Below, one piece after another: positions 1 to 64,000 of a stretch of DNA of 64,000 nt; within the stretch, counting starts at the first letter, position 1; each line of letters begins with the position of its first letter. Source of the DNA: Fusobacterium varium (lineage in GTDB: Bacteria > Fusobacteriota > Fusobacteriia > Fusobacteriales > Fusobacteriaceae); NCBI GenBank assembly GCA_900637705.1, contig LR134390.1, positions 1,860,001 to 1,924,000 of the forward strand, written 5' to 3'. The translations under genes and the position numbers were made by a program. The notes below the pieces were generated by a model, which saw nothing but the letters and a program-made list of their open reading frames with translations, made no database searches and was not told the origin of the DNA.

Positions 1-233
1 TTATTAACTTCTGGAATATTTTCATATTTTATTCCTGGTGCATTTAATGTCTGCCTCATTCCTAAGTGGAAAGTTCCATTCCCCCAAGTTTCAGCAATAT
101 ATTGAATTGTACTTAGATATTTTGCCTTTACAAGCCCACCGGGAACACGCATTTGCAGCATAAACTCTCCTGGTACTTTAGATTGGCGGAAACAGTTTAA
201 TTTTAATTTATTTATATTTATATCATGTTTCAT
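1..233 (-). CDS. asrC: Anaerobic sulfite reductase subunit C, N-terminal part (cut by window edge)
   Basis: The reverse strand opens with ATG at 233 and encodes about 77 residues before the window ends. The visible part (MKHDINI, then VPGEFMLQMRVPGG and GTFHLGMRQT) is the ferredoxin-like N-terminal half-domain of the siroheme sulfite/nitrite reductase family. AsrC is the siroheme [4Fe-4S] subunit that reduces sulfite to sulfide; the cysteines that bind its cofactor lie outside the window. It starts 16 bases after the asrB stop, behind a GAGGAG ribosome site, so it is the third gene of an asrABC operon. Identity rests on this short piece plus perfect operon context. Confidence 0.85.
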   Translation of the reverse strand, partial: MKHDININKLKLNCFRQSKVPGEFMLQMRVPGGLVKAKYLSTIQYIAETWGNGTFHLGMRQTLNAPGIKYENIPEVN

Positions 234-249
234 GATTATTCCTCCTCAA

Positions 250-1059
250 TTAATCGACTAAATCTTTCGCTTTTGAATAATTAAATACTGGGCCTTCCAA
301 GCACACATAAGTTTCATCTATTCTGCAATGTCCACATTTTCCAATTGCACAAGACATTTTTCTTTCAAAAGAAAGCCATATATTTTCATCAGAAATTCCT
401 ATTCTTTTAAATTCAAGAGCTGTATATTTCATCATTGCAGGAGGTCCGACAATTATTATTTCTAAATCACTAATATTTTTATGTAAAAGCTGTAGTTGTG
501 GAACATATTCAGTTACCAGTCCAACACATTCCCCATCTATACCACACCCTTTATCAACAGTTAAAGTTAAATTGAATTTATCTCTCCATTTTAAAAGATC
601 TTCTTTAAATAGAACAGAATCCATATCTTTAAATCCAAATAAAAGTTCTAATGATTTTACTGTTTCAGGATTTTTGTATATGTAATCAATAAAACTTCTT
701 ATAGGAGCTAGTCCTGATCCACCAGTTACAACTATTACATTCTTTCCTCTATAATTTTCTAAATCGAATCCTTTTCCATAAGGCCCTCTCATAGGCATAA
801 TAGTTCCTGGTTTCAATTTAAAAAGTTCATCAGTTACTATTCCAACTTTTCTTATTAAAAACTCTATCCAATTTTCCTCTACAGAAAAATTTGTTATAGA
901 GATTGGACACTCTCCAACTTTAGGAAGAGAAATCTGCATAAATTGTCCAAATTGTATCTTAGAGGCATCTTTATATTCTACACGAAACAACCATTCTAAA
1001 TCAGTCATTTTTCTTATATCTAAAATTTTATGTGGTTCAGGCAATAAAATATTTTTCAT
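250..1059 (-). CDS. asrB: Anaerobic sulfite reductase subunit B
   Basis: This 269-residue protein belongs to the ferredoxin-NADP reductase-like family (dihydroorotate dehydrogenase electron-transfer subunit type). An FAD-binding beta-barrel fills the first ~100 residues (RGPYGKGF), followed by an NAD-binding fold (VVTGGSGLAPIRS). A C-terminal 2Fe-2S site has cysteines at about 237, 242, 245 and 253 (SCAIGKCGHC). In the AsrABC complex it is the flavin subunit that passes electrons from NADH towards the siroheme subunit. Its ribosome site AAGGAGG sits in the last codons of asrA, one base from its stop, so the two are translationally linked. Length is typical. Confidence 0.95.
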   Translation of the reverse strand: MKNILLPEPHKILDIRKMTDLEWLFRVEYKDASKIQFGQFMQISLPKVGECPISITNFSVEENWIEFLIRKVGIVTDELFKLKPGTIMPMRGPYGKGFDLENYRGKNVIVVTGGSGLAPIRSFIDYIYKNPETVKSLELLFGFKDMDSVLFKEDLLKWRDKFNLTLTVDKGCGIDGECVGLVTEYVPQLQLLHKNISDLEIIIVGPPAMMKYTALEFKRIGISDENIWLSFERKMSCAIGKCGHCRIDETYVCLEGPVFNYSKAKDLVD

Positions 1060-1060
1060 T

Positions 1061-2098
1061 TTATTTTACCTCCTTATTAAGTTTCTCAACCTCTTGGGCC
1101 AGCCTGTTGACAGCATGGATAAATGAAATGCTTACAGGGCATCTTTCATCACATCTACCACAACCCACACACATCTGATACTCTTTAAACAATGCTTTGT
1201 GATCATGTATTTTGTGAAGAACTTTAAATCTCATTTTATCTCCTGGAGTATTTCTAAAAGAATGCCCTCCAGCTATAGAACTAAATCCGTCTATATGGCA
1301 TGAAGCATGCATTCTTCTCCTTTCTCCAGCATCTGTATCTGAAGAATAGTTTATATCATAAGTGGTAAAGCATGTACAAGTTGAACATGCTACTGTACAA
1401 CTTCCACATTCAAGACATCTTTTATTGTATTCTTTCCACATATCTAAAGTCTTTATTTTATTTTCTATTTCTTTGGAATTGATTTCTGGTATTCTTACTT
1501 CTACTTGATTTTCAAGTACTGGTGTCACAATAAAATCTTTCTTTTCATTTTCATTGAAGTATTCGTCAAATTCATTCTCTCTGCTTTCAATCATTATTCC
1601 ATCTTCAACAAATTTTACACCAAAAACATATTCCTCTGCCTTATTTGTTTCCATAGAAACACAGAAGCAAGTATCCCAACCCTTAGCTGGACATTCCATG
1701 AGTATAAACTTTGTTTTTTCTCTTATTCTTTTATAATAAGGATCTTCATAGCTGCCGTTTTTTAAATAGATATCATCAAATCTTTTTATAGCATTGATAT
1801 CACAAGCTCTTGCAAATATAAGGATATCTCTTTCATCTTTTAATTGACTTTCTGTATATTTACCTTCAGTAAAATACATAATAGTCTGATTAAGAGGCAT
1901 TAAAACTTCTTTTACAGCATAAGTTGACTTAACATCATAGACAATTTCTTTAGTTGAACTTATTTCATCATACCTTATTACATCTGTATCAGAGTATCTT
2001 CCTTGACCTTCAAATCTTTTAGGAGCATATATTCTATACTTCCCACTCATTCTACTCATAATCTGGTCAAATTTTTCATTAGATATAAAATAGCCCAT
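1061..2098 (-). CDS. asrA: Anaerobic sulfite reductase subunit A
   Basis: This 345-residue iron-sulfur subunit is the first gene of the asrABC operon. Two ferredoxin-like cysteine clusters are visible: CLECGSCTVAC near residue 228 and CVGCGRCDERCP starting at about 310. They are the expected 4Fe-4S centres that relay electrons between the flavin subunit AsrB and the siroheme subunit AsrC. The protein is cytoplasmic; no signal peptide is seen. The start ATG at 2098 is preceded by GGAAGTGGAG. A sigma-70-like promoter lies about 60 bases upstream. The operon lets the cell respire or detoxify sulfite during anaerobic growth. Confidence 0.95.
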   Translation of the reverse strand: MGYFISNEKFDQIMSRMSGKYRIYAPKRFEGQGRYSDTDVIRYDEISSTKEIVYDVKSTYAVKEVLMPLNQTIMYFTEGKYTESQLKDERDILIFARACDINAIKRFDDIYLKNGSYEDPYYKRIREKTKFILMECPAKGWDTCFCVSMETNKAEEYVFGVKFVEDGIMIESRENEFDEYFNENEKKDFIVTPVLENQVEVRIPEINSKEIENKIKTLDMWKEYNKRCLECGSCTVACSTCTCFTTYDINYSSDTDAGERRRMHASCHIDGFSSIAGGHSFRNTPGDKMRFKVLHKIHDHKALFKEYQMCVGCGRCDERCPVSISFIHAVNRLAQEVEKLNKEVK

Positions 2099-2157
2099 TT
2101 CTCCACTTCCTTTTCAAAAATAAATTTAATTTCTACCATAATTACATTCCTATCTAA

Positions 2158-2186
2158 TTTATAACACATAATCTTCTTTTTATCAA
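2158..2186 (-). promoter_or_regulatory. Predicted promoter of asrABC
   Basis: On the reverse strand a TTGATA -35 box (2181-2186) is followed after 17 bases by a TATAAA -10 box (2158-2163), about 60 bases before the asrA start. The match is good but the background is very AT-rich. No regulator site was recognised around it. Confidence 0.55.
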
Positions 2187-2326
2187 ATTTCTACTTTTTC
2201 ACCATTAGTATCTTAATTTCTAAATTACAATGCTTTTTGTACAACTATAATACTTTGTTATATATCTATAAAAAAACAAATTGTTTTAATATAGTTTAAA
2301 ATTTTAAATTTTTTCTACAAAAAATA

Positions 2327-2366
2327 AAAAAAGGCACTCCTATATTTCTATAGAAGCTGCCTTTTA
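2327..2366 (-). terminator. Rho-independent terminator of the cyclophilin gene
   Basis: AAAAGGCA and TGCCTTTT arms pair around an inner CTATA/TATAG stem. On the reverse strand the hairpin is followed by a T run. It lies 15 bases after the stop of the cyclophilin-type lipoprotein gene and separates it from asrABC. Confidence 0.7.
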
Positions 2367-2381
2367 ATTTAATATTATTTA

Positions 2382-3200
2382 TTAAAGTTCTGTAGAATCT
2401 TCATCAGAAGACACTATTCCTTTTATTTTTTTCTCAGTAGCTCTTATCATTCTTGGAATGAAATATTCTTTATCATTTTCTTTGTCATTATTTTTTCTTG
2501 TATAGATGTTTTGTAATTCTTCTTGATATTCAGCAACCTTTCCACCATAACTTGAAATATCTTTTATAGGATATTGTTTTAAGTTTGGATATTCTTTGTC
2601 TAAGATTGCATTCCACTCTTCAACTTGGTCTTTATGCAATGAAAGAATAAGATCTACATCTCCAGTAAATTTTATTTCTTTGATAACATCTCCAACTTCA
2701 AGTTTTCTTATTTTTTCAAAATCAGAATCGCTTATATATTCACCAAATATTGTGTGTTTTCCATTTAACCATTCAGCAGGATATAAAGTCATAAAATATT
2801 GTGATCCTCCTGTATTAGGACCTGCATTAGCCATAGCCAGCATACCTTGTTGGAAGAAATCAAGCCAGTTTACTATTTCATCAGGAATGAAATACCCTGG
2901 TCCACCAGTTCCTGTTTCAGTAGGATCTCCCCCTTGAACAACAAAGTTTTCTACAGCACGGTGTATTTTAGTATTATCATAATATCCTCTTTTAGCCAAG
3001 TTTACAAAATTAGCAACAGTAAGTGGTGCTGCCTCTGGATAAAGATAAAAATTTATTTCCCCCTGTGTTGTTACAAAAGTAGCTCTTATATCATTATATT
3101 TTGCAACCTCCTGACTATTAAGCATTTTTTTCAAACTTGAACAAGAAACTGCACTCACAAAAACTAGCATCATTAATAAAAATTTAAATATATTTTTCAT
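2382..3200 (-). CDS. Cyclophilin-type peptidyl-prolyl isomerase, probable lipoprotein
   Basis: This 272-residue protein begins with a lipoprotein signal (MKNIFKFLLMMLVFVSAVSC), so it is probably anchored by a lipid on Cys20. A cyclophilin domain spans about residues 37-180 with the family signatures KIHRAVENFVVQGGDP, GMLAMANAGPNTGGSQYF and LNGKHTIFGEY. Cyclophilins catalyse cis-trans isomerisation of X-Pro bonds; here the site would be the periplasm or envelope. The charged C-terminal ~90 residues are an extension I do not recognise. It stands alone, with a terminator behind it and an 88-base gap from potC. Confidence 0.9.
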   Translation of the reverse strand: MKNIFKFLLMMLVFVSAVSCSSLKKMLNSQEVAKYNDIRATFVTTQGEINFYLYPEAAPLTVANFVNLAKRGYYDNTKIHRAVENFVVQGGDPTETGTGGPGYFIPDEIVNWLDFFQQGMLAMANAGPNTGGSQYFMTLYPAEWLNGKHTIFGEYISDSDFEKIRKLEVGDVIKEIKFTGDVDLILSLHKDQVEEWNAILDKEYPNLKQYPIKDISSYGGKVAEYQEELQNIYTRKNNDKENDKEYFIPRMIRATEKKIKGIVSSDEDSTEL

Positions 3201-3288
3201 ATTAATATATAATCCTCCTGTGTTTTGAATATAATTACTATTTGATGATATAATTATACTATACTTTTATATGCTATTACAAGTCTAA

Positions 3289-4080
3289 TTATTTAACAAA
3301 ATATTTTTGCAGACTTTTCGTAGATAAAGTTAATATTATTGATATTCCTATCAGCAATACAGAAAGTGCGTTTATAACAGGGGAAACTCCCAATCTAATC
3401 ATAGAATAGATACGCAGTGGGAGGGTAGAAGAACCTGGTCCTGCTACAAAAAAAGTAGTTACAAAATCATCAAAAGACAAAGTAACAGATATTAAAAATC
3501 CAGATACTATCCCAGGAAGGATAGCTGGTATTATTACTTTTGTTAAAGTTTGAAGTTCTGTAGCTCCAAGATCATAAGCTGCTTCAACTATTGAATAATC
3601 AAATTCTTCCAGCCTTGATAAAATAATAAAAAGCACAAAAGGTATATTGAAAGTAGTGTGTGCTATAAATATAGTTGTCAAACCAAGTTCAAATTTTATT
3701 GTTGCAAATAAAATCAAAAGTGATACTCCAAGTATTATTTCTGGAATTACCAATGGAATATAAGTTAAAAGCTGTAATGCTTTTTTCCCTTTAAAATCAT
3801 ACCATTGAAGTCCAATAGCTCCTAATGTTCCAATTACTGTAGAAATAATTCCTGATAATACAGCTATTAACACACTGTATCTAAATGCTTTCCATATATT
3901 ATCTGAATACATAAAAAGCTCTTCATACCATTTCAAAGAAAATCCTTTCCAAACCATAGATTTTCCTTCGTTAAAGGAGTAGACAATCAGTATGAGCAAG
4001 GGAATATAGAAAAACAGCATTGAAAGTAAAAAGAAAAATAGTGAAGTCCTTCTCTTATTCATTTTCATCAACTCCTTCAT
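3289..4080 (-). CDS. potC: Spermidine/putrescine ABC transporter permease PotC
   Basis: This 263-residue inner-membrane permease has about six hydrophobic helices and the cytoplasmic EAA loop (EAAYDLGATELQTLTKVIIPAILPG) that docks on the ATPase. It matches the PotC family in length and pattern. It overlaps the end of potB by 26 bases, indicating coupled translation. The expected substrate is spermidine or putrescine, but substrate choice depends on the binding protein PotD, which is not next to this operon. Confidence 0.93.
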   Translation of the reverse strand: MKELMKMNKRRTSLFFFLLSMLFFYIPLLILIVYSFNEGKSMVWKGFSLKWYEELFMYSDNIWKAFRYSVLIAVLSGIISTVIGTLGAIGLQWYDFKGKKALQLLTYIPLVIPEIILGVSLLILFATIKFELGLTTIFIAHTTFNIPFVLFIILSRLEEFDYSIVEAAYDLGATELQTLTKVIIPAILPGIVSGFLISVTLSFDDFVTTFFVAGPGSSTLPLRIYSMIRLGVSPVINALSVLLIGISIILTLSTKSLQKYFVK

Positions 4081-4915
4081 CTAGTTTCATCTTTCTATTG
4101 CTCACTTTCATGAAAATAAGAATTGCAATAGATGTTACCAGTATCAATGCACCTGATATAGTTGAAGCTAAAGGCCAGTTTCTAGTAACAGTCAAATGCT
4201 GAGCTATTATATTTCCCAGCATAGTAGCTTGTGTTCCTCCAACTAATTTTGGAACAGCATAAGATCCAAGTGTAGGAATAAAAGTAAATAGAATTGCTGT
4301 TATTATTCCCGGCTTTATATTAGGTATAAATATCTTGAAAAATGCCTGTCCATTTGTAGCTCCCAAATCTCTTGCTGCCTCCATTAGAGAAAAATCAAAT
4401 TTTTCTATTACTGCATAGAGAGGAAGTATTGCAAAGGGTAGACTTGTATATACTGATATTACTATAACAGCTCCTGTATTATAAAGAAACTGCAGTGGTT
4501 CATCTATAATACCTATTTTCATGAGAATGGAATTAATAAATCCATTATTTCCAAGAAGTGCTATCCAAGCATATATTCTTATTAGAAAATTTGTCCAAAA
4601 TGGTACAATTACTAAAAACAACAGTTCCTTTTTATATTTAGATCTGGCTATATAATAAGATGTAGGTATTGACAAAAGAACTGTGAAGATAGTTACCATT
4701 ACAGATATATATATTGTTTTTAAAAGTATAGTCAGAAATACCCTATCTGTAAATATATAAAAACTTGCAGTAGATAGTTCTAACTCTACCCCTCCATATG
4801 TCCCTTTCTTTAAAAAAGCATAAGCTAATACAATAACCATTGGAATCATGAAGAAAATTACCAGCCATATAGTTATTGGCAGAGTGTACAAAGTTCCCAG
4901 TTTATTTTTCTTCAC
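4055..4915 (-). CDS. potB: Spermidine/putrescine ABC transporter permease PotB
   Basis: This 286-residue permease has six predicted membrane helices and the EAA motif (EAARDLGATNGQAFFKIFIPNIKPG, residues ~185-210). It is the partner of PotC in the heterodimeric pore of a polyamine importer. The start overlaps the end of potA by 14 bases and the 3' end overlaps potC, so the three genes form one tightly packed transcript. Confidence 0.93.
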   Translation of the reverse strand: MKKNKLGTLYTLPITIWLVIFFMIPMVIVLAYAFLKKGTYGGVELELSTASFYIFTDRVFLTILLKTIYISVMVTIFTVLLSIPTSYYIARSKYKKELLFLVIVPFWTNFLIRIYAWIALLGNNGFINSILMKIGIIDEPLQFLYNTGAVIVISVYTSLPFAILPLYAVIEKFDFSLMEAARDLGATNGQAFFKIFIPNIKPGIITAILFTFIPTLGSYAVPKLVGGTQATMLGNIIAQHLTVTRNWPLASTISGALILVTSIAILIFMKVSNRKMKLDEGVDENE

Positions 4916-6035
4916 CAGCTCTCACCTCTACTAAAAATCCATCATCTGCGTCCCAAGAAATATAGGCATCTTCGTCCCACCAGATAGCTCCCTCATCATT
5001 ATCATCAAAATAAACGGCATGTTGTTTAAATACTTTAAATGGATTTTTCTTATCATTATTCAGCCATACAAAGTACTTACTCTGGAATCCAGAATAGATA
5101 ACCTCATCTACATATACCTTTAATATATTATGATTTTCATTTATTTTTTTAGGTTTAGTTTTAGATAATTTTATTTTTTCAGGTCTTATTGATACTTGAA
5201 CGTAATCTCCCACTTTTGCAGGTTTATCCATTTCAAAAATAAGTTCTCCTAAATCATCATTTACAAGAGTTGCATATGTTTCATTCTGTATTGATACTAT
5301 TCTTCCATCGAAAAAATTATTTTCTCCTATGAAGTCAGCTACAAAAGAATCAGCAGGAGCTTCATACACCTCTGCTGGTGTTCCTACCTGGAGCACTTTC
5401 CCTTCATTCATTACAGCTATTCTATCAGAAATAGAAAGTGCTTCCTGCTGGTCATGTGTTATAAATATAAATGTTATCCCTACTTCATCATGGATAGTAT
5501 CTAATTCTATTAAAAGATTTTGTCTTAACTTAGCATCAAGAGCTGACAAAGGCTCATCTAAAAGAAGAACTCCAGGTTTATTTATCAAAGCTCTGGCTAT
5601 AGATACCCTCTGCTGCTGTCCTCCTGATAACTGATTTGGTTTTTTATATATATGTTCACTCAGCCCTACCATTTTGATAAATTTTTTTACCTCTTCATCA
5701 ATGGTTGCTTCGTCTATTTTTTTTATTCTTAATGGAAATGCTACATTTTCATACACACTTAAGTGAGGGAATAAAGCATATTTTTGAAATATAGTATTTA
5801 CATTTCTTTCATTAGGAGGAAGTGATATTATATCCTCATCTCCTAAATAGATAGCCCCACTGTCAGGTTCTATAAATCCAGCTATCATTCTCAAAAGTGT
5901 AGTTTTTCCACAGCCTGAAGGTCCTAAAATAGAGAAAAATTCCCCATCTTCTATATTTAAATTGATGTTCTTTAATACTTGAACTCCATCATAACTTTTA
6001 TTGATATTTTCAATTTTAATATCTTTTTTTCCCAA
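4902..6035 (-). CDS. potA: Spermidine/putrescine ABC transporter ATPase PotA
   Basis: This 377-residue ATPase shows Walker A (LGPSGCGKTT, ~38-47), the signature LSGGQQQR (~137), Walker B (LLLDEPLSALD) and a switch His (FITHDQQEA). A C-terminal TOBE-type regulatory domain follows from ~240. It powers the PotBC permease. I place the start at TTG (6035) because GGAGG lies ten bases upstream and no ATG is available nearby. It is the first gene of the operon. Confidence 0.94.
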   Translation of the reverse strand: MGKKDIKIENINKSYDGVQVLKNINLNIEDGEFFSILGPSGCGKTTLLRMIAGFIEPDSGAIYLGDEDIISLPPNERNVNTIFQKYALFPHLSVYENVAFPLRIKKIDEATIDEEVKKFIKMVGLSEHIYKKPNQLSGGQQQRVSIARALINKPGVLLLDEPLSALDAKLRQNLLIELDTIHDEVGITFIFITHDQQEALSISDRIAVMNEGKVLQVGTPAEVYEAPADSFVADFIGENNFFDGRIVSIQNETYATLVNDDLGELIFEMDKPAKVGDYVQVSIRPEKIKLSKTKPKKINENHNILKVYVDEVIYSGFQSKYFVWLNNDKKNPFKVFKQHAVYFDDNDEGAIWWDEDAYISWDADDGFLVEVRAGEEK

Positions 6036-6251
6036 TCTTTTTTTACCTCCACTTTAATTTATTTTTGTTTCAATTAATATTTCTTATAATATTTTTATAA
6101 ACTTTCATTAAATATTATACTAAAGAAAAATCACATCTTTAATTATAGCATAATTGAGAATATTTTAAAATAAATTATCCAGAATTTTCTAACTTTTTCC
6201 TAAAATTATCAAAACAAATAGTAAAATAGTAGAGTTAGTGAAAAAAAATAA

Positions 6252-6320
6252 AAATTATATTATGAGGTTCTTGAAAATTTTTACATGGTTTTTACATTAA
6301 ATTTATGTTAAACAAAAAAT
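6252..6320 (+). promoter_or_regulatory. PhoP-box-like repeat array, upstream copy
   Basis: Three hexamers in exact 11-base register are visible: TTTACA at 6280-6285, TTTACA at 6291-6296 and TTTATG at 6302-6307. Direct TT(A/C/T)ACA repeats spaced by about five bases are the known design of PhoP/PhoB-type response-regulator sites. The array lies ahead of a Na/phosphate cotransporter, where phosphate control is expected. It is repeated exactly 100 bases downstream. Regulation is inferred. Confidence 0.6.
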
Positions 6321-6351
6321 AAAATGAGAGTATAATTGAAGATTTTTAGAA

Positions 6352-6420
6352 AATATGTTATGATATCCTTGAAATTTTTTTTACATAGTTTTTACATTAG
6401 ATTTATGTTAAATAAAAAAT
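6352..6420 (+). promoter_or_regulatory. PhoP-box-like repeat array, downstream copy
   Basis: This is a second copy of the array: TTTACA (6380-6385), TTTACA (6391-6396) and TTTATG (6402-6407), again in 11-base register. Flanking bases are also shared with the first copy (TTATGA, CTTGAAA and ATGTTAAA near the ends). The whole ~70-bp block appears to have been duplicated. It ends 23 bases before the cotransporter start. Confidence 0.6.
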
Positions 6421-6443
6421 TTATATAATTCAGGAGGAAATTA

Positions 6444-8075
6444 ATGTATTTAGACGTCTTTTTTAAGGTGGTTGGAGGACTGGGACTTTTCCTTTACGGT
6501 ATGGAAAATATGTCTTCTGGAATGCAGAAAATAGCTGGAGAAAAATTGAAAAAAACTTTGGCTGCTCTTACTACCAACAGGATAATGGCCATTATTATGG
6601 GGATATTTGTAACAGGAATGGCACAGTCTTCTTCTGTCAGCACTGTTATGACAATAGGATTCATCAATGCTTCTCTTCTTACTCTTCAGCAGGGGCTTGG
6701 AGTTATTCTTGGAGCTAATGTTGGTACTACCATAACAGGTTGGCTTTTGGCACTTAACATTGGTAAGTATGGACTTCCAATAGTTGGATTTGCTGCTATC
6801 ACATTTATGTTTCTTAAAGGTGAAAAAAGCAGAACCAGAGCTCTTACAATAATGGGATTTGGATTTATTTTTTTAGGACTTGAATTAATGAGTACAGGGC
6901 TAAGTCCATTGAGAACACTTCCTGAATTTATAGAATTATTTCATTCTTTCAAAGCACATACATTTTTAGGAGTTATAAAAGTTGCACTTGTTGGTGCTCT
7001 TCTTACAGCTGTTGTTCAATCTTCAGCAGCTACACTTGGAATCACTATTACATTAGCTGTACAAGGACTTATAGATTATCCTACAGCTGTTGCACTTGTT
7101 CTTGGAGAAAATGTCGGTACTACAGTTACTGCATTGTTTGCTTCTATTGGTGCCAACTCAAATGCTAAAAGGGCTGCTTATGCTCATACTCTTATTAACA
7201 TAGTAGGAGTTATGTGGGCAACTGTCTTATTTAAACCATACTTAAAATTATTGGAAAATTTTTCAGATCCAGTTTCAAATATATCTACATCAATAGCTAC
7301 TGCACATACTATTTTTAATATAGTCAATGTTATTTTATTCATTCCATTTATTGGATATCTTGCTAAATTTTTATGTAAAATCGTTAAAGATGATGATAAT
7401 GGTATCGTAAGAGTAACTCGTCTAAGCTCTTTAATGGTAACTCTTCCTAGTGTTATTATCAGTCAGACTAAAACAGAAGTCTTAGCTATGGCAGCTAATA
7501 TCAAAGAGGTATTCTTCAAACTCGAAGAACTTTATTATGATGATTCTAAACTTGAAGCTTACTGTGAAGAAATAAACGGAATTGAATATAAACTCGATCT
7601 TTATGAAAAAGAAGTATCCGATGCAAATTTCTCTATACTCAATAAAGGACTACAGGCTTCTTATGTAGAAGAAACTAGAGGAAATCTCATTACCTGTGAT
7701 GAATATGAAACTATCAGTGATTATCTTGCAAGGGTATCTAACGGACTTAAAAGATTGAAAGTTGATGATATCCAGCTTACTGATGTGAAAAAAGAAACTC
7801 TTCAGAAGCTTAACAGTATGGTTTTTGATTTTTTCGATGATATAAATAAAGCTTATGATACAAATAATAAAGAGCTTTTTATTGTTTCTATCAAGAAATA
7901 TACTGCCATAAAAAATCTTTATAAAGAAGCAAGAAACGAACATTTTGCCAATGAAGCTACTAATAATGATATAATGCCTTCTAAACTAAGTACAGGATAT
8001 ATGGATATTCTAAACTACTACAGAAGAGCTACTGATCATATTTATAATATAATTGAACACTTTGCTAAAATTTAA
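6444..8075 (+). CDS. Na+/phosphate cotransporter with C-terminal PhoU-like domain
   Basis: This 543-residue protein belongs to the NptA/PNaS family. The two inverted membrane repeats each carry the QSS substrate motif (GMAQSSSVSTVMTIG near residue 55 and AVVQSSAATLGITI near 190). Residues ~330-543 are soluble and helical, as in PhoU domains fused to this family. It should import inorganic phosphate with sodium across the inner membrane. CAGGAGG precedes the ATG by seven bases. Two Pho-box-like arrays upstream suggest induction in phosphate starvation. A hairpin terminator follows, so it is monocistronic. Confidence 0.92.
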   Translation: MYLDVFFKVVGGLGLFLYGMENMSSGMQKIAGEKLKKTLAALTTNRIMAIIMGIFVTGMAQSSSVSTVMTIGFINASLLTLQQGLGVILGANVGTTITGWLLALNIGKYGLPIVGFAAITFMFLKGEKSRTRALTIMGFGFIFLGLELMSTGLSPLRTLPEFIELFHSFKAHTFLGVIKVALVGALLTAVVQSSAATLGITITLAVQGLIDYPTAVALVLGENVGTTVTALFASIGANSNAKRAAYAHTLINIVGVMWATVLFKPYLKLLENFSDPVSNISTSIATAHTIFNIVNVILFIPFIGYLAKFLCKIVKDDDNGIVRVTRLSSLMVTLPSVIISQTKTEVLAMAANIKEVFFKLEELYYDDSKLEAYCEEINGIEYKLDLYEKEVSDANFSILNKGLQASYVEETRGNLITCDEYETISDYLARVSNGLKRLKVDDIQLTDVKKETLQKLNSMVFDFFDDINKAYDTNNKELFIVSIKKYTAIKNLYKEARNEHFANEATNNDIMPSKLSTGYMDILNYYRRATDHIYNIIEHFAKI

Positions 8076-8086
8076 TTTTAAATACT

Positions 8087-8117
8087 GACAGCTGTCCTGT
8101 GATGGCTGTTTTTTATT
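8087..8117 (+). terminator. Terminator of the Na/phosphate cotransporter
   Basis: An ACAGC/GCTGT stem (8088-8092 with 8105-8109) is followed by a run of T. It begins about a dozen bases after the cotransporter stop codon. Confidence 0.7.
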
Positions 8118-8218
8118 TGCAACTTTAACTTGACAAATTATACAGTAAAATTGATTGAGTGCAACTGTCAAATATAGTAGAATATAGTTGTTATAAGGCA
8201 TATTTAAGGGAGGAATTT

Positions 8219-8692
8219 ATGAAAACTATATTATCCAAAGAAACAATAAACCAGTTGGAACAAATGGATTATCTTGAAGATATTTTAAGAACTCTATACT
8301 CTGGAATAGAAAATAATCTTTATACTGAAGAGGAGATGGAAAATGATCTAGAAGCTGTTCTCTGGCTCGCCTATGTCTACATTAACTATGACACTTACTC
8401 TGCATATCTTAAAGCTGAGTACTTGTTGAAAAAAGTTGAAAAACAAGGTGAAAAAAGTGGAGTTTGGTGCTACCGTTACGCTTCCTCTCTTTTATTTTTA
8501 AAAAAATATGAATTAGCTTTAAAATATTGTAAACAGGCAACTGAAAATGATCCTGAATATCCTTGGGGCTGGTTGCTTCTAGCAAAAATGTATTACAAAT
8601 TCAATGAAAAAGAGAAAGCTTTTAAAGCCATAGAAAATGGTTTGAAACTTGTTCCAAATGATTATGAATTTACTACTTTAAAAAAGAAATAG
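8219..8692 (+). CDS. TPR-repeat protein, probably truncated by a frame break
   Basis: The reading frame from ATG 8219 (behind GGGAGG, spacing six) gives 157 residues. From about residue 60 it has tetratricopeptide-like helical pairs (AEYLLKKVEKQGEKSGVWCYRYA, then ALKYCKQATENDPEYPWGWLLLA), a scaffold for protein binding; a specific role is not evident. It stops at TAG 8692 directly after the run TTTAAAAAAG. One base earlier in register, reading continues for about 53 more codons to TAA 8845-8847 with coding-like sequence (ERLEKEIAEYKKRYAGRPKQ). The intact protein is thus probably ~210 residues. Either a missing A or a programmed -1 shift could explain this. Confidence 0.7.
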   Translation: MKTILSKETINQLEQMDYLEDILRTLYSGIENNLYTEEEMENDLEAVLWLAYVYINYDTYSAYLKAEYLLKKVEKQGEKSGVWCYRYASSLLFLKKYELALKYCKQATENDPEYPWGWLLLAKMYYKFNEKEKAFKAIENGLKLVPNDYEFTTLKKK

Positions 8693-8906
8693 AAAATGGA
8701 GAAAGTTTTTCAAAAATAATAAATCACTTTATAGATGAGGAATATGATAAATCTCATACAGATAGTGAAGATAGACTAGAAAGATTAGAAAAAGAAATTG
8801 CAGAATATAAAAAAAGATATGCTGGAAGACCAAAACAAAAATGTTAATCTATATAACAAAGGAAGGCTGTTGTATTTCCAATATTGCAAATTAAAAATAT
8901 GAAAAA

Positions 8907-8956
8907 AGGAGTTGTTCAAATGAATGATTAAAAATCATTAATCTGCAACAACTCCT
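8907..8956. repeat. Cruciform repeat, copy 1 (terminator-like)
   Basis: Outer arms AGGAGTTGTT (8907-8916) and AACAACTCCT (8947-8956) pair perfectly. An inner stem AATGAT/ATCATT with a TAAAA loop sits between them. Related elements occur at 12144 and 47107. It lies between the TPR gene and the reverse-strand oxidoreductase gene and may terminate transcription in both directions. Confidence 0.65.
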
Positions 8957-9111
8957 CTTATATTATAAATAAATGAAAACTTTCTCTATAAATCATAACT
9001 TTCTATGATAAAAATTATTTAATTACAATTTATTTATATGTTAAAATATATTGCCTATTTTAAAAAAATAGATTTTTTCTGCAGCATAACGTCATGCTCT
9101 TTAATTTATAA

Positions 9112-10454
9112 TTATTTAGCTAAATTTCCTGCAACATTTAAAGGGTCCCAAGTCAATGAAAATGGTGGTGCATAACATAAGTCCAAATAAGCAAGCTCGT
9201 CTGTTGTCATACCTTTGTCAATAGCTGCTGCCAGTACATCTACTCTTAAAACAGCTCCTTTTTTTCCAATAAGCTGTCCTCCTAAAATTCTCTTAGTATC
9301 TGCATCATAAATAATTTTTATATAGATATCTTCCTGCCCTGGATAATAAGAAGTCTGATTTTTATCATGTACAAACACAGATTTATAATTTATTCCCATT
9401 TTTTCAGCTTCTTCTGATGATATTCCAGTTCTTCCAGCTTCCAAATCTAAAACTTTTATTGCTGCTGACCCTAATGTTCCTTTAAATTCTCTGTCTTTTC
9501 CAGCAAGATTTTCTCCTACTACTCTTCCTATTTTATTTGATGTAGTAGCTAGTGGAATATATACATTTTCTTTTTTAGTTTATGGTAAACAGTTGCACAA
9601 TCTCCAGCTGCATAGATATCTTTTATACTGCTTCTTCCTCTGCCATCTATAACTATTGCACCATTTTTCAAAGTTTCGATTCCTGTACCTTCTAAAAATT
9701 TTGTATTAGGTCTTACCCCAGTAGCTAAAATAACTATGTCAGCAGGATATACTCCTTTATTAGTTTTTACTCCAGAAACTCTACCATCTTTTCCTTCAAA
9801 TTCAGAAACAGCTTCATCTAAATTTAAAAATACATCTTTGTGTCCTCTTATCTCTTCTTCCATTATATCTGTTATTTCTTTGTCAAAGCTTCCTGGAATA
9901 ACTCTATCTCCTAACTGAATTATTCTTACTTCCTTCTTTAAATTTACAGCTGCCTCTGCTGCTTCCAACCCTATATACCCAGCTCCTATTATTACAACTC
10001 TTTTATTTTCTGGTTTCATCATAGCCTTTTTTAAAACTATTCCATCTGAAAATTCTTTTAAAGTAAATACATTTTCCAAATCTATATTTTTAATTGGAGG
10101 TTTTACAGCTGATGCTCCAGTTGTAATTATTAATTCATCATATCTGTCTTTAAATATCTCTTGTGTCGCTAAATTTTTTACTGAAACCTCTTTCTTTTCA
10201 ATATCTACTCCAATAACTTCATGCTTCATTTTTACAGTTATTCCTTCTTTTTTAAATTGCTCTAAAGGCTTTGCTATCATTCTTTTTGAATCGTCATAAA
10301 AATTTCCTACATAATATGGAAGTCCACAACTCCCCCATGAAATTATATCAGTCATTTCATATACAGTTATCTCAAGGTCTTTTTTTTCCCTTTTAGCTTT
10401 TGAAGCAGCACTCATTCCTGCAGCTACTCCTCCTACTATTATTACTTTTCTCAT
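9112..10454 (-). pseudogene. CoA-disulfide reductase / NADH oxidase family flavoprotein, one frame break
   Basis: From ATG 10454 the protein starts with a dinucleotide fold (MRKVIIVGGVAAGMSAASKA). It has the single redox cysteine of the CoADR/Nox family (SWGSCGLPYYVG, Cys43), a second NAD fold (VVIIGAGYIGLEAAEA) and a third FAD motif (DIYAAGDCATVYHKL). The frame then breaks in a six-base T run at 9571-9576. Adding one base rejoins it to the dimerisation domain that ends at 9112 (GQEDIYIKIIYDADTKRILGGQ), giving ~448 residues, the normal family length. Such enzymes reduce CoA disulfide, polysulfide or O2 with NAD(P)H. The break is probably a sequence error. Confidence 0.85.
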
Positions 10455-10606
10455 AATATATCCCCCTTATTTAACATAGGTATTTCTCTTATTATACAAT
10501 ATTATACAATTTAATTATACAATTTAAAACAGCTTTTTCCTTTTCCTGATTATAATTTCCATTTTCTTTTTTATAGTGATATAATATTAAAATAATTCTA
10601 TTACTT

Positions 10607-11779
10607 ATGGAGATGATTATCATAGACAAAAAAGTTTATTATTTTGATAACTCAGCAACTTCTTTTCCAAAGCCTGAATCTGTTTATAAGAGTATTGAAA
10701 ATGCTGTTAGATTTTATGGAGCAAATCCCGGAAGAGGAGGGCATATAATGGCTGTAGAAGCTTCTAAAGCCATCTATGAAACAAGAGAAAAAATTGCTGC
10801 TCTCTTTAATATTAAAAACCCTCTTCAGATAGCTTTTACTTATAATTCCACATATGCTCTGAATTTTGCTATAAAAGGTACTATTCCAAAAGATTCTCAT
10901 ATAATTACTACATCTCTTGAGCATAATTCTGTTTTAAGACCTGTTTTTTATGAAAGAGATGAAAACAATGTTCAGGTAACCATTGTATCTCCTTCAGAAG
11001 ACGGAAATATACATTCTGAAGATATTATAAAAGCTATGAAACCAGAAACAAAAGCAGTCATTCTTACACATATGTCTAATGTCACTGGTGCAATAATCGA
11101 CTTGCTCCCAGTCACTACAGAGGCAAGAAAAAGAAATATTCTGACAATAGTAGATGTTTCTCAAAGTGCTGGTTTTTTAGACATAGATGTAGAAAAATTA
11201 AAAATAGATGTGCTTTGCTTTACAGGACATAAATCTTTGTTTGGAATGCAGGGAACTGGTGGAATATATATCAGAGAGGGAATTAAGTTTTCTCCCCTAA
11301 TCGAAGGAGGAACTGGAAGCTTCTCAAAAATGGAAAGACAGCCCCTTTCCATGCCAGAAGCTCTGGAAGCTGGGACTCTTAATACTCCCGGTATAGTAAG
11401 TCTTGGAGCAGGTGTAGATTTCTTAAATTCTGTTGGTTTGGAAAATATAAGAAGACATGAAAACAATCTCACTAAAAAATTTATAGATGGATTGAAAAAT
11501 ATAAGAGAAATAATAATCTATGGACCAGAAAAAAGAGGTCCAGTAGTTACATTGAATATAGAGGGAATTGATTCTGGGGATCTCGCTGCTTACCTTGATG
11601 AAGAATATGGCATTCTCACAAGGGCAGGTATTCATTGTGCTCCCTTGGCTCACGAATCTATGAATTCAGGTGAAAATGGAGGAGTTAGATTTTCCTTTGG
11701 ATATTTCAACACAGAAGAGGACATCAATTATGCTATTAACGCTCTCAAAAATATAGTTTCCGATTTTAAAAATATTTAA
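10607..11779 (+). CDS. Cysteine desulfurase family class V aminotransferase
   Basis: This 390-residue PLP enzyme begins with YYFDNSATSFPKPESV, has the PLP lysine in CFTGHKSLFGMQGTGG (about residue 209) and a reactive cysteine in RAGIHCAPLAHE (about 346). This pattern fits the cysteine desulfurase-like subgroup of class V aminotransferases. It would release sulfur from cysteine or a related selenium/sulfur amino acid. No Suf or Isc scaffold gene is adjacent, so its partner is unknown. The start is uncertain: ATG at 10607 or 10613, neither with a good ribosome site. Confidence 0.85.
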   Translation: MEMIIIDKKVYYFDNSATSFPKPESVYKSIENAVRFYGANPGRGGHIMAVEASKAIYETREKIAALFNIKNPLQIAFTYNSTYALNFAIKGTIPKDSHIITTSLEHNSVLRPVFYERDENNVQVTIVSPSEDGNIHSEDIIKAMKPETKAVILTHMSNVTGAIIDLLPVTTEARKRNILTIVDVSQSAGFLDIDVEKLKIDVLCFTGHKSLFGMQGTGGIYIREGIKFSPLIEGGTGSFSKMERQPLSMPEALEAGTLNTPGIVSLGAGVDFLNSVGLENIRRHENNLTKKFIDGLKNIREIIIYGPEKRGPVVTLNIEGIDSGDLAAYLDEEYGILTRAGIHCAPLAHESMNSGENGGVRFSFGYFNTEEDINYAINALKNIVSDFKNI

Positions 11780-11795
11780 TTTTTTAAAAAAAGTG

Positions 11796-11824
11796 TTGCA
11801 CAAAAAGAAAATATATGATATTAT
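11796..11824 (+). promoter_or_regulatory. tRNA promoter, upstream locus
   Basis: TTGCAC (11796-11801), 17 bases, then TATTAT (11819-11824). The 25 bases from TGATATTATAATTC onward (11816-11840) are identical to those before the tRNA-Gly gene at 17857, but here the tRNA-Gly gene is absent. It would drive the tRNA-Ala and tRNA-Met genes that follow. Confidence 0.6.
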
Positions 11825-11920
11825 AATTCTTGTGTCAAGCAGAAATGTTTTAGGTAAAAGATGTTATTCTTTTAATCTAAATATAGTAAGTTTAATCTTT
11901 TCTTACTGCTTTTGAACAAT

Positions 11921-11997
11921 GGGGATATAGCTCAGTTTGGGAGAGCGACGCACTTGCACTGCGTAGGTCAGCGGTTCGATCCCGCTTATCTCCACCA
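11921..11997 (+). tRNA. tRNA-Ala (TGC), copy 1
   Basis: A complete cloverleaf of 77 bases can be folded. The acceptor stem is GGGGATA/TATCTCC, the anticodon loop CTTGCAC gives anticodon TGC, the T-arm contains GGTTCGATCC, and CCA is encoded. It is identical by eye to the copy at 17940. Confidence 0.95.
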
Positions 11998-11998
11998 T

Positions 11999-12075
11999 GC
12001 CTAGATAGCTCAGTTGGCTAGAGCATACGGTTCATACCCGTACGGTCGATGGTTCGAATCCATTTCTAGGCACCA
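11999..12075 (+). tRNA. tRNA-Met (CAT), copy 1
   Basis: A 77-base cloverleaf: acceptor GCCTAGA/TCTAGGC, anticodon loop TTCATAC (anticodon CAT), CCA encoded. It is probably elongator tRNA-Met; a lysidine-modified tRNA-Ile cannot be excluded from sequence alone. It is one base after tRNA-Ala and identical by eye to the copy at 18018. Confidence 0.92.
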
Positions 12076-12084
12076 TTTGTATTC

Positions 12085-12115
12085 AACACTTCTTATTTTA
12101 AGAAGTGTTTTTTAT
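12085..12115 (+). terminator. Terminator of tRNA operon copy 1
   Basis: AACACTTCTT and AAGAAGTGTT arms pair around ATTTT and are followed by T residues. The element is duplicated, with one compensated base pair, after the second tRNA pair at 18104. Confidence 0.8.
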
Positions 12116-12143
12116 TTATAGCTTAAAATATACTGAAAATAAA

Positions 12144-12199
12144 AAGGAGTTGTTCAAATAAATAATTAAAAATCATCAATTTCTAACAACCCCTTTTTT
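12144..12199. repeat. Cruciform repeat, copy 2 (terminator-like)
   Basis: The element AAGGAGTTGTTC...AATAATTAAAAATCATC...AACAACCCCTTTTTT resembles the elements at 8907 and 47107. Its outer arms pair with one mismatch, and a T run follows on the plus strand. It directly abuts the stop of the lipoprotein gene and could terminate both that gene and the tRNA operon. Confidence 0.6.
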
Positions 12200-12201
12200 C
12201 T

Positions 12202-12561
12202 TTATTTACCTACTCTTTCCCCATCTTTCCATTCTTCCTGAAGTATTACTTTTCCTGATGTATCATATACTTTTATTACTCCATCTGCTTTTCCATTCTT
12301 AAATGTTCCTTCTATTTTTACTTTTCCATCTTCATAGTATTGTTTCTGCTTCCCATCTTGCTTTCCATTCTTCCAGTAGCTCTCCATCATTTTCTTACCA
12401 TCTGGGTACTTTGCAGTTACTTTTCCTGTAAATGGTTCTTCTACTCCTTTTTCATAAAAAACTCCATCTTTACTCTCCAGTGATGAAAGTTCTATTTCCT
12501 TTAAATTATTTCCACAGCTTAACATTAACATAGCTGCTATCATTACTATTAGTTTTTTCAT
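12202..12561 (-). CDS. MORN-like repeat lipoprotein
   Basis: This 119-residue protein has a short signal ending in the lipobox MLSC (Cys16). The mature part is built of MORN-type repeats: GVEEPFTGKVTAKYPDGKK, then SYWKNGKQDGKQKQYYEDGK, GTFKNGKADGVIKVYDTSGK and EEWKDGERVG. Such lipoproteins (YwqK-like) are abundant in fusobacteria; their binding partners are generally unknown. It lies just downstream of the autotransporter on the same strand, with a 96-base gap, and may be co-transcribed with it. Confidence 0.85.
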   Translation of the reverse strand: MKKLIVMIAAMLMLSCGNNLKEIELSSLESKDGVFYEKGVEEPFTGKVTAKYPDGKKMMESYWKNGKQDGKQKQYYEDGKVKIEGTFKNGKADGVIKVYDTSGKVILQEEWKDGERVGK

Positions 12562-12657
12562 TATTTCTCCTTTTTTTCTGTAAAGTACAACTGCAGGTAA
12601 TTACTTACCTGCAGCTGCTGGGATTTAGTTATGACAAATCTTTACTATGTTCTATAA

Positions 12658-15600
12658 TTAGAATTTGTATCCTGCCCCTAATGTAACTCCTATAGAATCT
12701 CTGTCTTCATCATCAAATTCATAAGACAATCCTCCATTGTAGAATACACCATTTGTTAATTCTACATCTGCTCCTATGTTAAGTTTCAAGCTATTTTTCT
12801 CTAAATTAGCTCCCTTAACTTTTGTAGAATCTCCTTCATTTCCTGCTCTGCTTATGAAGCTTACTTTATAGTAGTCATCATCTTTTCCTGCTACATTAGT
12901 AGTGAAACTTGCTCCTGCTAATAGATTCATTCTTCCTGTTTCAAGAGCTATTCCTTTTTTGATTTCTACTCCTAATTCTACATCTGCCATAGTATCTTTT
13001 ACTTCTTCCTGCTTCATTCTTCCATTATTAATAGAATCTTGTTGGAATCTTGTTACAGTCAATCTAGCTTTTGGTGATAATGTTAGATTTTCTCCAATTG
13101 CATAGTTGTATTTACCTTGAACATATCCACTAAATGCTGTAGAATCAAATTTATCTTTTCCTGTGAAGTTTTTAGCATCTACTCTGTCTATCATATATCC
13201 TAATCCTGTAGTTAAGTCTATATTATTAAACTTATCATTTCTATATAGTCCGAAGTAGAATGCATCTCCATCAGCGCTTGCTCCATTTTTCATATCTAGG
13301 TCTTGTTTAGTTCCAGAGAACGCGAATCCCACTGATGAAGTATCAGTCAATCCATATTCCATAGCTCCTAACAATCCTGTGTTTTTAGTTTCAACTTTGT
13401 AATCTCTTACTACTCCATCTCTATCATAGTCTGTATTAGTGAATAGGAATTTACCTTGAGCAGTATATTCACCTTGTTTTGGTCTTACATTTAATGATAG
13501 AACTGCATCTTCATTCATTTTTAATGTATCTAAAGACATTTTTACAGTTTCAGAATAGATATTGTTAGAGTAAAGGTCATCTAATTGAGCTACTCTTAAA
13601 TCAATATCTGCTGATAATAGATCATGGATAGATTGAGTAGCAACATACATATCATTTAACTCCATATATTTATATCCAGTTTTATCAATTAAACCATCTT
13701 TATTAAATATTGCATTCCATATTCCACCATTACCTTGTGTTATATTGTAGTAAATATCTCCGTTAGCTACAACAGCTCCCTGTTCCAATTTATGCTTTCC
13801 TAAATTAAATTCAGTATTTTCAGTAAGAGCATTAGTTAATAGAACTATTTTTCCTGATTTTGCATCTTGAGGAGTATTAGCAACTAAATTATTAAATGCA
13901 ATATCTCCTACAGTTGTATTATAAAGTACATTTTTTCCCTTTTCTCCTATTTCTACTCCCATATTACCATTAGCAAGGTCTATAGTAGTAGCTGTTGTCC
14001 CTGATGTTGCTCCAGATTCTATTTTAGAGTCTGCTCCAAATGTAAGCATTCCATTATCAGTTACTTCAATCTTGCTTATATCAGTAACATTACCAGTTAT
14101 TCTAGATTTTCCTTTAGCACTTAGTGTTCCTTGTAAGTTACTTCCATCAAGTTTTCCTTTGATATCAGCATTTACTGTATAATTATCTAATTCAGTAGTT
14201 CCAGCTCCAGTTAATTCTATTCCTACTCTATTTGCTGGTTCTGAAAGTAGTGCTGTTTTTGATTCTGGTGCTACCATATTAAGTGCTCCATTTGCAAGAG
14301 TAAGAGTTCCAGTGTCTGTTATTGCAATTGCAGCTTCAGCAGTATTAATATTATCAGCTGATATATTTCCTGAATAATTTAATATTGCATTATTTTCTAC
14401 TTCTAGTTTTCCATTTCCTGTAATATATACTTGACGCTCAACATTAGAGTTATCAATATTTACTGGTGTTGCTGCTGTTCCACTTATTTTCATAGTTCCA
14501 TCTAAACTGAACTGTACATTTTCTAATTTTTCATTTTCTCCAGCTGAATTTAATGTAAAGTTACCATCTTTAGCTATAGCGAATGCTCTGTCTGAACCTT
14601 CCTGATTTAAAGCTGAAGAAAGACCTTCTACTGTTTGACTTCCACTAAGGGCTTTTGCTGTAGTGAATAATTCACCATTTTTAAATCTAATATATCCAAC
14701 AGATGAGAAAGTTCCTTCTGCTCCTGTATTTATTACTCCTAAAGTTTTTAAAGCTGTTTTAACTTCGTCTATAGTTAATTGATCTAAAGCTGTTTTTTCT
14801 TTAGCTGTCTCTCCTGCGTTTTCTATAAATTCCTCTACTGTTATTCCTGAACTTGATAAATCAATAGTTCCATAGTTTGCTACATTTACTTTTTCTCCTG
14901 ATGAAATATGAGAACTTTTCTCCTTATTTGAAGTATCTACAGTACTTACATTAATAAGTCCTTGGTTAGAAAGAGATATAGTATTAGTATCATTTCCTTT
15001 AACCAATGTTCCATTTCCTTCTATTGTTACATTTCCTGTATTTTTAACGAAAGTTGTACCATCACTAACATTTGCTAAGTTAAGAGCTGTATTTCCTTCT
15101 GCTACATTTAAAGATTTTGATGTAGTATTTTTATCTCCTACATTAAGATTTATATTTAAAGTTCCTGTTATAGCTCCTGCTTTAACTATATTTCCAGTTC
15201 CTTCAGTTGCTACTTTAATATCTTTGTTAATATTTACATTTGTTGTTCCTGTTATAGCTCCTACATTTACTAGGTTTCCTGTTCCTACAAGTTCAACATT
15301 TTGGTTGATATCTACATTTGTAGTTCCTCCTACAGCTCCAATATTTACTAGGTTTCCAGTTCCTGTTACTTGAAGATTGCTTTGCTTAACATCAATGTTA
15401 ATTATTCCTCCCTCTCCATTACTAGTCACATCTATTCCTTTTGCTATTGATATTGGAGTCTTAGATGTTGGAGTTTGTGTATCTTGAAGAGTTACATTAA
15501 TAATGTTATTTGCCTTTCCAGTTACTTCTACTCCAGTTCCTTTAGTTTTTCCTAATGTAGTTGTTACAGTGGCAGTAGTAGGAGTTTCTCCATCTGATAG

Positions 15601-17085
15601 TTCTTCCAATTCCGTTCCAGTTATTTTAATACCTGTTGCACCTTCTACTGTTGAAATAATTCCAGTTGTGATATTAAGAGTACTCTTAGCTACTTTTGAC
15701 ATAGTTGCTTCTATTCCTTTTCCAGCAGCTTTAATATCAATATCTCTTGTAGATATTTCAGCTTCTGCTTCTGTATCTCCACCAGCATATACGATACCTG
15801 TTCCAGTTGCTCCATCACTTAAAGTGATAGCTATATCTTTAAGTGTTACATTTCCTTTAGCATTAATTCCTGTTCCTGCTCCTTTTAGTTCAATTGTTCC
15901 ACCAGTTACTGTTGTAGTTCCTGCTCCAGCAATATTAATTCCTGTTCCTGCTCCTTTTAGTTCAATTGTTCCACCAGTTATTGTAGTGTTTGATGTTTTA
16001 GCTGTTCCATTAATATTAATTCCTATATTACCTCTAGCATCTACTACTTCTATTTTTCCTGCTGCTCCAAATGTTACTTTTGCTCCTCCAGCTCCAGCAA
16101 CTGATATACCTGTGCCAGCTTTTACATCAATTGTTCCATTATTTGTTAGAGTGGTAGTACTGTCAGCTACTGTAGTAGTTGACATACCAATTGACCCTGT
16201 ATAATTTACATTAATAGTTCCATTATTTGTTGCTGTTCCATTTTCAGTTACTAACATTCCTGTACCAGCAGAAGTATCTTCATTTCCTGCTTCTATTGTT
16301 GCACCAGCTGAATTTTCAATCGTTGCTCCATTTTTAGCCAACATACCAATTCCTTTTTGAGCATCGATTTTACCATTATTTGTTGCTGTTGCTTTATCTC
16401 CATCAGCTAGCATACCAATAGCAGTGTTAGCCTCACCAGCATCAGCATTTACTGTAATTCCTGCAGTTTTATCTGTTTTTGCATTATTCACAGCTGTTGC
16501 TCCTGCACCAGCTACCATACCAACTGCATGTTCATTAACTGTAATTTCTCCTGCATTTGTTACTTTATCTCCAGAGTTAGTAGCTTCCATTGCTGTGGCT
16601 GTATTATCAGCATCAAATCCAGTAGCTTCAATTGTCAACTCACTTATTATTGATTTATAATCCTTCTCTGTTTTTATAAGAGTAAGTGCTCCATCAGTTG
16701 TTGCTGTTGCCTTAACTGTTCCTAAAGGAGTGTCACCCCCCTCATTAACAGCAGAAGCAAAAGTAGTTACTCCATTTTCATCAGTTTCTACAGTTAATAG
16801 CTTTGCAAGTTCCTCATTTTTACCTTCTCCTTCTCCTAGTAAAGTTTCATACTGACCTACAGAGATAAAATTTGTAGCACCGTTTACATCATTTACTCCT
16901 CCACTTCCTACTTGAACTGTTACTTTCCCCTCAGATTTTGTTGTAAATGTTACATTTGTTGGCTCTCCCCCAAATGCTACCGTTCCTGCTATTAAGAACC
17001 CTACCACTGTTGCTGCTGTTATTGATACTTTTTCCTTCAGGCATCTCTTTAAAGATTTTTCCACTTCACTAAAATTGCTAATCAT
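12658..17085 (-). CDS. Large autotransporter adhesin (type Va-like)
   Basis: I choose ATG at 17085 (MISNFSEVEKSLKRC) rather than 17103, because GGGAGG lies correctly before it; this gives 1475 residues. An extended signal (to about GTVAFG) leads into a long Thr/Gly/Asn-rich passenger with repeated beta-helix rungs such as GGTIELKGAGTGIN. The last ~270 residues form an outer-membrane beta-barrel (from about GEYTAQGKFLF) ending in GVTLGAGYKF, with the usual terminal Phe. It should be exported by Sec and display its passenger on the surface for adhesion. Only a G-poor, promoterless leader lies directly upstream, then the inverted-site element at 17328-17495, which probably controls expression. 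Confidence 0.92.
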   Translation of the reverse strand: MISNFSEVEKSLKRCLKEKVSITAATVVGFLIAGTVAFGGEPTNVTFTTKSEGKVTVQVGSGGVNDVNGATNFISVGQYETLLGEGEGKNEELAKLLTVETDENGVTTFASAVNEGGDTPLGTVKATATTDGALTLIKTEKDYKSIISELTIEATGFDADNTATAMEATNSGDKVTNAGEITVNEHAVGMVAGAGATAVNNAKTDKTAGITVNADAGEANTAIGMLADGDKATATNNGKIDAQKGIGMLAKNGATIENSAGATIEAGNEDTSAGTGMLVTENGTATNNGTINVNYTGSIGMSTTTVADSTTTLTNNGTIDVKAGTGISVAGAGGAKVTFGAAGKIEVVDARGNIGININGTAKTSNTTITGGTIELKGAGTGINIAGAGTTTVTGGTIELKGAGTGINAKGNVTLKDIAITLSDGATGTGIVYAGGDTEAEAEISTRDIDIKAAGKGIEATMSKVAKSTLNITTGIISTVEGATGIKITGTELEELSDGETPTTATVTTTLGKTKGTGVEVTGKANNIINVTLQDTQTPTSKTPISIAKGIDVTSNGEGGIINIDVKQSNLQVTGTGNLVNIGAVGGTTNVDINQNVELVGTGNLVNVGAITGTTNVNINKDIKVATEGTGNIVKAGAITGTLNINLNVGDKNTTSKSLNVAEGNTALNLANVSDGTTFVKNTGNVTIEGNGTLVKGNDTNTISLSNQGLINVSTVDTSNKEKSSHISSGEKVNVANYGTIDLSSSGITVEEFIENAGETAKEKTALDQLTIDEVKTALKTLGVINTGAEGTFSSVGYIRFKNGELFTTAKALSGSQTVEGLSSALNQEGSDRAFAIAKDGNFTLNSAGENEKLENVQFSLDGTMKISGTAATPVNIDNSNVERQVYITGNGKLEVENNAILNYSGNISADNINTAEAAIAITDTGTLTLANGALNMVAPESKTALLSEPANRVGIELTGAGTTELDNYTVNADIKGKLDGSNLQGTLSAKGKSRITGNVTDISKIEVTDNGMLTFGADSKIESGATSGTTATTIDLANGNMGVEIGEKGKNVLYNTTVGDIAFNNLVANTPQDAKSGKIVLLTNALTENTEFNLGKHKLEQGAVVANGDIYYNITQGNGGIWNAIFNKDGLIDKTGYKYMELNDMYVATQSIHDLLSADIDLRVAQLDDLYSNNIYSETVKMSLDTLKMNEDAVLSLNVRPKQGEYTAQGKFLFTNTDYDRDGVVRDYKVETKNTGLLGAMEYGLTDTSSVGFAFSGTKQDLDMKNGASADGDAFYFGLYRNDKFNNIDLTTGLGYMIDRVDAKNFTGKDKFDSTAFSGYVQGKYNYAIGENLTLSPKARLTVTRFQQDSINNGRMKQEEVKDTMADVELGVEIKKGIALETGRMNLLAGASFTTNVAGKDDDYYKVSFISRAGNEGDSTKVKGANLEKNSLKLNIGADVELTNGVFYNGGLSYEFDDEDRDSIGVTLGAGYKF
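15862..15980 (-). repeat. Internal direct repeat in the autotransporter passenger
   Basis: A 47-bp sequence at 15862-15908 recurs exactly at 15934-15980, a period of 72 bp (24 residues, in frame). It encodes TGGTIELKGAGTGIN twice. Exact repeats in a passenger allow length variation by slippage or recombination without loss of frame. Confidence 0.75.
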
Positions 17086-17327
17086 AACTATTTTTCCTCC
17101 CATTTCTTTATTTTAACTGTCCTTTTGCAGATTACTTTACTTCGTCCCAGTTTCATCTACCAAGTTACAGTTATTTACTTTTTTACATAAACTCCACATA
17201 TTTCTCCAAACTTAATTTTGTTCTTTCTACCTCTTTATATCTATTTTTTTCATTTCTCCTATGTGGAAATTTACAATGTTTTTCTCATAGTTCCCTCTCT
17301 TCCAGTAAAAAATACCCTTATTTTACT

Positions 17328-17353
17328 GTTCTCTTTTATGTATAAAAGCGAAC
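17328..17353 (+). repeat. Left 26-bp inversion site (candidate)
   Basis: Arms GTTCTCTTTTAT (17328-17339) and ATAAAAGCGAAC (17342-17353) are reverse complements at 11 of 12 positions around the 2-base core GT (17340-17341). The same 26-bp site recurs in reverse orientation at 17470-17495 with one difference. A 26-bp dyad with an asymmetric dinucleotide core is the known geometry of serine-invertase sites such as hix and gix. Confidence 0.75.
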
Positions 17354-17483
17354 ACTAATTTGGTTTTGGGGTGCATTTTTACTGGGGTCATTTTTTGGGC
17401 CTTGGGTTTTTGGGCAAAAATTTTTATTGACTATTTAAGAATTAAAGATTATAATAAAGCCATCAAAGAGTTCGCCTTTATAC
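17340..17483. other. Candidate invertible promoter segment (phase-variation switch) upstream of the autotransporter
   Basis: Two 26-bp dyad sites in inverted orientation enclose 116 bp that carry one near-consensus promoter. As written, the promoter reads rightwards, away from the autotransporter that starts at 17085 on the reverse strand. Recombination between the GT/AC cores would turn it towards that gene, giving a leader of about 280 bases. I found no other convincing promoter in the leader (17086-17327). The drawn orientation would therefore be OFF. No recombinase gene lies in this window. The rest of the 771-base gap, 17496-17813, shows no gene. Confidence 0.7.
17427..17455 (+). promoter_or_regulatory. 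Promoter inside the candidate invertible segment
   Basis: TTGACT (17427-17432), exactly 17 bases, then TATAAT (17450-17455): a near-perfect sigma-70 promoter on the plus strand. It lies 14 bases from the right inversion site. No gene follows it in the present orientation for about 400 bases. Confidence 0.75.
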
Positions 17484-17495
17484 ATAAAAGAGAAC
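17470..17495 (-). repeat. Right 26-bp inversion site (candidate)
   Basis: Arms GTTCGCCTTTAT (17470-17481) and ATAAAAGAGAAC (17484-17495) flank the core AC (17482-17483). This is the reverse complement of the left site with a single difference in the inner arm; the outer arms are identical. The core orientation (GT left, AC right) predicts inversion rather than deletion. Confidence 0.75.
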
Positions 17496-17813
17496 ACATA
17501 TTTTTTTTCTCGATTTTTATACCCCTTTTATTTCCCTTTTCCCCTTATGAATTTTTTTAATAATAAAAGCAAAATTATGATTAGAATAAATTTTAAAGTA
17601 GTTACTTTGACAGATATTTATTTCTCATATAAAAAGACAGGATAAAATTTTTTATTAAACTAAAATTAAATTTAATATTTTCATCATTATACTTCCTGTA
17701 ATTTTTCCTTTTATTGTTATTCTTTTGTCTTCTGCTCTTTTTCACTTATCCTTTGCATTTTTACTCAGATTCAATTTACAATTTTATAGTATAAAAAAAT
17801 ATCAAAAAAATTA

Positions 17814-17842
17814 TTGACAGAAAATATCTTTTATGATATTAT
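17814..17842 (+). promoter_or_regulatory. tRNA operon promoter
   Basis: TTGACA (17814-17819), 17 bases, then TATTAT (17837-17842), followed by AATTCTTGTGTC just before tRNA-Gly. The same box and discriminator occur before the tRNA-Gly gene of the reverse-strand cluster at 44923. Confidence 0.75.
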
Positions 17843-17856
17843 AATTCTTGTGTCAA

Positions 17857-17932
<76 letters not shown>

Positions 17933-17939
17933 AAGCACT

Positions 17940-18016
17940 GGGGATATAGCTCAGTTTGGGAGAGCGACGCACTTGCACTGCGTAGGTCAGCGGTTCGATC
18001 CCGCTTATCTCCACCA
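17940..18016 (+). tRNA. tRNA-Ala (TGC), copy 2
   Basis: A 77-base gene with the same sequence as 11921-11997: anticodon TGC in loop CTTGCAC, CCA encoded. It is second in a tRNA-Gly/Ala/Met operon. Confidence 0.95.
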
Positions 18017-18017
18017 T

Positions 18018-18094
18018 GCCTAGATAGCTCAGTTGGCTAGAGCATACGGTTCATACCCGTACGGTCGATGGTTCGAATCCATTTCTAGGCACCA
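18018..18094 (+). tRNA. tRNA-Met (CAT), copy 2
   Basis: A 77-base gene with the same sequence as 11999-12075: anticodon CAT in loop TTCATAC, CCA encoded. It is last in the tRNA-Gly/Ala/Met operon. Confidence 0.92.
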
Positions 18095-18103
18095 TTTGTA
18101 TTC

Positions 18104-18137
18104 AACGCTTCTTGATTTTAAGAAGCGTTTTTTTTAT
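18104..18137 (+). terminator. Terminator of tRNA operon copy 2
   Basis: AACGCTTCTT and AAGAAGCGTT arms pair around GATTTT and are followed by eight T. Relative to the terminator at 12085, an A-T pair has become G-C in both arms, so the stem is conserved. Confidence 0.85.
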
Positions 18138-18150
18138 TTTACTTGCCTGA

Positions 18151-18279
18151 CTTATAATTTTAAAATATAATAGAAATAAGAATGAATTAGGACTTTCTTC
18201 ATTAAATAAAGAAAGTGGAAGTATACTAGTTGATGCAGTTGTTTCTCAATTGAAAAATTTGCATATAGAGAAAGCTTAA
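18151..18279 (+). pseudogene. Possible gene remnant (C-terminal fragment)
   Basis: An open frame without a start codon ends at TAA 18277-18279 and encodes GLSSLNKESGSILVDAVVSQ, then LKNLHIEKA. Composition looks coding rather than random AT sequence, as at the C-terminus of a decayed gene. I do not recognise the family. It sits between the second tRNA operon and the acetyltransferase gene. Confidence 0.3.
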
Positions 18280-18327
18280 ATTTACATATTTATTTTATGA
18301 ATTTTATAATGAGGGAGGGAATCTCAA

Positions 18328-18875
18328 ATGGAAATTCGTTATGCAGTGGATAATGATTTAGACAGAGTATTAGATTTGCTAAGGACCAATCATGTGGATA
18401 CAATTTCAGAAGAAGAAAAGCAAAATGGGTTTGTTACTACTAACATTACTAAAGAACAATTGTGCAATTTAATGGAAGCTGAAAAAGGAATTACAGTAGC
18501 AGAAGATGGTGATAAGATTGTAGGATTTGCTCTTGCAGGAAGCTGGAATTTTTGGCAGCCTTGGCCACTATTTACATACATGATTGAACATCTCAAAGAA
18601 TTTGAACTAAATGGAGAAACATTGACAGTTGAAAATTCTTATCAATATGGTCCTGTCTGTCTAGATAAAAATATCGTGGTACAGGTATATTTGAAAAGCT
18701 TTTTACTTTTTCACTCAAAAGTATGGCTGACCGTTTTCCTTATATGGTTACATTTATCAATCAAGTCAATCCACGTTCTTATGCTGCTCATACAAGAAAA
18801 GCTAATATGATAGAAGCTGGCACTTTTGATTGGAATAACAATCATTACTGGTTGATGGCTATTCAAACGAAATAA
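18328..18875 (+). pseudogene. GNAT-family N-acetyltransferase, one frame break
   Basis: The frame from ATG 18328 (behind GAGGGAGGG) encodes a GNAT N-terminal half (MEIRYAVDNDLDRVLDLL, then GITVAEDGDKIVGFALAG). It breaks in the five-A run at 18667-18671. Adding one A restores CLDKKYRGTGIFEKLF, which contains the acetyl-CoA loop R-G-T-G, and the frame continues to TAA 18873-18875 (...NNNHYWLMAIQTK), about 182 residues. The substrate is unknown. The break is probably a base-calling error rather than decay. Confidence 0.75.
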
Positions 18876-18906
18876 TTTTATATTTTTTAATATCATGCTA
18901 AATAGT

Positions 18907-19029
18907 AAATGCAGGTGATTTATAAACTAAGATATAATTTCAGAACTTTTTCATAGAAATATTTTATACAAACCTTTCTAAGTCTATAAAATTCTAAAAA
19001 TTAATCTAGTTTTTTAGCCACCTGCATTT
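18907..19029. repeat. Long-armed hairpin with repeat-family interior between convergent genes
   Basis: AAATGCAGGTG (18907-18917) and CACCTGCATTT (19019-19029) are perfect 11-bp inverted arms. The interior resembles the element at 30392-30608, sharing AGAACTTTTTC and ACAAACCTTTCTAAG-like blocks and TTAATCTAG. It lies 12 bases after the ptsI stop and probably terminates both ptsI and the acetyltransferase transcript. Confidence 0.6.
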
Positions 19030-19041
19030 TATTTTAATTAA

Positions 19042-20769
19042 TTATTTTAAATTTTCTTTGTTAAATTTCTTTATAACTTCTAAAATCTCTTCAGATGTAT
19101 TTAATGTCATAACCTCTTCTACAAGAGCTTCACATTTTTTCTTATCTAAAGACATTATATTTTTCTTAATTCTTGGTACAGATATAGCTGACATTGAGAA
19201 AGAATCCAATCCCATTCCAAATAGAAGGGCTGTAGCTTTTTCATCTCCAGCAAACTCTCCACACATTGAAATAGATATTCCAGCTTCATGAGCACCTTTT
19301 ATTGAAAGTCTTATAGCTTCTAATACTGTTGGATTGTATGTATCATATAGATGAGAAATATTTTCATTTCCTCTATCTACTGCCAGTGTATATTGTGTTA
19401 GGTCATTAGTTCCTATTGAGAAGAAATCTACTTCTTCAGCAAAATTTCTAGCTCTGAATGCAACAGCAGGAGTTTCTACCATTATTCCTAAAGCTATATT
19501 CTCATCAAATTTAGCCCCTTCTGCTATTAATTCAGCTTTACATTCTTCAAGCAAAGCTCTTGATCTTCTTATCTCTGTTATATCCATTATCATAGGAAGC
19601 ATAATTTTAATATGCCCAAAAGCTGAAGCTCTTAATAAAGCTCTAAATTGAGTTTTAAGAATTTCAGGTCTATCCAGACACACTCTAATAGCTCTCCAAC
19701 CTAAGAATGGATTTTCTTCCTTTGGAAGCTGCATATATGGAAGAGATTTATCTCCACCAATATCCATAGTTCTAATAGTAACTGGTTTACCTTCCATTTT
19801 TTCAGCAACAGCTTTATATGCTTCAAACTGTTCCTCTTCTGTTGGAAATCTGTCATTATTCATAAACAAAAATTCTGTTCTGTATAATCCTATTCCTGTA
19901 GCACCATTTCTAAGTACACCATCAACATCTTTAGGTGATCCTATATTAGCCCATGCTCCTACTTTTATTCCATCTTTTGATATAGCTTCTTTATCTTTTA
20001 ATTGTTTTAAAAGCTCTTTTTCTTCAAAATATTCTACTTTCTTAGCTTCATATTTTGCAATCTCTTCTGCTGAAGGATCAAGAATAATATCTCCTTTTAG
20101 AGCATCAACTATTACAGTTTCTCCATTTTTTACCACTGAACATATATTTCCTGTACCTACAACTGCAGGAAGCTCTAATGATCTAGCCATAATAGATGAA
20201 TGAGCTGTTTTTCCTCCAATCTCAGTTATAAAAGCCACTACATTATTTAAATCAATTTGAGCAGTGTCAGATGGAGTAAGATCTTTAGCTGCTACAACTG
20301 TATTAGGAGGAAGTGAACTTAAATCTAAAATTTCCATTCCTGCTGTATTATAAAGCCATCTTTTTCCAATATCTCTAAGGTCTGCTGCTCTTTCTCTTAA
20401 ATATTCATCTTCTAGGTTAGACAACATTTCACAGTAATCATCTATTCCTCTTTGAAGAGCTGCTTCAGCACTTATTCCCTCATCTTCTATTATTTCAATA
20501 ACTTCATCAAAAAGATCTTCATCTTCTAAAAGTGTAATATGTCCATCAAATATCGCTGCCTTATCTTCTCCAAGCTTTTTGGCAGTTTTATCTCTTATCA
20601 CTAATAGCTGTTCTTTTGATTTTTCTCTTCCAGCTAATAGTTTTTCTTTCTCTTTTTCTGGATCACAATTTTTTCTTTCTTCAATAACAAGTTCTTTTTC
20701 GTGATATAAGAATACCTTTCCTATTGCAATACCTGGTGATGCATCAATACCCTTTATTTGTCTACTCAT
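19042..20769 (-). CDS. ptsI: PTS enzyme I (phosphoenolpyruvate-protein phosphotransferase)
   Basis: This 575-residue protein has the full EI layout. There is an N-terminal HPr-binding domain and the phosphohistidine loop GGKTAHSSIMARSLELPAVVG (His near 190). The PEP-binding barrel follows, with GIGLYRTEFLFM, MIMDITEIRRSR, GIMVETPAVAFRA and the active Cys in SISMCGEFAGD (near 505). It transfers phosphate from PEP to HPr, feeding all PTS sugar permeases; it is cytoplasmic. It follows ptsH with an 87-base gap that contains a hairpin. Confidence 0.97.
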   Translation of the reverse strand: MSRQIKGIDASPGIAIGKVFLYHEKELVIEERKNCDPEKEKEKLLAGREKSKEQLLVIRDKTAKKLGEDKAAIFDGHITLLEDEDLFDEVIEIIEDEGISAEAALQRGIDDYCEMLSNLEDEYLRERAADLRDIGKRWLYNTAGMEILDLSSLPPNTVVAAKDLTPSDTAQIDLNNVVAFITEIGGKTAHSSIMARSLELPAVVGTGNICSVVKNGETVIVDALKGDIILDPSAEEIAKYEAKKVEYFEEKELLKQLKDKEAISKDGIKVGAWANIGSPKDVDGVLRNGATGIGLYRTEFLFMNNDRFPTEEEQFEAYKAVAEKMEGKPVTIRTMDIGGDKSLPYMQLPKEENPFLGWRAIRVCLDRPEILKTQFRALLRASAFGHIKIMLPMIMDITEIRRSRALLEECKAELIAEGAKFDENIALGIMVETPAVAFRARNFAEEVDFFSIGTNDLTQYTLAVDRGNENISHLYDTYNPTVLEAIRLSIKGAHEAGISISMCGEFAGDEKATALLFGMGLDSFSMSAISVPRIKKNIMSLDKKKCEALVEEVMTLNTSEEILEVIKKFNKENLK

Positions 20770-20815
20770 ATTTTTTTCCCTTTCTTCATTTGTTTTATCA
20801 ATAATTACAATTAGT

Positions 20816-20848
20816 CAAAAAAATAGAAGGCACTTATACAGTACCTTC
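20816..20848 (-). terminator. Hairpin between ptsH and ptsI (partial terminator)
   Basis: GAAGG/CCTTC arms (20826-20848) form a hairpin with a flanking AC/GT pair, followed on the reverse strand by a seven-T run. Its position suggests that only part of the transcript continues into ptsI, keeping HPr in excess. Confidence 0.5.
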
Positions 20849-20856
20849 CGTTAAAC

Positions 20857-21120
20857 CTAGTCTTTTAAATTTTCAAGAAGGTGAGCTAATTGTTCTACAG
20901 CTGTATCAGCGTCATCTCCTTCAGCGTGTACAGTGATTTTAGTACCTTTTTTAACTCCTAGTGAAAGTAATTTTAATAATGAAGTTCCCTTAACTCTTTT
21001 TCCTGCCTCATTTTCTACTTCAATTTGAGAAGAAAATGTTTTAGCTAAACTTACAAATTCATTTCCTGGTCTAGTGTGCAGTCCAGTTTCATTTTTGATT
21101 TCAACAGTTTTACTTGCCAT
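20857..21120 (-). CDS. ptsH: Phosphocarrier protein HPr
   Basis: This 87-residue HPr starts at ATG 21120 (MASKTVEIKNETGLHTRPG); AGGGTGG lies at the right distance upstream, so the longer GTG-start version is unlikely. His15 in GLHTRPG accepts phosphate from enzyme I. A serine near residue 47 (KGTSLLKLLSLGV) is at the regulatory position phosphorylated by HPr kinase in many bacteria; no kinase gene is nearby. The size and fold pattern are standard. Confidence 0.96.
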   Translation of the reverse strand: MASKTVEIKNETGLHTRPGNEFVSLAKTFSSQIEVENEAGKRVKGTSLLKLLSLGVKKGTKITVHAEGDDADTAVEQLAHLLENLKD

Positions 21121-21152
21121 GTTTCTTTCCACCCTCTTATCTAAAAATTAAT

Positions 21153-21180
21153 TGTATAAAAAATTTACTCTTATTATCAA
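21153..21180 (-). promoter_or_regulatory. Predicted promoter of ptsHI
   Basis: On the reverse strand TTGATA (21175-21180), 16 bases, then TATACA (21153-21158), about 33 bases before the ptsH start codon. The match is moderate. Confidence 0.4.
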
Positions 21181-21260
21181 TAGACTACTTTATTTTACAC
21201 TTTTTGTCAATATCTTTTTATTTCCATAGATTCTAAAAAAACGAAAATTTGCATATCTAA

Positions 21261-21289
21261 TTGACAACTAAGCTAAGATGGTATAAGAT
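21261..21289 (+). promoter_or_regulatory. Predicted promoter of the FMN enzyme gene
   Basis: TTGACA (21261-21266), 17 bases, then TAAGAT (21284-21289), about 40 bases before the ATG at 21331. The -35 box is perfect. Confidence 0.6.
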
Positions 21290-21330
21290 AGGATAGTAGT
21301 GGAAATTTAGAATTATAAGGGGGTTTTAAT

Positions 21331-22347
21331 ATGGATATTAAAACTGTTAAGGAAAATGCAAGAGAAAAAATGAAAGGTTTCTGTAATTTGTGCAAAATTT
21401 GTGATGGTGTCTGGTGTTCCGGAAAAGTGCCTGGAATGGGTGGAACTGGTACAGGAGAATCTTTTAAAAATTCATATTTAAAATTGAAAAATATAAAAGT
21501 CATAATGAGAACAATCCATGATGCTACTGAACCGATTTTAACTACTAAACTTTGGGGAAAAGAACTTTCATTTCCATGTCTTGGAGCTCCTATAACTGGA
21601 ACTAAATTTAACATGGGTGGAGGAGTTACTGAAGAAGAATACTGCCTTGATGTAATAGGGGGAGCTATTGATGCTGGCACTATTGGAATGATAGGAGATA
21701 CAGGAGATGCAAGCTGCTATACTGCTGGTCTGGAAGCTATAAAAACAAATGGTGGAATGGGTGTTGCTATTATAAAACCTAGAAGCAATGATGAAATAAT
21801 AAAAAGAATCAGACTGGCTGAAGAAGCTGGAGCTATTGCAGTAGGTGTAGATGTTGATGGTGCTGGACTTATTACTATGAAACTCTTTGGACAACCTGTT
21901 GGTCCTAAATCTTTTGCTGAATTGAAAGAACTTGCTGCCTCTACTAAACTTCCATTTATAGTAAAGGGTATTCTAAGTGTAGACGAAGCTAAACTTTGTG
22001 TTGAAGCAGGAGTAGATACCATAGTTGTTTCTAATCATGGTGGAAGAGTACTCAATGAAACTCTTGCTCCTTGTGAGGTAATAGAGGATATAGTAAAAGC
22101 TGTTGGAGATAAAATCAATGTCCTTGTTGATGGATCAGTTAGAGAAGGAGTAGATATTCTTAAATATATGGCTCTTGGTGCTAAAGGTGTTCTTGTAGGA
22201 AGACCTCTTACATGGGGTTCTATCGGTGGAAGACAAGAGGGAGTTAAAACTATATTTGAAAATCTTAAGGGACAGCTTACACAAGCCATGATTCTTACTG
22301 GTGTAAAAGATATAAATAGAATCGATAAAAAAATTATCAGCAAATAA
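21331..22347 (+). CDS. FMN-dependent alpha-hydroxy-acid dehydrogenase family protein with N-terminal Cys4 motif
   Basis: This 338-residue TIM-barrel protein resembles the lactate/glycolate oxidase family. Visible signatures are FPCLGAPITGTKFN, the lysine in PFIVKGILSVDEA, the catalytic His in VVSNHGGRVL and the phosphate-binding end VLVDGSVREG...GAKGVLVGRP. Unlike classical members it opens with cysteines at 18, 21, 24 and 29 (FCNLCKICDGVWC), a likely metal or Fe-S site. The likely reaction is oxidation of a 2-hydroxy acid to a 2-oxo acid, with transfer to an unknown acceptor. AAGGGGG precedes the ATG. Confidence 0.85.
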   Translation: MDIKTVKENAREKMKGFCNLCKICDGVWCSGKVPGMGGTGTGESFKNSYLKLKNIKVIMRTIHDATEPILTTKLWGKELSFPCLGAPITGTKFNMGGGVTEEEYCLDVIGGAIDAGTIGMIGDTGDASCYTAGLEAIKTNGGMGVAIIKPRSNDEIIKRIRLAEEAGAIAVGVDVDGAGLITMKLFGQPVGPKSFAELKELAASTKLPFIVKGILSVDEAKLCVEAGVDTIVVSNHGGRVLNETLAPCEVIEDIVKAVGDKINVLVDGSVREGVDILKYMALGAKGVLVGRPLTWGSIGGRQEGVKTIFENLKGQLTQAMILTGVKDINRIDKKIISK

Positions 22348-22370
22348 TTTCTGCTTCATAGGGAGAGCTT

Positions 22371-22826
22371 ATGGATATATACAAGAGCACTATAGATGAT
22401 AAGGAAAATTTTGTTAAATTAAGAGTTTCCTTATTTAAAGAACTTAAAGAAATAGATGAAAACACAGAAATAGAAGAGTTAGTGAGAGAAACTGGAAACT
22501 ATTATACATCTCATATAGATAAAGATTTATTCTGTTGGTTTGCCAAAATAAATGGCAATATAGTTGCTGTAGCATCTATGTGTATATTTTGCAGAATTCC
22601 TTATTTTCAAAATCCTGTTGGACTTGAAGGATATATTTTAAATGTATATACCCTCCCTGAATTTAGAAAAAAAGGAGCTGCTTCAAAGCTTGTAAATGAA
22701 ATTATTACTTTTTCAAAAAACTCAGCTATAAAAAAACTATGGCTAAACTCCAGTGAAGCTGGAAAAGAAATATATAGGTCTTTGGGCTTTAAAGAAAATG
22801 ATAATGAAATGGAATTATTTCTTTGA
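22371..22826 (+). CDS. GNAT-family N-acetyltransferase
   Basis: This 151-residue protein has a GNAT core: a central strand pair (LFCWFAKINGNIVAVASMCI), the strand LEGYILNVYTLPEFRKKGAASKLVNEII carrying the acetyl-CoA loop R-K-K-G-A-A, and a C-terminal LWLNSSEAGKEIYRSLGF. The acceptor substrate cannot be read from sequence. It starts 24 bases after the FMN enzyme behind GGGAGAG, so it is probably co-transcribed, and a strong terminator follows. Confidence 0.85.
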   Translation: MDIYKSTIDDKENFVKLRVSLFKELKEIDENTEIEELVRETGNYYTSHIDKDLFCWFAKINGNIVAVASMCIFCRIPYFQNPVGLEGYILNVYTLPEFRKKGAASKLVNEIITFSKNSAIKKLWLNSSEAGKEIYRSLGFKENDNEMELFL

Positions 22827-22840
22827 ATTTAATTAATATA

Positions 22841-22879
22841 AAAAACGAAGCTTTCCTTTTTGGTTTGCTTCGCTTTTTT
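22841..22879 (+). terminator. Terminator after the GNAT gene
   Basis: CGAAGC (22846-22851) pairs with GCTTCG (22867-22872) and is followed by CTTTTTT. It closes the FMN enzyme-GNAT unit. Confidence 0.8.
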
Positions 22880-22884
22880 ATATA

Positions 22885-22980
22885 TTATAACTTAGTAGAA
22901 ATTAGAGATTTAGTACTATTTAAACATAGTTCTTATTAATTGGTGAAAAAACAAAGAGTTAGATTAATTTTTAAAGTACA
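22885..22980. repeat. Partial copy of the TAGTTATAGCTTAG repeat family
   Basis: TTATAACTTAGTAGAAATTA followed by GAGATTTAG matches the left end of the next element at 23031, and GTTAGATTAATTTTT resembles the 3' block of the 30392 element in reverse. No matching right end is seen. It lies in the 382-base gap between the GNAT terminator and ugd, which holds no gene. Confidence 0.4.
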
Positions 22981-23030
22981 ACATTCTTAAAAATATTTTC
23001 AAATTAAGCAATTTCAATAAAAAACAATCC

Positions 23031-23184
23031 TAGTTATAGCTTAGTGGAAATTAGAGATAATGTCGTTTTTAATGAAGTAAAATACCTCGTTAAAATTGGT
23101 ACTGTTTGAACGCAGTGAGTTTACCGATTTAAAGGTATGAGCAAAATTAATAGACTATATCTCTATTGTAGCTAAGGTATAACT
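23031..23184. repeat. MITE-like element with terminal inverted repeats
   Basis: TAGTTATAGCTTAG (23031-23044) is mirrored by CTAAGGTATAACTA (23171-23184), and the similarity extends through AGAGATA on both sides. The middle holds a GGTAC/GTACC-like hairpin with TTTGAACGCAGTGAGTTTAC. The element at 30392-30608 has the same termini and a related middle in the opposite orientation. No coding capacity is seen. Confidence 0.5.
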
Positions 23185-23208
23185 AAAAAATTCTCTCTTA
23201 AAAATTAA

Positions 23209-24529
23209 TTAATTTTGTCCTATTGGATAATATTTAAAAAGTTCTCTCACCCTTTTATCCTTTGCATAGACATTTCTCATATCGAAATAAAAATTATCCT
23301 TCATTCTATCTTTAATATTATCCAGATTCATACCTCTAAATTGATTCCATTCAGTTAATAAAACTATACCATCTACATCATTAGCCACTGAATATTCATC
23401 AGCACAATATATTATATTTTTTCTATATCTGCCAATCTCCATCTTGCTTCCTTTATTCCTTCTGGACAATAGGCATGTATTTTTGCTCCATTTTTTACAA
23501 GTCCTCTTATTATATCAATACTTGGAGCTTCTCTCATATCATCTGTATCAGGCTTAAAAGAAAGTCCCAGTATTCCTATTATTTTCCCTTTTAATCCGTT
23601 CATTTTAGTGATTATTTTATCTACCATTTTTCTTTTTTGTTTTTCATTTGCTTCAATTGCAGCTTTTATTACAAACATCTCCTCTCCATATTTATCAGCT
23701 ATATCTACAATAGCTTTTGTATCTTTTGGAAAACATGATCCCCCATATCCAGGTCCACAATGTAGAAATTTTGGAGATATTCTTCCGTCCATTCCCATTG
23801 CTCTTGCTATTTCCTGAGAATTAGAACCTACTTTTTCCGATAAAAGAGCTATTTCATTTATAAAGGAAATTTTTACAGCAAGAAAAGCATTAGAGGCATA
23901 CTTTATCATTTCAGCAGTTTCGATATTAGTAAACATAAAAGGAGTTTCATTTATAAAAAGAACATCATATACTTTCTTCATTATTTCCTTTGCCTTTTCT
24001 GTTTCATAACCTATTACTATTCTGTCAGGCCTCAAACAATCTCCTACAGCTTTTCCCTCTCTTAAAAATTCAGGATTTGAAACTATATCAAACTCTATAC
24101 TTTCTCCTCTTTCATCTAATTCCTTCTGAATATTATCTCTCACTTTTTTTCCAGTTCCCACTGGAACTGTTGATTTATCTACAATGACTTTATATTCATT
24201 TATATATTTTCCAATGTTAGATGCCACATCTAATACATAATGCAGATCAGCAGAGCCATCTAAAGCAGGAGGTGTTCCCACAGCTATAAATATGACTTCT
24301 GAATTTTCTACAGCATATTTCATATCTGTTGTAAATTCAATTCTTTTTCCTTTTATATTTTTATTAAAAGTTCCTGAAGTCCAGGTTCATATATAGGTAC
24401 TTTCCCTTCTTGTAAAGTTTCTATTTTATGTTCATCTATATCCATACATATTACTTTAGCCCCAAATTCTGCTATTATTACACCTTGAACAAGTCCTACA
24501 TATCCTGTTCCTATAACTGAAATATTCAT
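23209..24529 (-). pseudogene. ugd: UDP-glucose 6-dehydrogenase, two frame breaks
   Basis: ATG at 24529 (MNISVIGTGYVGLVQGVI) opens the NAD fold. The frame breaks at the five-T run 24358-24362 and again at the six-T run 23417-23422; one added base at each restores a ~440-residue enzyme. The middle has the catalytic signature HCGPGYGGSCFPKDTKA with the active cysteine, then LGLSFKPDTDDMREAPS, and the C-terminal part reads NDVDGIVLLTEWNQFRG. It oxidises UDP-glucose to UDP-glucuronate. It is last in the operon starting at 28157, supplying the substrate of the epimerase encoded just upstream. GGAG precedes the ATG. Confidence 0.9.
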
Positions 24530-24540
24530 TCTTTTCTCCT

Positions 24541-25583
24541 TTAGTCTTTATTAAGATTTTTAAACCAGTCAACAAATTTTACAATTCCATCTTCAAACTT
24601 TGTTGACGGATTATATCCTATTAATATTTTTGCCTTATTTATATCTGCATATGTTTTTTCAACATCCCCCATCTGCATAGGAAGTTTGTTTATTTTTACT
24701 TTTATTCCCAGTGTGTTTTCTATTACTTCTACCATTTCTTTTAAAGACACCACATGGGATTCTCCCAAATTTAATATTTCATAAACATCAGAATTATTTT
24801 TTAAGTAGTCAATAGACTTTGTTATTCCCTGTACAATATCTTTTACATATGTATAATCTCTAAATGTATTTCCATCTCCATAAAAAGGAATTTCTTTCCC
24901 TTCAAGTATCATTTTTGTAAATTTATAGATTGCCAAATCTGGCCTCTGCCTCTCTCCATATACAGTAAAAAATCTTAATTGAAACATATCTATGTTATAT
25001 AATTTATGATATACATGCCCTATTACTTCACAGCTCTTTTTAGTTGCTGCATATGGAGAAATAGCAAAATCTACAATATCTGTTTCCCTAAAGGGAGCTT
25101 TTTTATTATTTCCATATACAGATGATGAAGATGCCTGTATAAACTTTTTTATTCCTAATTTTTTACATATTTCGAGAATATTCATAGTTCCTCTTACATT
25201 AACTTCTTCATACTCTAAAGGTTTTTCTAAAGAGGGTCTTACTCCTGCCAAGCCTGCTAAATTAATTACAAATTCAGGATTTTCTTTTTCAAATATCTTT
25301 TCCAATTTGTTTTTATCTCTAATATCACAATAGTAAAGCTTATAATTCTCATCTGAGCTATTTACTACAAGCTGTGCTATCTTCTCATCTCTATCTTTTA
25401 AATTAATTACAGATTCTAATTTTTCCTTTCTGCCAACAGATTCCAATACATTTCTGCATTTTATATCTAAAGAATAGAACTCATCAAAGTTATCTACAGC
25501 TATTATCTTATTTTTAATTTCAGCAGCTCCTCTGTTAAATGCGACCCTATAAATCCTGCTGCTCCTGTTATCAAAATCTTCAT
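24541..25583 (-). pseudogene. UDP-glucuronate 4-epimerase-like NAD epimerase, one frame break
   Basis: The true start is ATG 25583 (MKILITGAAGFIGSHLTEEL), with GGAGG seven bases upstream. The frame is lost in the five-T run at 25511-25515; one added base rejoins it to IIAVDNFDEFYSLD, giving ~347 residues. Catalytic elements follow: the serines in QASSSSVYG and the Y-x3-K in SPYAATKKSCE. DNFDEFYSLDIK-type loops are typical of UDP-glucuronate 4-epimerases, which make UDP-galacturonate. Ugd, encoded just downstream, would make its substrate. In the raw sequence this gene appears fused to the preceding glycosyltransferase, which is an artefact. Confidence 0.85.
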
Positions 25584-27171
25584 TCATATCCTCCAATTTT
25601 TCCAGATAAAATAGTTTTACTATATCGTTATTTCCACGAGTAAATATTTTTTTATCTGCTATAAAGTAATTTTTAAACTTTTCCATATCTAATTCATCAT
25701 TTTCCAAAATAACAAACTCATCTTTCAACAACACTTTATCATCAAGTTTATTTATCTTTTTTCCAATATTCCACACATCTTCTATTTCAAAATCATCAGA
25801 ATATATTTCCCATTGAATTGGAATTTTCTTTGCCATGCTTATTTTAGGAATACTTTTATCATTTTTTTCTCTAATTTCTCTTTCTATAAACCAATTTGTA
25901 GAATTGTTAGCTATGAGCATTAATATTCCACTTCCCAATATAATATTTTTTATCTTGGCTTTATGATTTTTTGCTATATACAACCAGCAGTAAAAAGGAA
26001 TCATTATAGTCAAAATAATTAATATATAGCTTAAAGAAACATCTCTTTTTATATATCCACCTACAAAAAGAAAAATTGGTATTCCTAAAGATACTATCCA
26101 GATAAAAATACTTTGAATATGAAAAAGTACTCTGTCTGATTTTTTCAATTCATTCCACGTTTTTTGATAATAGTAGCTGCATATAGAACTGACCATTAAA
26201 CTTGAAGTTATGTAAATGGGTATTCCATATCTTTTCTTTTTCATTTTTATCAAAGATAACAGAATCAATACCAGCAAATTCCATAAGAATACAAAATTAA
26301 AAAATTTTTTGTCTTCTGCTCTTTCTTTGCTCCATTTTTTTACCATTCCAAATGCCGAGAAAAATATCCATATTCCCATATATACAAAATAATCCAGATA
26401 AAATAATATTCCCTGTGTGTGTTTTGAGTTCCATGTATCTTTCTCTTTTTCCATTACACTTAAAAAAATATCTTTATAATTTAATAACATCAGTACTGGC
26501 CATATTCCTGACAATAAAACTGCTGTACCTAATACTATTAAAATACCTTTCCAGTTCTTTTTATAATTTTCCATTCCATAGATATATCCATATGAAACTA
26601 TGAAGGGAAGTATCAAACCATAAAGTGCTACTGGTCCCTTGCTTAATATGGAACAGGCTAAAAATATTCCACTTATAATAAAATTTTTTATTTTCTCTTT
26701 TTTCATTCCAGCAGTAAAAAAAACTACTGTACCAAAAGCAAAAGCATAACTATACATATCCCAGCTATTTTCATTCCCTGTTTTTATCAGCATAAAAGTT
26801 GTAAGGGAGATAAATGCTGCTATAAAGCTGTAAAGGCTTTTCTCTGTCAATATCTTTACTAAATAGTAAATAAGAAATATTAATATAATCGATACAATAG
26901 CCACAGGTATTCTCAATAAATATTCATCTGTTGTATTGTGAAATAATTTCATCATTCCTGCTGTTATCCATGTTGGAAGAGGTGGTTTTTCAAATCTCAA
27001 ATTCCCATTTAATGTTGGTATCAGCCAATTTCCACTTTCTACCATTTCCCTAGATGTTATAAAATTTCTTGCTTCCATTAAGTCTGCATCTTTTACCCAT
27101 AAATTTGGAAAAAATGATACTAATGACAAAATAAAAATTATCAATGAATATTTTCTATCTTCGCTAGACAT
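25508..27171 (-). CDS. ArnT-like glycosyltransferase (GT83), lipid A/core sugar transferase
   Basis: This GT-C fold membrane protein opens with one helix and the first-loop motif of ArnT enzymes: DADLMEARNFITSREMV, then SGNWLIPTLNGNLRFEKPPL. Some ten hydrophobic helices follow to about residue 420, then a soluble tail. It should move a sugar from an undecaprenyl-phosphate carrier to lipid A or core on the periplasmic face. The 3' end is uncertain: adding the base missing at 25511-25515 gives a stop near 25508, while another base missing near 25597-25601 would give an ATGA overlap with the epimerase. It begins one base after the LAB_N gene. Confidence 0.85.
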
Positions 27172-27172
27172 A

Positions 27173-27445
27173 CTAACTCCCTTTCTTCTTTATCAAATAT
27201 ATGTTCCTAGAATAAATAAGCAGATTAGGTGCCTGCCCAAGAATAAAAACCGGATCTTTTCTATATATAGCATAACTTAAAAGAAGAGCACTCCCTCCCA
27301 AGCTGAATATCCAGAATGAAAATGGAATAACACTTTTTCCTGCCTTCTCACTTGCTATCCACTGAACAATGAACCTCATTGAAAATAGAACCTGTCCTAT
27401 CATTCCTATTATTACAAAAAAGTCCCATCTCAAAAATTTTTCCAT
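27173..27445 (-). CDS. LAB_N (lipid A biosynthesis N-terminal) domain membrane protein
   Basis: This 90-residue protein has three hydrophobic helices and the LAB_N signature: GQVLFSMRFIVQWIASEKAGKS, then VIPFSFWIFSLGGSALLLSYA and IYSRNIYLIKKK at the end. The family resembles small multidrug-type or PQ-loop membrane proteins and is often found between ArnC-like and ArnT-like genes. It may help flip or handle the lipid-linked sugar. It is separated from both neighbours by a single base. Confidence 0.9.
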   Translation of the reverse strand: MEKFLRWDFFVIIGMIGQVLFSMRFIVQWIASEKAGKSVIPFSFWIFSLGGSALLLSYAIYRKDPVFILGQAPNLLIYSRNIYLIKKKGS

Positions 27446-27446
27446 T

Positions 27447-28157
27447 CTATTCCCCTCTTTCTATTACATATGAAAGTTTTCTTTTTTTCATCCATCTAAC
27501 TGCAAAAGCGTCTTTCAATCCCTTAAACAATCTATTAAAAATTCCATATTTAGATTTTCCATATTCTCTGTCATAATGTCTTACTGGTACCTCTATTACT
27601 TTAAATCCATTTATTTTAGAGAGTGTTGGCAAGAATCTATGCATTCCTTCATAAAGATAAAAAGTATCTACTACCTCCTTTTTAAATAATTTAAGAGGAC
27701 ACCCTGTATCTTGTATATCATCTCCTGTAATTAAATTTCTTATTCCATTTCCCACCATAGATGATATTTTTTTCTTAATACCATCTTCTCTTGTAGCTCT
27801 TCTTCCATTTACCATGTCATAATCATTGATATATGCAAGAAGTACATATATATCTTCTGGATTAGTCTGAAGATCTGAATCCATTGTTACTACAAGCTCT
27901 CCTGTACATACTTTAAAGCCTGCTGCCAAAGCTGCAGTCTGTCCATTATTTTTTGTAAAATGATATACTTTTACATGTCCATTTCTTTCAGCTTCCTTAT
28001 CTAATATCTCTCTGCTCCCATCTGTACTTCCATCATCTATTAAAATGATTTCATAAGAATCAAATCTTTTTTTCAATGCTCCTTCCACTTTTTCTATAAA
28101 TCTTTTTATATTTTCTTTCTCGTTGTAGACAGGGGCAATAACTGAAATTCTTTCCAT
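27447..28157 (-). CDS. ArnC-like family 2 glycosyltransferase (polyprenyl-phosphate sugar synthase)
   Basis: This 236-residue GT-A enzyme starts MERISVIAPVYNEKENIKRF and carries the metal-binding DSDLQ (VVTMDSDLQTNPEDI, near residue 93) and an acceptor-side TGDDIQDTGCPLKLF. These are hallmarks of dolichyl/undecaprenyl-phosphate mannose or Ara4FN synthases. It lacks the C-terminal membrane helices seen in ArnC itself, so it is probably a peripheral enzyme. It would load a nucleotide sugar, by context UDP-galacturonate or UDP-glucuronate, onto undecaprenyl phosphate. It is first in the five-gene operon. Confidence 0.88.
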   Translation of the reverse strand: MERISVIAPVYNEKENIKRFIEKVEGALKKRFDSYEIILIDDGSTDGSREILDKEAERNGHVKVYHFTKNNGQTAALAAGFKVCTGELVVTMDSDLQTNPEDIYVLLAYINDYDMVNGRRATREDGIKKKISSMVGNGIRNLITGDDIQDTGCPLKLFKKEVVDTFYLYEGMHRFLPTLSKINGFKVIEVPVRHYDREYGKSKYGIFNRLFKGLKDAFAVRWMKKRKLSYVIERGE

Positions 28158-28336
28158 ATTTTACTTCCTCCTTATTTCTTATTCACATTTATGATAAAAT
28201 TAAAAAGTAAAAATATGGTTAAAATATCTCTTATTTTTTTTATTATTTTTTTTACTGTTTTTTTTTATTTTTTTACTAAATATTAACTTTTTAATGTTAG
28301 AATATATTTAATAATCTTATACGAGGTGCAGAATAA

Positions 28337-29023
28337 ATGAAAAATATCTTGATAATAGAAGATGAAAAGAAAATAAGAAGGTATCTGCAATTGGAACTGG
28401 AACATGAAAAATATTCAGTTGATACTGCTCAAGATGGAGAAGAGGGAATAGAAAAGTTTAAGAATAATTTTTATGACATTATTCTTCTTGACCTTATGAT
28501 GCCAAAATTTTCTGGGGAAGAAGTATGCAAAATAATACGAAAGACTTCCAATATTCCAATAATAGTTCTTACAGCTAAAGACCATACATTAAATAAAGTA
28601 GAACTTTTGGATATGGGAGCTGATGATTATCTTACTAAACCTTTTGAAATTGAAGAATTATTTGCAAGAATAAGAGTAGCTTTAAGAAATAAATCTAATT
28701 TTACCAACACAGACTATATACATTATGATATTTTAAAATTAGATCTTAAAACCAATTCTTTATATAAAAATGAAAAAGAAATCTCTCTCACTAAAACTGA
28801 GTATAATCTTTTTCATTATCTTTTATTAAATAAGGAATTAGTTGTATCAAGGGAAAAAATCCTCAACGAAGTATGGGGTTATGACTATATGGGAGAAGAA
28901 AAAATAGTAGATGTTTATATCAATGCTTTAAGAAAAAAAATTGATTATGATGAAAATAAATTTATTCATACTGTAAGAGGCTTTGGATATGTATTAAAAA
29001 AAGAAGATGAAAAGAGAGGGTGA
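28337..29023 (+). CDS. OmpR-family response regulator
   Basis: This 228-residue protein has a receiver domain (acidic E8-D9, phospho-acceptor D52 in LLDLMMP, K in VLTAKD) and a C-terminal winged helix (SLTKTEYNLFHYLL...VDVYINALRKKI, ending TVRGFGYVL). It is divergent from the ArnC/ArnT-like operon across 179 bases and overlaps the sensor kinase gene region, so it probably controls that operon, as PmrA does for arn genes. Its DNA site is not known. Confidence 0.93.
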   Translation: MKNILIIEDEKKIRRYLQLELEHEKYSVDTAQDGEEGIEKFKNNFYDIILLDLMMPKFSGEEVCKIIRKTSNIPIIVLTAKDHTLNKVELLDMGADDYLTKPFEIEELFARIRVALRNKSNFTNTDYIHYDILKLDLKTNSLYKNEKEISLTKTEYNLFHYLLLNKELVVSREKILNEVWGYDYMGEEKIVDVYINALRKKIDYDENKFIHTVRGFGYVLKKEDEKRG

Positions 29024-29025
29024 GA

Positions 29026-30375
29026 ATGAAAAAGTTATCAGATGAACTCCAAAAAAGTTATTATATTCTTGTATTTATATTTTCATTTTCATATCTTGGG
29101 CTTCTATACATATTTGCCTCATATATGATAAAAGTTTCCAGTGCAGATATAACAACGACAAATATATTTATAGATTATGAATTAAATGAATTTACTGAAA
29201 AACTAGAAAAAAATATTCCTATAGACAAGTTATTTAAAGGAGCTTTGGAAGAATGCCCTAAAATAGATAATGTTTTTGTAGTATTTGATTATAATGGAAA
29301 AATATATTCCAACAGCGACATTTATCCAAAGGAATTAGATTTAAAGGAGCATGATGGAATACAAAATATAGGCTTCTATGATTATCAGGCTCTTCACAGA
29401 ACAATCTATGTAAAAGGAATAGAGCCCATTGATTTAAAAATAATAAAGGATCTCAAAGGAGATAAAATTATATTCTTTAGATCTATTGGAATAGCTGGTG
29501 TATGGATTATTTTTACTTTGATTATTGGCATCTATATTTCAAAAAAATTCTATAATATGTTTATACCCCCACTAAGAAATATTCAGGAGATAACAAATAA
29601 AATCAATCTTGATTCCTTAGATGCTGATGTAAAAACAGAAAATAATTTTGTTGAATTTATTTCTATTATACATTCATATAAAAATATGCTCAGTAGATTA
29701 AAAAAACAAACTGATGCTCAAATAGACTTTGTGAACAGTGCTTCTCACGAATTAAAAACTCCTATATTCATAATAGGAGGATATGTTAATCTCATAAAAA
29801 GATGGGGGGCTTCTAATAAAAGTATATTAATGGAGGCTTTAGATTCTATTGAAGATGAAACTAAAAATATGAGTACATTAGTTACTAAGCTTTTATTTTT
29901 AGCTAAAGATAACAAAGATAGCCTTGATTTTAAAAAGATATCTATATCTAACCTTCTTGAAGATATAATAAAACACCTCAAATTAGTATATCCACAACAG
30001 GAAATAAATTTTATTCCAAATAATATAATAATATATTCCGACCCTTATCTTGTAAAACAACTTTTTCTTAATTTAATAGAAAATGCTGTAAAATATGGAT
30101 TGAACAATCCTATTAATATATCTATAACTCAAAGTAAAAATATTACAGTAGTTATTGAAGATCATGGTATGGGAATAAGTAAAGAAGATTTAGAACATAT
30201 TTTTGATAGATTCTTTAGAGTTGATAAGGCAAGAAGTAGAAATATGGGAAGTCATGGATTAGGATTATCAATTGTTAAAAATATAATAGAAGTTTTAAAA
30301 GGTGACCTTGAAATAAAAAGTGAGTTAAACAAAGGAACTACTGTTCATGTCACTCTGCCTTTTTCACTAAAATAA
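29026..30375 (+). CDS. Sensor histidine kinase
   Basis: Starting at ATG 29026 (AGAGAGGG lies upstream), the protein has 449 residues. Two membrane helices (about 12-35 and 150-172) enclose a ~115-residue periplasmic sensor region. A HAMP-like linker follows, then HisKA with the phospho-His near 241 (NSASHELKTPI) and an HATPase domain with N (LFLNLIENAVKYG), G1 (EDHGMGIS), F (FDRFFRVD) and G2 (GSHGLGLSI) boxes. It is the cognate partner of the preceding regulator. The ligand is unknown; by analogy with PmrB it may be cationic peptide, metal or pH. Confidence 0.93.
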   Translation: MKKLSDELQKSYYILVFIFSFSYLGLLYIFASYMIKVSSADITTTNIFIDYELNEFTEKLEKNIPIDKLFKGALEECPKIDNVFVVFDYNGKIYSNSDIYPKELDLKEHDGIQNIGFYDYQALHRTIYVKGIEPIDLKIIKDLKGDKIIFFRSIGIAGVWIIFTLIIGIYISKKFYNMFIPPLRNIQEITNKINLDSLDADVKTENNFVEFISIIHSYKNMLSRLKKQTDAQIDFVNSASHELKTPIFIIGGYVNLIKRWGASNKSILMEALDSIEDETKNMSTLVTKLLFLAKDNKDSLDFKKISISNLLEDIIKHLKLVYPQQEINFIPNNIIIYSDPYLVKQLFLNLIENAVKYGLNNPINISITQSKNITVVIEDHGMGISKEDLEHIFDRFFRVDKARSRNMGSHGLGLSIVKNIIEVLKGDLEIKSELNKGTTVHVTLPFSLK

Positions 30376-30391
30376 TTTTCTAAATCTTGTA

Positions 30392-30608
30392 AGTTATAAC
30401 TTAGCTGAGATATAAATTTAGAACTTTTCCAATAGAAAGGTTTATTATTAATTTCGTTCATAAAACTAAAAACAGTAAACTCGCTTTGCTCAAACATACT
30501 GTTTTTCACGTTTTACTTACTTCATTAATTACATAAACCTTTCTAATTTCCAAACTTCTAAAATTTAATCTAACTTTTTAATAATGTCTTTACTTTAAGC
30601 TATAACTA
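30392..30608. repeat. MITE-like element with terminal inverted repeats, second copy
   Basis: The left end AGTTATAACTTAG is mirrored by CTTTAAGCTATAACTA at 30593-30608. The middle contains CAGTAAACTCGCTTTGCTCA and a TACTG closing arm, related to the reverse complement of the middle of 23031-23184. Between the convergent kinase and flippase genes it fills a 279-base gap that has no gene. Confidence 0.5.
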
Positions 30609-30654
30609 AAAAATCATTTTTATTCTTAAATTTTATTTGAACTAATCCTTTATT

Positions 30655-31983
30655 TTAATTATAATAATCATTATTCATATCTTGATTCTGTTCTTCAAAA
30701 GATATTTTTTCTTTTCTAGAAAGAATATACCACATTTTCATTCCAACAATCAATACTACCTGCACTCCATAAGCTCCAATTACTCCACTCAAACCATAAT
30801 TTTTTATCAGTGGAAATAAAATTCCCATATATATCAAATTGGCTATAAAAATTATTTTCGTTTCTACTTTTATATATCCTAATGAAAGGAAAAGAGGATG
30901 TACTGCTATGAATACTGTTCCTAAAGATTTCATTACAATATATAAATTTACTTCAAATTTATAGTTTAATATCAGTTTACTAAAAAATTGAGAAAAAAGA
31001 TAAAATCCTACTACATTCAGCCCTATTACCATTAAAGTACACATGCCCAAAAGAAGAGCTGATACTTTCAAAAACTTTCTAAATACTTCCTTAACATCTT
31101 TTCTGGCAATCGTTTCACAAAAATATGGGTACAATGTTTGATAAATAGGAGTTCCCACCTTATCAAGTACAGTGGCCACAGTTTTACAAATTTTATATAT
31201 TCCCAACTGCTCTAAAGACAGCATCTTTCCTATTAAAAGATTATCAAAATATTGTACTGGTATGTCTAAACTTGAATTTAGATTAGTAAGGCATGTAAAT
31301 TTAAAAAATTCTTTATTGAAACTAACCTTTTCAAAAACAAATCCAAGAAGCTTTCTTTTTTTCAACACCATTATTGCAAAAATATTTACCAGTATTCCAT
31401 TTAACACATTTGATGAAAGATATACAAAAACAAAATATCCTAAATCCAGTTTCAGATAAAACCCAACTCCCAACATAACAAAATTATATATTGAAGTAAT
31501 CACTCTCTGATTTCTCAACATATCAAATCTGTCAAAGCTTCTCAATATACCAATAGGAGTTCCCTGTATATTGAAAATTATATAAAAAGAAAATATCATC
31601 AGCAGAAACATTTCCTGTGGAGTAAAATTATATATTTTCTTTATCAACACACCAGCTGAATTTAGTATAATAAAAGCTATCAAAGCTGTGGCTATATCCA
31701 AAATATAGCTGAATTTTATAAGTTTTTTCACTTCTTCATCTTTTCCTTTTGCTGCTGGAAAAAATTTTATAAAACCCTGCCACGACTGAAAATTAAATAT
31801 TCCATCTACCAATGAAGCTATTCCCTGTATCAGAACTATAAAACCATATTTTTCCATTCCTATTCTTTTGGTAATGAAAGATATAGAAATAATAGAAAGT
31901 ACTGATCCAATAGCATCTCCACTGAATATATTGAGAAAATTTCTTACTAGTTTATCCTGTAATAAATTTTTTAATCTATTCAT
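30655..31983 (-). CDS. Wzx-type polysaccharide flippase
   Basis: This 442-residue integral membrane protein has about 12-14 hydrophobic helices and starts with the family pattern NFLNIFSGDAIGSVLSIISI. It belongs to the polysaccharide-export MOP superfamily and should flip undecaprenyl-linked repeat units across the inner membrane. It is the last gene of the ten-kilobase polysaccharide operon that starts near 40945. Confidence 0.88.
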   Translation of the reverse strand: MNRLKNLLQDKLVRNFLNIFSGDAIGSVLSIISISFITKRIGMEKYGFIVLIQGIASLVDGIFNFQSWQGFIKFFPAAKGKDEEVKKLIKFSYILDIATALIAFIILNSAGVLIKKIYNFTPQEMFLLMIFSFYIIFNIQGTPIGILRSFDRFDMLRNQRVITSIYNFVMLGVGFYLKLDLGYFVFVYLSSNVLNGILVNIFAIMVLKKRKLLGFVFEKVSFNKEFFKFTCLTNLNSSLDIPVQYFDNLLIGKMLSLEQLGIYKICKTVATVLDKVGTPIYQTLYPYFCETIARKDVKEVFRKFLKVSALLLGMCTLMVIGLNVVGFYLFSQFFSKLILNYKFEVNLYIVMKSLGTVFIAVHPLFLSLGYIKVETKIIFIANLIYMGILFPLIKNYGLSGVIGAYGVQVVLIVGMKMWYILSRKEKISFEEQNQDMNNDYYN

Positions 31984-31994
31984 TTCACATTCCT

Positions 31995-32783
31995 TTAAAA
32001 ATTAATTTTTCTATTAGCTATTTTCAGTATTTTCCATTCTTTGATGAACTTTAACAATCCTGTATAAATAAGAATATTTACTAATATTTTTTTAATTCCC
32101 CTAAAATGTTTAAATTCAAGAAAATATAATTTTTTTAAATCTTTCTTTTTCCCCCAGCTTTTTCCCCACCAATGTATCCCATAAGTTTTTTCAGTTAATT
32201 TAGAATACTGAAACTCTTCTGTAAAATGGTAAGGATAAAAATAATTAGATGGATATATCTTTACAGCTCCATCTTTAATATTTATTATTTCATTTTTTAA
32301 TTCAAAAGAATATTTTTTCTTTAATACTCTTGTTATTATAGCAGGAATTGTATAAATAGGTTCATTCCATATATCTTCCTTGTAAAAATCCATTATATCT
32401 TTTACAACTTCATTGTGAGGTACTGCTCCTATTATTCCAGCACTTATTACATCTTCACTTTCTAATCCAATAAAAAACTCATCTTTCAGAAATTCATCTA
32501 AACTTTTTATAATCTGCATATCAGTATCTAAATAGATACCTCCATTTTCATATAAAACTTTCATTCTAAAATAATCAGACAAAAATGCCCATAACTTTCT
32601 ATCTAAACACTCTTTTAAAAAAGTATTGCTGTTTATTTCGTTTTCAAAATCTAAATTACTTTCATTCCATTCTATGATTTCATAATCTGGAAGTTTTTCC
32701 CTCCAAGAATTGATACATATATCCATCAAATTTGGCCTTGAATTATTTCCAAGCCATATATAATGTAATTTTTTAGGTATCAT
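31995..32783 (-). CDS. Family 32-type glycosyltransferase (DXD sugar transferase)
   Basis: This 262-residue enzyme begins MIPKKLHYIWLGN and has the DXD motif in the characteristic context FRMKVLYENGGIYLDTDMQI (~80-99). GT32-like enzymes use nucleotide sugars in capsule and O-antigen synthesis, and the late HWWGKSWGKK is also typical. It is cytoplasmic. It sits 11 bases before the flippase gene within the polysaccharide operon; its sugar and linkage cannot be told. Confidence 0.88.
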   Translation of the reverse strand: MIPKKLHYIWLGNNSRPNLMDICINSWREKLPDYEIIEWNESNLDFENEINSNTFLKECLDRKLWAFLSDYFRMKVLYENGGIYLDTDMQIIKSLDEFLKDEFFIGLESEDVISAGIIGAVPHNEVVKDIMDFYKEDIWNEPIYTIPAIITRVLKKKYSFELKNEIINIKDGAVKIYPSNYFYPYHFTEEFQYSKLTEKTYGIHWWGKSWGKKKDLKKLYFLEFKHFRGIKKILVNILIYTGLLKFIKEWKILKIANRKINF

Positions 32784-32798
32784 ATATTCTCCTTTTTC

Positions 32799-33788
32799 TT
32801 AAAATTTTGGTATCTTCTGAACATTTGTTATTTGCTTTCCTAAAAATTTTCTGAGCATATTAGGTATAAACACTGAAAAAGACAGGAGAAATTCCTCAAG
32901 TTCAAACCCTTTATTATTTTTTAATTCCCTATATAGTTCTTTATATCTTTTATGCACTCTTTTCCAATCCCCTGCTCCATTGTATCTCTTATATACAACC
33001 ACTGAATAAAAACTAAGTATAAGAGATGATAACACTTCTTTTCCTTTTATAGAGTCCAAATTCTTACATTCAATAAAAAATTTTTCACATATACTTTCTA
33101 AAGAAACTATGCTTTTTTCTGAAACTTTATTCATTATGCTTCCAGTTCTCTGTCTGTAAAAATAAAAAGCTCTATCTATATATTTTACTTTCTCAGCTTT
33201 TAAATATACCAAAGGAGTAAATTCACTATCTTCATGTACTATGTTTTCATTAAACCAGATATTATTTTTTACTAAAAATTCTCTTTTATATATATCATCT
33301 ACAACTTCTTCTCTAAAGCATTTAGGTTTTTGAAAAAGATTCCAGAAAAAATCAATTCCATTTACTATCCCACTATTTTTTACTACATCTGATCTGAATA
33401 GAGAATCTCCTGTTTTTTCAGGAGTATAGTATCTCATATTTCCTACCATAACATCTAATTTATCTTTTTGTCCTTCTTTAAAAAACTTTTCAAATTCATC
33501 AACATCTATAAAATCATCACTGTCTATAAAAGATATATATTCTCCAACAGCAGCTTTCATTCCTGCATTCCTTGCAGATGAAAGTCCCCCATTTTCTTTA
33601 TTTATCAAAACAGTTTTTTCAGGATATATTTCTTTAAATTTCTCCATAATTTTAAAACTGTTATCCTTTGAACCATCATTTACCAGTATTATTTCCAACT
33701 TTATATTCTTTATATTATATAAGCTTTTAAGACATTCTTCTAAATAATCTTCTACATTATATATTGGAACAATTATACTAAGCTCCAT
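32799..33788 (-). CDS. Family 2 glycosyltransferase
   Basis: This 329-residue GT-A enzyme starts MELSIIVPIYNVEDYLEECL and has the conserved NDGSKDNS, NGGLSSARNAG and the metal-binding SFIDSDDFI (near 90). The C-terminal half is helical, as in capsule glycosyltransferases. It probably adds one sugar of the repeat unit on the cytoplasmic face. It is flanked at 10-15 bases by other transferase genes of the same operon. Confidence 0.9.
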   Translation of the reverse strand: MELSIIVPIYNVEDYLEECLKSLYNIKNIKLEIILVNDGSKDNSFKIMEKFKEIYPEKTVLINKENGGLSSARNAGMKAAVGEYISFIDSDDFIDVDEFEKFFKEGQKDKLDVMVGNMRYYTPEKTGDSLFRSDVVKNSGIVNGIDFFWNLFQKPKCFREEVVDDIYKREFLVKNNIWFNENIVHEDSEFTPLVYLKAEKVKYIDRAFYFYRQRTGSIMNKVSEKSIVSLESICEKFFIECKNLDSIKGKEVLSSLILSFYSVVVYKRYNGAGDWKRVHKRYKELYRELKNNKGFELEEFLLSFSVFIPNMLRKFLGKQITNVQKIPKF

Positions 33789-33800
33789 TTTTTTCTCCTT

Positions 33801-34910
33801 TTACAGCTTTGAAATTTTATCTCTATAAATATCTATTATTATTTTTTCATCAAACTCTTTTAATATTTTTTCTCTCCCTTTTTTACCCATTTTTTTTCTT
33901 TCTTCCTTAGGTAAAAGAATAAATTTTTCCATCTTTTGAGCAAGATCAAAACTATCTTTTACATTTACCAGATAGCCATTTTCTCCATCATCAACTATTT
34001 CTTTGCACCCTGTAACATTGGTAGCTATTATAGGTTTCTCCATAGCTGCTCCCTCCATCAAAACTTTAGATATTCCCTCTCTATAAGATGGAAGAACCAA
34101 GCAGTCTATCTCTTTTATTACATTTTCAGGGTAGTCCACAGTTCCAAGATAATTTATTATATTTTCTTCCTGAAGCTTATTCATATATTCTTCAGTTATC
34201 CCTGATACAGCTTCTCCTCCTAATGCTCCTAAAAATTGAAATTCAACTTTATCTCCATATTTCTCTCTCAATATTCTTGCAGCTTCTTCATATTCCCTAA
34301 ATCCTTTATCAAAAAAAGCTCTGGCTACCATAAGAAATATAGTTCTCCCATCTTTTCTTTCCATAGGCAGTGGTTTAAATCTTTCGCAATCCGTTCCCTC
34401 TCCTGGTAAAATAAATACCTTATCTCTATTTCCAATTTTATTTTCAATAAGAGTTTCTTTATCATCTGAATTTAAAACCCATATTTCCTTTGAGAACTTT
34501 AGTGAGAATCTATATAAAGCAATTGCTATTTTTGAAATAAGTCCCCCTTTTACAAAGGAATATCCTAAACCAGTCAATACTGCTACTGATTTCTTTTTAG
34601 CCATTTTAGCTGCTATACTTCCATATATATTAGGTTTGATTGTATAATGAAATATTATATCTGGATTTTCCCTTTTATATAGTTTATATAAATCATATGT
34701 CAACTTCATGTCTTCTATAGGATTTATTCCTCTTTTATTAAGAGCAATAGATATAGACTTCAACCCTGGTATAGTTTTTTCCATGTCTATTCTCCCATCA
34801 TCTGGAGCTACTGCTGTAACTTCATGTCCATCAGCTACTAATGCTTTTAATAATCCTCCCCTAAATATATAGATATCCCACATATAATTAGCTACAAAAA
34901 GTATTTTCAT
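33801..34910 (-). CDS. Family 4 glycosyltransferase
   Basis: This 369-residue GT-B enzyme begins MKILFVANYMWDIYIFRGGL. It carries FHYTIKPNIYGSIAAK and the C-terminal nucleotide-sugar site VLPSYREGISKVLMEGAAMEKPIIAT (the E-x7-E motif). It resembles PglA-like retaining transferases that extend undecaprenyl-linked glycans. It is uninterrupted, unlike its upstream neighbours. Confidence 0.9.
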   Translation of the reverse strand: MKILFVANYMWDIYIFRGGLLKALVADGHEVTAVAPDDGRIDMEKTIPGLKSISIALNKRGINPIEDMKLTYDLYKLYKRENPDIIFHYTIKPNIYGSIAAKMAKKKSVAVLTGLGYSFVKGGLISKIAIALYRFSLKFSKEIWVLNSDDKETLIENKIGNRDKVFILPGEGTDCERFKPLPMERKDGRTIFLMVARAFFDKGFREYEEAARILREKYGDKVEFQFLGALGGEAVSGITEEYMNKLQEENIINYLGTVDYPENVIKEIDCLVLPSYREGISKVLMEGAAMEKPIIATNVTGCKEIVDDGENGYLVNVKDSFDLAQKMEKFILLPKEERKKMGKKGREKILKEFDEKIIIDIYRDKISKL

Positions 34911-34930
34911 AATTCCTTCCTTTGCTGTAC

Positions 34931-36128
34931 TTAAAATAATAATGATATTTCTTTACCATGTCCTTGTTTTTTGTATTTTGCTGCCTCTTCTACCTTCTGC
35001 CATTTTTCATCAGCACTTCTATGCTTAAAAAATATATTTTCATAGATATAGATATCTCTATTACCTATAAAATTCAACTGGTTGTTTGTTCTAAAGCAGC
35101 ATATAAAAACTCCAACAAAAATAACTGCCATTTTTACAGCAGGAGCCATAGCTTTTTCTATAAGCATAGGTATTATAAACCAATAAGAATAAACAAAAAG
35201 TATTCCAATTCTCAATGATATAACTGAAAGTTCTGAAGTAAATAAAAATATAAATACAGATATATATGTACTGTTCAAAAAGATGTTTCCATATTTTTTA
35301 GAAATTAAATTACTTCCTAAAAAATATACCAATAAAAATACTGCTATCCTTTCAATATAAAAATTGAAAATCCCAATGGAAAGTCTGATGGAATTATAGA
35401 AATGTATCCTGCTATCTTTTGTCCTATTCCTCCTGGAAGATAGCCACTAAAGGCTCTTATTCCGTTAACTATCAGTCTAAGATTTGAAAGATAATATATA
35501 TTACCTAAAACAAAAAGTCCTAATATAAACTTTCTATTCCATTTTATATTCAATATAAAATACATAGGAAAATATATTACAGAGCTGCTATGAAACATCA
35601 TTCCCAATATGTTCAAAGCAATAAATACCACTGGTTTTCTCTCTTTAATATATTTTATAGAACACAAAAACAGCAGTATGCTTTTTATATTTCTCATCAT
35701 ATCTATTTCAAGAGCTATTCCATGTATTCCAAAATACAAGAATAATGCAAATATTGGATATTTAGAGTATCTTTTAAATATAAAATATATTAAAAGAAAA
35801 TCAGTAACTGTGTTAAAAAAATTAAAAACAAAGTAATCTGACGAAAAAGCTTTTATTACACTTGAATATAATTGAAACCCAAACTCATACCCTGAATAAA
35901 ATATGCTTTTATAATTTCCAGAAAAAACTTGTAAAATATTATCTGTTTTCTCAAAATTAGGTTTATATGAATACCAGTCATAACCAAGATAACTTCTAGT
36001 TCCAAAAAATACAATCAACATTAATATAAAAAAGATATAAAGCATTTTTTTATCTTTTCATTCAAAATTAATACATCTACTAAGCTTCCTATACCTAAAA
36101 TTCCTAATATTATAAAGTATATCATCAT
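34931..36128 (-). pseudogene. EpsG/Wzy-like polysaccharide polymerase, two frame breaks
   Basis: The likely start is ATG 36128 (MMIYFIILGILGIG), overlapping the preceding stop as ATGA. A frame break in the seven-T run 36045-36051 and another at the four-A run 35367-35370 split it; one base at each gives ~400 residues. The EpsG-type signature (FFGTRSYLGYDWYSYKP; EIDMMRNIKSILLFLCSIKYI) and about ten membrane helices point to the polymerase that joins flipped repeat units in the periplasm. Confidence 0.8.
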
Positions 36129-37214
36129 TTTCTCTCTAAAATCTCCCCATATAATTTTATATACTTTTCTGCACTCTTCTCTATGCTATATTCTTTACTT
36201 TTCTTCAGGCACATCTCAGCTGTATAGTTGTATATTTCTTTATCTTCCAGTCTTAATACTGCTTCAGCTAATTTTCTGGAATCATTTGGACATACAATTC
36301 CCCCGCCAAGTACCACCTCAGCCAGACCAGGAACATCACTTGCTATTACAGGTTTTCCAGAAGCCATTCCTTCCACAGCTGTTATCCCAAATCCCTCAAA
36401 AAATGAAAATTGTATGATTATGTCAGCTGTCTTTAAAAGATTTGGAATATCTCTCCTCTTCCCTAAAAATCTTGCTCTTAATTCCAATTTTTTTTCTTTT
36501 GCATAATTTTTACATCTTCCTCTAAAGTTCCATCTCCAACAAATACTATTTTATATTTTTCAGGAAGATACTCTAAGGCTTCAATTACTCCTTTATGATT
36601 CTTTGACTGATGAAATCTTGAAACCATCATTAAAATTATATCTTTATCTTCCAGCTCAAGTTCATCTCTAGCAATAGAAAGTGACCCTTTAAAAATATCT
36701 AAATCTATTCCATTAGAAATGACTGCATATTTTTCTTTTTCTCCACCTATCCAGCTATATAAGCTTTTTTCAGTTGCATTTGATATACTTACTATTTCAT
36801 CATATCCATTAAAATAAATTTATCTATTACTCCTAAAATCTTATTATTTCTTCTTCTATTTGATGTGCTGTGCTCTGTAGTCAGATATTTTCTATTTTTA
36901 TTTCCATCAAGTAATCTTGCCATTCTGGTCCAGTATTGTGCATGAACCAGATGCACATGAACTATATCATAATTTCCTGTTTTTATTCTTTTATTTATTT
37001 CTAAAATGTTTAATGGAGATTTTTTAGAATTATATTTAGCTGTATATATTTTTACTTCTTTTTCTTCTAAATCCTTTTTAAATACTGCGTTTATATCACT
37101 CAATATCATAAGTTCTATTGTATGTCCAGATTCTATTTGCGCTGGGAGTAATTCTGTGAGAAGCTTTTCTGCCCCTCCTAATTCCAAAGAAGTTATTATA
37201 TGAAGTATTTTCAT
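36125..37214 (-). pseudogene. Family 4 glycosyltransferase, two frame breaks
   Basis: ATG 37214 opens MKILHIITSLELGGAEKLLT, a typical GT4 start. Breaks occur at the four-A run 36811-36814 and the five-T run 36507-36511; one base at each joins three pieces. The rejoined C-terminal half reads RFLGKRRDIPNLLKTADIII, then QFSFFEGFGITAVEGMASGK and PVIASDVPGLAEVV, the GT-B donor site. Expected length is ~364 residues. It is a cytoplasmic transferase of the repeat-unit pathway. Its ATG overlaps the stop of the GT2 gene upstream (ATGA). Confidence 0.85.
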
Positions 37215-37993
37215 TTATTTCCTCCTATTAATTTATAGTACTTGCTTTGGATAAGTCTTATTATAAATTTTATTTTATTAGATAGAGGAAGATTATATTT
37301 CAACATCTCTTTATAATAAAATTCAAATCCATTTGGATTTTTTTCATAAGGGTATTAAAATTTCTAGTGTATCCATCTTCTAAATATTCAAAAAAATATA
37401 TTCCTTCATCTATATATCTCATCTTATATTCTTCACCAATTTTAACCCAGACAGTAGCTTCTGGAATAAATTTTTCTCCTTTAAATTCCTTAAATGGATT
37501 TTTTTAAGAATATCTGTTCTAAATACTTCAGCTTTATCTCCATCTATTCCTAATTTATATACTATCTCTATAGGAGAGGAATCTATTCTGTATTCAGGAT
37601 ATGGCTTCCCTGTAATTTTTCCACTTGCCATATCTATTTTTCTAAATATCATACCACCCAGATTTTTAGGAAGATTCTCAGCTTCTCTCATTATAAGCTC
37701 TATAGAATTATCTGTGATATAGTCATCACTATCAACTATAAAAAATATTCTCCCTGTGCTAATTGTACTCCACGATTGACAGCTCTCATTTTTCCACTAT
37801 TTTCCTGATATTCATAAATAATATCTACAGCCTCTTCTCTTGTAAAATCTGCCATAAGTTCTTTTGTCCCATCAGTGGAACCATCATCTACCACTATCCA
37901 TTGAAATTCTTTTACAGTTTGCCTTTTAAGACTTTCATATAACCTTAAAAGTGTATCTTTTCTATTATATACAGGTGTAAAAATTGTAATCAT
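37211..37993 (-). pseudogene. Family 2 glycosyltransferase, three frame breaks
   Basis: I start it at ATG 37993 (MITIFTPVYNRKDTLLRLYE), behind AAGGAAG. The GT-A motifs VVDDGSTDGTKEL and NSGKMRAVNRGVQ are in the first frame; the DSDD metal site is recovered by adding a base at 37740-37745. Two further single-base losses in seven-T runs (37499-37505 and 37338-37344) split the rest. The rejoined protein ends LIRLIQSKYYKLIGGNK, ~261 residues, a normal size for this family. It is part of the polysaccharide operon. Confidence 0.82.
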
Positions 37994-37994
37994 A

Positions 37995-39251
37995 TTATCT
38001 TCCTTTTCCAAAAATTACTGTTTTTAGTGTAAGAATCATAATTACTATATCTAAATAAAGGCTGTGATGTTTTATGTAATAAAGATCATATTCAAGTTTT
38101 CTTCTGGCATCTTCTACACTTGCACCATATGGATACATTACCTGTGCCCACCCTGTCAATCCTGGTTTTACCATATGTCTTAAATTGTAATATGGTATCT
38201 GTTTCTCAAGTTCCTTAATAAAAACCATTCTTTCAGGTCTAGGTCCAATAAAACTCATTTCTCCCTTTATAACATTAAGAAGCTGAGGAAGCTCATCTAT
38301 TCTTGTCTTTCTCATTATGTTTCCAAACTTGGTTACCCTTGGATCATTTTGCTGTGCCCATTTAGCTCCATCTTTTTCAGCATCATTTCTCATACTTCTG
38401 AATTTATGTACCTTAAATTCCTTTCCATTTTCTCCAACTCTATCCTGACTATAGATAATCGGCCCAGGACTTTCCAATCTCACTATTATAGCAGCTATTG
38501 CCATTATAGGAAGAGTTATCACTCCTATCACTACTGCCATTCCCAAGTCAAATATTTTTTTTACTCTGTTTTGTATTTGGCTGTGAAGAATTTTGAATCC
38601 ATAAGCCTGAAGTAGCCATTCTTCATCTATAAATTCTACATCTATTTTTTCTTCATTTTCAAGCATATAATCTGAATAGCTTTTTACTTCTATTCCTGAA
38701 AGTTTTAAATTCAATACCTCTTTTATTTCTTCTTTTGTAAGTTTTAATTTAGTTAATATTAAAATAGATATTCCATTTTTTTCTATAAATTCTGTAAGAG
38801 ATTCCTCTCTTTTAGCTTCATCTATATATTCATACTCTGAGAACTTAGAAAGACTTTCCATTATTCTCTTTTTCATCTCTCCATTTCCATATGTAGTTAC
38901 CTTTTTTATTTCAAAAGTTATTATACTTATTATCGTACTTATTAATATTTGAGATGCTGTAAAAATAAGCATAAATGGTATTATAGAAAAATCCCATATA
39001 TCAACAAACCATATAAAGAATGCTATAAAATTTAATATCAATATTATTACAAATCTCTTATTACTGTAATAATATCTTTTAAATTCCATATTATCTGTAA
39101 TATACAATCCTAAAATAATAAATGTAAATACTCCCAAAGAGTAAATAGGTATCCCTATTTCAAAAATAAAGAAGTATCTACATAATAAAAATATTCCTCC
39201 CAATAATATTATATATATTAATTTTAATGTTGTACTTTTTTCTTGTTCCAT
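37995..39251 (-). CDS. Initiating sugar-phosphate transferase (polyprenyl glycosylphosphotransferase)
   Basis: This 418-residue protein has four N-terminal membrane helices, a soluble linker, one more helix (KIFDLGMAVVIGVITLPIM) and the C-terminal bacterial sugar transferase domain. Signatures are SPGPIIYSQDRVGENGKEF, KFRSMRNDAE, RKTRIDELPQLLNVIKGEMS and IGPRPER. It moves a hexose- or HexNAc-1-phosphate from a UDP-sugar to undecaprenyl phosphate, the first step of repeat-unit assembly. It is the second gene of the cluster and confirms Wzx/Wzy-type synthesis. Confidence 0.95.
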   Translation of the reverse strand: MEQEKSTTLKLIYIILLGGIFLLCRYFFIFEIGIPIYSLGVFTFIILGLYITDNMEFKRYYYSNKRFVIILILNFIAFFIWFVDIWDFSIIPFMLIFTASQILISTIISIITFEIKKVTTYGNGEMKKRIMESLSKFSEYEYIDEAKREESLTEFIEKNGISILILTKLKLTKEEIKEVLNLKLSGIEVKSYSDYMLENEEKIDVEFIDEEWLLQAYGFKILHSQIQNRVKKIFDLGMAVVIGVITLPIMAIAAIIVRLESPGPIIYSQDRVGENGKEFKVHKFRSMRNDAEKDGAKWAQQNDPRVTKFGNIMRKTRIDELPQLLNVIKGEMSFIGPRPERMVFIKELEKQIPYYNLRHMVKPGLTGWAQVMYPYGASVEDARRKLEYDLYYIKHHSLYLDIVIMILTLKTVIFGKGR

Positions 39252-39263
39252 TTTTATCTCCCT

Positions 39264-40945
39264 TTATTCTTGAAAAAGTTCTATTCTTTTTCCTGATAAT
39301 ATACTATTGTCTTCAAAACTATTTTTATCATAGTAAAGTCTTGCTTTAAAAAGTTCATGCCCACTATCTTTTCCTATTTCAGAGAAAACTCCACTGGGAT
39401 AAGCTTTATCGCTAAATCCATAAACTATAAGAATATTATTCTTTTTTGGAAGATATTGATTATTTCTAAACAGCACTCCGTTTTTCCAGTTTTCATCTAG
39501 TTTTATTCTATTATTATCTTGAATATTTACTATTTTACCAAGTATATCAAACTCAAAAATAAGATTCTCATCTATAGCTTCCCAATTTCCTCTTTCATTT
39601 CTATCAAGAAGTGATTTTTTTATAACAGGTGAAACTATTAAAAGATATCTAATATTTGCATTAGAATCAAATATAAATGGAAGTGATTCATCTTTTGTAT
39701 TAAAAGATACAAGATTCATTCCCTGCTCTATACTTCCTTCTACTTTCTTTTCTATTACAACTGCTGGAAGATTGTCATCAATCAATGATGTTTCTATTGT
39801 GATATTTTTATTTTTTAAAACACCATTATTAGTCATTTTCAATGATACTTTATTCACAGCTTTAGGGTACAATCCTATTATTGGAATTTCTCCATTTACC
39901 CTTACCTTTGTTTTATAAGTATAATCTGGACTTCCCTCTTTTCCTTCAACAGTTACAGATATATCCTTTCCTACAGCTTCATTTTCTATTTTTACTATTG
40001 CAGAAAGAGGTGTTCTTCCATATGGATTTAATTTTATAAATGGATTGTCAAAAGTATAATATTTTTCTCGATACTCTTTTTCAAGTTCTATCCCACTATT
40101 TTTATCTAAAAGATAAAACTCTCCAAAAGATGACATTTTTTTATAATCTATATCTTTTAAATGTTTATCTATTACTTCTTTTAATTCAGGAGATACAAGA
40201 GTCATCTCATCAATCCCCTTGCTTGTAGCAACTATTCTTTTCATTTCATCTAAAATAAGAGATGAATTAAAAAACTCTTCTTCATATTTCTTAAAATTAT
40301 TTATATCTTCCTCTTTAAATTCCATAAGAGAAACTACTTCTGCATTTCCAGCTATTATACTGTTTAATTTATTCAGCTGTTCTCCATTTAGAGTTTTTAT
40401 GATGTCTGCTATTTCTTTGTCTGGAAATAATTTCAAAATTTTATCTTTTATTTTTAAAACATCTGGTATCTTGTTTTCATTTTTATTTACTTCATTATAA
40501 TTAAAATCAGGATATTTTCCTTCTAAATAATTTTTAAATTCTACTGAAAGAACTTCTATTTCTCCAAATCCTCTACTTATATTAGCAATTTTTACAGCTT
40601 CTTCTTGAGTTACATCTGGAGAAAAATATTTATCTGAATTATACTTATTTCCATCTTTTGTATTTAATGCCTCTACTACTTCAGGAAATTTTAAACTTTC
40701 CTTTAGTATTTCCAATTTTTCCATTGATAATCTATTCATTATTGAATTAAAATTTTTATCACTAATTTTTTTTCTATTTCCTTTTTCAGCTTTTTACTTT
40801 GACTTTCTTTATATGTAATCACTAGACTTGGACTATTTGACAGCTTCTCCATTATTTTATCTTTGGAAATATACAAAAGTATACCTAATCCAATGATGCA
40901 AACTGAAGAGCCTATAATCAATTTTTCCTTCCTATTTATCAGCAT
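39264..40945 (-). CDS. Membrane-anchored protein with arylsulfotransferase N-terminal-like domain, one frame break
   Basis: ATG 40945 encodes an N-terminal anchor (KLIIGSSVCIIGLGILLYIS); the frame is lost in the eight-T run 40766-40773. One extra base joins it to the long frame ending at 39264, ~560 residues. A helical region (to ~300) is followed by NPYGRTPLSAIVKIENEAVG...GEIPIIGLYP, which closely resembles the beta-sandwich N-terminal domain of aryl-sulfate sulfotransferases. The catalytic propeller seems absent, since only ~160 residues remain. As first gene of a polysaccharide operon it may bind or modify the glycan in the periplasm; that role is inference. Confidence 0.6.
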
Positions 40946-41159
40946 TTTTACTCTCCTTTTTTTACTAAAACTTTATCAATATATTATAATAAGAAATTAA
41001 CATAAAATCTAGATTATTTTTCATATAAATATTTTAAACTAAAAAAATTTTATTTTTTTTATTTCTTTTATCTCCCTTAAGCTTTTTAATATTTTTCTTT
41101 GATATTATAGTTTTTTACTTTATAATATAAAAAATTACTTTAATGATTGGAGATGAAGA

Positions 41160-42229
41160 ATGAATTATTTTTTTCTGGTTTTTTCAACTTTTTTCTTTTT
41201 GCTAAACCTCTTTGTTATAAGAAATACTTTAAAATATGTTGTCCCTAATGATAAAAAGATTTTTTCCTTATTATTTTTTTATCACTGGCACTTCTTTTTT
41301 ATCTATACAGATTTTTGGGTCCTAATTTTTCTTACTTGATAAATAAAGTTGTATCTTATATTGTATATTATTATCTGGCATTCTTGATCTATGCTTCAAT
41401 CTTATTTATTTTTGCTGGCATAATTACTATGGCTTTCAGATATAAAATAAATATAAATCTTTATAAAGTATCCTTAATACTTGTTCCAATTATTTTACTA
41501 GCAGGAACTTTTTTTAAACACCATACAATTATAAAAAAATATGATATTAAATTAGATAAAAATTATAATTTTGAACCTCTTAATATTGTTTTAGTATCTG
41601 ATATTCATCTTGGCTATATAAACGGAAATTCCTCTTTTATAAAAATGAAAAATATTATAAATTCTTTAAATCCTGATATTGTTCTCATAGCAGGTGACCT
41701 TATAGATATGGATTTAGAACCTGTTTTAGAAAAAAATATGCTTGAAGAATTAAGTAATATAAAAACTAAATATGGAATCTATTTTGCTTTAGGTAATCAT
41801 GATATTTATGGAAAAAAGGCTGAACTCCTTACAAAAAAACTAAGGGCAGAAGGAGTTACTGTTCTTAGAGATGAAAAAATACTTGTTAATAATGAAATAT
41901 ATATAGCTGGAAGAGATAATTTTTCAAAAAAACCTCTCAAGGATATCATAGGTGAGCATTCGGATAAGCCAGTTATTTTAATACAACATACTCCTGATAC
42001 CATTGATGAAACTGTAGAAAATAGAATAGACCTCCAAGTTTCAGGACATACACATAAAGGGCAGTTCTTTCCTGGAAGGATTTTTACAAAACGGATTTTT
42101 TTAATAGATTATGGGTATAAAAAAATATCTGACAGCAATATTTTAGTATCATCTGGATATGGTACTTGGGGACCTCCTATAAGAATTGGAAGTTCTTCTG
42201 AAATATGTTTAATCAAATTTCATAACTAA
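41160..42229 (+). CDS. Membrane-anchored metallophosphoesterase, one frame break near the start
   Basis: ATG 41160 (MNYFFLVFSTFFFLLNLFVI) begins four N-terminal membrane helices. The frame breaks at the seven-T run 41274-41280 and continues, after one added base, from about 41312 to 42229 (~356 residues). All calcineurin-like metal motifs are present: SDIHLGYIN, AGDLIDMD, LGNHDIYG, and SGHTHKGQFFP. It resembles YaeI/YkuE-type phosphodiesterases, some of which act on lipid substrates such as UDP-diacylglucosamine. The domain faces the cytoplasm or periplasm depending on helix number, which I cannot fix. Confidence 0.85.
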
Positions 42230-42234
42230 TATTA

Positions 42235-42272
42235 AAAACTTTTCTTTGTTTTATTAAAAAGAAAAGTTTTTT
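42235..42272 (+). terminator. Terminator of the metallophosphoesterase gene
   Basis: AAACTTTTCTTT and AAAGAAAAGTTT arms pair and are followed by T residues, immediately after the stop codon. Confidence 0.8.
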
Positions 42273-42533
42273 TATTTTCTATTTCTTCTTCCTAAAATTA
42301 AATAACGAGTGTATTTTATAATCTTATTTTATTTTTATTTTTTGTTATTTTATATTCTTTTGACTTTTTAGATTTTTTTTTAAAATATACTTGGTTCATA
42401 ATATATTCACCGTGTTTAGAAACGAAAAAAAGCTAAAATTTAATGTTTTTTATTTCTTGTTCGCTAAGTATCACTAATTAATATTTTAAAAACATTTTTA
42501 TGTACTTTTTTCTTTTTTATAGAAATTTTCAAT

Positions 42534-42562
42534 TTGTTATCATTACATTTTATTGTTATAAT
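42534..42562 (+). promoter_or_regulatory. Predicted promoter of the sigma factor gene
   Basis: TTGTTA (42534-42539), 17 bases, then TATAAT (42557-42562), leaving a leader of about 100 bases before the ATG at 42669. The stretch 42276-42533 has no gene and no other signal I trust. Confidence 0.65.
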
Positions 42563-42668
42563 AATCTTATAAAGAAATATTACATAGATTTTATTTTAAC
42601 AACTTAGAATAATAATTTATCTTAGTTTCTAAAAAAATAAATTTACTTTTATTTTCAAGGAGGTAAAA

Positions 42669-43262
42669 ATGATAAATTCACAAACAATAAAAAATGCCAA
42701 AGCTGGTAATGAAAGCGCTATACAGGAAATATTCTCTTCTTTTAAAAGCATTCTTCAACTAAAAACAAAAAATTACTTTTTCTATGGTGGAGATAAAGAA
42801 GATGTGCTTCAAGAAGCTATGATAGGTCTTCTAAAAGCTATAAACGCATATGATGAAACTAAAAATGCATCTTTTACTACTTTTGCTATTTTATGTATAA
42901 AACGTCAAATAATAACAGCTATTAAAAGTTCTAATTCTGGTAAGAATAGAATATTAAATATGGCTATGTACAGCCCTGAAACTGAGGACAATTCAAATAT
43001 AGCTTATGATACTAAATCTTTTAATTTCTATAATCCAGAAGAAATTTATCTTAGCAAAGAAAGATTCAGACTTCTAAATCAATATCTGAAAAATAATCTT
43101 AGCAAAATGGAGAATGAAATATTTGAATATATGCTTTCTGAAATGACTTATACTGAAATAGCAAAAAAAACTGGAAGAGATCCTAAGTCAGTTGACAACA
43201 GTATTCAACGTATTAAGAAAAAACTTAACGCTTTCTTAAAAGAATATGACCGTATTCAATAA
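42669..43262 (+). CDS. Sigma-70 family RNA polymerase sigma factor (SigH-like)
   Basis: This 197-residue sigma factor lacks region 1 and 3. Region 2 (FFYGGDKEDVLQEAMIGLLKAINAYDETKNASFTTFA, residues ~37-75) and region 4 (KMENEIFEYMLSEMTYTEIAKKTGRDPKSVDNSIQRIKKKL, ~140-185) resemble the Spo0H/SigH group of Gram-positive bacteria. Fusobacteria do not sporulate; in other lineages SigH relatives control competence or stationary-phase genes. AAGGAGG precedes the ATG. It is monocistronic, with its own promoter and terminator. No anti-sigma gene is adjacent. Confidence 0.88.
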   Translation: MINSQTIKNAKAGNESAIQEIFSSFKSILQLKTKNYFFYGGDKEDVLQEAMIGLLKAINAYDETKNASFTTFAILCIKRQIITAIKSSNSGKNRILNMAMYSPETEDNSNIAYDTKSFNFYNPEEIYLSKERFRLLNQYLKNNLSKMENEIFEYMLSEMTYTEIAKKTGRDPKSVDNSIQRIKKKLNAFLKEYDRIQ

Positions 43263-43290
43263 AAATTATATGTGAAAATTATATTAATTA

Positions 43291-43325
43291 AAAAAAGTCC
43301 GATTTAAATAATCAGACTTTTTTTA
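43291..43325. terminator. Bidirectional terminator between sigma factor and secreted protein genes
   Basis: AAAAAAGTC and GACTTTTTT arms pair around CGATTTAAATAATCA, with A and T runs on both sides. It serves the sigma factor gene and, in reverse, the gene ending at 43323. Confidence 0.8.
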
Positions 43326-43685
43326 ATTTAAGTATTTTTTTATTATTGCACAATCTCCAGCAGGAATCATATTTCCATATATAATTTTGTTTCCTTCCAA
43401 CATTACAAAACACTGAAGATCTTTTTTCTCTCTGTGAAAAAGTATAGCTATTTTTCCCTCACCATTTTCATCTAAAAATTTATCGATTTTGACAACTTCA
43501 TATTCTTTAGAAAAATATTCAACTCTGGCTTCAAATATTTGAAAAGCCTCCTCTCGGCTAGCAAAAATTCCTACCACATGGCTATGGTTATCATATTTTA
43601 CTATTCCTCCTTCTATTAGCTCTTGCTCTTCTGCAAAACTAGAAAAATTTAGTATCAATATAAAAAATAATATAATTTTTTTCAT
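43323..43685 (-). CDS. Small secreted or periplasmic protein of unknown function
   Basis: This 120-residue protein has a clear signal peptide (MKKIILFFILILNFSSFAEE, cleavage after SFA). The mature ~100 residues read as alternating strands and helices (HSHVVGIFASREEAFQIFEA, GKIAILFHREKKDLQCFVML) with two cysteines, 23 residues apart at the C-terminus, which might pair. The layout is reminiscent of SPOR-like repeats but no consensus is met. I do not recognise the family. GGGGGAG precedes its ATG; it is monocistronic. Confidence 0.75.
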   Translation of the reverse strand: MKKIILFFILILNFSSFAEEQELIEGGIVKYDNHSHVVGIFASREEAFQIFEARVEYFSKEYEVVKIDKFLDENGEGKIAILFHREKKDLQCFVMLEGNKIIYGNMIPAGDCAIIKKYLN

Positions 43686-43813
43686 AACTCCCCCAAGCTT
43701 TAGTCAAACTATTCAATGATTATAAAATATCATAACAACCGCATATAGCATAAAAACTTTTATTTTTATTATTCTGTTTATATATTTTTTTCCTTTTTTA
43801 CTTAGAAAATAAA

Positions 43814-43857
43814 AAAATAGATTTCCAGTAAGATATGTTAATTAGAAAATCTATTTT
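43814..43857. other. Hairpin in the 43686-44250 gap
   Basis: AAATAGATTT and AAATCTATTT arms enclose a ~20-base loop. It could be a stray terminator; no gene ends next to it. Apart from this and the candidate small RNA at 44092, the 638-base gap shows nothing else. Confidence 0.4.
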
Positions 43858-44057
43858 AAAACATTTATTTTTAAGTTATATGTAAAGGCAAACATATTTT
43901 TAATAAAATAGACCTTAACATAATACTATATTTAAAAATAAATATCAAGATTAAATTCTCTCTTTCGTTTTTCTATTTAGTATAACCTTCTCTTCTTTTC
44001 TAAATAAATTGAAAATTTTTTATTAACTAATAATTATTTTATTTTTAAAAAAAATAT

Positions 44058-44085
44058 TTGACTTACAAATTATTTGTGATATAAT
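44058..44085 (+). promoter_or_regulatory. Orphan promoter with palindrome in the spacer
   Basis: TTGACT (44058-44063), 16 bases, then TATAAT (44080-44085). The spacer holds the perfect palindrome ACAAAT-T-ATTTGT (44065-44077), a possible operator. No coding gene follows on this strand; a terminator lies about 65-90 bases downstream. Confidence 0.6.
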
Positions 44086-44091
44086 ATATTT

Positions 44092-44178
44092 ATCTTATAT
44101 TCATATAATTTTTTGACTTTCTTATTTTAAAAATTACTACTGCAAACAAAAAAGCCTCGAAAGAAGCTTTTTTGTTTT
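44092..44178 (+). ncRNA. Candidate small RNA (about 85 nt)
   Basis: A strong promoter (44058-44085) is followed within about 90 bases by a hairpin of CAAAAAAGC and AGCTTTTTTG arms (44148-44175) and a T run. Between them there is no open frame of note. A promoter plus terminator with no gene, opposite to the flanking reverse-strand genes, is the usual appearance of a small RNA gene. The 5' end is estimated from the -10 box. No known family is recognised. Confidence 0.45.
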
Positions 44179-44250
44179 TTTGATTATTTTTTTATTCTAA
44201 ATTGTTCAAGTTAATAGAAAATAAAATCCTGATTTACATTTTTCATAATA

Positions 44251-44300
44251 AAAAAAATAGACTTAACTTCAAGCAATCTGCCAGAGTTTAAAATCTATTT
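44251..44300 (-). terminator. Terminator of the seven-tRNA cluster
   Basis: Read on the reverse strand, AAATAGA...TCTATTT arms with an inner TTTTAAACT/AAGTTAAG stem are followed by a long T run, about 25 bases after tRNA-Leu. Confidence 0.7.
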
Positions 44301-44323
44301 GAGATAAAAAGGTATGATAATTT

Positions 44324-44407
44324 TGGTGCGAAGAGAGAGACTTGAACTCTCACGTCTGGGACACTAGATCCTAAGTCTAGCGCGTCTGCCAATTCCGCCA
44401 TCCTCGC
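44324..44407 (-). tRNA. tRNA-Leu (TAG)
   Basis: An 84-base class II tRNA with a long variable arm: acceptor GCGAGGA/TCTTCGC, anticodon loop CTTAGGA (anticodon TAG), CCA encoded. It is the last gene of a reverse-strand cluster. Confidence 0.95.
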
Positions 44408-44424
44408 ATATTTATTTGGTTTAC

Positions 44425-44500
<76 letters not shown>

Positions 44501-44511
44501 ATATATAATAA

Positions 44512-44588
44512 TGGCGGGAGTGACGAGGGTCGAACTCGCGACCTCCTGCGTGACAGGCAGGCGCTCTAACCAACTGAGCTACACCCCC
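44512..44588 (-). tRNA. tRNA-Asp (GTC)
   Basis: A 77-base cloverleaf: acceptor GGGGGTG/CACTCCC, anticodon stem CCTGC/GCAGG with loop CTGTCAC (anticodon GTC), CCA encoded. Confidence 0.95.
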
Positions 44589-44604
44589 ACTATTGTTATT
44601 AAAT

Positions 44605-44680
44605 TGGTGGTCACAATAGGACTTGAACCTATGACCCCCTGCTTGTAAGGCAGGTGCTCTCCCAACTGAGCTATGCGACC
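44605..44680 (-). tRNA. tRNA-Val (TAC)
   Basis: A 76-base cloverleaf: acceptor GGTCGCA/TGTGACC, anticodon stem CCTGC/GCAGG with loop CTTACAA (anticodon TAC), CCA encoded. Confidence 0.95.
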
Positions 44681-44685
44681 TATGG

Positions 44686-44760
44686 TGGTACCCCGTAGGG
44701 GAATCGAACCCCTGTTGCCAGAGTGAAAATCTGATGTCCTTACCACTGAACGAACGGGGC
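44686..44760 (-). tRNA. tRNA-Glu (TTC)
   Basis: A 75-base cloverleaf: acceptor GCCCCGT/ACGGGGT, anticodon loop TTTTCAC (anticodon TTC), CCA encoded. Confidence 0.95.
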
Positions 44761-44768
44761 ATCTCTTA

Positions 44769-44844
44769 TGGTGCGTCATACAGGATTTGAACCTGTGACC
44801 GCCTGATTAAGAGTCAGATGCTCTACCAACTGAGCTAATGGCGC
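44769..44844 (-). tRNA. tRNA-Lys (CTT)
   Basis: A 76-base cloverleaf: acceptor GCGCCAT/ATGACGC with one C-A mismatch, anticodon loop CTCTTAA (anticodon CTT), CCA encoded. Confidence 0.93.
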
Positions 44845-44847
44845 GTC

Positions 44848-44923
<76 letters not shown>

Positions 44924-44934
44924 AGACAAGAATT

Positions 44935-44963
44935 ATAATACCATAATCTATATTTTATGTCAA
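44935..44963 (-). promoter_or_regulatory. Promoter of the seven-tRNA cluster
   Basis: On the reverse strand TTGACA (44958-44963), 17 bases, then TATTAT (44935-44940), followed by AATTCTTGTCT. This copies the arrangement before tRNA-Gly at 17857, including the discriminator. Confidence 0.8.
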
Positions 44964-44971
44964 ATATTTTT

Positions 44972-45460
44972 TTATTTTTTTATAAAAAATTTTTCATTTA
45001 AAAGTAATCTCATAACCAAGACAAATCTTTCTTTATTTTTCATATATAAAGGAATAATTATCTGCTTTCTATCCAGTGTTATAATATCTAAAACCACTTG
45101 AAGATTTTTTCCTATTTTTCTTTCTTCTAATGTACAGCTTTCTATATCAGCCAATGACAATATTATTTTTTCTCCATTTAATATCTTTTTTTCTGTATCT
45201 ACTATAATTTTATATGAAAAAGTAGTCTTCAACTGCTTCAATCCTAAAAATAAAAAGACTATAGCGAATACTCCTGGTATAACTTTTACTTTTTCTATAG
45301 TTGCCATGTACCCTTGAAAAAGTCCTGCAAGTACTAGAGGAATTCCTATACCTGCTCCTGAGATTATTCTCTTTATCTCTAAAGAAAATTTTTCAATTTT
45401 TTTCATTTCTACATTATTTTTAGAATTTATACTTTTTATAAAATCTTCATAAAACAACAT
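44972..45460 (-). CDS. Membrane protein of unknown function with PH-like C-terminal half
   Basis: This 162-residue protein has two adjacent membrane helices (about 34-52 and 60-76: GIGIPLVLAGLFQGYMA and VIPGVFAIVFLFLGL). A ~85-residue soluble tail of alternating strands follows (YKIIVDTEKKILNGEKIILS, VVLDIITLDRKQIIIPLYMK), resembling small bacterial PH-like domains. I do not recognise the family. AGGAGAG lies before the ATG. It is transcribed towards the tRNA cluster but the tRNA promoter lies after its stop. Confidence 0.7.
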   Translation of the reverse strand: MLFYEDFIKSINSKNNVEMKKIEKFSLEIKRIISGAGIGIPLVLAGLFQGYMATIEKVKVIPGVFAIVFLFLGLKQLKTTFSYKIIVDTEKKILNGEKIILSLADIESCTLEERKIGKNLQVVLDIITLDRKQIIIPLYMKNKERFVLVMRLLLNEKFFIKK

Positions 45461-45678
45461 TTGTTATTTCTCTCCTTTGCTTTCTTTTTTTTATATTATA
45501 TCACAAATCAGAGAAGCAGGCACCTTTTTTATACTACATATTTTTATTTCATTTATTATCTTTATTACTATTTTTTAAATATATTGCCATTGATTTTTTA
45601 TAAAAAAAATCATATAATTTATTATAGGGTCGTTTTGGTTTTTATTGAAGATTCTTTATTGATTAAAGGGAGAGATAA

Positions 45679-47079
45679 ATGGCTAAAAATACTAACAATG
45701 TTGATACTAGTTACTACATACAGTTATATGAGATTCTTAAAACAGAAATAATAAAGAAAAATGCTCCCAACTCTAAGTTTTATTCTATAAGGCAAATTGG
45801 AATAAAATATAATACAAATATCAATACAGTTCTAAAAGTATTTAAAATGTTAGAAAGAGATGGATATATTTTTTCTGAAAAAGGAAAGGGTTTCTTTATA
45901 AAAGAACATTCTAATCTTTCTATAAGTGAGGAATTGGTTCCCATAATGGAAAGCTTTCATTATGGACAAACCAATACAGAAGGAATAAATTTTTCTAATG
46001 GAAGTCCTCCAAATGATTATTTTCCTGATAAAATATACCAAAAATTAATAGATAAAGCATTAAAAAATTACGGTTCCTCTCTATTAGGCTACCAAGATGT
46101 ACAAGGATTGGAAAGTCTTCGTATTCTTTTGGCTGATCATTTAGAAGAAAAAGATATTTTTGTTAATAAGGATAATATAATGATTACATCAGGAACTCAG
46201 CAGTCCTTAGTTATCTTGCTGAAAACTTTCAGTGGTTCATCTTTAAAAACTGTTGCTATATCCAGTCCTACATACCCCAATGCCCTAAATCTTCTAAAAG
46301 ATATGTGCAATATAAAAACTTTTGATTTAAAAAATGATGGCTGGAATTTAATAGAATTTGAAAAAGTTTTAAAAAAAGAAAGAATCCATTTTGTATATAT
46401 AATGACTAATTTTCAAAATCCTACTGGTATAAGCTGGTCAGAGGAAAAGAAGAAAAAACTTTTGAATCTTGCTCATAAATATAATTTTTATATCATTGAA
46501 GATGATTGTTTTTCTGAATTCTACTATACAAAAAGAGTTGAACCATTAAAAATATTAGATCAGACTGGAAATGAAAAAGTTATTTATATAAAAACCTATT
46601 CAAAAATTCTTATGCCTGCCATTGGACTTGCATATATGATTTTGCCCCCTGCTATTATGCAGAAAGCTATTTTAACTAAATATAGCCTAGACCATAGTAC
46701 TTCTGGATTAAATCAAAAAGTATTAGAATATTTTATCACTGATAAATACCTTGATAACCATGTGAAAAAATTAAAAAAAATATTTAAAGCTAAACATCAT
46801 AGAATTCTTGAATTATTATCTGAAGTTCCTCATATAACTATATTAAATAAGTCTAAAGGTGGATTTTTTATCTGGATACAATTAGCTGATTATATAAATG
46901 AAGAAAAGTTCTATTATAAATGTAAATTAAGAGGAGTTTCCATTCTTCCAGGTAATATTTTTTATCATGATAAACGTTCTTCTGGCAAAATAAGATTGAG
47001 TTTTATCTCTCCATCTTTAAAAGAATTAGAAGAGGGAATAGAAATTATGAAAGATATTTTAATTCATTGTGATTTTTAA
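45679..47079 (+). CDS. MocR-type transcriptional regulator (GntR wHTH plus aminotransferase domain)
   Basis: This 466-residue protein joins an N-terminal GntR winged helix (IQLYEILKTEIIKKNAPNSK, ...NTNINTVLKVFKMLERDGYI, residues ~13-65) to a fold-type I aminotransferase domain. PLP-site motifs are NFQNPTGISWS, IIEDDCFSEFYY and the lysine in YIKTYSKILMPAIG. MocR proteins sense PLP or an amino acid and act as activators. It is convergent with the tyrosine phenol-lyase gene, a PLP enzyme, so control of that operon or of B6 supply is plausible. GGGAGAG precedes the ATG. Confidence 0.9.
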   Translation: MAKNTNNVDTSYYIQLYEILKTEIIKKNAPNSKFYSIRQIGIKYNTNINTVLKVFKMLERDGYIFSEKGKGFFIKEHSNLSISEELVPIMESFHYGQTNTEGINFSNGSPPNDYFPDKIYQKLIDKALKNYGSSLLGYQDVQGLESLRILLADHLEEKDIFVNKDNIMITSGTQQSLVILLKTFSGSSLKTVAISSPTYPNALNLLKDMCNIKTFDLKNDGWNLIEFEKVLKKERIHFVYIMTNFQNPTGISWSEEKKKKLLNLAHKYNFYIIEDDCFSEFYYTKRVEPLKILDQTGNEKVIYIKTYSKILMPAIGLAYMILPPAIMQKAILTKYSLDHSTSGLNQKVLEYFITDKYLDNHVKKLKKIFKAKHHRILELLSEVPHITILNKSKGGFFIWIQLADYINEEKFYYKCKLRGVSILPGNIFYHDKRSSGKIRLSFISPSLKELEEGIEIMKDILIHCDF

Positions 47080-47106
47080 AACTGTCCAAACAAAAATCTC
47101 TAAAAG

Positions 47107-47160
47107 AAAGAAGCTGCCCAAATTAATGATTAAAAATCATCAACTTACAACAGCTTCTTT
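47107..47160. repeat. Cruciform repeat, copy 3 (bidirectional terminator)
   Basis: AAAGAAGCTG and CAGCTTCTTT outer arms (47107-47116 and 47151-47160) enclose AATGATTAAAAATCATCAAC, the same interior as the elements at 8907 and 12144. It lies exactly between the convergent MocR and tyrosine phenol-lyase genes and ends in a T run. Confidence 0.65.
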
Positions 47161-47187
47161 TTTATTTTATATATTTATAAGGTTATC

Positions 47188-48627
<1,440 letters not shown>

Positions 48628-48646
48628 CTATTTATAAACTAAATTT

Positions 48647-50194
48647 TTAAATTGTTTCCTGCAATTCCACTTCCTGCTCTATATCTGCTTCTTTATCCCT
48701 CTTTTTCATATAATTAAGTTCATAATCTCTTAATGAAGCTAATGCCTGTCCTGACAATGGGATTATAGCCATCATATTAAATACTGTCATCAATCCTACT
48801 CCTAAATCTCCAAGCTCCCATACAAATGTATATTGAGCAAGACCTCCTGCAAAAAGCATTCCCAAAGCAAATATTTTATACAAGTTCTGAGATTTCCAGT
48901 TATCTCCAAAAACATAAGCTACATTTCCTCTAGCATAGAACATTATTCCAAGGAAAGTACTGAAACTGAATAAAAATAGTATTACAGCTATAAATATTAC
49001 TCCTACCTGTCCTATGTGATGATTCATTGCTGCTTGTAAAAGATCCATTCCCATTAATCCTTTTGTTACACTTTCAGGTGCAAGTAGCATTATGAAAGCT
49101 GAACAACTACATATCATTAATGTATCTATAAATACTCCTAAAGCTTGTATCAAACCTTGTTTTACTGGGTGAGCAACATCTGCTGCAGCTGCTGCACATG
49201 GTGCTGAACCTGACCCAGCCTCATTAGAAAACAGTCCTCTTTTTACTCCTTGCATCAATATAGCTCCAAACCCTCCAGCTACTGCCTGTCTAAATCCGAA
49301 AGCTTGTATAAATATATTTTCAAACATTTGAGGTAAAAGCCCTATATTTTTTATAATTATAAACAATGTTACTGAAAAATATAGAATTGCCATTGCAGGA
49401 ACTACTTTATTAAGTACATCTACTATTCCGGCATTTTTGAATAAAACTATTCCAGATATAACTACTAAAGCTATTGTTGTGTATAGTGGTGGAAAATTAA
49501 AAGCATTTGCAAAGGATTGAGTTACTGAATTGGCAATAACTTGGCTTATTCCTGCCCAGCAAAGTAATCCTGATAAAGCAAATAATACACCTAAAAGTCT
49601 AAACCTAGTCCCTCTTGTATAATATTTTTTTCCATCTATTGATACATACTTTGAAGTCCCTTTGATATCATCAATGTATTCATCTTCTTCTTTTACCCAA
49701 GTTATTATTCTCATTCTATCCATGAAGTAAGCAGGTCCTCCTCTAAAACCTCCATACAGTGGATCTTTTTCTTTATATATTTGAGCCAGTGTTGATTCTA
49801 TAAAAGCACTTGAAGCTCCTATGAGTGCTGCCAGCCACATCCAAAATATTGCTCCAGGTCCTCCAAAAGAAATCGCAGCTACCACTCCTGCCAGATTTCC
49901 CATACCTACTCTTGAAGCTGTAGCAATAAACAAAGCTTGTAAACCAGATATTGAATCTTTATTGTCAGAACTTTTAGGTTCTAATACACACTTTATCATT
50001 TCTGGAAATAATCTAAATGGAAGAAATTTTGTTTTTAAAGTAAAATATATTCCTACTGGAATGAGTATAACTACTAATAGACTAAGCTCTACTATAGTTT
50101 CTCCAACATTTACTGTTATAAGTTTCCCCCATAACAATCCATTTAATGAAAGTACCATATTCTTAAGCGAGCCAATTAAACTTTCAAACATCAA
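48647..50194 (-). CDS. Sodium:amino acid symporter, AGCS (alanine/glycine) family
   Basis: This 515-residue transporter has 10-12 helices and the AGCS signatures GMGNLAGVVAAISFGGPGAIFWMW, the FRGGPAYFM loop and FSNEAGSGSAPCAAAA. Members import alanine or glycine with sodium. The operon with tyrosine phenol-lyase suggests tyrosine or serine as substrate here, which is inference. The family insertion around residues 160-200 is slightly longer than usual. It is the first gene of the unit. Confidence 0.9.
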   Translation of the reverse strand: MMFESLIGSLKNMVLSLNGLLWGKLITVNVGETIVELSLLVVILIPVGIYFTLKTKFLPFRLFPEMIKCVLEPKSSDNKDSISGLQALFIATASRVGMGNLAGVVAAISFGGPGAIFWMWLAALIGASSAFIESTLAQIYKEKDPLYGGFRGGPAYFMDRMRIITWVKEEDEYIDDIKGTSKYVSIDGKKYYTRGTRFRLLGVLFALSGLLCWAGISQVIANSVTQSFANAFNFPPLYTTIALVVISGIVLFKNAGIVDVLNKVVPAMAILYFSVTLFIIIKNIGLLPQMFENIFIQAFGFRQAVAGGFGAILMQGVKRGLFSNEAGSGSAPCAAAAADVAHPVKQGLIQALGVFIDTLMICSCSAFIMLLAPESVTKGLMGMDLLQAAMNHHIGQVGVIFIAVILFLFSFSTFLGIMFYARGNVAYVFGDNWKSQNLYKIFALGMLFAGGLAQYTFVWELGDLGVGLMTVFNMMAIIPLSGQALASLRDYELNYMKKRDKEADIEQEVELQETI

Positions 50195-50597
50195 TACACC
50201 TCCTAATTTTTTTTACTCTATAGTTATTTTTTCTTTTTTATTAAGAAAAAGTTAGATACCTTTCAGTTATGATCTATACTATCGGTAATTTTCAGAAAGT
50301 CTATGGTGTAATTTTTTATTTTTATTTCTCTTTATCTTTCTCTTCTTGATATTAGTTTAGTATAAAAATAGAATCTTTACAACCGTTTCAAAACAAAACT
50401 GTTATATAACAACATATTTTTTTCTAAAGTTGCTTTTTAACGTATTTCTAAGAGGATACATCACTAATTTTTCTTCAACTGTTTGTAAAAATGAGCCAAT
50501 TTTTCAATTATGTGTTACTTACATTTTATCTTCTTTTTCTTTTATTTTAGAGAGTTTCAACAGTTTTAGCTCTTTTTTTTAACTTTTCATTTTCATA
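50195..50597 (-). promoter_or_regulatory. Upstream region of the symporter-tpl operon
   Basis: This ~400-base gap has no gene. On the reverse strand it holds weak promoter candidates only (for example TTGTAA, 17 bases, TAAACT around 50350-50385) and the palindrome GTTATATAAC at 50401-50410. The length is generous for a single promoter and fits regulator binding, perhaps by the MocR protein. I cannot point to a specific operator. Confidence 0.3.
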
Positions 50598-50632
50598 AAA
50601 AAAACTGCCCCTTTTCTTAGGAACAGTTTTTA
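50598..50632 (-). terminator. Terminator after glpX
   Basis: AAAACTG (50601-50607) pairs with CAGTTTT (50624-50630). On the reverse strand the stem is followed by eight T, ten bases past the glpX stop. Confidence 0.8.
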
Positions 50633-50641
50633 TTATTTTTA

Positions 50642-51691
50642 TTATTTTACTAAATGAGCTATCTTATCATCTTTAAAATCTAAGTTATGTACAGAATTTA
50701 TATATCTTACAGTCTTACTTTTTCCTCTTACCACAAGTGTCTGTGTTCTAGCTATATTTCCTTTTCTTTTAATTCCTTCCAAAAGATCTCCACTAGTTAT
50801 TCCAGTTGCTGAGAATATAACTTCATCATCTTTTACAAGATCATTCATTGTAAGAACTTCTCCAACATTAAGCCCCATATTTTCACATCTAGTTTTTTCA
50901 AAATTAGAGATTTTATCATTTTCAAGAGTTACACCCTTTACTTCGCTTCTTAACTTTAATCTTGCCTGCATATCTCCACCTAAGGCTCTTATTACAGCTG
51001 CTGAAATAACTCCTTCTGGAGCTCCTCCAATACCATACAGCATATCTACATCTGAGTCCACTATACAAGTTAAAATAGATCCAGCTACATCGCCATCTGG
51101 CAGAGCATAAACTTTTATACCAAGTTTCTGAAGATCCTTTATAATTTGAGTATGTCTTGGTTTATCAAGAACTACTATCATAAGTTCACTCAACTCTTTA
51201 TTTAATGCTTTTGCTACACTATGAATATTTTCCATTAAAGGTTTATTTAAATCTATTGCTCCCTTTGCTTCAGGACCAACTATCAATTTTTCCATATACA
51301 TATCTGGAGCTTTCAAGAAACTTCCTTTATTTGCAACAGCTAGAACAGTTATAGCATTAGCCTGCCCTTGAGCAGTCATTCTTGTTCCTTCTACAGGATC
51401 TACAGCTATGTCAACTGGTGAACAATAATCATCTTCTGGCTCACCTTCTTCTTCATATTTATGATAAGCTCTACCTACTTTTTCACCTATATACAGCATA
51501 GGAGCTTCATCAATTTCTCCTTCTCCTATTACTATTTCTCCATCAATAGCTATTCTATTCAGCATAGTCCTCATGGCATCTACTGCTGCCTGATCAGCAG
51601 CTTCTTTATTACCTCTTCCTACCCATTTGTAAGCTGCTAATGCTGCTGCTTCTGTCACTCTGGCAAATTCCAGTGCTAATTCTCTTTTCAT
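50642..51691 (-). CDS. glpX: Class II fructose-1,6-bisphosphatase
   Basis: This 349-residue enzyme matches GlpX: EFARVTEAAALAAYKWVGRG near the start, GEIVIGEGEIDEAPML, the metal site AVDPVEGTRMTAQGQ, and DMLYGIGGAPEGVISAAVIR. It dephosphorylates fructose-1,6-bisphosphate in gluconeogenesis, needing divalent metal. It is the last gene of the cell-wall and replication operon starting near 56969, nine bases after the FtsB-like gene, and is followed by a strong terminator. Confidence 0.95.
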   Translation of the reverse strand: MKRELALEFARVTEAAALAAYKWVGRGNKEAADQAAVDAMRTMLNRIAIDGEIVIGEGEIDEAPMLYIGEKVGRAYHKYEEEGEPEDDYCSPVDIAVDPVEGTRMTAQGQANAITVLAVANKGSFLKAPDMYMEKLIVGPEAKGAIDLNKPLMENIHSVAKALNKELSELMIVVLDKPRHTQIIKDLQKLGIKVYALPDGDVAGSILTCIVDSDVDMLYGIGGAPEGVISAAVIRALGGDMQARLKLRSEVKGVTLENDKISNFEKTRCENMGLNVGEVLTMNDLVKDDEVIFSATGITSGDLLEGIKRKGNIARTQTLVVRGKSKTVRYINSVHNLDFKDDKIAHLVK

Positions 51692-51699
51692 CTCTCCTC

Positions 51700-51981
51700 C
51701 TACTTTTTGTCGATTAATCTATAGATTTCTTCTCCCTCTTTGACCATTTGCAATTCATCACGGGAAATTTTTTCTCTATAAAATTCATCTTTAAGTTCTT
51801 CGATACGTTTATTATACTCTTCTATTTTATTTTTCTCCAGCTCTATTTTATTTAAAAGCTGTTTTTTTTCGTTTTTAAGCTTATTTACTTTTATATAACT
51901 TCTGTATATTTGTGGTACAAATACATATAGAACTATAGCAAGTATTATCCAACAGCTTAATTTTCCTTTATCTACTGCCAT
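51700..51981 (-). CDS. FtsB/DivIC-like septum formation initiator
   Basis: This 93-residue bitopic protein has a short cytoplasmic tail, one membrane helix (CWIILAIVLYVFVPQIY, ~10-26) and a coiled coil (about 30-68, KLKNEKKQLLNKIELEKNKI), followed by a conserved-looking end RDELQMVKEGEEIYRLIDKK. That is the layout of FtsB/DivIC, which link FtsL and FtsQ in the division complex. Lying in an operon with a division-type penicillin-binding protein supports the call. Confidence 0.8.
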   Translation of the reverse strand: MAVDKGKLSCWIILAIVLYVFVPQIYRSYIKVNKLKNEKKQLLNKIELEKNKIEEYNKRIEELKDEFYREKISRDELQMVKEGEEIYRLIDKK

Positions 51982-51992
51982 ATTGCAGCTCC

Positions 51993-52513
51993 TTATTCAG
52001 CACTTGGCCCTTTTAATGTTTCTTTTTTAAGAGCCTGTAATTTTTTAGTTACCATTCTCTTAGCCATAGGAGATATTCTATCTACAAATAATACAGCTTC
52101 TAAATGATCAAATTCATGCTGCATAACTATTGCAGGAAAACCTTCTAACTCTTCAGTTATCTTTTCTCCTTTTTCATTTAAATAATCTACCTTTATTTTT
52201 GCTACTCTTTCAACTTTTTTATATATTCCAGGAATACTTAAACACCCTTCTTCCCAATCTATTTTTTCTTCAGTTAAAGGAGTAATTACAGGATTTATTA
52301 CTTTTCTAAGCTCTTCTCCCTCTCCTGTCCAATCTAATACAAGCATTCTTTTACTAATTCCTACTTGAGGAGCTGCAAGTCCTACTCCTTTTTTATCATA
52401 CATAGTTTCAACCATATTCTGCAATATCTCTCTTATATTGTCATCTACAGTTTCTACTTCTACAGTTTTTTCCCTCAGTACTGGATCACCGTATTTTTTA
52501 TTTCGTATATCAC
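51993..52513 (-). CDS. def: Peptide deformylase (frame break in the first codons)
   Basis: All motifs of peptide deformylase are present: GVGLAAPQVG, EGCLSIPG (metal cysteine) and HEFDHLEAVLFVD (metal histidines). It removes the formyl group from nascent proteins. The natural start is GTG 52513 (MIYEIKKYGDPVLREK after one added base), with AGAGGTGA nine bases upstream. The six-T run at 52494-52499 has lost a base, so a raw reading gives the unlikely N-terminus MRRKSDIRNKKYG from 52526. Intact length is ~174 residues. Confidence 0.92.
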
Positions 52514-52534
52514 TTTTTCTTCTCACCTCTATTG

Positions 52535-54856
52535 TTAAATTAAATTTATTGGATCTACATCAACAACTATTCTAAAATCATCTGATTTTTTATAATCTGT
52601 CAGTTTTTTATTTAGTTTTCTTTTGAAGATACTGATATTTTTTTTGCTTCCTTTTATAAAAATATTATATCTAAATCTATCTTTTACCCTATATACAAGA
52701 CTTCTCATCGGACCATACATTTCCACATTTTCATCTTCTATATTCTTAAAAAATTCTTTGACAAATATTTCTAATTCTTTTTCTTTTCTAGAAGATATTC
52801 CTATATTAATAGTTTTTGAAAAAGGTGGATACTCTAATAATTCTCTATTAGATATTTCTTCTGAATAGAACTTATTATAATCACTTTTTTCTATTGCTCT
52901 AAAAGTATAATTTTCAGGCTGATAAGTTTGTACTATAACCTTTCCTTTTTTCTCTCCTCTTCCTGCCCTTCCAGACACCTGTGTTACAAGCTGAAAAGTT
53001 TTTTCTCCTGCTCTAAAATCGGGAAAATTCAGAATTGTATCAGCATTTATAACTCCTACCAAAGTTACATTGGGAAAATGTAATCCCTTGGATATCATCT
53101 GTGTCCCTATCATTATATCATATTTTTTATCTAAAAAATCAAAATACATTTTTTCATAAAAGTCTTTATTTTTAGAGCTTTCAGAATCTACTCTTATTAT
53201 TCTTACATCAAAATATTTTTTTATTTCCTCTTCTACCCTTTCTACCCCTTTTCCACTATGAAGTAGATTGGTGCTTCCACACTTGCTACAATGACCAGTG
53301 TACTTTCTTGTCTGCCCACAATAGTTGCATTTTAAAATTCCCTGACTTGCATAATAACTACTTTTAATAGAGCAATGTGTACATTCTTCCACATGACCAC
53401 AGTCTTTACACTGAATATATGTAGAATACCCTTTTCTATTTAACAGCAATATAACTTGCTCTCCTTTTAAAAGAGTTATTTTAATCTCATCTAAAAGTTT
53501 TTTACTAAAATAAAGGTCTTCTTCCTTTTTCATATCTACAATTTCTATTTCTGGCAGTATTGAATTATTATATCTTGAATCCATAGTTACCAAAGTATAT
53601 ATACCCTTTTCAGCATAATAAGAACTTTCTATTGATGGAGTTGCTGATCCTAAAATCAATTTTGCCCCTTCAAGCTCAGTTCTTTTTATAGCAACATATT
53701 TAGCATTATACCTAGGATTACTATCCTGTTTATATGTTGTTTCATGTTCCTCATCCAGTATTATATATTCTAAATTTTCTACTGGAGCAAAGATAGCAGA
53801 TCTCACTCCAAGAACTATTTTTTTATTTCCAGAATATATATTATACCATTCATCTGCTCTTTCTCTATTTGTAAGCCTGCTGTGGAGTATAGCTATGTTT
53901 TCCCTGAATTCATTTCTAAATCTATTTATCATCTGTGGTGTAAGAGATATTTCAGGAACAAGAAATATACTTCCCTTTCCATTTTTAAAAGCTTCTTTTA
54001 TAAGCTCAATATACACCTCTGTTTTCCCCGAACCTGTTATTCCTTTTAACAGATAATATTTATTATCTCCATTTTTTATAATCTCTTTTGCTTTTTCCTG
54101 CTCTTCATTAAGTACTACATTTTTCTCAGATACTTCCTCTGATATCTCGTGAATCTCTCTTTGATTTTCATCTTCTTTTATGTTTTTTTTCAAAATCAAA
54201 AGTTTTTCTCTGATTAATTTATTTATAAGTTCTTTTGAAAATTTACTTTCTAAATTTTTCTTTTGAACTTCCTCTTTTTTTTGAAAATATACTACTGCAT
54301 CTTCAAATTTTTCTTTCAAATTTGAAAAATCAAAGTCATAATTTAATTTGACACTTCCCTTTTCATTAAAAAGAATAGTATCTGCAATCATCTCATTTAT
54401 TATCTCTTTGGTAAATTTTTTATTAAGTGTAGCTTTAGTTATAGTTATTCTATCCTTAAAAAAATCTATAAATTCCTTAGAATAAATTTTTTCTGCTTCA
54501 TCTTTAAAAATATTTTTAATATCTGAAAGAACATAGACTGAATCATATTTGACTTTTAAATCACTGGGAACAGCTGCACTTATTACCTGTTCATAGCTAC
54601 TCATATAATATGTCTTTATCCACCTGAGAAGTTTTATAAAATTCTCTGACAATTTTATTTCATTTTCCAATCGAGATTTTATAGGAAGAACTTTAAATGT
54701 TATATTTTCAGAATTATCTTCAGCTATAATCAAACCTGATTTATCTCTATTTCTAAAAGAAACAACTACTCTATCTCCTATCTCATATTCTTCATTCTCA
54801 TCTAAATAAGTATAAAGGGACTGGGTGTTGTCTACATATATTTTAAAATATCTCAT
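52535..54856 (-). CDS. priA: Primosomal replication restart helicase PriA
   Basis: From ATG 54856 (GGAGTTG upstream) the protein has 773 residues. The N-terminal DNA-binding domain is followed by a helicase core with Walker A GITGSGKTEVY, the DEEH box in IILDEEHETTYK, and LGSATPSIES. Eight cysteines form two zinc knuckles (CKDCGHVEECTHCS, CNYCGQ...CSKCGS), and motif VI is TQVSGRAGRGEKKG. It reloads the replisome at stalled forks. It sits between the penicillin-binding protein and deformylase genes with only a few bases between. Confidence 0.95.
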   Translation of the reverse strand: MRYFKIYVDNTQSLYTYLDENEEYEIGDRVVVSFRNRDKSGLIIAEDNSENITFKVLPIKSRLENEIKLSENFIKLLRWIKTYYMSSYEQVISAAVPSDLKVKYDSVYVLSDIKNIFKDEAEKIYSKEFIDFFKDRITITKATLNKKFTKEIINEMIADTILFNEKGSVKLNYDFDFSNLKEKFEDAVVYFQKKEEVQKKNLESKFSKELINKLIREKLLILKKNIKEDENQREIHEISEEVSEKNVVLNEEQEKAKEIIKNGDNKYYLLKGITGSGKTEVYIELIKEAFKNGKGSIFLVPEISLTPQMINRFRNEFRENIAILHSRLTNRERADEWYNIYSGNKKIVLGVRSAIFAPVENLEYIILDEEHETTYKQDSNPRYNAKYVAIKRTELEGAKLILGSATPSIESSYYAEKGIYTLVTMDSRYNNSILPEIEIVDMKKEEDLYFSKKLLDEIKITLLKGEQVILLLNRKGYSTYIQCKDCGHVEECTHCSIKSSYYASQGILKCNYCGQTRKYTGHCSKCGSTNLLHSGKGVERVEEEIKKYFDVRIIRVDSESSKNKDFYEKMYFDFLDKKYDIMIGTQMISKGLHFPNVTLVGVINADTILNFPDFRAGEKTFQLVTQVSGRAGRGEKKGKVIVQTYQPENYTFRAIEKSDYNKFYSEEISNRELLEYPPFSKTINIGISSRKEKELEIFVKEFFKNIEDENVEMYGPMRSLVYRVKDRFRYNIFIKGSKKNISIFKRKLNKKLTDYKKSDDFRIVVDVDPINLI

Positions 54857-54865
54857 AATCAACTC

Positions 54866-56826
54866 CTATTTTAACTGTACCTCTATACTAGTTACTCCCT
54901 CTAAGGAAGTTCCGGCTTTCGGCTTCTGACTTTCTACCAACCCTTTTCCCACAATTCTTACATCTATATCTGCATTTTTAAATATATAAATTACATCTTT
55001 AGGGCTTAATCCTGTAAGATCAGGCATTTCTACTTTTACTTCTTCATTATTACGCTTCATATTTTCAAAATTTTTAATTTCAGATATTTTAGCAATGTCC
55101 TGTGACAAAATATTTTTATTTTTTGTTATCCTTTTAACTATTTCACCAAATACTGGAGCAGCTGTAGCACCACCATATTTTTCAAATACAGTTTCTCCCT
55201 TAGGTTTCATAAACATAACAAGTACTACATATTTAGGTTTATCTGCTGGGAAGAACCCTATAAAAGAAGCTAGATAATCACTTTTTAAATATCCACCCTT
55301 TGTACTTAACTGAGCAGTTCCAGTTTTCCCCCCAACTCTATAACCTTCTACATCTCCTTTTTTAGCAGTTCCATCTCTCACTACATTTTCAAGTATATCC
55401 CTCATTTCTCTAGAAACCTCTGGAGATATCACCTGTCTTACTGGTGTAGGAAGATTTCTTCTTATCACAACATTATTATCATCTGTTACTTTCTCTACTA
55501 AATAAGGCTTATACAAAATCCCGCCATTAATAACAGCAGAAAAAGCTGTTGCTAATTGTATCGGACTTACTACTATTCCTTGACCAAAAGACATTGTACT
55601 TTTTTCAGCTTATCCCATCTTTTATATGGAGTAGTGTATGGTTTTATTTCTCCCGGAAAATCGACTCCTGTTCTATCATATAAGCCAAAATTTCTCAGAT
55701 ATTCTTCATAAATTTTTCAGTAAATGTATCTCCTATTAATACCATACCAACATTACTTGATTTTTTAATACCTCTTCAGTTGTTAATATCCCTTTTGTAC
55801 TTCTGCTGCTTTCTTTTATTGTATGATTATATTTTCTTATTGTTCCATCCATTACATCAAATTTAGTATTTCTTTTTATAAGTCCCTCATTAAGAGCAGA
55901 AGCCACTATAATAGGTTTAAAAGTTGACCCAGGCTCAAATTGATCTTGAAAAACTGGATTTCTTAAAGCTCTCCTCTTTCGAGTATATGCTGCTGTTGCT
56001 AATATTTTCCCAGTATTAGGATCCATAATTATTCCATATGCTTCATCAGAGTTTGAAGATTGAAATTTTTTCTTTACTTCATCATTGAGTATAAATTGAA
56101 GATCATTGTCTATTGTCATATAAACATTTCTTCCATTTAAATTTGTTCTTATTTCATCTTTTGATGTAGGTATTCTTATTCCTCTATTTCTAGTATATGG
56201 ATTTTTTCTTTCAACAGTTTTTTCTTTAAGATACTTTTCATATTGCTTCTCTATTCCAAATACCCCAGTTTTTACATCTTTTGAAGTTGCAGTATACCCA
56301 ATTAGTCCTACCAAATCACTATATATATCTTTTTATAATAAGTTCTTTCTATGTTTTTCCTATAGAACATCTCATTTGTATTTAATTTATACTTCTTTAA
56401 TATCTCATCAATTTCAGCTTTTTCTATTTCATCAAGATTTTTAGCTATAATCTTATATTTCTTTTTAGTTTTATACCCTTCATCTAATTCCTTTAAAAGT
56501 TTTTATTATTTATTTTTATATATGATTTTTTAGCTATTTCCTCAAATGCTTTCAATATCTCTGGCTTTTCATATATTCTGCTTGGGTCTATTATCAAATC
56601 ATAAATACTTTTATTGAAAGCCAGACTTTTTCCATTGCTGTCATAAATGCTTCCTCTATTTCCTGAATTCTTATTTATGGTCATAGTCTGATTATTTACT
56701 TTTTCTACATACATGGCACTATCAAATATCTGCACCTGTATCAGTCTAAAAATATAAGCATAAAGCAGAATAATATTATATTTGATGAAATCAAAGCTCT
56801 CTTATTAAAAAATTGGTTGTTTCCAT
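54866..56826 (-). pseudogene. PASTA-containing penicillin-binding protein (FtsI/SpoVD type), about seven frame breaks
   Basis: Starting at ATG 56826, single added bases in the runs 56807-56812, 56748-56752, 56500-56504, 56330-56334, 55761-55766, 55713-55717 and 55600-55605 give one ~650-residue protein. It has one membrane helix (SSNIILFCFMLIFFRLIQVQ), a dimerisation domain and a transpeptidase with the active serine in FEPGSTFKPI, the S-x-N motif in KKSSNVGM and KTGTAQ. One PASTA domain is at the end (VEMPDLTGLSPKDVIYIFKN). It would crosslink septal peptidoglycan. All breaks are single-base losses in homopolymers, hence probably sequence errors. Confidence 0.88.
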
Positions 56827-56837
56827 TTCTTCTCTTT

Positions 56838-56969
56838 TTAGAAAAATATACAAAAAATAAAAAATAAAAGAACTGTAAAACAAGTAAACATATATAATTT
56901 ATAGTAAATACTTGCTCCTATCCCAATGAGATTTAAAAATAAGATAAAAGCTTTTAATTTTCTAAGCAC
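56838..56969 (-). CDS. Small membrane protein ahead of the penicillin-binding protein
   Basis: A GTG at 56969 follows AGGAGGAAAAGC, an excellent ribosome site, and opens 43 codons to TAA 56838: MLRKLKAFILFLNLIGIGAS, then YYKLYMFTCFTVLLFFIFCI. The product is two hydrophobic helices with a basic N-terminus. It ends 12 bases before the penicillin-binding protein start, where FtsL often lies, but it has no coiled coil. Function unknown; a small divisome or wall-synthesis subunit is a guess. Confidence 0.55.
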   Translation of the reverse strand: MLRKLKAFILFLNLIGIGASIYYKLYMFTCFTVLLFFIFCIFF

Positions 56970-57002
56970 GCTTTTCCTCCTGCATATTATCCTTACCTTA
57001 CA

Positions 57003-57031
57003 ATTATATCAAAAATTTTGAAATCTTGTTA
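57003..57031 (-). promoter_or_regulatory. Predicted promoter of the wall-synthesis operon
   Basis: On the reverse strand an extended -10 box TTGATATAAT (TATAAT at 57003-57008) lies about 35 bases before the small membrane protein start. The -35 region (TAACAA) is weak, as is common with extended -10 promoters. Confidence 0.45.
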
Positions 57032-57540
57032 TAACTTTTTTATATTTTATTCTCTCTAATACTTCTGACTTCTCATAAAATTTCTTTTAAAAAATAGAAT
57101 TTTTTTAATTGTACCTGAGTAATATATTATATCATACAACTCCACCATATGCTCAAAAGAAGAAAGAAAAATATTTCATTATGAGAATTATCTATAAATT
57201 AAAGAAATAAAAAATACAGATTTAATAAATGGAAAATATATTCAAAATGCTACAATACTTTACTAAAAGAAAAATATAATTATCATCAGGGAAATAACAG
57301 ATTTTATCCATAGAAATAAATTTAATAAAATTTATTTCTCAGATAAATACCATCTTGTAACTATTTTCTCTACAGAAAATATCATGTAATTCCACATAAA
57401 ATTAAAAGTATAATTTTTTTAAAATCTTGAATAATCCCAAACCTTTAATTTTAAACATTAAAATTCCAATCAACAGAATAACCACTGGAAAATAAATAAA
57501 GGAGAAGCCTCTCTGCTCCCCCTTTTCATTTAAAAATAAT
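57032..57540. other. Gene-free stretch with a perfect inverted repeat
   Basis: No coding frame is convincing here. AGAAATAAATTT and AAATTTATTTCT (57312-57323 and 57328-57339) are perfect 12-bp arms around AATA. A weaker GGAG/CTCC hairpin at about 57500-57523 may terminate the reverse-strand gene ending at 57541. Confidence 0.4.
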
Positions 57541-58794
57541 TTAATTAAAATATTTTTTTCTCTCGTCTAATAGATATACTCTATCAGGAGTTATCTCTGC
57601 AAATGGTGTATATATTATCCAGTCTGTAAGCTCTGATTTATCAATTGTCATTTTATCTTCTTCATTAAGATTTTCTATATAATATGGCTGATTAATGAGA
57701 GTTCCCCTTACTTTATCACCATCTATTCCTTCTATGTGAAACCATAGATGCTCTAAGTTGGCATCTCCCTCTGTTCTATACTGTTCATCTACAAGTATTC
57801 CAAATTTTATCAGTCCATTATTTTCTGGATTAGTAATTGCCTCTCTAAAATATTCCCATCTTTCTAATGCAAGCCCCTTCATTCTCATTGTTTCTTCATC
57901 AGATATAAAATACAATGGATTATTCTTCATAATCTCATTTACAGATGATATATGTGCATATCTTCCATTCTTGTAATCTTCTTCTGTTAAATAAACATAT
58001 ACCACTGCTGTTTCTCCATGTTCATCATCTCTTCCAGCACTTCCACCTAAAGATTCAGGTGGATAGCCGTCCAATACTTCCTCTAAAGTCAACCAAGTTC
58101 CAACTATTCCCTCTCCTATATAGAAAGGTTCCTTTTCTTCTTCAAGGTATCTGTTAGTAACTATATTTTTAGCAATCATTTGTATTGCTGTACCATGATT
58201 TTGATAATTTTCAGTATCTGAACCTATTATTTCCAACTCTAATGAGCCACATCTTCTAAGTCCATGAGTATGAAGCCATACACTTCCATCTTCATCATTT
58301 ATAGCCTGTATAGTATAAATATATTCAGGTGCAGGCTGTATATAGCTTTCTGCTGCCATTTTTGCCCATCTTCCAGACAACAGCTTTTGTGATGAAAAAT
58401 CCATTATTCCAAGAAGATTAGGTATCATAGTTGATATTAACTTTAATTGAAGATGATACGAATCAATATTTGACTCTCCAAATTCCATAATAGTTGTTAC
58501 TCCAAGTTTACTTTCCATTATTTTGTTATAATCATTTTCATTGATCTGATGTGCTACTGTAAAAAGTTCTGGTACTTCAAATTCTTCTATTAAAATTTGA
58601 ACTATATATTGCTCATCTTTGTAATCTACTCTTAAAAATTTTTCTGTATCATTTTTTAAAACTTTTACTCTAAACTCTTTATTTTCTTCCAATCTCTTAA
58701 TTAAATCATCATATGTTTCTATATCTTTTGGTGATTCAGGTATTCCCATTATATATGATAATTCTTTTTCAATAATTCCCTTAGCAGCCATCAA
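57541..58794 (-). CDS. DUF4026/DUF2314-type protein
   Basis: This 417-residue cytoplasmic protein is unbroken. The N-terminal ~250 residues (MGIPESPKDIETYDDLIKRL, ...LWLHTHGLRRCGSLELEIIG) fit my recollection of the DUF4026 family. The last ~70 (HLWFHIEGIDGDKVRGTLIN, ...GDKMTIDKSELTDWIIY-like) resemble DUF2314, a small beta-rich domain often found alone. No catalytic motif is evident. It has no signal peptide. It lies downstream of the DUF4241 gene with an 86-base gap, same strand. Confidence 0.65.
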   Translation of the reverse strand: MMAAKGIIEKELSYIMGIPESPKDIETYDDLIKRLEENKEFRVKVLKNDTEKFLRVDYKDEQYIVQILIEEFEVPELFTVAHQINENDYNKIMESKLGVTTIMEFGESNIDSYHLQLKLISTMIPNLLGIMDFSSQKLLSGRWAKMAAESYIQPAPEYIYTIQAINDEDGSVWLHTHGLRRCGSLELEIIGSDTENYQNHGTAIQMIAKNIVTNRYLEEEKEPFYIGEGIVGTWLTLEEVLDGYPPESLGGSAGRDDEHGETAVVYVYLTEEDYKNGRYAHISSVNEIMKNNPLYFISDEETMRMKGLALERWEYFREAITNPENNGLIKFGILVDEQYRTEGDANLEHLWFHIEGIDGDKVRGTLINQPYYIENLNEEDKMTIDKSELTDWIIYTPFAEITPDRVYLLDERKKYFN

Positions 58795-58880
58795 ATCCCT
58801 CCTGTTATATTGAAATTACTCTCTTAAAATTTAACTCTGATGAGATATTATACCATTTTTATAATACTTAAAACAATTTT

Positions 58881-59588
58881 TTATTCTTCATCTTCATCAT
58901 TCTCATCTTCCTCTAGCTCGCTTGGTTCTATAAAACTTATTGTTAAAGAACATATTTTTCCCTCTTTATTGTATCCCCAATAGCAAGGATACACTCCATC
59001 TCCCCAACCACTGGCAAATATAACAACATTTTTATCTGTTCCAGGAATAGTCCAATTTAAAAAATCTCCACAATCTCTTTGATAATCTGGATATTTTTTG
59101 TAGCTCTCTTGCAATAAAGCATCAAAATAATCATCATACATATTTCCAAAATCTGGATTTTCTTTTTTTAATTTGCTTACATATTCTACTGTCAGCTTTG
59201 CTCCTTCTGTATCAGCAAAACATCCCATTCCAGCATCTACAAAAAATCCAAAAAATTCTCTGTTTTTTCTATCTAACTCAGAGATATCATCATTTTTTTG
59301 AAGAGCCAACTGATAATATTCAGCTTTTTCATTAGATATATTAAGTCTTGCTCCCATATATCTGATTCCCCAACTTTCATCTTTTAATACTGCTAAAGTT
59401 ACAGGATATTTTCCAGAAGGTACTTTTTCTATAAAGGGCTCTCCTTCACCATTCACTAAACTTACTAAAGGGTCACAGCAAATTATTTGACCAGATGTTA
59501 TATTTAATTCTCCTATATTTATAACTTTAAACTTTTCACTTTCAAACACTTCATCTAAATTATAATATGGTTTTAATATTTCTTTCAT
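58881..59588 (-). CDS. DUF4241 family protein
   Basis: This 235-residue soluble protein shows ITSGQIICCDPLVSLVNGEG, VDAGMGCFADTEGAKLTVEY and ASGWGDGVYPCYWGYNKEGK, blocks I associate with DUF4241. The very acidic tail (ELEEDENDEDEE) is notable. The biochemical role is unknown. Proteins with such scattered distribution are sometimes immunity factors or regulators, but nothing here proves it. It follows the HTH-membrane regulator by 12 bases and is probably co-transcribed with it. Confidence 0.65.
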   Translation of the reverse strand: MKEILKPYYNLDEVFESEKFKVINIGELNITSGQIICCDPLVSLVNGEGEPFIEKVPSGKYPVTLAVLKDESWGIRYMGARLNISNEKAEYYQLALQKNDDISELDRKNREFFGFFVDAGMGCFADTEGAKLTVEYVSKLKKENPDFGNMYDDYFDALLQESYKKYPDYQRDCGDFLNWTIPGTDKNVVIFASGWGDGVYPCYWGYNKEGKICSLTISFIEPSELEEDENDEDEE

Positions 59589-59600
59589 TCTTCCCCCTAA

Positions 59601-60107
59601 TTATACTTTAACTTTTTCTTTCTTTTTCTCAAATATTATTGTTCCCAGACCAATTGTTCCTACTATGCAGAAAAATACAAAAACAGGAGTCACCTCATGT
59701 ACTACCAAAAAACCAGAAAATCCAGTCAGTAATGTTCCTTCCCATGTCACTCTATATGTAGGATAGACTATAGACAGTATCCAAAATACTGCTATAGCTA
59801 CCACCCCAACTGAAAACATTGTAAATCCTACTTTAAACATTAAACTAGTATGATGAGACAATACCTCTTTCTCTTTTTCCTTCCTTAATATATCTATACA
59901 TTTTTCTTCAGATACATCCTTTAATAAATAATCAGTAGTTACTTCAAAAATATTACTTAATTGTATTATTTTATCTATCTCTGGAAGTGACTGCCCTGAT
60001 TCCCATTTAGAAACTGACTGCTTTGAAACTCCCAGTAACTGAGCTAATTTTTCCTGTGACATTCCATTCTGTTTCCTCAATTGTTGTATTTTTACAAACA
60101 GTTTCAT
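59601..60107 (-). CDS. XRE-family regulator with C-terminal membrane helices
   Basis: I start it at ATG 60107, behind GGGGGAAG; it has 168 residues. An XRE helix-turn-helix occupies residues ~5-60 (LRKQNGMSQEKLAQLLGVSK, QSVSKWESGQSLPEIDKIIQ). After a linker come two membrane helices (about 95-115 and 140-160). Membrane-tethered XRE proteins of this layout are common next to small accessory genes. A palindrome inside its own promoter suggests autoregulation. It heads a unit with the DUF4241 gene. Confidence 0.85.
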   Translation of the reverse strand: MKLFVKIQQLRKQNGMSQEKLAQLLGVSKQSVSKWESGQSLPEIDKIIQLSNIFEVTTDYLLKDVSEEKCIDILRKEKEKEVLSHHTSLMFKVGFTMFSVGVVAIAVFWILSIVYPTYRVTWEGTLLTGFSGFLVVHEVTPVFVFFCIVGTIGLGTIIFEKKKEKVKV

Positions 60108-60144
60108 AATTTCTTCCCCCTTGGTATGTGTTTTATATATCCAT

Positions 60145-60173
60145 ATATTACCACAACTATTAGTTGCACTCAA
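60145..60173 (-). promoter_or_regulatory. Promoter and probable operator of the XRE gene
   Basis: On the reverse strand TTGAGT (60168-60173), 17 bases, then TAATAT (60145-60150). The spacer contains the perfect palindrome CAACT-ATT-AGTTG (60154-60166), well placed for repression by the encoded XRE protein. Confidence 0.55.
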
Positions 60174-60218
60174 CCAAGTGTATTTTGTTTTCTGTCAATT
60201 AATGGTTGCAATATAAAA

Positions 60219-60249
60219 AATCCAGAAGGCTTTTAGATCTTTCTGGATT
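60219..60249 (-). terminator. Terminator of the second flippase gene
   Basis: AATCCAGAA (60219-60227) pairs with TTCTGGATT (60241-60249). On the reverse strand a T run follows the stem. It lies just after the flippase stop at 60268. Confidence 0.8.
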
Positions 60250-60267
60250 AAAATTTTATTTTTTATA

Positions 60268-61749
60268 TTATTTATTTTTCTTAATTGCAATGAATATTCC
60301 TTCTCTAAAATCTTTATCAAATATAAATATAACTAAAGTTATAGTTGATACTATACTTGATATTAATACAGCTTTCTTTAACCAATCTACCCATGTGTAT
60401 ATTTCTATTATTGGAATATAATTTAATAATAATTTACTTAGTACTAATGAAAATATAATTAATAAAAGATAGTTTCCATAAGTTTTTATATAATCTTTTA
60501 TATTTTTCTCAAAACATCTTTCAAATGTAAGTATCGGTTTATAAATTAAAATTATAATGACATTTGATGCTATTGTTCCTATAATTACTCCATCCAATCC
60601 TAATTTTAATCCCAATACTATTGATATTACCAAATTAATTATACTTTCTAAAATTGGAGATTTTACATCATCAAAAAATCCTGTTCCCAATTTAAAAATT
60701 TCTAGATTCCCTCTAAATAAAACAACCCACAAATTAAAACATATTAATCTCAAAGTAAATTTACTTAAAATAAAATTATTCCCAAGCCATAATGCGACAA
60801 ATGAATTCATTAATATAAAAGTACAATAAGCAAGTATCAATGAAATAAAACAATACAGAATATTATATTTTTTAAAACAAATATAATTTTCCTGTTTTGT
60901 ATGTTCTGCAATATACTTTCCAATTTTTGGAGAGAAAAGACTTGATAAAATACTGACTATTGTGGATAGTACTTGAGTTATCATTTGATAACTTGCATAG
61001 ATTCCAACTGTTTTCAAATCTATAAATTTTGAAATTAATATTAAATCTGTATTAAACACTACTAGTGAACCAATTTTATGCCAGAACAAATTTTTAATAT
61101 CATTTTTTATTTCTTCATATTTTTCTTTTGTCTTTATTATGTATGAATATTTTTTCTTGTAATGTTTTCTAAAAAATACCCATTGAGTCAAATTATCAAG
61201 AATCAATAACAAAATATAAATAAAAAATGAATGAAATTTTATTATGCAGATAATCTGAAAAATTTTAAAACAGACTATACTAACACTTTGAATAGTTCTT
61301 ACATATAAAAACTCTTGATTTGCTGTAAATAAAATTACATATTTAATAAATAAATAAGTTGATACAGTATTAAGTAGATACAATATCCAATATAAATATA
61401 TCTCATTTGTAAATTTAGAAATTTCTATAAAGAAAGGAATAATAGGAATACATAAAACTCCCATCCCAAATAATAAGATTCCTATTTTATTATAAATATT
61501 TTCAATGGTATTTACAATTATACTTATTTGGTGATAATTTCTTTCAGCAAGTGGTTTATAAAGAGCAAAAGCCGAAGCAGACCCAAGTCCCAACTCAATA
61601 ATATTCAAATATGCTAATAATTGAGAAAACAATTTCATCATACCTAAACTATCCATTCCCATATATCTGACAAAATATCTGTTTTGCAAAAATCCAAGTA
61701 AATTAATCATAATTGTAAAAATAAAATTTAATATTATTTCTTTTTTCAT
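60268..61749 (-). CDS. Second Wzx-type polysaccharide flippase
   Basis: This 493-residue protein has 12-14 membrane helices and starts MKKEIILNFIFTIMINLLGF followed by LQNRYFVRYMGMDSLGMMKL, the usual MOP-superfamily lipopolysaccharide flippase pattern with the LG(L)GSASAFALYKPLAE loop. It would flip lipid-linked glycan repeat units. It is unbroken and is the last gene of a second polysaccharide locus that continues beyond the window. It shares no obvious close similarity with the flippase at 30655. Confidence 0.85.
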   Translation of the reverse strand: MKKEIILNFIFTIMINLLGFLQNRYFVRYMGMDSLGMMKLFSQLLAYLNIIELGLGSASAFALYKPLAERNYHQISIIVNTIENIYNKIGILLFGMGVLCIPIIPFFIEISKFTNEIYLYWILYLLNTVSTYLFIKYVILFTANQEFLYVRTIQSVSIVCFKIFQIICIIKFHSFFIYILLLILDNLTQWVFFRKHYKKKYSYIIKTKEKYEEIKNDIKNLFWHKIGSLVVFNTDLILISKFIDLKTVGIYASYQMITQVLSTIVSILSSLFSPKIGKYIAEHTKQENYICFKKYNILYCFISLILAYCTFILMNSFVALWLGNNFILSKFTLRLICFNLWVVLFRGNLEIFKLGTGFFDDVKSPILESIINLVISIVLGLKLGLDGVIIGTIASNVIIILIYKPILTFERCFEKNIKDYIKTYGNYLLLIIFSLVLSKLLLNYIPIIEIYTWVDWLKKAVLISSIVSTITLVIFIFDKDFREGIFIAIKKNK

Positions 61750-61864
61750 TTCTTTCTTCCTTTATTTTTAATAAATAAAATTTATATATAAGTACAGTTT
61801 TATCCTTTTTTATATATAAAAATATTTGAATTTTAAAACTAATTTTATATTTATACATAAATAT

Positions 61865-62875
61865 CTATTCTGAATTACGCATCAACAATTTTATTTTTCT
61901 ATGCAAACTAAATATACTGCTAATACACCTTATTGTAAATAAAAATGGAAATATTTTAATAATATAAATAAATAATATTTCTTTTTTATCTAAAAAACTA
62001 AAAAATTTTTTAAATTTTTTATCTTGTAATATTTCTATAAAATTTTTACATCCTTCTAAATATAGTTCATTCTCCCTTTCAAAAGGATATGTATAAAATT
62101 AGATACTTTTTTTAAAAACATAAAATAAAGTAAATTGAGATCTAATTTTTTTTCCTGAAAAATTCTTTTAAATTTTCATATATTTTAAAAAGTTCTGCTC
62201 TTTTACTACCTGTTAATGTTGAAGTGATACTTTTATCATTATATCTATAATGATATAAGTATTCATCTAAATATCCTATTTTTTGAGAAAAATAGATTAA
62301 TTTAGTAATTGTAGCTAAGTCTTCTCCTAAATTTATTCCAACAGGATAAAGAATATGATTATTTTTATATATTGTAGATTTAATCAATTTATTACATACT
62401 GATGGAATTTCTCTTTCTGTTAAAAACAAATTAAAATATTCTATTGATGTAAAAAAATTTTTATTTATTTCAAATAAAACTTGTATTTTTATACTTTCTT
62501 TAAAAAATTCTCTGTAATAGTTAAAAGATACAATATCTAAACTATTCTTTTCTGCATAACCATATAATTTAGATAAACTTTCTTCTTCCACCCAATCATC
62601 TGAATCAACCTGTAAAATATATTTTCCAGTACTTTTTTTTATCCCATCATTTCTTGCAGCTGATGGCCCTTCATTTTTCTTATTTATTAAAATAATTCTT
62701 GAATCTTTTTTCATATACTCTTGTATTATTTCTAAGCTACTATCTGTTGAACCATCATTTATACAAATAATTTCAATTTCCTTAAGAGACTGATTTATAA
62801 TTGAATCTAAACATTGTTTTAAATATTTTTCTACATTATAAATTGGAATAATAATGCTTATTTTTTTCCCATCAT
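61865..62875 (-). pseudogene. Family 2 glycosyltransferase, three frame breaks
   Basis: The likely start is ATG 62875 (MMGKKISIIIPIYNVEKYLK after one added base in the seven-T run 62861-62867), behind GAGGAG. The GT-A motifs are INDGSTDSSLEI, NEGPSAARNDGIKKSTGKYI and the DSDDW metal site. Further losses at 62146-62153 and 62095-62098 hide a C-terminal part (YPFERENELYLEGCKNFIEI) running to TAG at 61865, ~335 residues in all. It adds a sugar to the repeat unit of the second polysaccharide. Confidence 0.8.
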
Positions 62876-62897
62876 TTAATATAACTCCTCAAATTTA

Positions 62898-64000
62898 TCA
62901 CATAAACAAAAATTTAAATAAAGAATACTTATATATGTCTTTATAATCAAATAATAAACTAATAAAATGATATTTAAAATCATATAAATATATTAATGTA
63001 TCATAGGCTATAGTTCCAAAAATAAAAATATTAAAAAATTTCATTTTTTTCTTTTCAGCACTAATAAAGTATAAAATTAATAAATTAACTAGGAAAGAAA
63101 ATCTTTCAAAGATAATTAAATATCTTTGTAAAAAAAATATTAAAATAGTTAAAATATATATAATATTTTTTTCTTTTTTCTTTTTTGAAAAACAAATATA
63201 AAAAAGCAACAATGTTTTTCTGCAATACAGTAAAAAATAATTATATAAAAATCCTATTAAGTTTAGACTTTTAAAAATATTAATTGTATATTTAGAACTA
63301 TCACTATCTAGATATGCATAAGGATAAAAATAAACTTTTCCAGCTATATTATTAAAAGTATTAACTAGTCCTATTAAACATCCATCTAACTTAATAAAAT
63401 CAAAGAAAAAAATAAAATTAACCATGGTAAATATATATTAAAATTTAGTTTTTTTATGAATAACATTAAAATATATATAACAGCTACTATTAGCATTGTA
63501 TTATGAACTAATATACTAAATAGAATGTAAATTATCCCTTTGAAGTCTTTTTTAAAAATATGAAGAACCATGCCATATATACATATGGCTGTGGCTAAAA
63601 AAAATCTTATTCCAGAAAAAGCCAATAATGGTATTGAAAAAATTATTATAAAAAAATAATAACTTTTTCTCTTATTAATTATTAAAATATATGCCTTATA
63701 AAGTAAATAATAACCTAGAAAACTAGTTATAAAAACTAAGTATTCTTCTTTTAATTGAAAATAATTTATTAATCTTATTATACATTTTACATAATAATCT
63801 TTATTTGAACCATTAAAATACTCCTTATATAAGTCAAAATTATTTAATAATTCCAAATACTTTCTTATATCATAACTTTTTTCTAAAGGATGAAATTTAG
63901 ACTGTAACAATGCAAAAAATAATCCCACATTAAAAGAAGAAATTTTTTCTTATATATTCCATATATAAAATATGGTATCGAAATTAAAAAATTAAAAAAG
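62898..64000 (-). pseudogene. EpsG/Wzy-like polymerase, frame-broken and cut by the window edge
   Basis: Overlapping reverse-strand pieces (about 62898-63425 and 63386-63928, then coding-like sequence to the window end) form one polytopic membrane protein. FLISIPYFIYGIYKKKF, then SGIRFFLATAICIYGMVLHI and NTMLIVAVIYILM, the HN-containing loop included, resemble EpsG-family polymerases. At least two single-base losses are needed to join them. It would polymerise the repeat units flipped by the product of the neighbouring Wzx gene. The true start lies beyond 64000. Confidence 0.65.

What the first reader, a model, noticed from the sequence alone, without database searches (positions are those of the whole stretch)
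17328..17495. Candidate invertible promoter controlling a large autotransporter
Two 26-bp sites in inverted orientation, differing at one position, enclose 116 bp that contain a near-perfect promoter (TTGACT, 17 bp, TATAAT at 17427-17455). The promoter now points away from the autotransporter that starts 242 bases to the left. Inversion would aim it at that gene. No other good promoter was seen in the leader. This is the architecture of ON/OFF phase variation of a surface adhesin, and the drawn state would be OFF. The inverted repeats and promoter are read directly; the switching is inferred.
Basis: partly seen in the sequence, partly recalled or inferred. Interest (0 to 1): 0.9.

Follow-up and report, generated by a model that had tools for sequence, protein, structure and literature searches.

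The report
Flipping promoter array for surface proteins
In this Fusobacterium genome, a 170-base piece of DNA carrying a promoter, framed by two inverted copies of a 28-base site, sits in front of a large surface-protein gene and is predicted to flip over and so switch that gene on and off; the same kind of piece occurs at least 23 times in the genome, mostly in front of other surface-protein genes.

Summary
The window element (17327-17496) is one of 23 paired elements catalogued in its genome and 86 in four related genomes; 19 of the 23 lie in front of PF03797 autotransporter genes, some of them broken. The central 6 bp of the 28-bp sites differ between elements but agree, in inverted register, in 85 of 86 pairs (shuffled mean 23, maximum 39). 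A strict TTGA-17-TATAAT-type promoter is present in 51 of 84 elements (0 of 1680 shuffles), facing away from the target in 46 and toward it in 5. Some homologous elements lie in opposite orientation behind the same downstream DNA. Two single-site scars show exact deletion, one keeping each core. The best reading: a genome-wide set of invertible promoters, mostly assembled OFF, worked by a short tyrosine recombinase (two candidates). Against active switching: very similar elements are nearly always in the same orientation (94 to 0 at 90% identity), and the window's own element was seen in one orientation only. No read data were available; switching and expression are inferred. Nine paper searches showed no such system in Fusobacterium.

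The parts
17327..17354 (+). Left recombination site (28 bp, read as 11-6-11), core ATGTAT at 17338-17343
   Evidence: the 11-6-11 division is inferred from the scars
17469..17496 (-). Right recombination site, inverted copy, 26 of 28 identical; core ATACAT at 17480-17485 (= ATGTAT on the other strand)
17427..17455 (+). Promoter TTGACT-17-TATAAT inside the segment, facing away from the autotransporter (OFF as assembled)
   Evidence: the strict motif occurs in 51 of 84 elements and 0 of 1680 shuffles
17355..17468 (.). Segment predicted to invert; after inversion the promoter would lie at 17368-17396 on the - strand, giving a leader of about 275 bases
   Evidence: in-silico inversion used only to locate the promoter; leader length inferred
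12658..17085 (-). Target: autotransporter of 1475 aa with PF03797 barrel; likely start 17085
   Evidence: (E 1e-21)
17096..17101 (-). Likely ribosome-binding site GGGAGG of the target
   Evidence: sequence
17086..17326 (-). Leader between switch and gene, without another promoter-like site (9/12 or better) toward the gene
11921..12075 (+). tRNA-Ala and tRNA-Met array that bounds the cassette on the left
17857..18094 (+). tRNA-Gly, -Ala, -Met array that bounds the cassette on the right
   Evidence: in relative G026 the two arrays lie 127 bp apart

Best explanation
The 170-bp element at 17327-17496 is predicted to be an invertible promoter that switches the neighbouring autotransporter on and off, and it is one of at least 23 paired elements of the same design in this genome. 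A tyrosine recombinase would bind the two inverted 28-bp sites, exchange strands across the 6-bp core, and turn the 114 bp between them around. In the assembled orientation the promoter fires away from the gene (OFF); after inversion it would read through a leader of about 275 bases into the start codon (ON). Shown from sequence: the sites, the promoter, its direction, the array, the pair-matched cores, opposite orientations among some homologous elements, and exact excision scars. Inferred: that inversion goes on today, that it controls transcription, and which recombinase acts. Two short recombinases that keep the catalytic residues are candidates: a 189-aa protein beside an HU gene, found in 10 of the 12 genomes of the genus, and a 198-aa protein that at 75% identity or more is found only in the four site-rich genomes of those 12.
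For: (1) 86 paired elements in four genomes: 23, 17, 23, 23. (2) Core 6 bp identical in inverted register in 85 of 86 pairs, as a direct repeat in 1 of 86; within-genome shuffles mean 23.4, maximum 39; cores vary (ATACAT 49, ATAGAT 10, ATATAA 8, ATATAC 7, ATACAC 4, ATCCAT 3, five others once). (3) Strict promoter in 51 of 84 elements and 0 of 1680 shuffles. (4) G025 2099441 against 2279890: downstream flank 349/400 identical, upstream flank 264/411, element 195/228 when inverted against 146/234 in the same orientation; G000 1145043 against G025 2099441: 190/226 inverted against 152/239. (5) G000 595781 and 2105539 are single sites whose flanks match intact paralogue 3064000 (191/200 and 190/200 upstream; 110/110 and 105/110 downstream) and which consist of the two outer arms around core ATGTAT in one and ATACAT in the other. 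(6) 19 of 23 elements in G000 precede PF03797 genes, intact or broken. (7) Both candidate recombinases keep R, K, HxxR, H and Y.
Against: No reads, junction PCR or RNA data; the window element was seen in one orientation only, and so was its 98% copy. Among element pairs compared relative to their target genes, those at least 90% identical were 94 in the same and 0 in opposite orientation, those at least 80% identical 180 and 2, so recent flips are hardly seen. The bias to the away orientation is strong (46 to 5), and the five 'toward' cases are not flips by themselves: four are one class with the same orientation in the homologues compared, and the fifth agrees with its G000 homologue, although G026 2467942 of that class aligns better inverted to the main class (0.73 against 0.53). 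The other flipped cases are weaker: G026 1934757 against 3783352 206/262 against 194/270, and G026 958542 against 1641173 153/200 against 128/207 with poorly matching flanks. No recombinase gene of PF00589 or PF00239 lies in the window. The 189-aa candidate also occurs in genomes where the exact site pattern was not found.
Confidence: 0.8

Rival explanations
1. The elements inverted in the past but are now mostly locked OFF; the array is a silent store of surface genes rather than an active phase-variation system.
For: 46 of 51 strict promoters face away; very similar elements share orientation, 94 to 0 at 90% identity; two scars have lost the promoter; one element has mismatched cores (G000 1564472); several target genes are split.
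Against: Cores agree in 85 of 86 pairs, which I take to need continued use or recent spread; intact recombinases with the catalytic residues are present.
Confidence: 0.14
2. The two sites are paired operators for a dimeric DNA-binding protein that loops or represses a fixed promoter; nothing inverts.
For: Each site is itself a near-dyad, and promoter orientation is largely uniform.
Against: Operators give no reason for a variable asymmetric core to agree within 85 of 86 pairs in inverted register, for elements turned round behind the same downstream DNA, or for exact one-site scars.
Confidence: 0.04
3. The outward promoter is the functional product: it makes a transcript reading away from the autotransporter (toward the tRNA array here), and the inverted sites are incidental.
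For: The strong promoter faces away in most elements that have one.
Against: What lies on that side differs from locus to locus, and the tRNA array has its own promoter-like site at 17814-17842.
Confidence: 0.02

Closest known systems
Bacteroides fragilis multi-locus invertible promoters (Mpi, Tsr0667, Tsr19); passages of PMC4747536 seen
   Same: Many distant promoters for surface structures are inverted by a master recombinase; those passages report Mpi acting on 13 regions, and an OFF genotype prevalent in wild type for one switch of the Tsr19 orthologue.
   Different: The targets here are mostly autotransporters rather than polysaccharide operons; Mpi is a serine recombinase and no small serine invertase was found here; other organism group (recalled).
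E. coli fimS with FimB/FimE (recalled; one paper search found nothing)
   Same: A small promoter-bearing segment between short inverted repeats, inverted by tyrosine recombinases of about 200 aa, with help from nucleoid proteins.
   Different: One switch next to its recombinases; here at least 23 switches and no recombinase near this one.
Mycoplasma agalactiae Vpma system with Xer1 (search listing of PMC2268961, and recall)
   Same: A recombinase diversifies a family of surface proteins.
   Different: There the genes are clustered and shuffled (recalled); here each gene has its own invertible promoter, spread over the chromosome.

Membership tests
Invertible promoter (phase-variation switch) | Inverted repeats flanking a promoter upstream of a gene | tested here: met
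   the promoter is a sequence match, not a mapped start
Invertible promoter (phase-variation switch) | Both orientations occur | tested here: inconclusive
   Seen for homologous elements (L072 against L074); not for the window element, of which one assembly and one same-orientation copy were available; 94 to 0 same orientation among pairs 90% identical
Invertible promoter (phase-variation switch) | Target expression follows orientation | not testable with these tools
   No RNA data
Tyrosine-recombinase switch (Fim/Tsr type) | Crossover within a short core of identical sequence in the two sites | tested here: met
   Core identity 85 of 86; scars with breakpoints at the core and both cores represented
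Tyrosine-recombinase switch (Fim/Tsr type) | A tyrosine recombinase with intact catalytic residues in the genome | tested here: met
   Two proteins of 189 and 198 aa; R, K, HxxR, H, Y invariant in 10 aligned sequences; residue roles recalled
Tyrosine-recombinase switch (Fim/Tsr type) | Inversion depends on that recombinase | not testable with these tools
   Needs a gene deletion
Mpi-type serine invertase system | Small serine invertase (PF00239) in the genome | tested here: not met
   The only PF00239 match is a 450-aa protein
Autotransporter (type V secretion) | C-terminal PF03797 barrel in the target gene | tested here: met
   E 1e-21, residues 1225-1453 of the 1481-aa frame

The most novel reading that the evidence does not exclude
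This Fusobacterium group carries a genome-wide keyboard of surface proteins: some 20 autotransporters per genome, each behind its own invertible promoter and nearly all OFF in any one cell line, with pair-specific 6-bp cores acting as address labels that keep different switches apart, and HU-like proteins encoded behind some switches feeding back on the recombinase. It would be a bacterial antigenic-variation system with up to 2 to the power 23 surface states, worked by one or two short tyrosine recombinases.
Probability: 0.22. Interest if true: 0.85.

Novelty: new variant of a known kind. Interest (0 to 1): 0.72.

Why it matters
Autotransporters of fusobacteria are major adhesins (recalled). 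If most of those of this size class in the F. varium group sit behind flip switches, then strain comparisons and adhesion assays read from one culture or one assembly reflect one switch state among many. The scars and pair-matched cores also give a natural data set on how a short tyrosine recombinase chooses inversion over deletion, and the two candidate recombinases make the question directly testable.

Tried and rejected
Rejected: a serine invertase (the only PF00239 gene codes for 450 aa); a known RNA element (the 12 Rfam matches at gathering score in the window are all tRNAs); carriage by known phages or plasmids (no match of 17086-17856 in the phage or plasmid collections; no exact site in viral contigs). 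Other taxa: a site pattern over genome contigs gave two single matches in unrelated organisms (the window's own genome or near ones may be left out there).

Recombinase left open. The 189-aa protein is at 91-100% in the four site-rich genomes and at 56-65% in six others of the genus, one of these with two stops inside; it was not found in G022 and G024. The 198-aa protein is at 75% or more in the same four only, of 12 genus genomes searched; further matches are weaker (51% in G020, 54-57% on other contigs of G027, a broken copy in G000). In G018, which has the first but not the second, one of six autotransporter upstream regions read holds a diverged element of the same plan (inverted match 18/20, at most 16/20 in 40 shuffles; TTGACT promoter facing away), a second is no better than shuffles (16/20, shuffles up to 17), and a third looks like a single-site scar. 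This favours the 189-aa protein. But 12 further regions from G028, G019, G023 and G020 gave nothing above 16/20, and gene starts there were guessed from open frames, so the case is not closed.

Bias to tell: pairs were picked by overall site identity, which includes the core, and a core bonus ranked overlapping alternatives; 4 of 90 rows were dropped before the counts because they were not site-like. Targets of 22 elements were set by hand and 2 were left unassigned. The list of 2-mismatch matches was cut off, so G026 and G000 may hold more elements. With a looser promoter rule (10 of 12 or better) the 84 elements are 49 away, 5 toward, 14 both, 16 neither; shuffles reach it in 7.6% per direction.

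Full report
What is there. The window is part of a 3.30-Mb single-contig genome. The sites are better described as 28 bp, 17327-17354 and 17469-17496. Their 26 of 28 inverted match compares with 17-22 in 100 shuffles of the same stretch.

An array, not a single switch. A search of the own genome with the 170-bp element gave 37 matches, among them a 98% copy at 2933923-2934092 in front of a paralogous autotransporter. The site pattern at up to 3 mismatches matched 27+26 places against 4+7 for the reversed control. The exact pattern GTTCNNNTTTATNTATAAANNNGAAC matched in 4 of 61 genomes of the family, all four in the window's genus, with 0 control matches. From fetched stretches 86 paired elements were catalogued in those four genomes: 23 in G000, 17 in G025, 23 in G026, 23 in G027. 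Of the 23 in G000, 19 lie in front of a gene with a PF03797 barrel, at least three of which are split into two or more frames. The other four precede a 1210-aa protein whose start resembles the autotransporters but which has no Pfam match above cut-off, a 231-aa outer-membrane barrel protein, a 160-aa protein without a Pfam match, and an HU-like protein of 112 aa. PF03797 gave 36 matches in the genome, so not every autotransporter has a switch; the seven with frames above 2700 aa have none in this list.

Why inversion. The 6 bp in the middle of the site vary between elements but agree between the two sites of a pair when one is turned round: 85 of 86 pairs, against a shuffled mean of 23.4 and maximum of 39; read as direct repeats only 1 of 86 agree. 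This is expected if strands are exchanged across that core between inverted sites, and I see no reason for it under binding alone. Second, in G025 two loci share 349 of 400 bases downstream, yet the element is 195/228 identical only when one copy is inverted (146/234 otherwise); the G000 homologue 1145043 is likewise inverted against G025 2099441 (190/226 against 152/239). Third, two places in G000 hold a single site. Their flanks match an intact paralogue (191/200 and 190/200 upstream, 110/110 and 105/110 downstream), and the site consists of the outer arm of one parent site, a core, and the outer arm of the other. One keeps ATGTAT, the other ATACAT. Deletion between wrongly aligned sites would leave a mismatched core that replication sorts either way; both outcomes are present. 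That explanation is inference; the sequences are shown.

What speaks for little movement. Relative to the target gene, element pairs at least 90% identical were 94 in the same and 0 in opposite orientation; at 80%, 180 and 2; at 70%, 250 and 36. A strict promoter (TTGA[CT][AT]-17-TA[TC][AC]AT) occurs in 51 of 84 elements with an assigned target and never in 1680 shuffles: 46 away from the target, 5 toward, no element with both. In the window it is away, so OFF as assembled. I read this as OFF being the usual state in the sequenced cultures, with flips rare or strongly biased; a mostly locked array is the main rival. With the segment turned round the promoter would lie at 17368-17396 on the - strand, and no other promoter-like site faces the gene from the leader. 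G026 958542 has a TTGACT-17-TATTAT promoter facing a 1265-aa autotransporter and aligns better to its relative when inverted (153/200 against 128/207): the best candidate seen for a switch ON directly in front of an autotransporter.

Recombinase. The genome has nine PF00589 matches (eight over the cut-off) and one PF00239 match, none in the window. Two are short proteins: 189 aa at 1408056-1408622 beside an HU gene, and 198 aa at 358180-358773. Both keep the catalytic residues. The 198-aa type at 75% identity or more is found only in the four site-rich genomes of 12 searched, and one G026 copy lies about 0.9 kb behind two HU-like genes (PF00216). The 189-aa type is found in 10 of the 12, including G018, where diverged elements of the same plan were seen. 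My odds, by judgement: 189-aa type 0.5, 198-aa type 0.35, a Xer-type or other protein 0.15.

Known or new. Invertible promoters and global invertases are known; B. fragilis is the model (PMC4747536, passages). Seven searches of the paper library paired Fusobacterium or Fusobacteria with phase variation, invertible promoter, DNA inversion, tyrosine recombinase, PhaseFinder, invertons or phase-variable autotransporter, and two looked for models. From titles and the starts of abstracts, none of the listed papers is about such a system in Fusobacterium. That library lacks most subscription papers and all bioRxiv preprints, so this is not proof of novelty. What differs from the known cases that I name is the number of switches, the target class, and the pair-matched variable cores; hence new variant of a known kind.

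Noticed in passing
window 11921-18094: The autotransporter and its switch fill a 5.8-kb gap between a tRNA-Ala/Met array and a tRNA-Gly/Ala/Met array. In G026 the two arrays are 127 bp apart; in G025 (7.3 kb) and G027 (4.4 kb) the gap holds other autotransporter cassettes with their own switches. It looks like an exchangeable cassette site.
   Followed up: partly
L126, L017 5741-6079, L096 4554-4850, L148 52-625: Small HU-like DNA-binding proteins (PF00216, about 97-112 aa) lie behind several switches, and two lie in front of a 198-aa recombinase in G026.
   Followed up: partly
L011 10473-10651 (G000 1564472): The only element of 86 whose two cores differ (ATACAT against ATCTAT in inverted register); it may be a chimera of two elements and unable to invert.
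   Followed up: no
L013 3682-4488; similar frames in L023, L061 and others: Upstream of many switches stand an ATPase frame of 268-272 aa (PF01695, IstB-like, for the one scanned) and a conserved frame of about 105 aa (MAxENQVILxVVQ). The cassettes may have spread by a mobile element.
   Followed up: no
L011 6733-10355, L012 1869-5120, L021 5961-8566: Several target autotransporters appear split into two or more frames in the assembly.
   Followed up: no
L022 5563-5767 and L062 (G025 165898): A switch stands in front of a 160-270-aa gene at the same place in G000 and G025 (flanks 373/399 and 372/401), same orientation in both. From its sequence I took it for a chain-length-type polysaccharide gene, but Pfam gave no match for the 161-aa frame.
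   Followed up: partly
L161 2680-2707, L163, L164 2325-2492 (G018): A more distant relative has a diverged site sequence (GTACGCCTTTTAGCAAAAA type) with the same plan in front of an autotransporter, and a single-site scar before another.
   Followed up: partly
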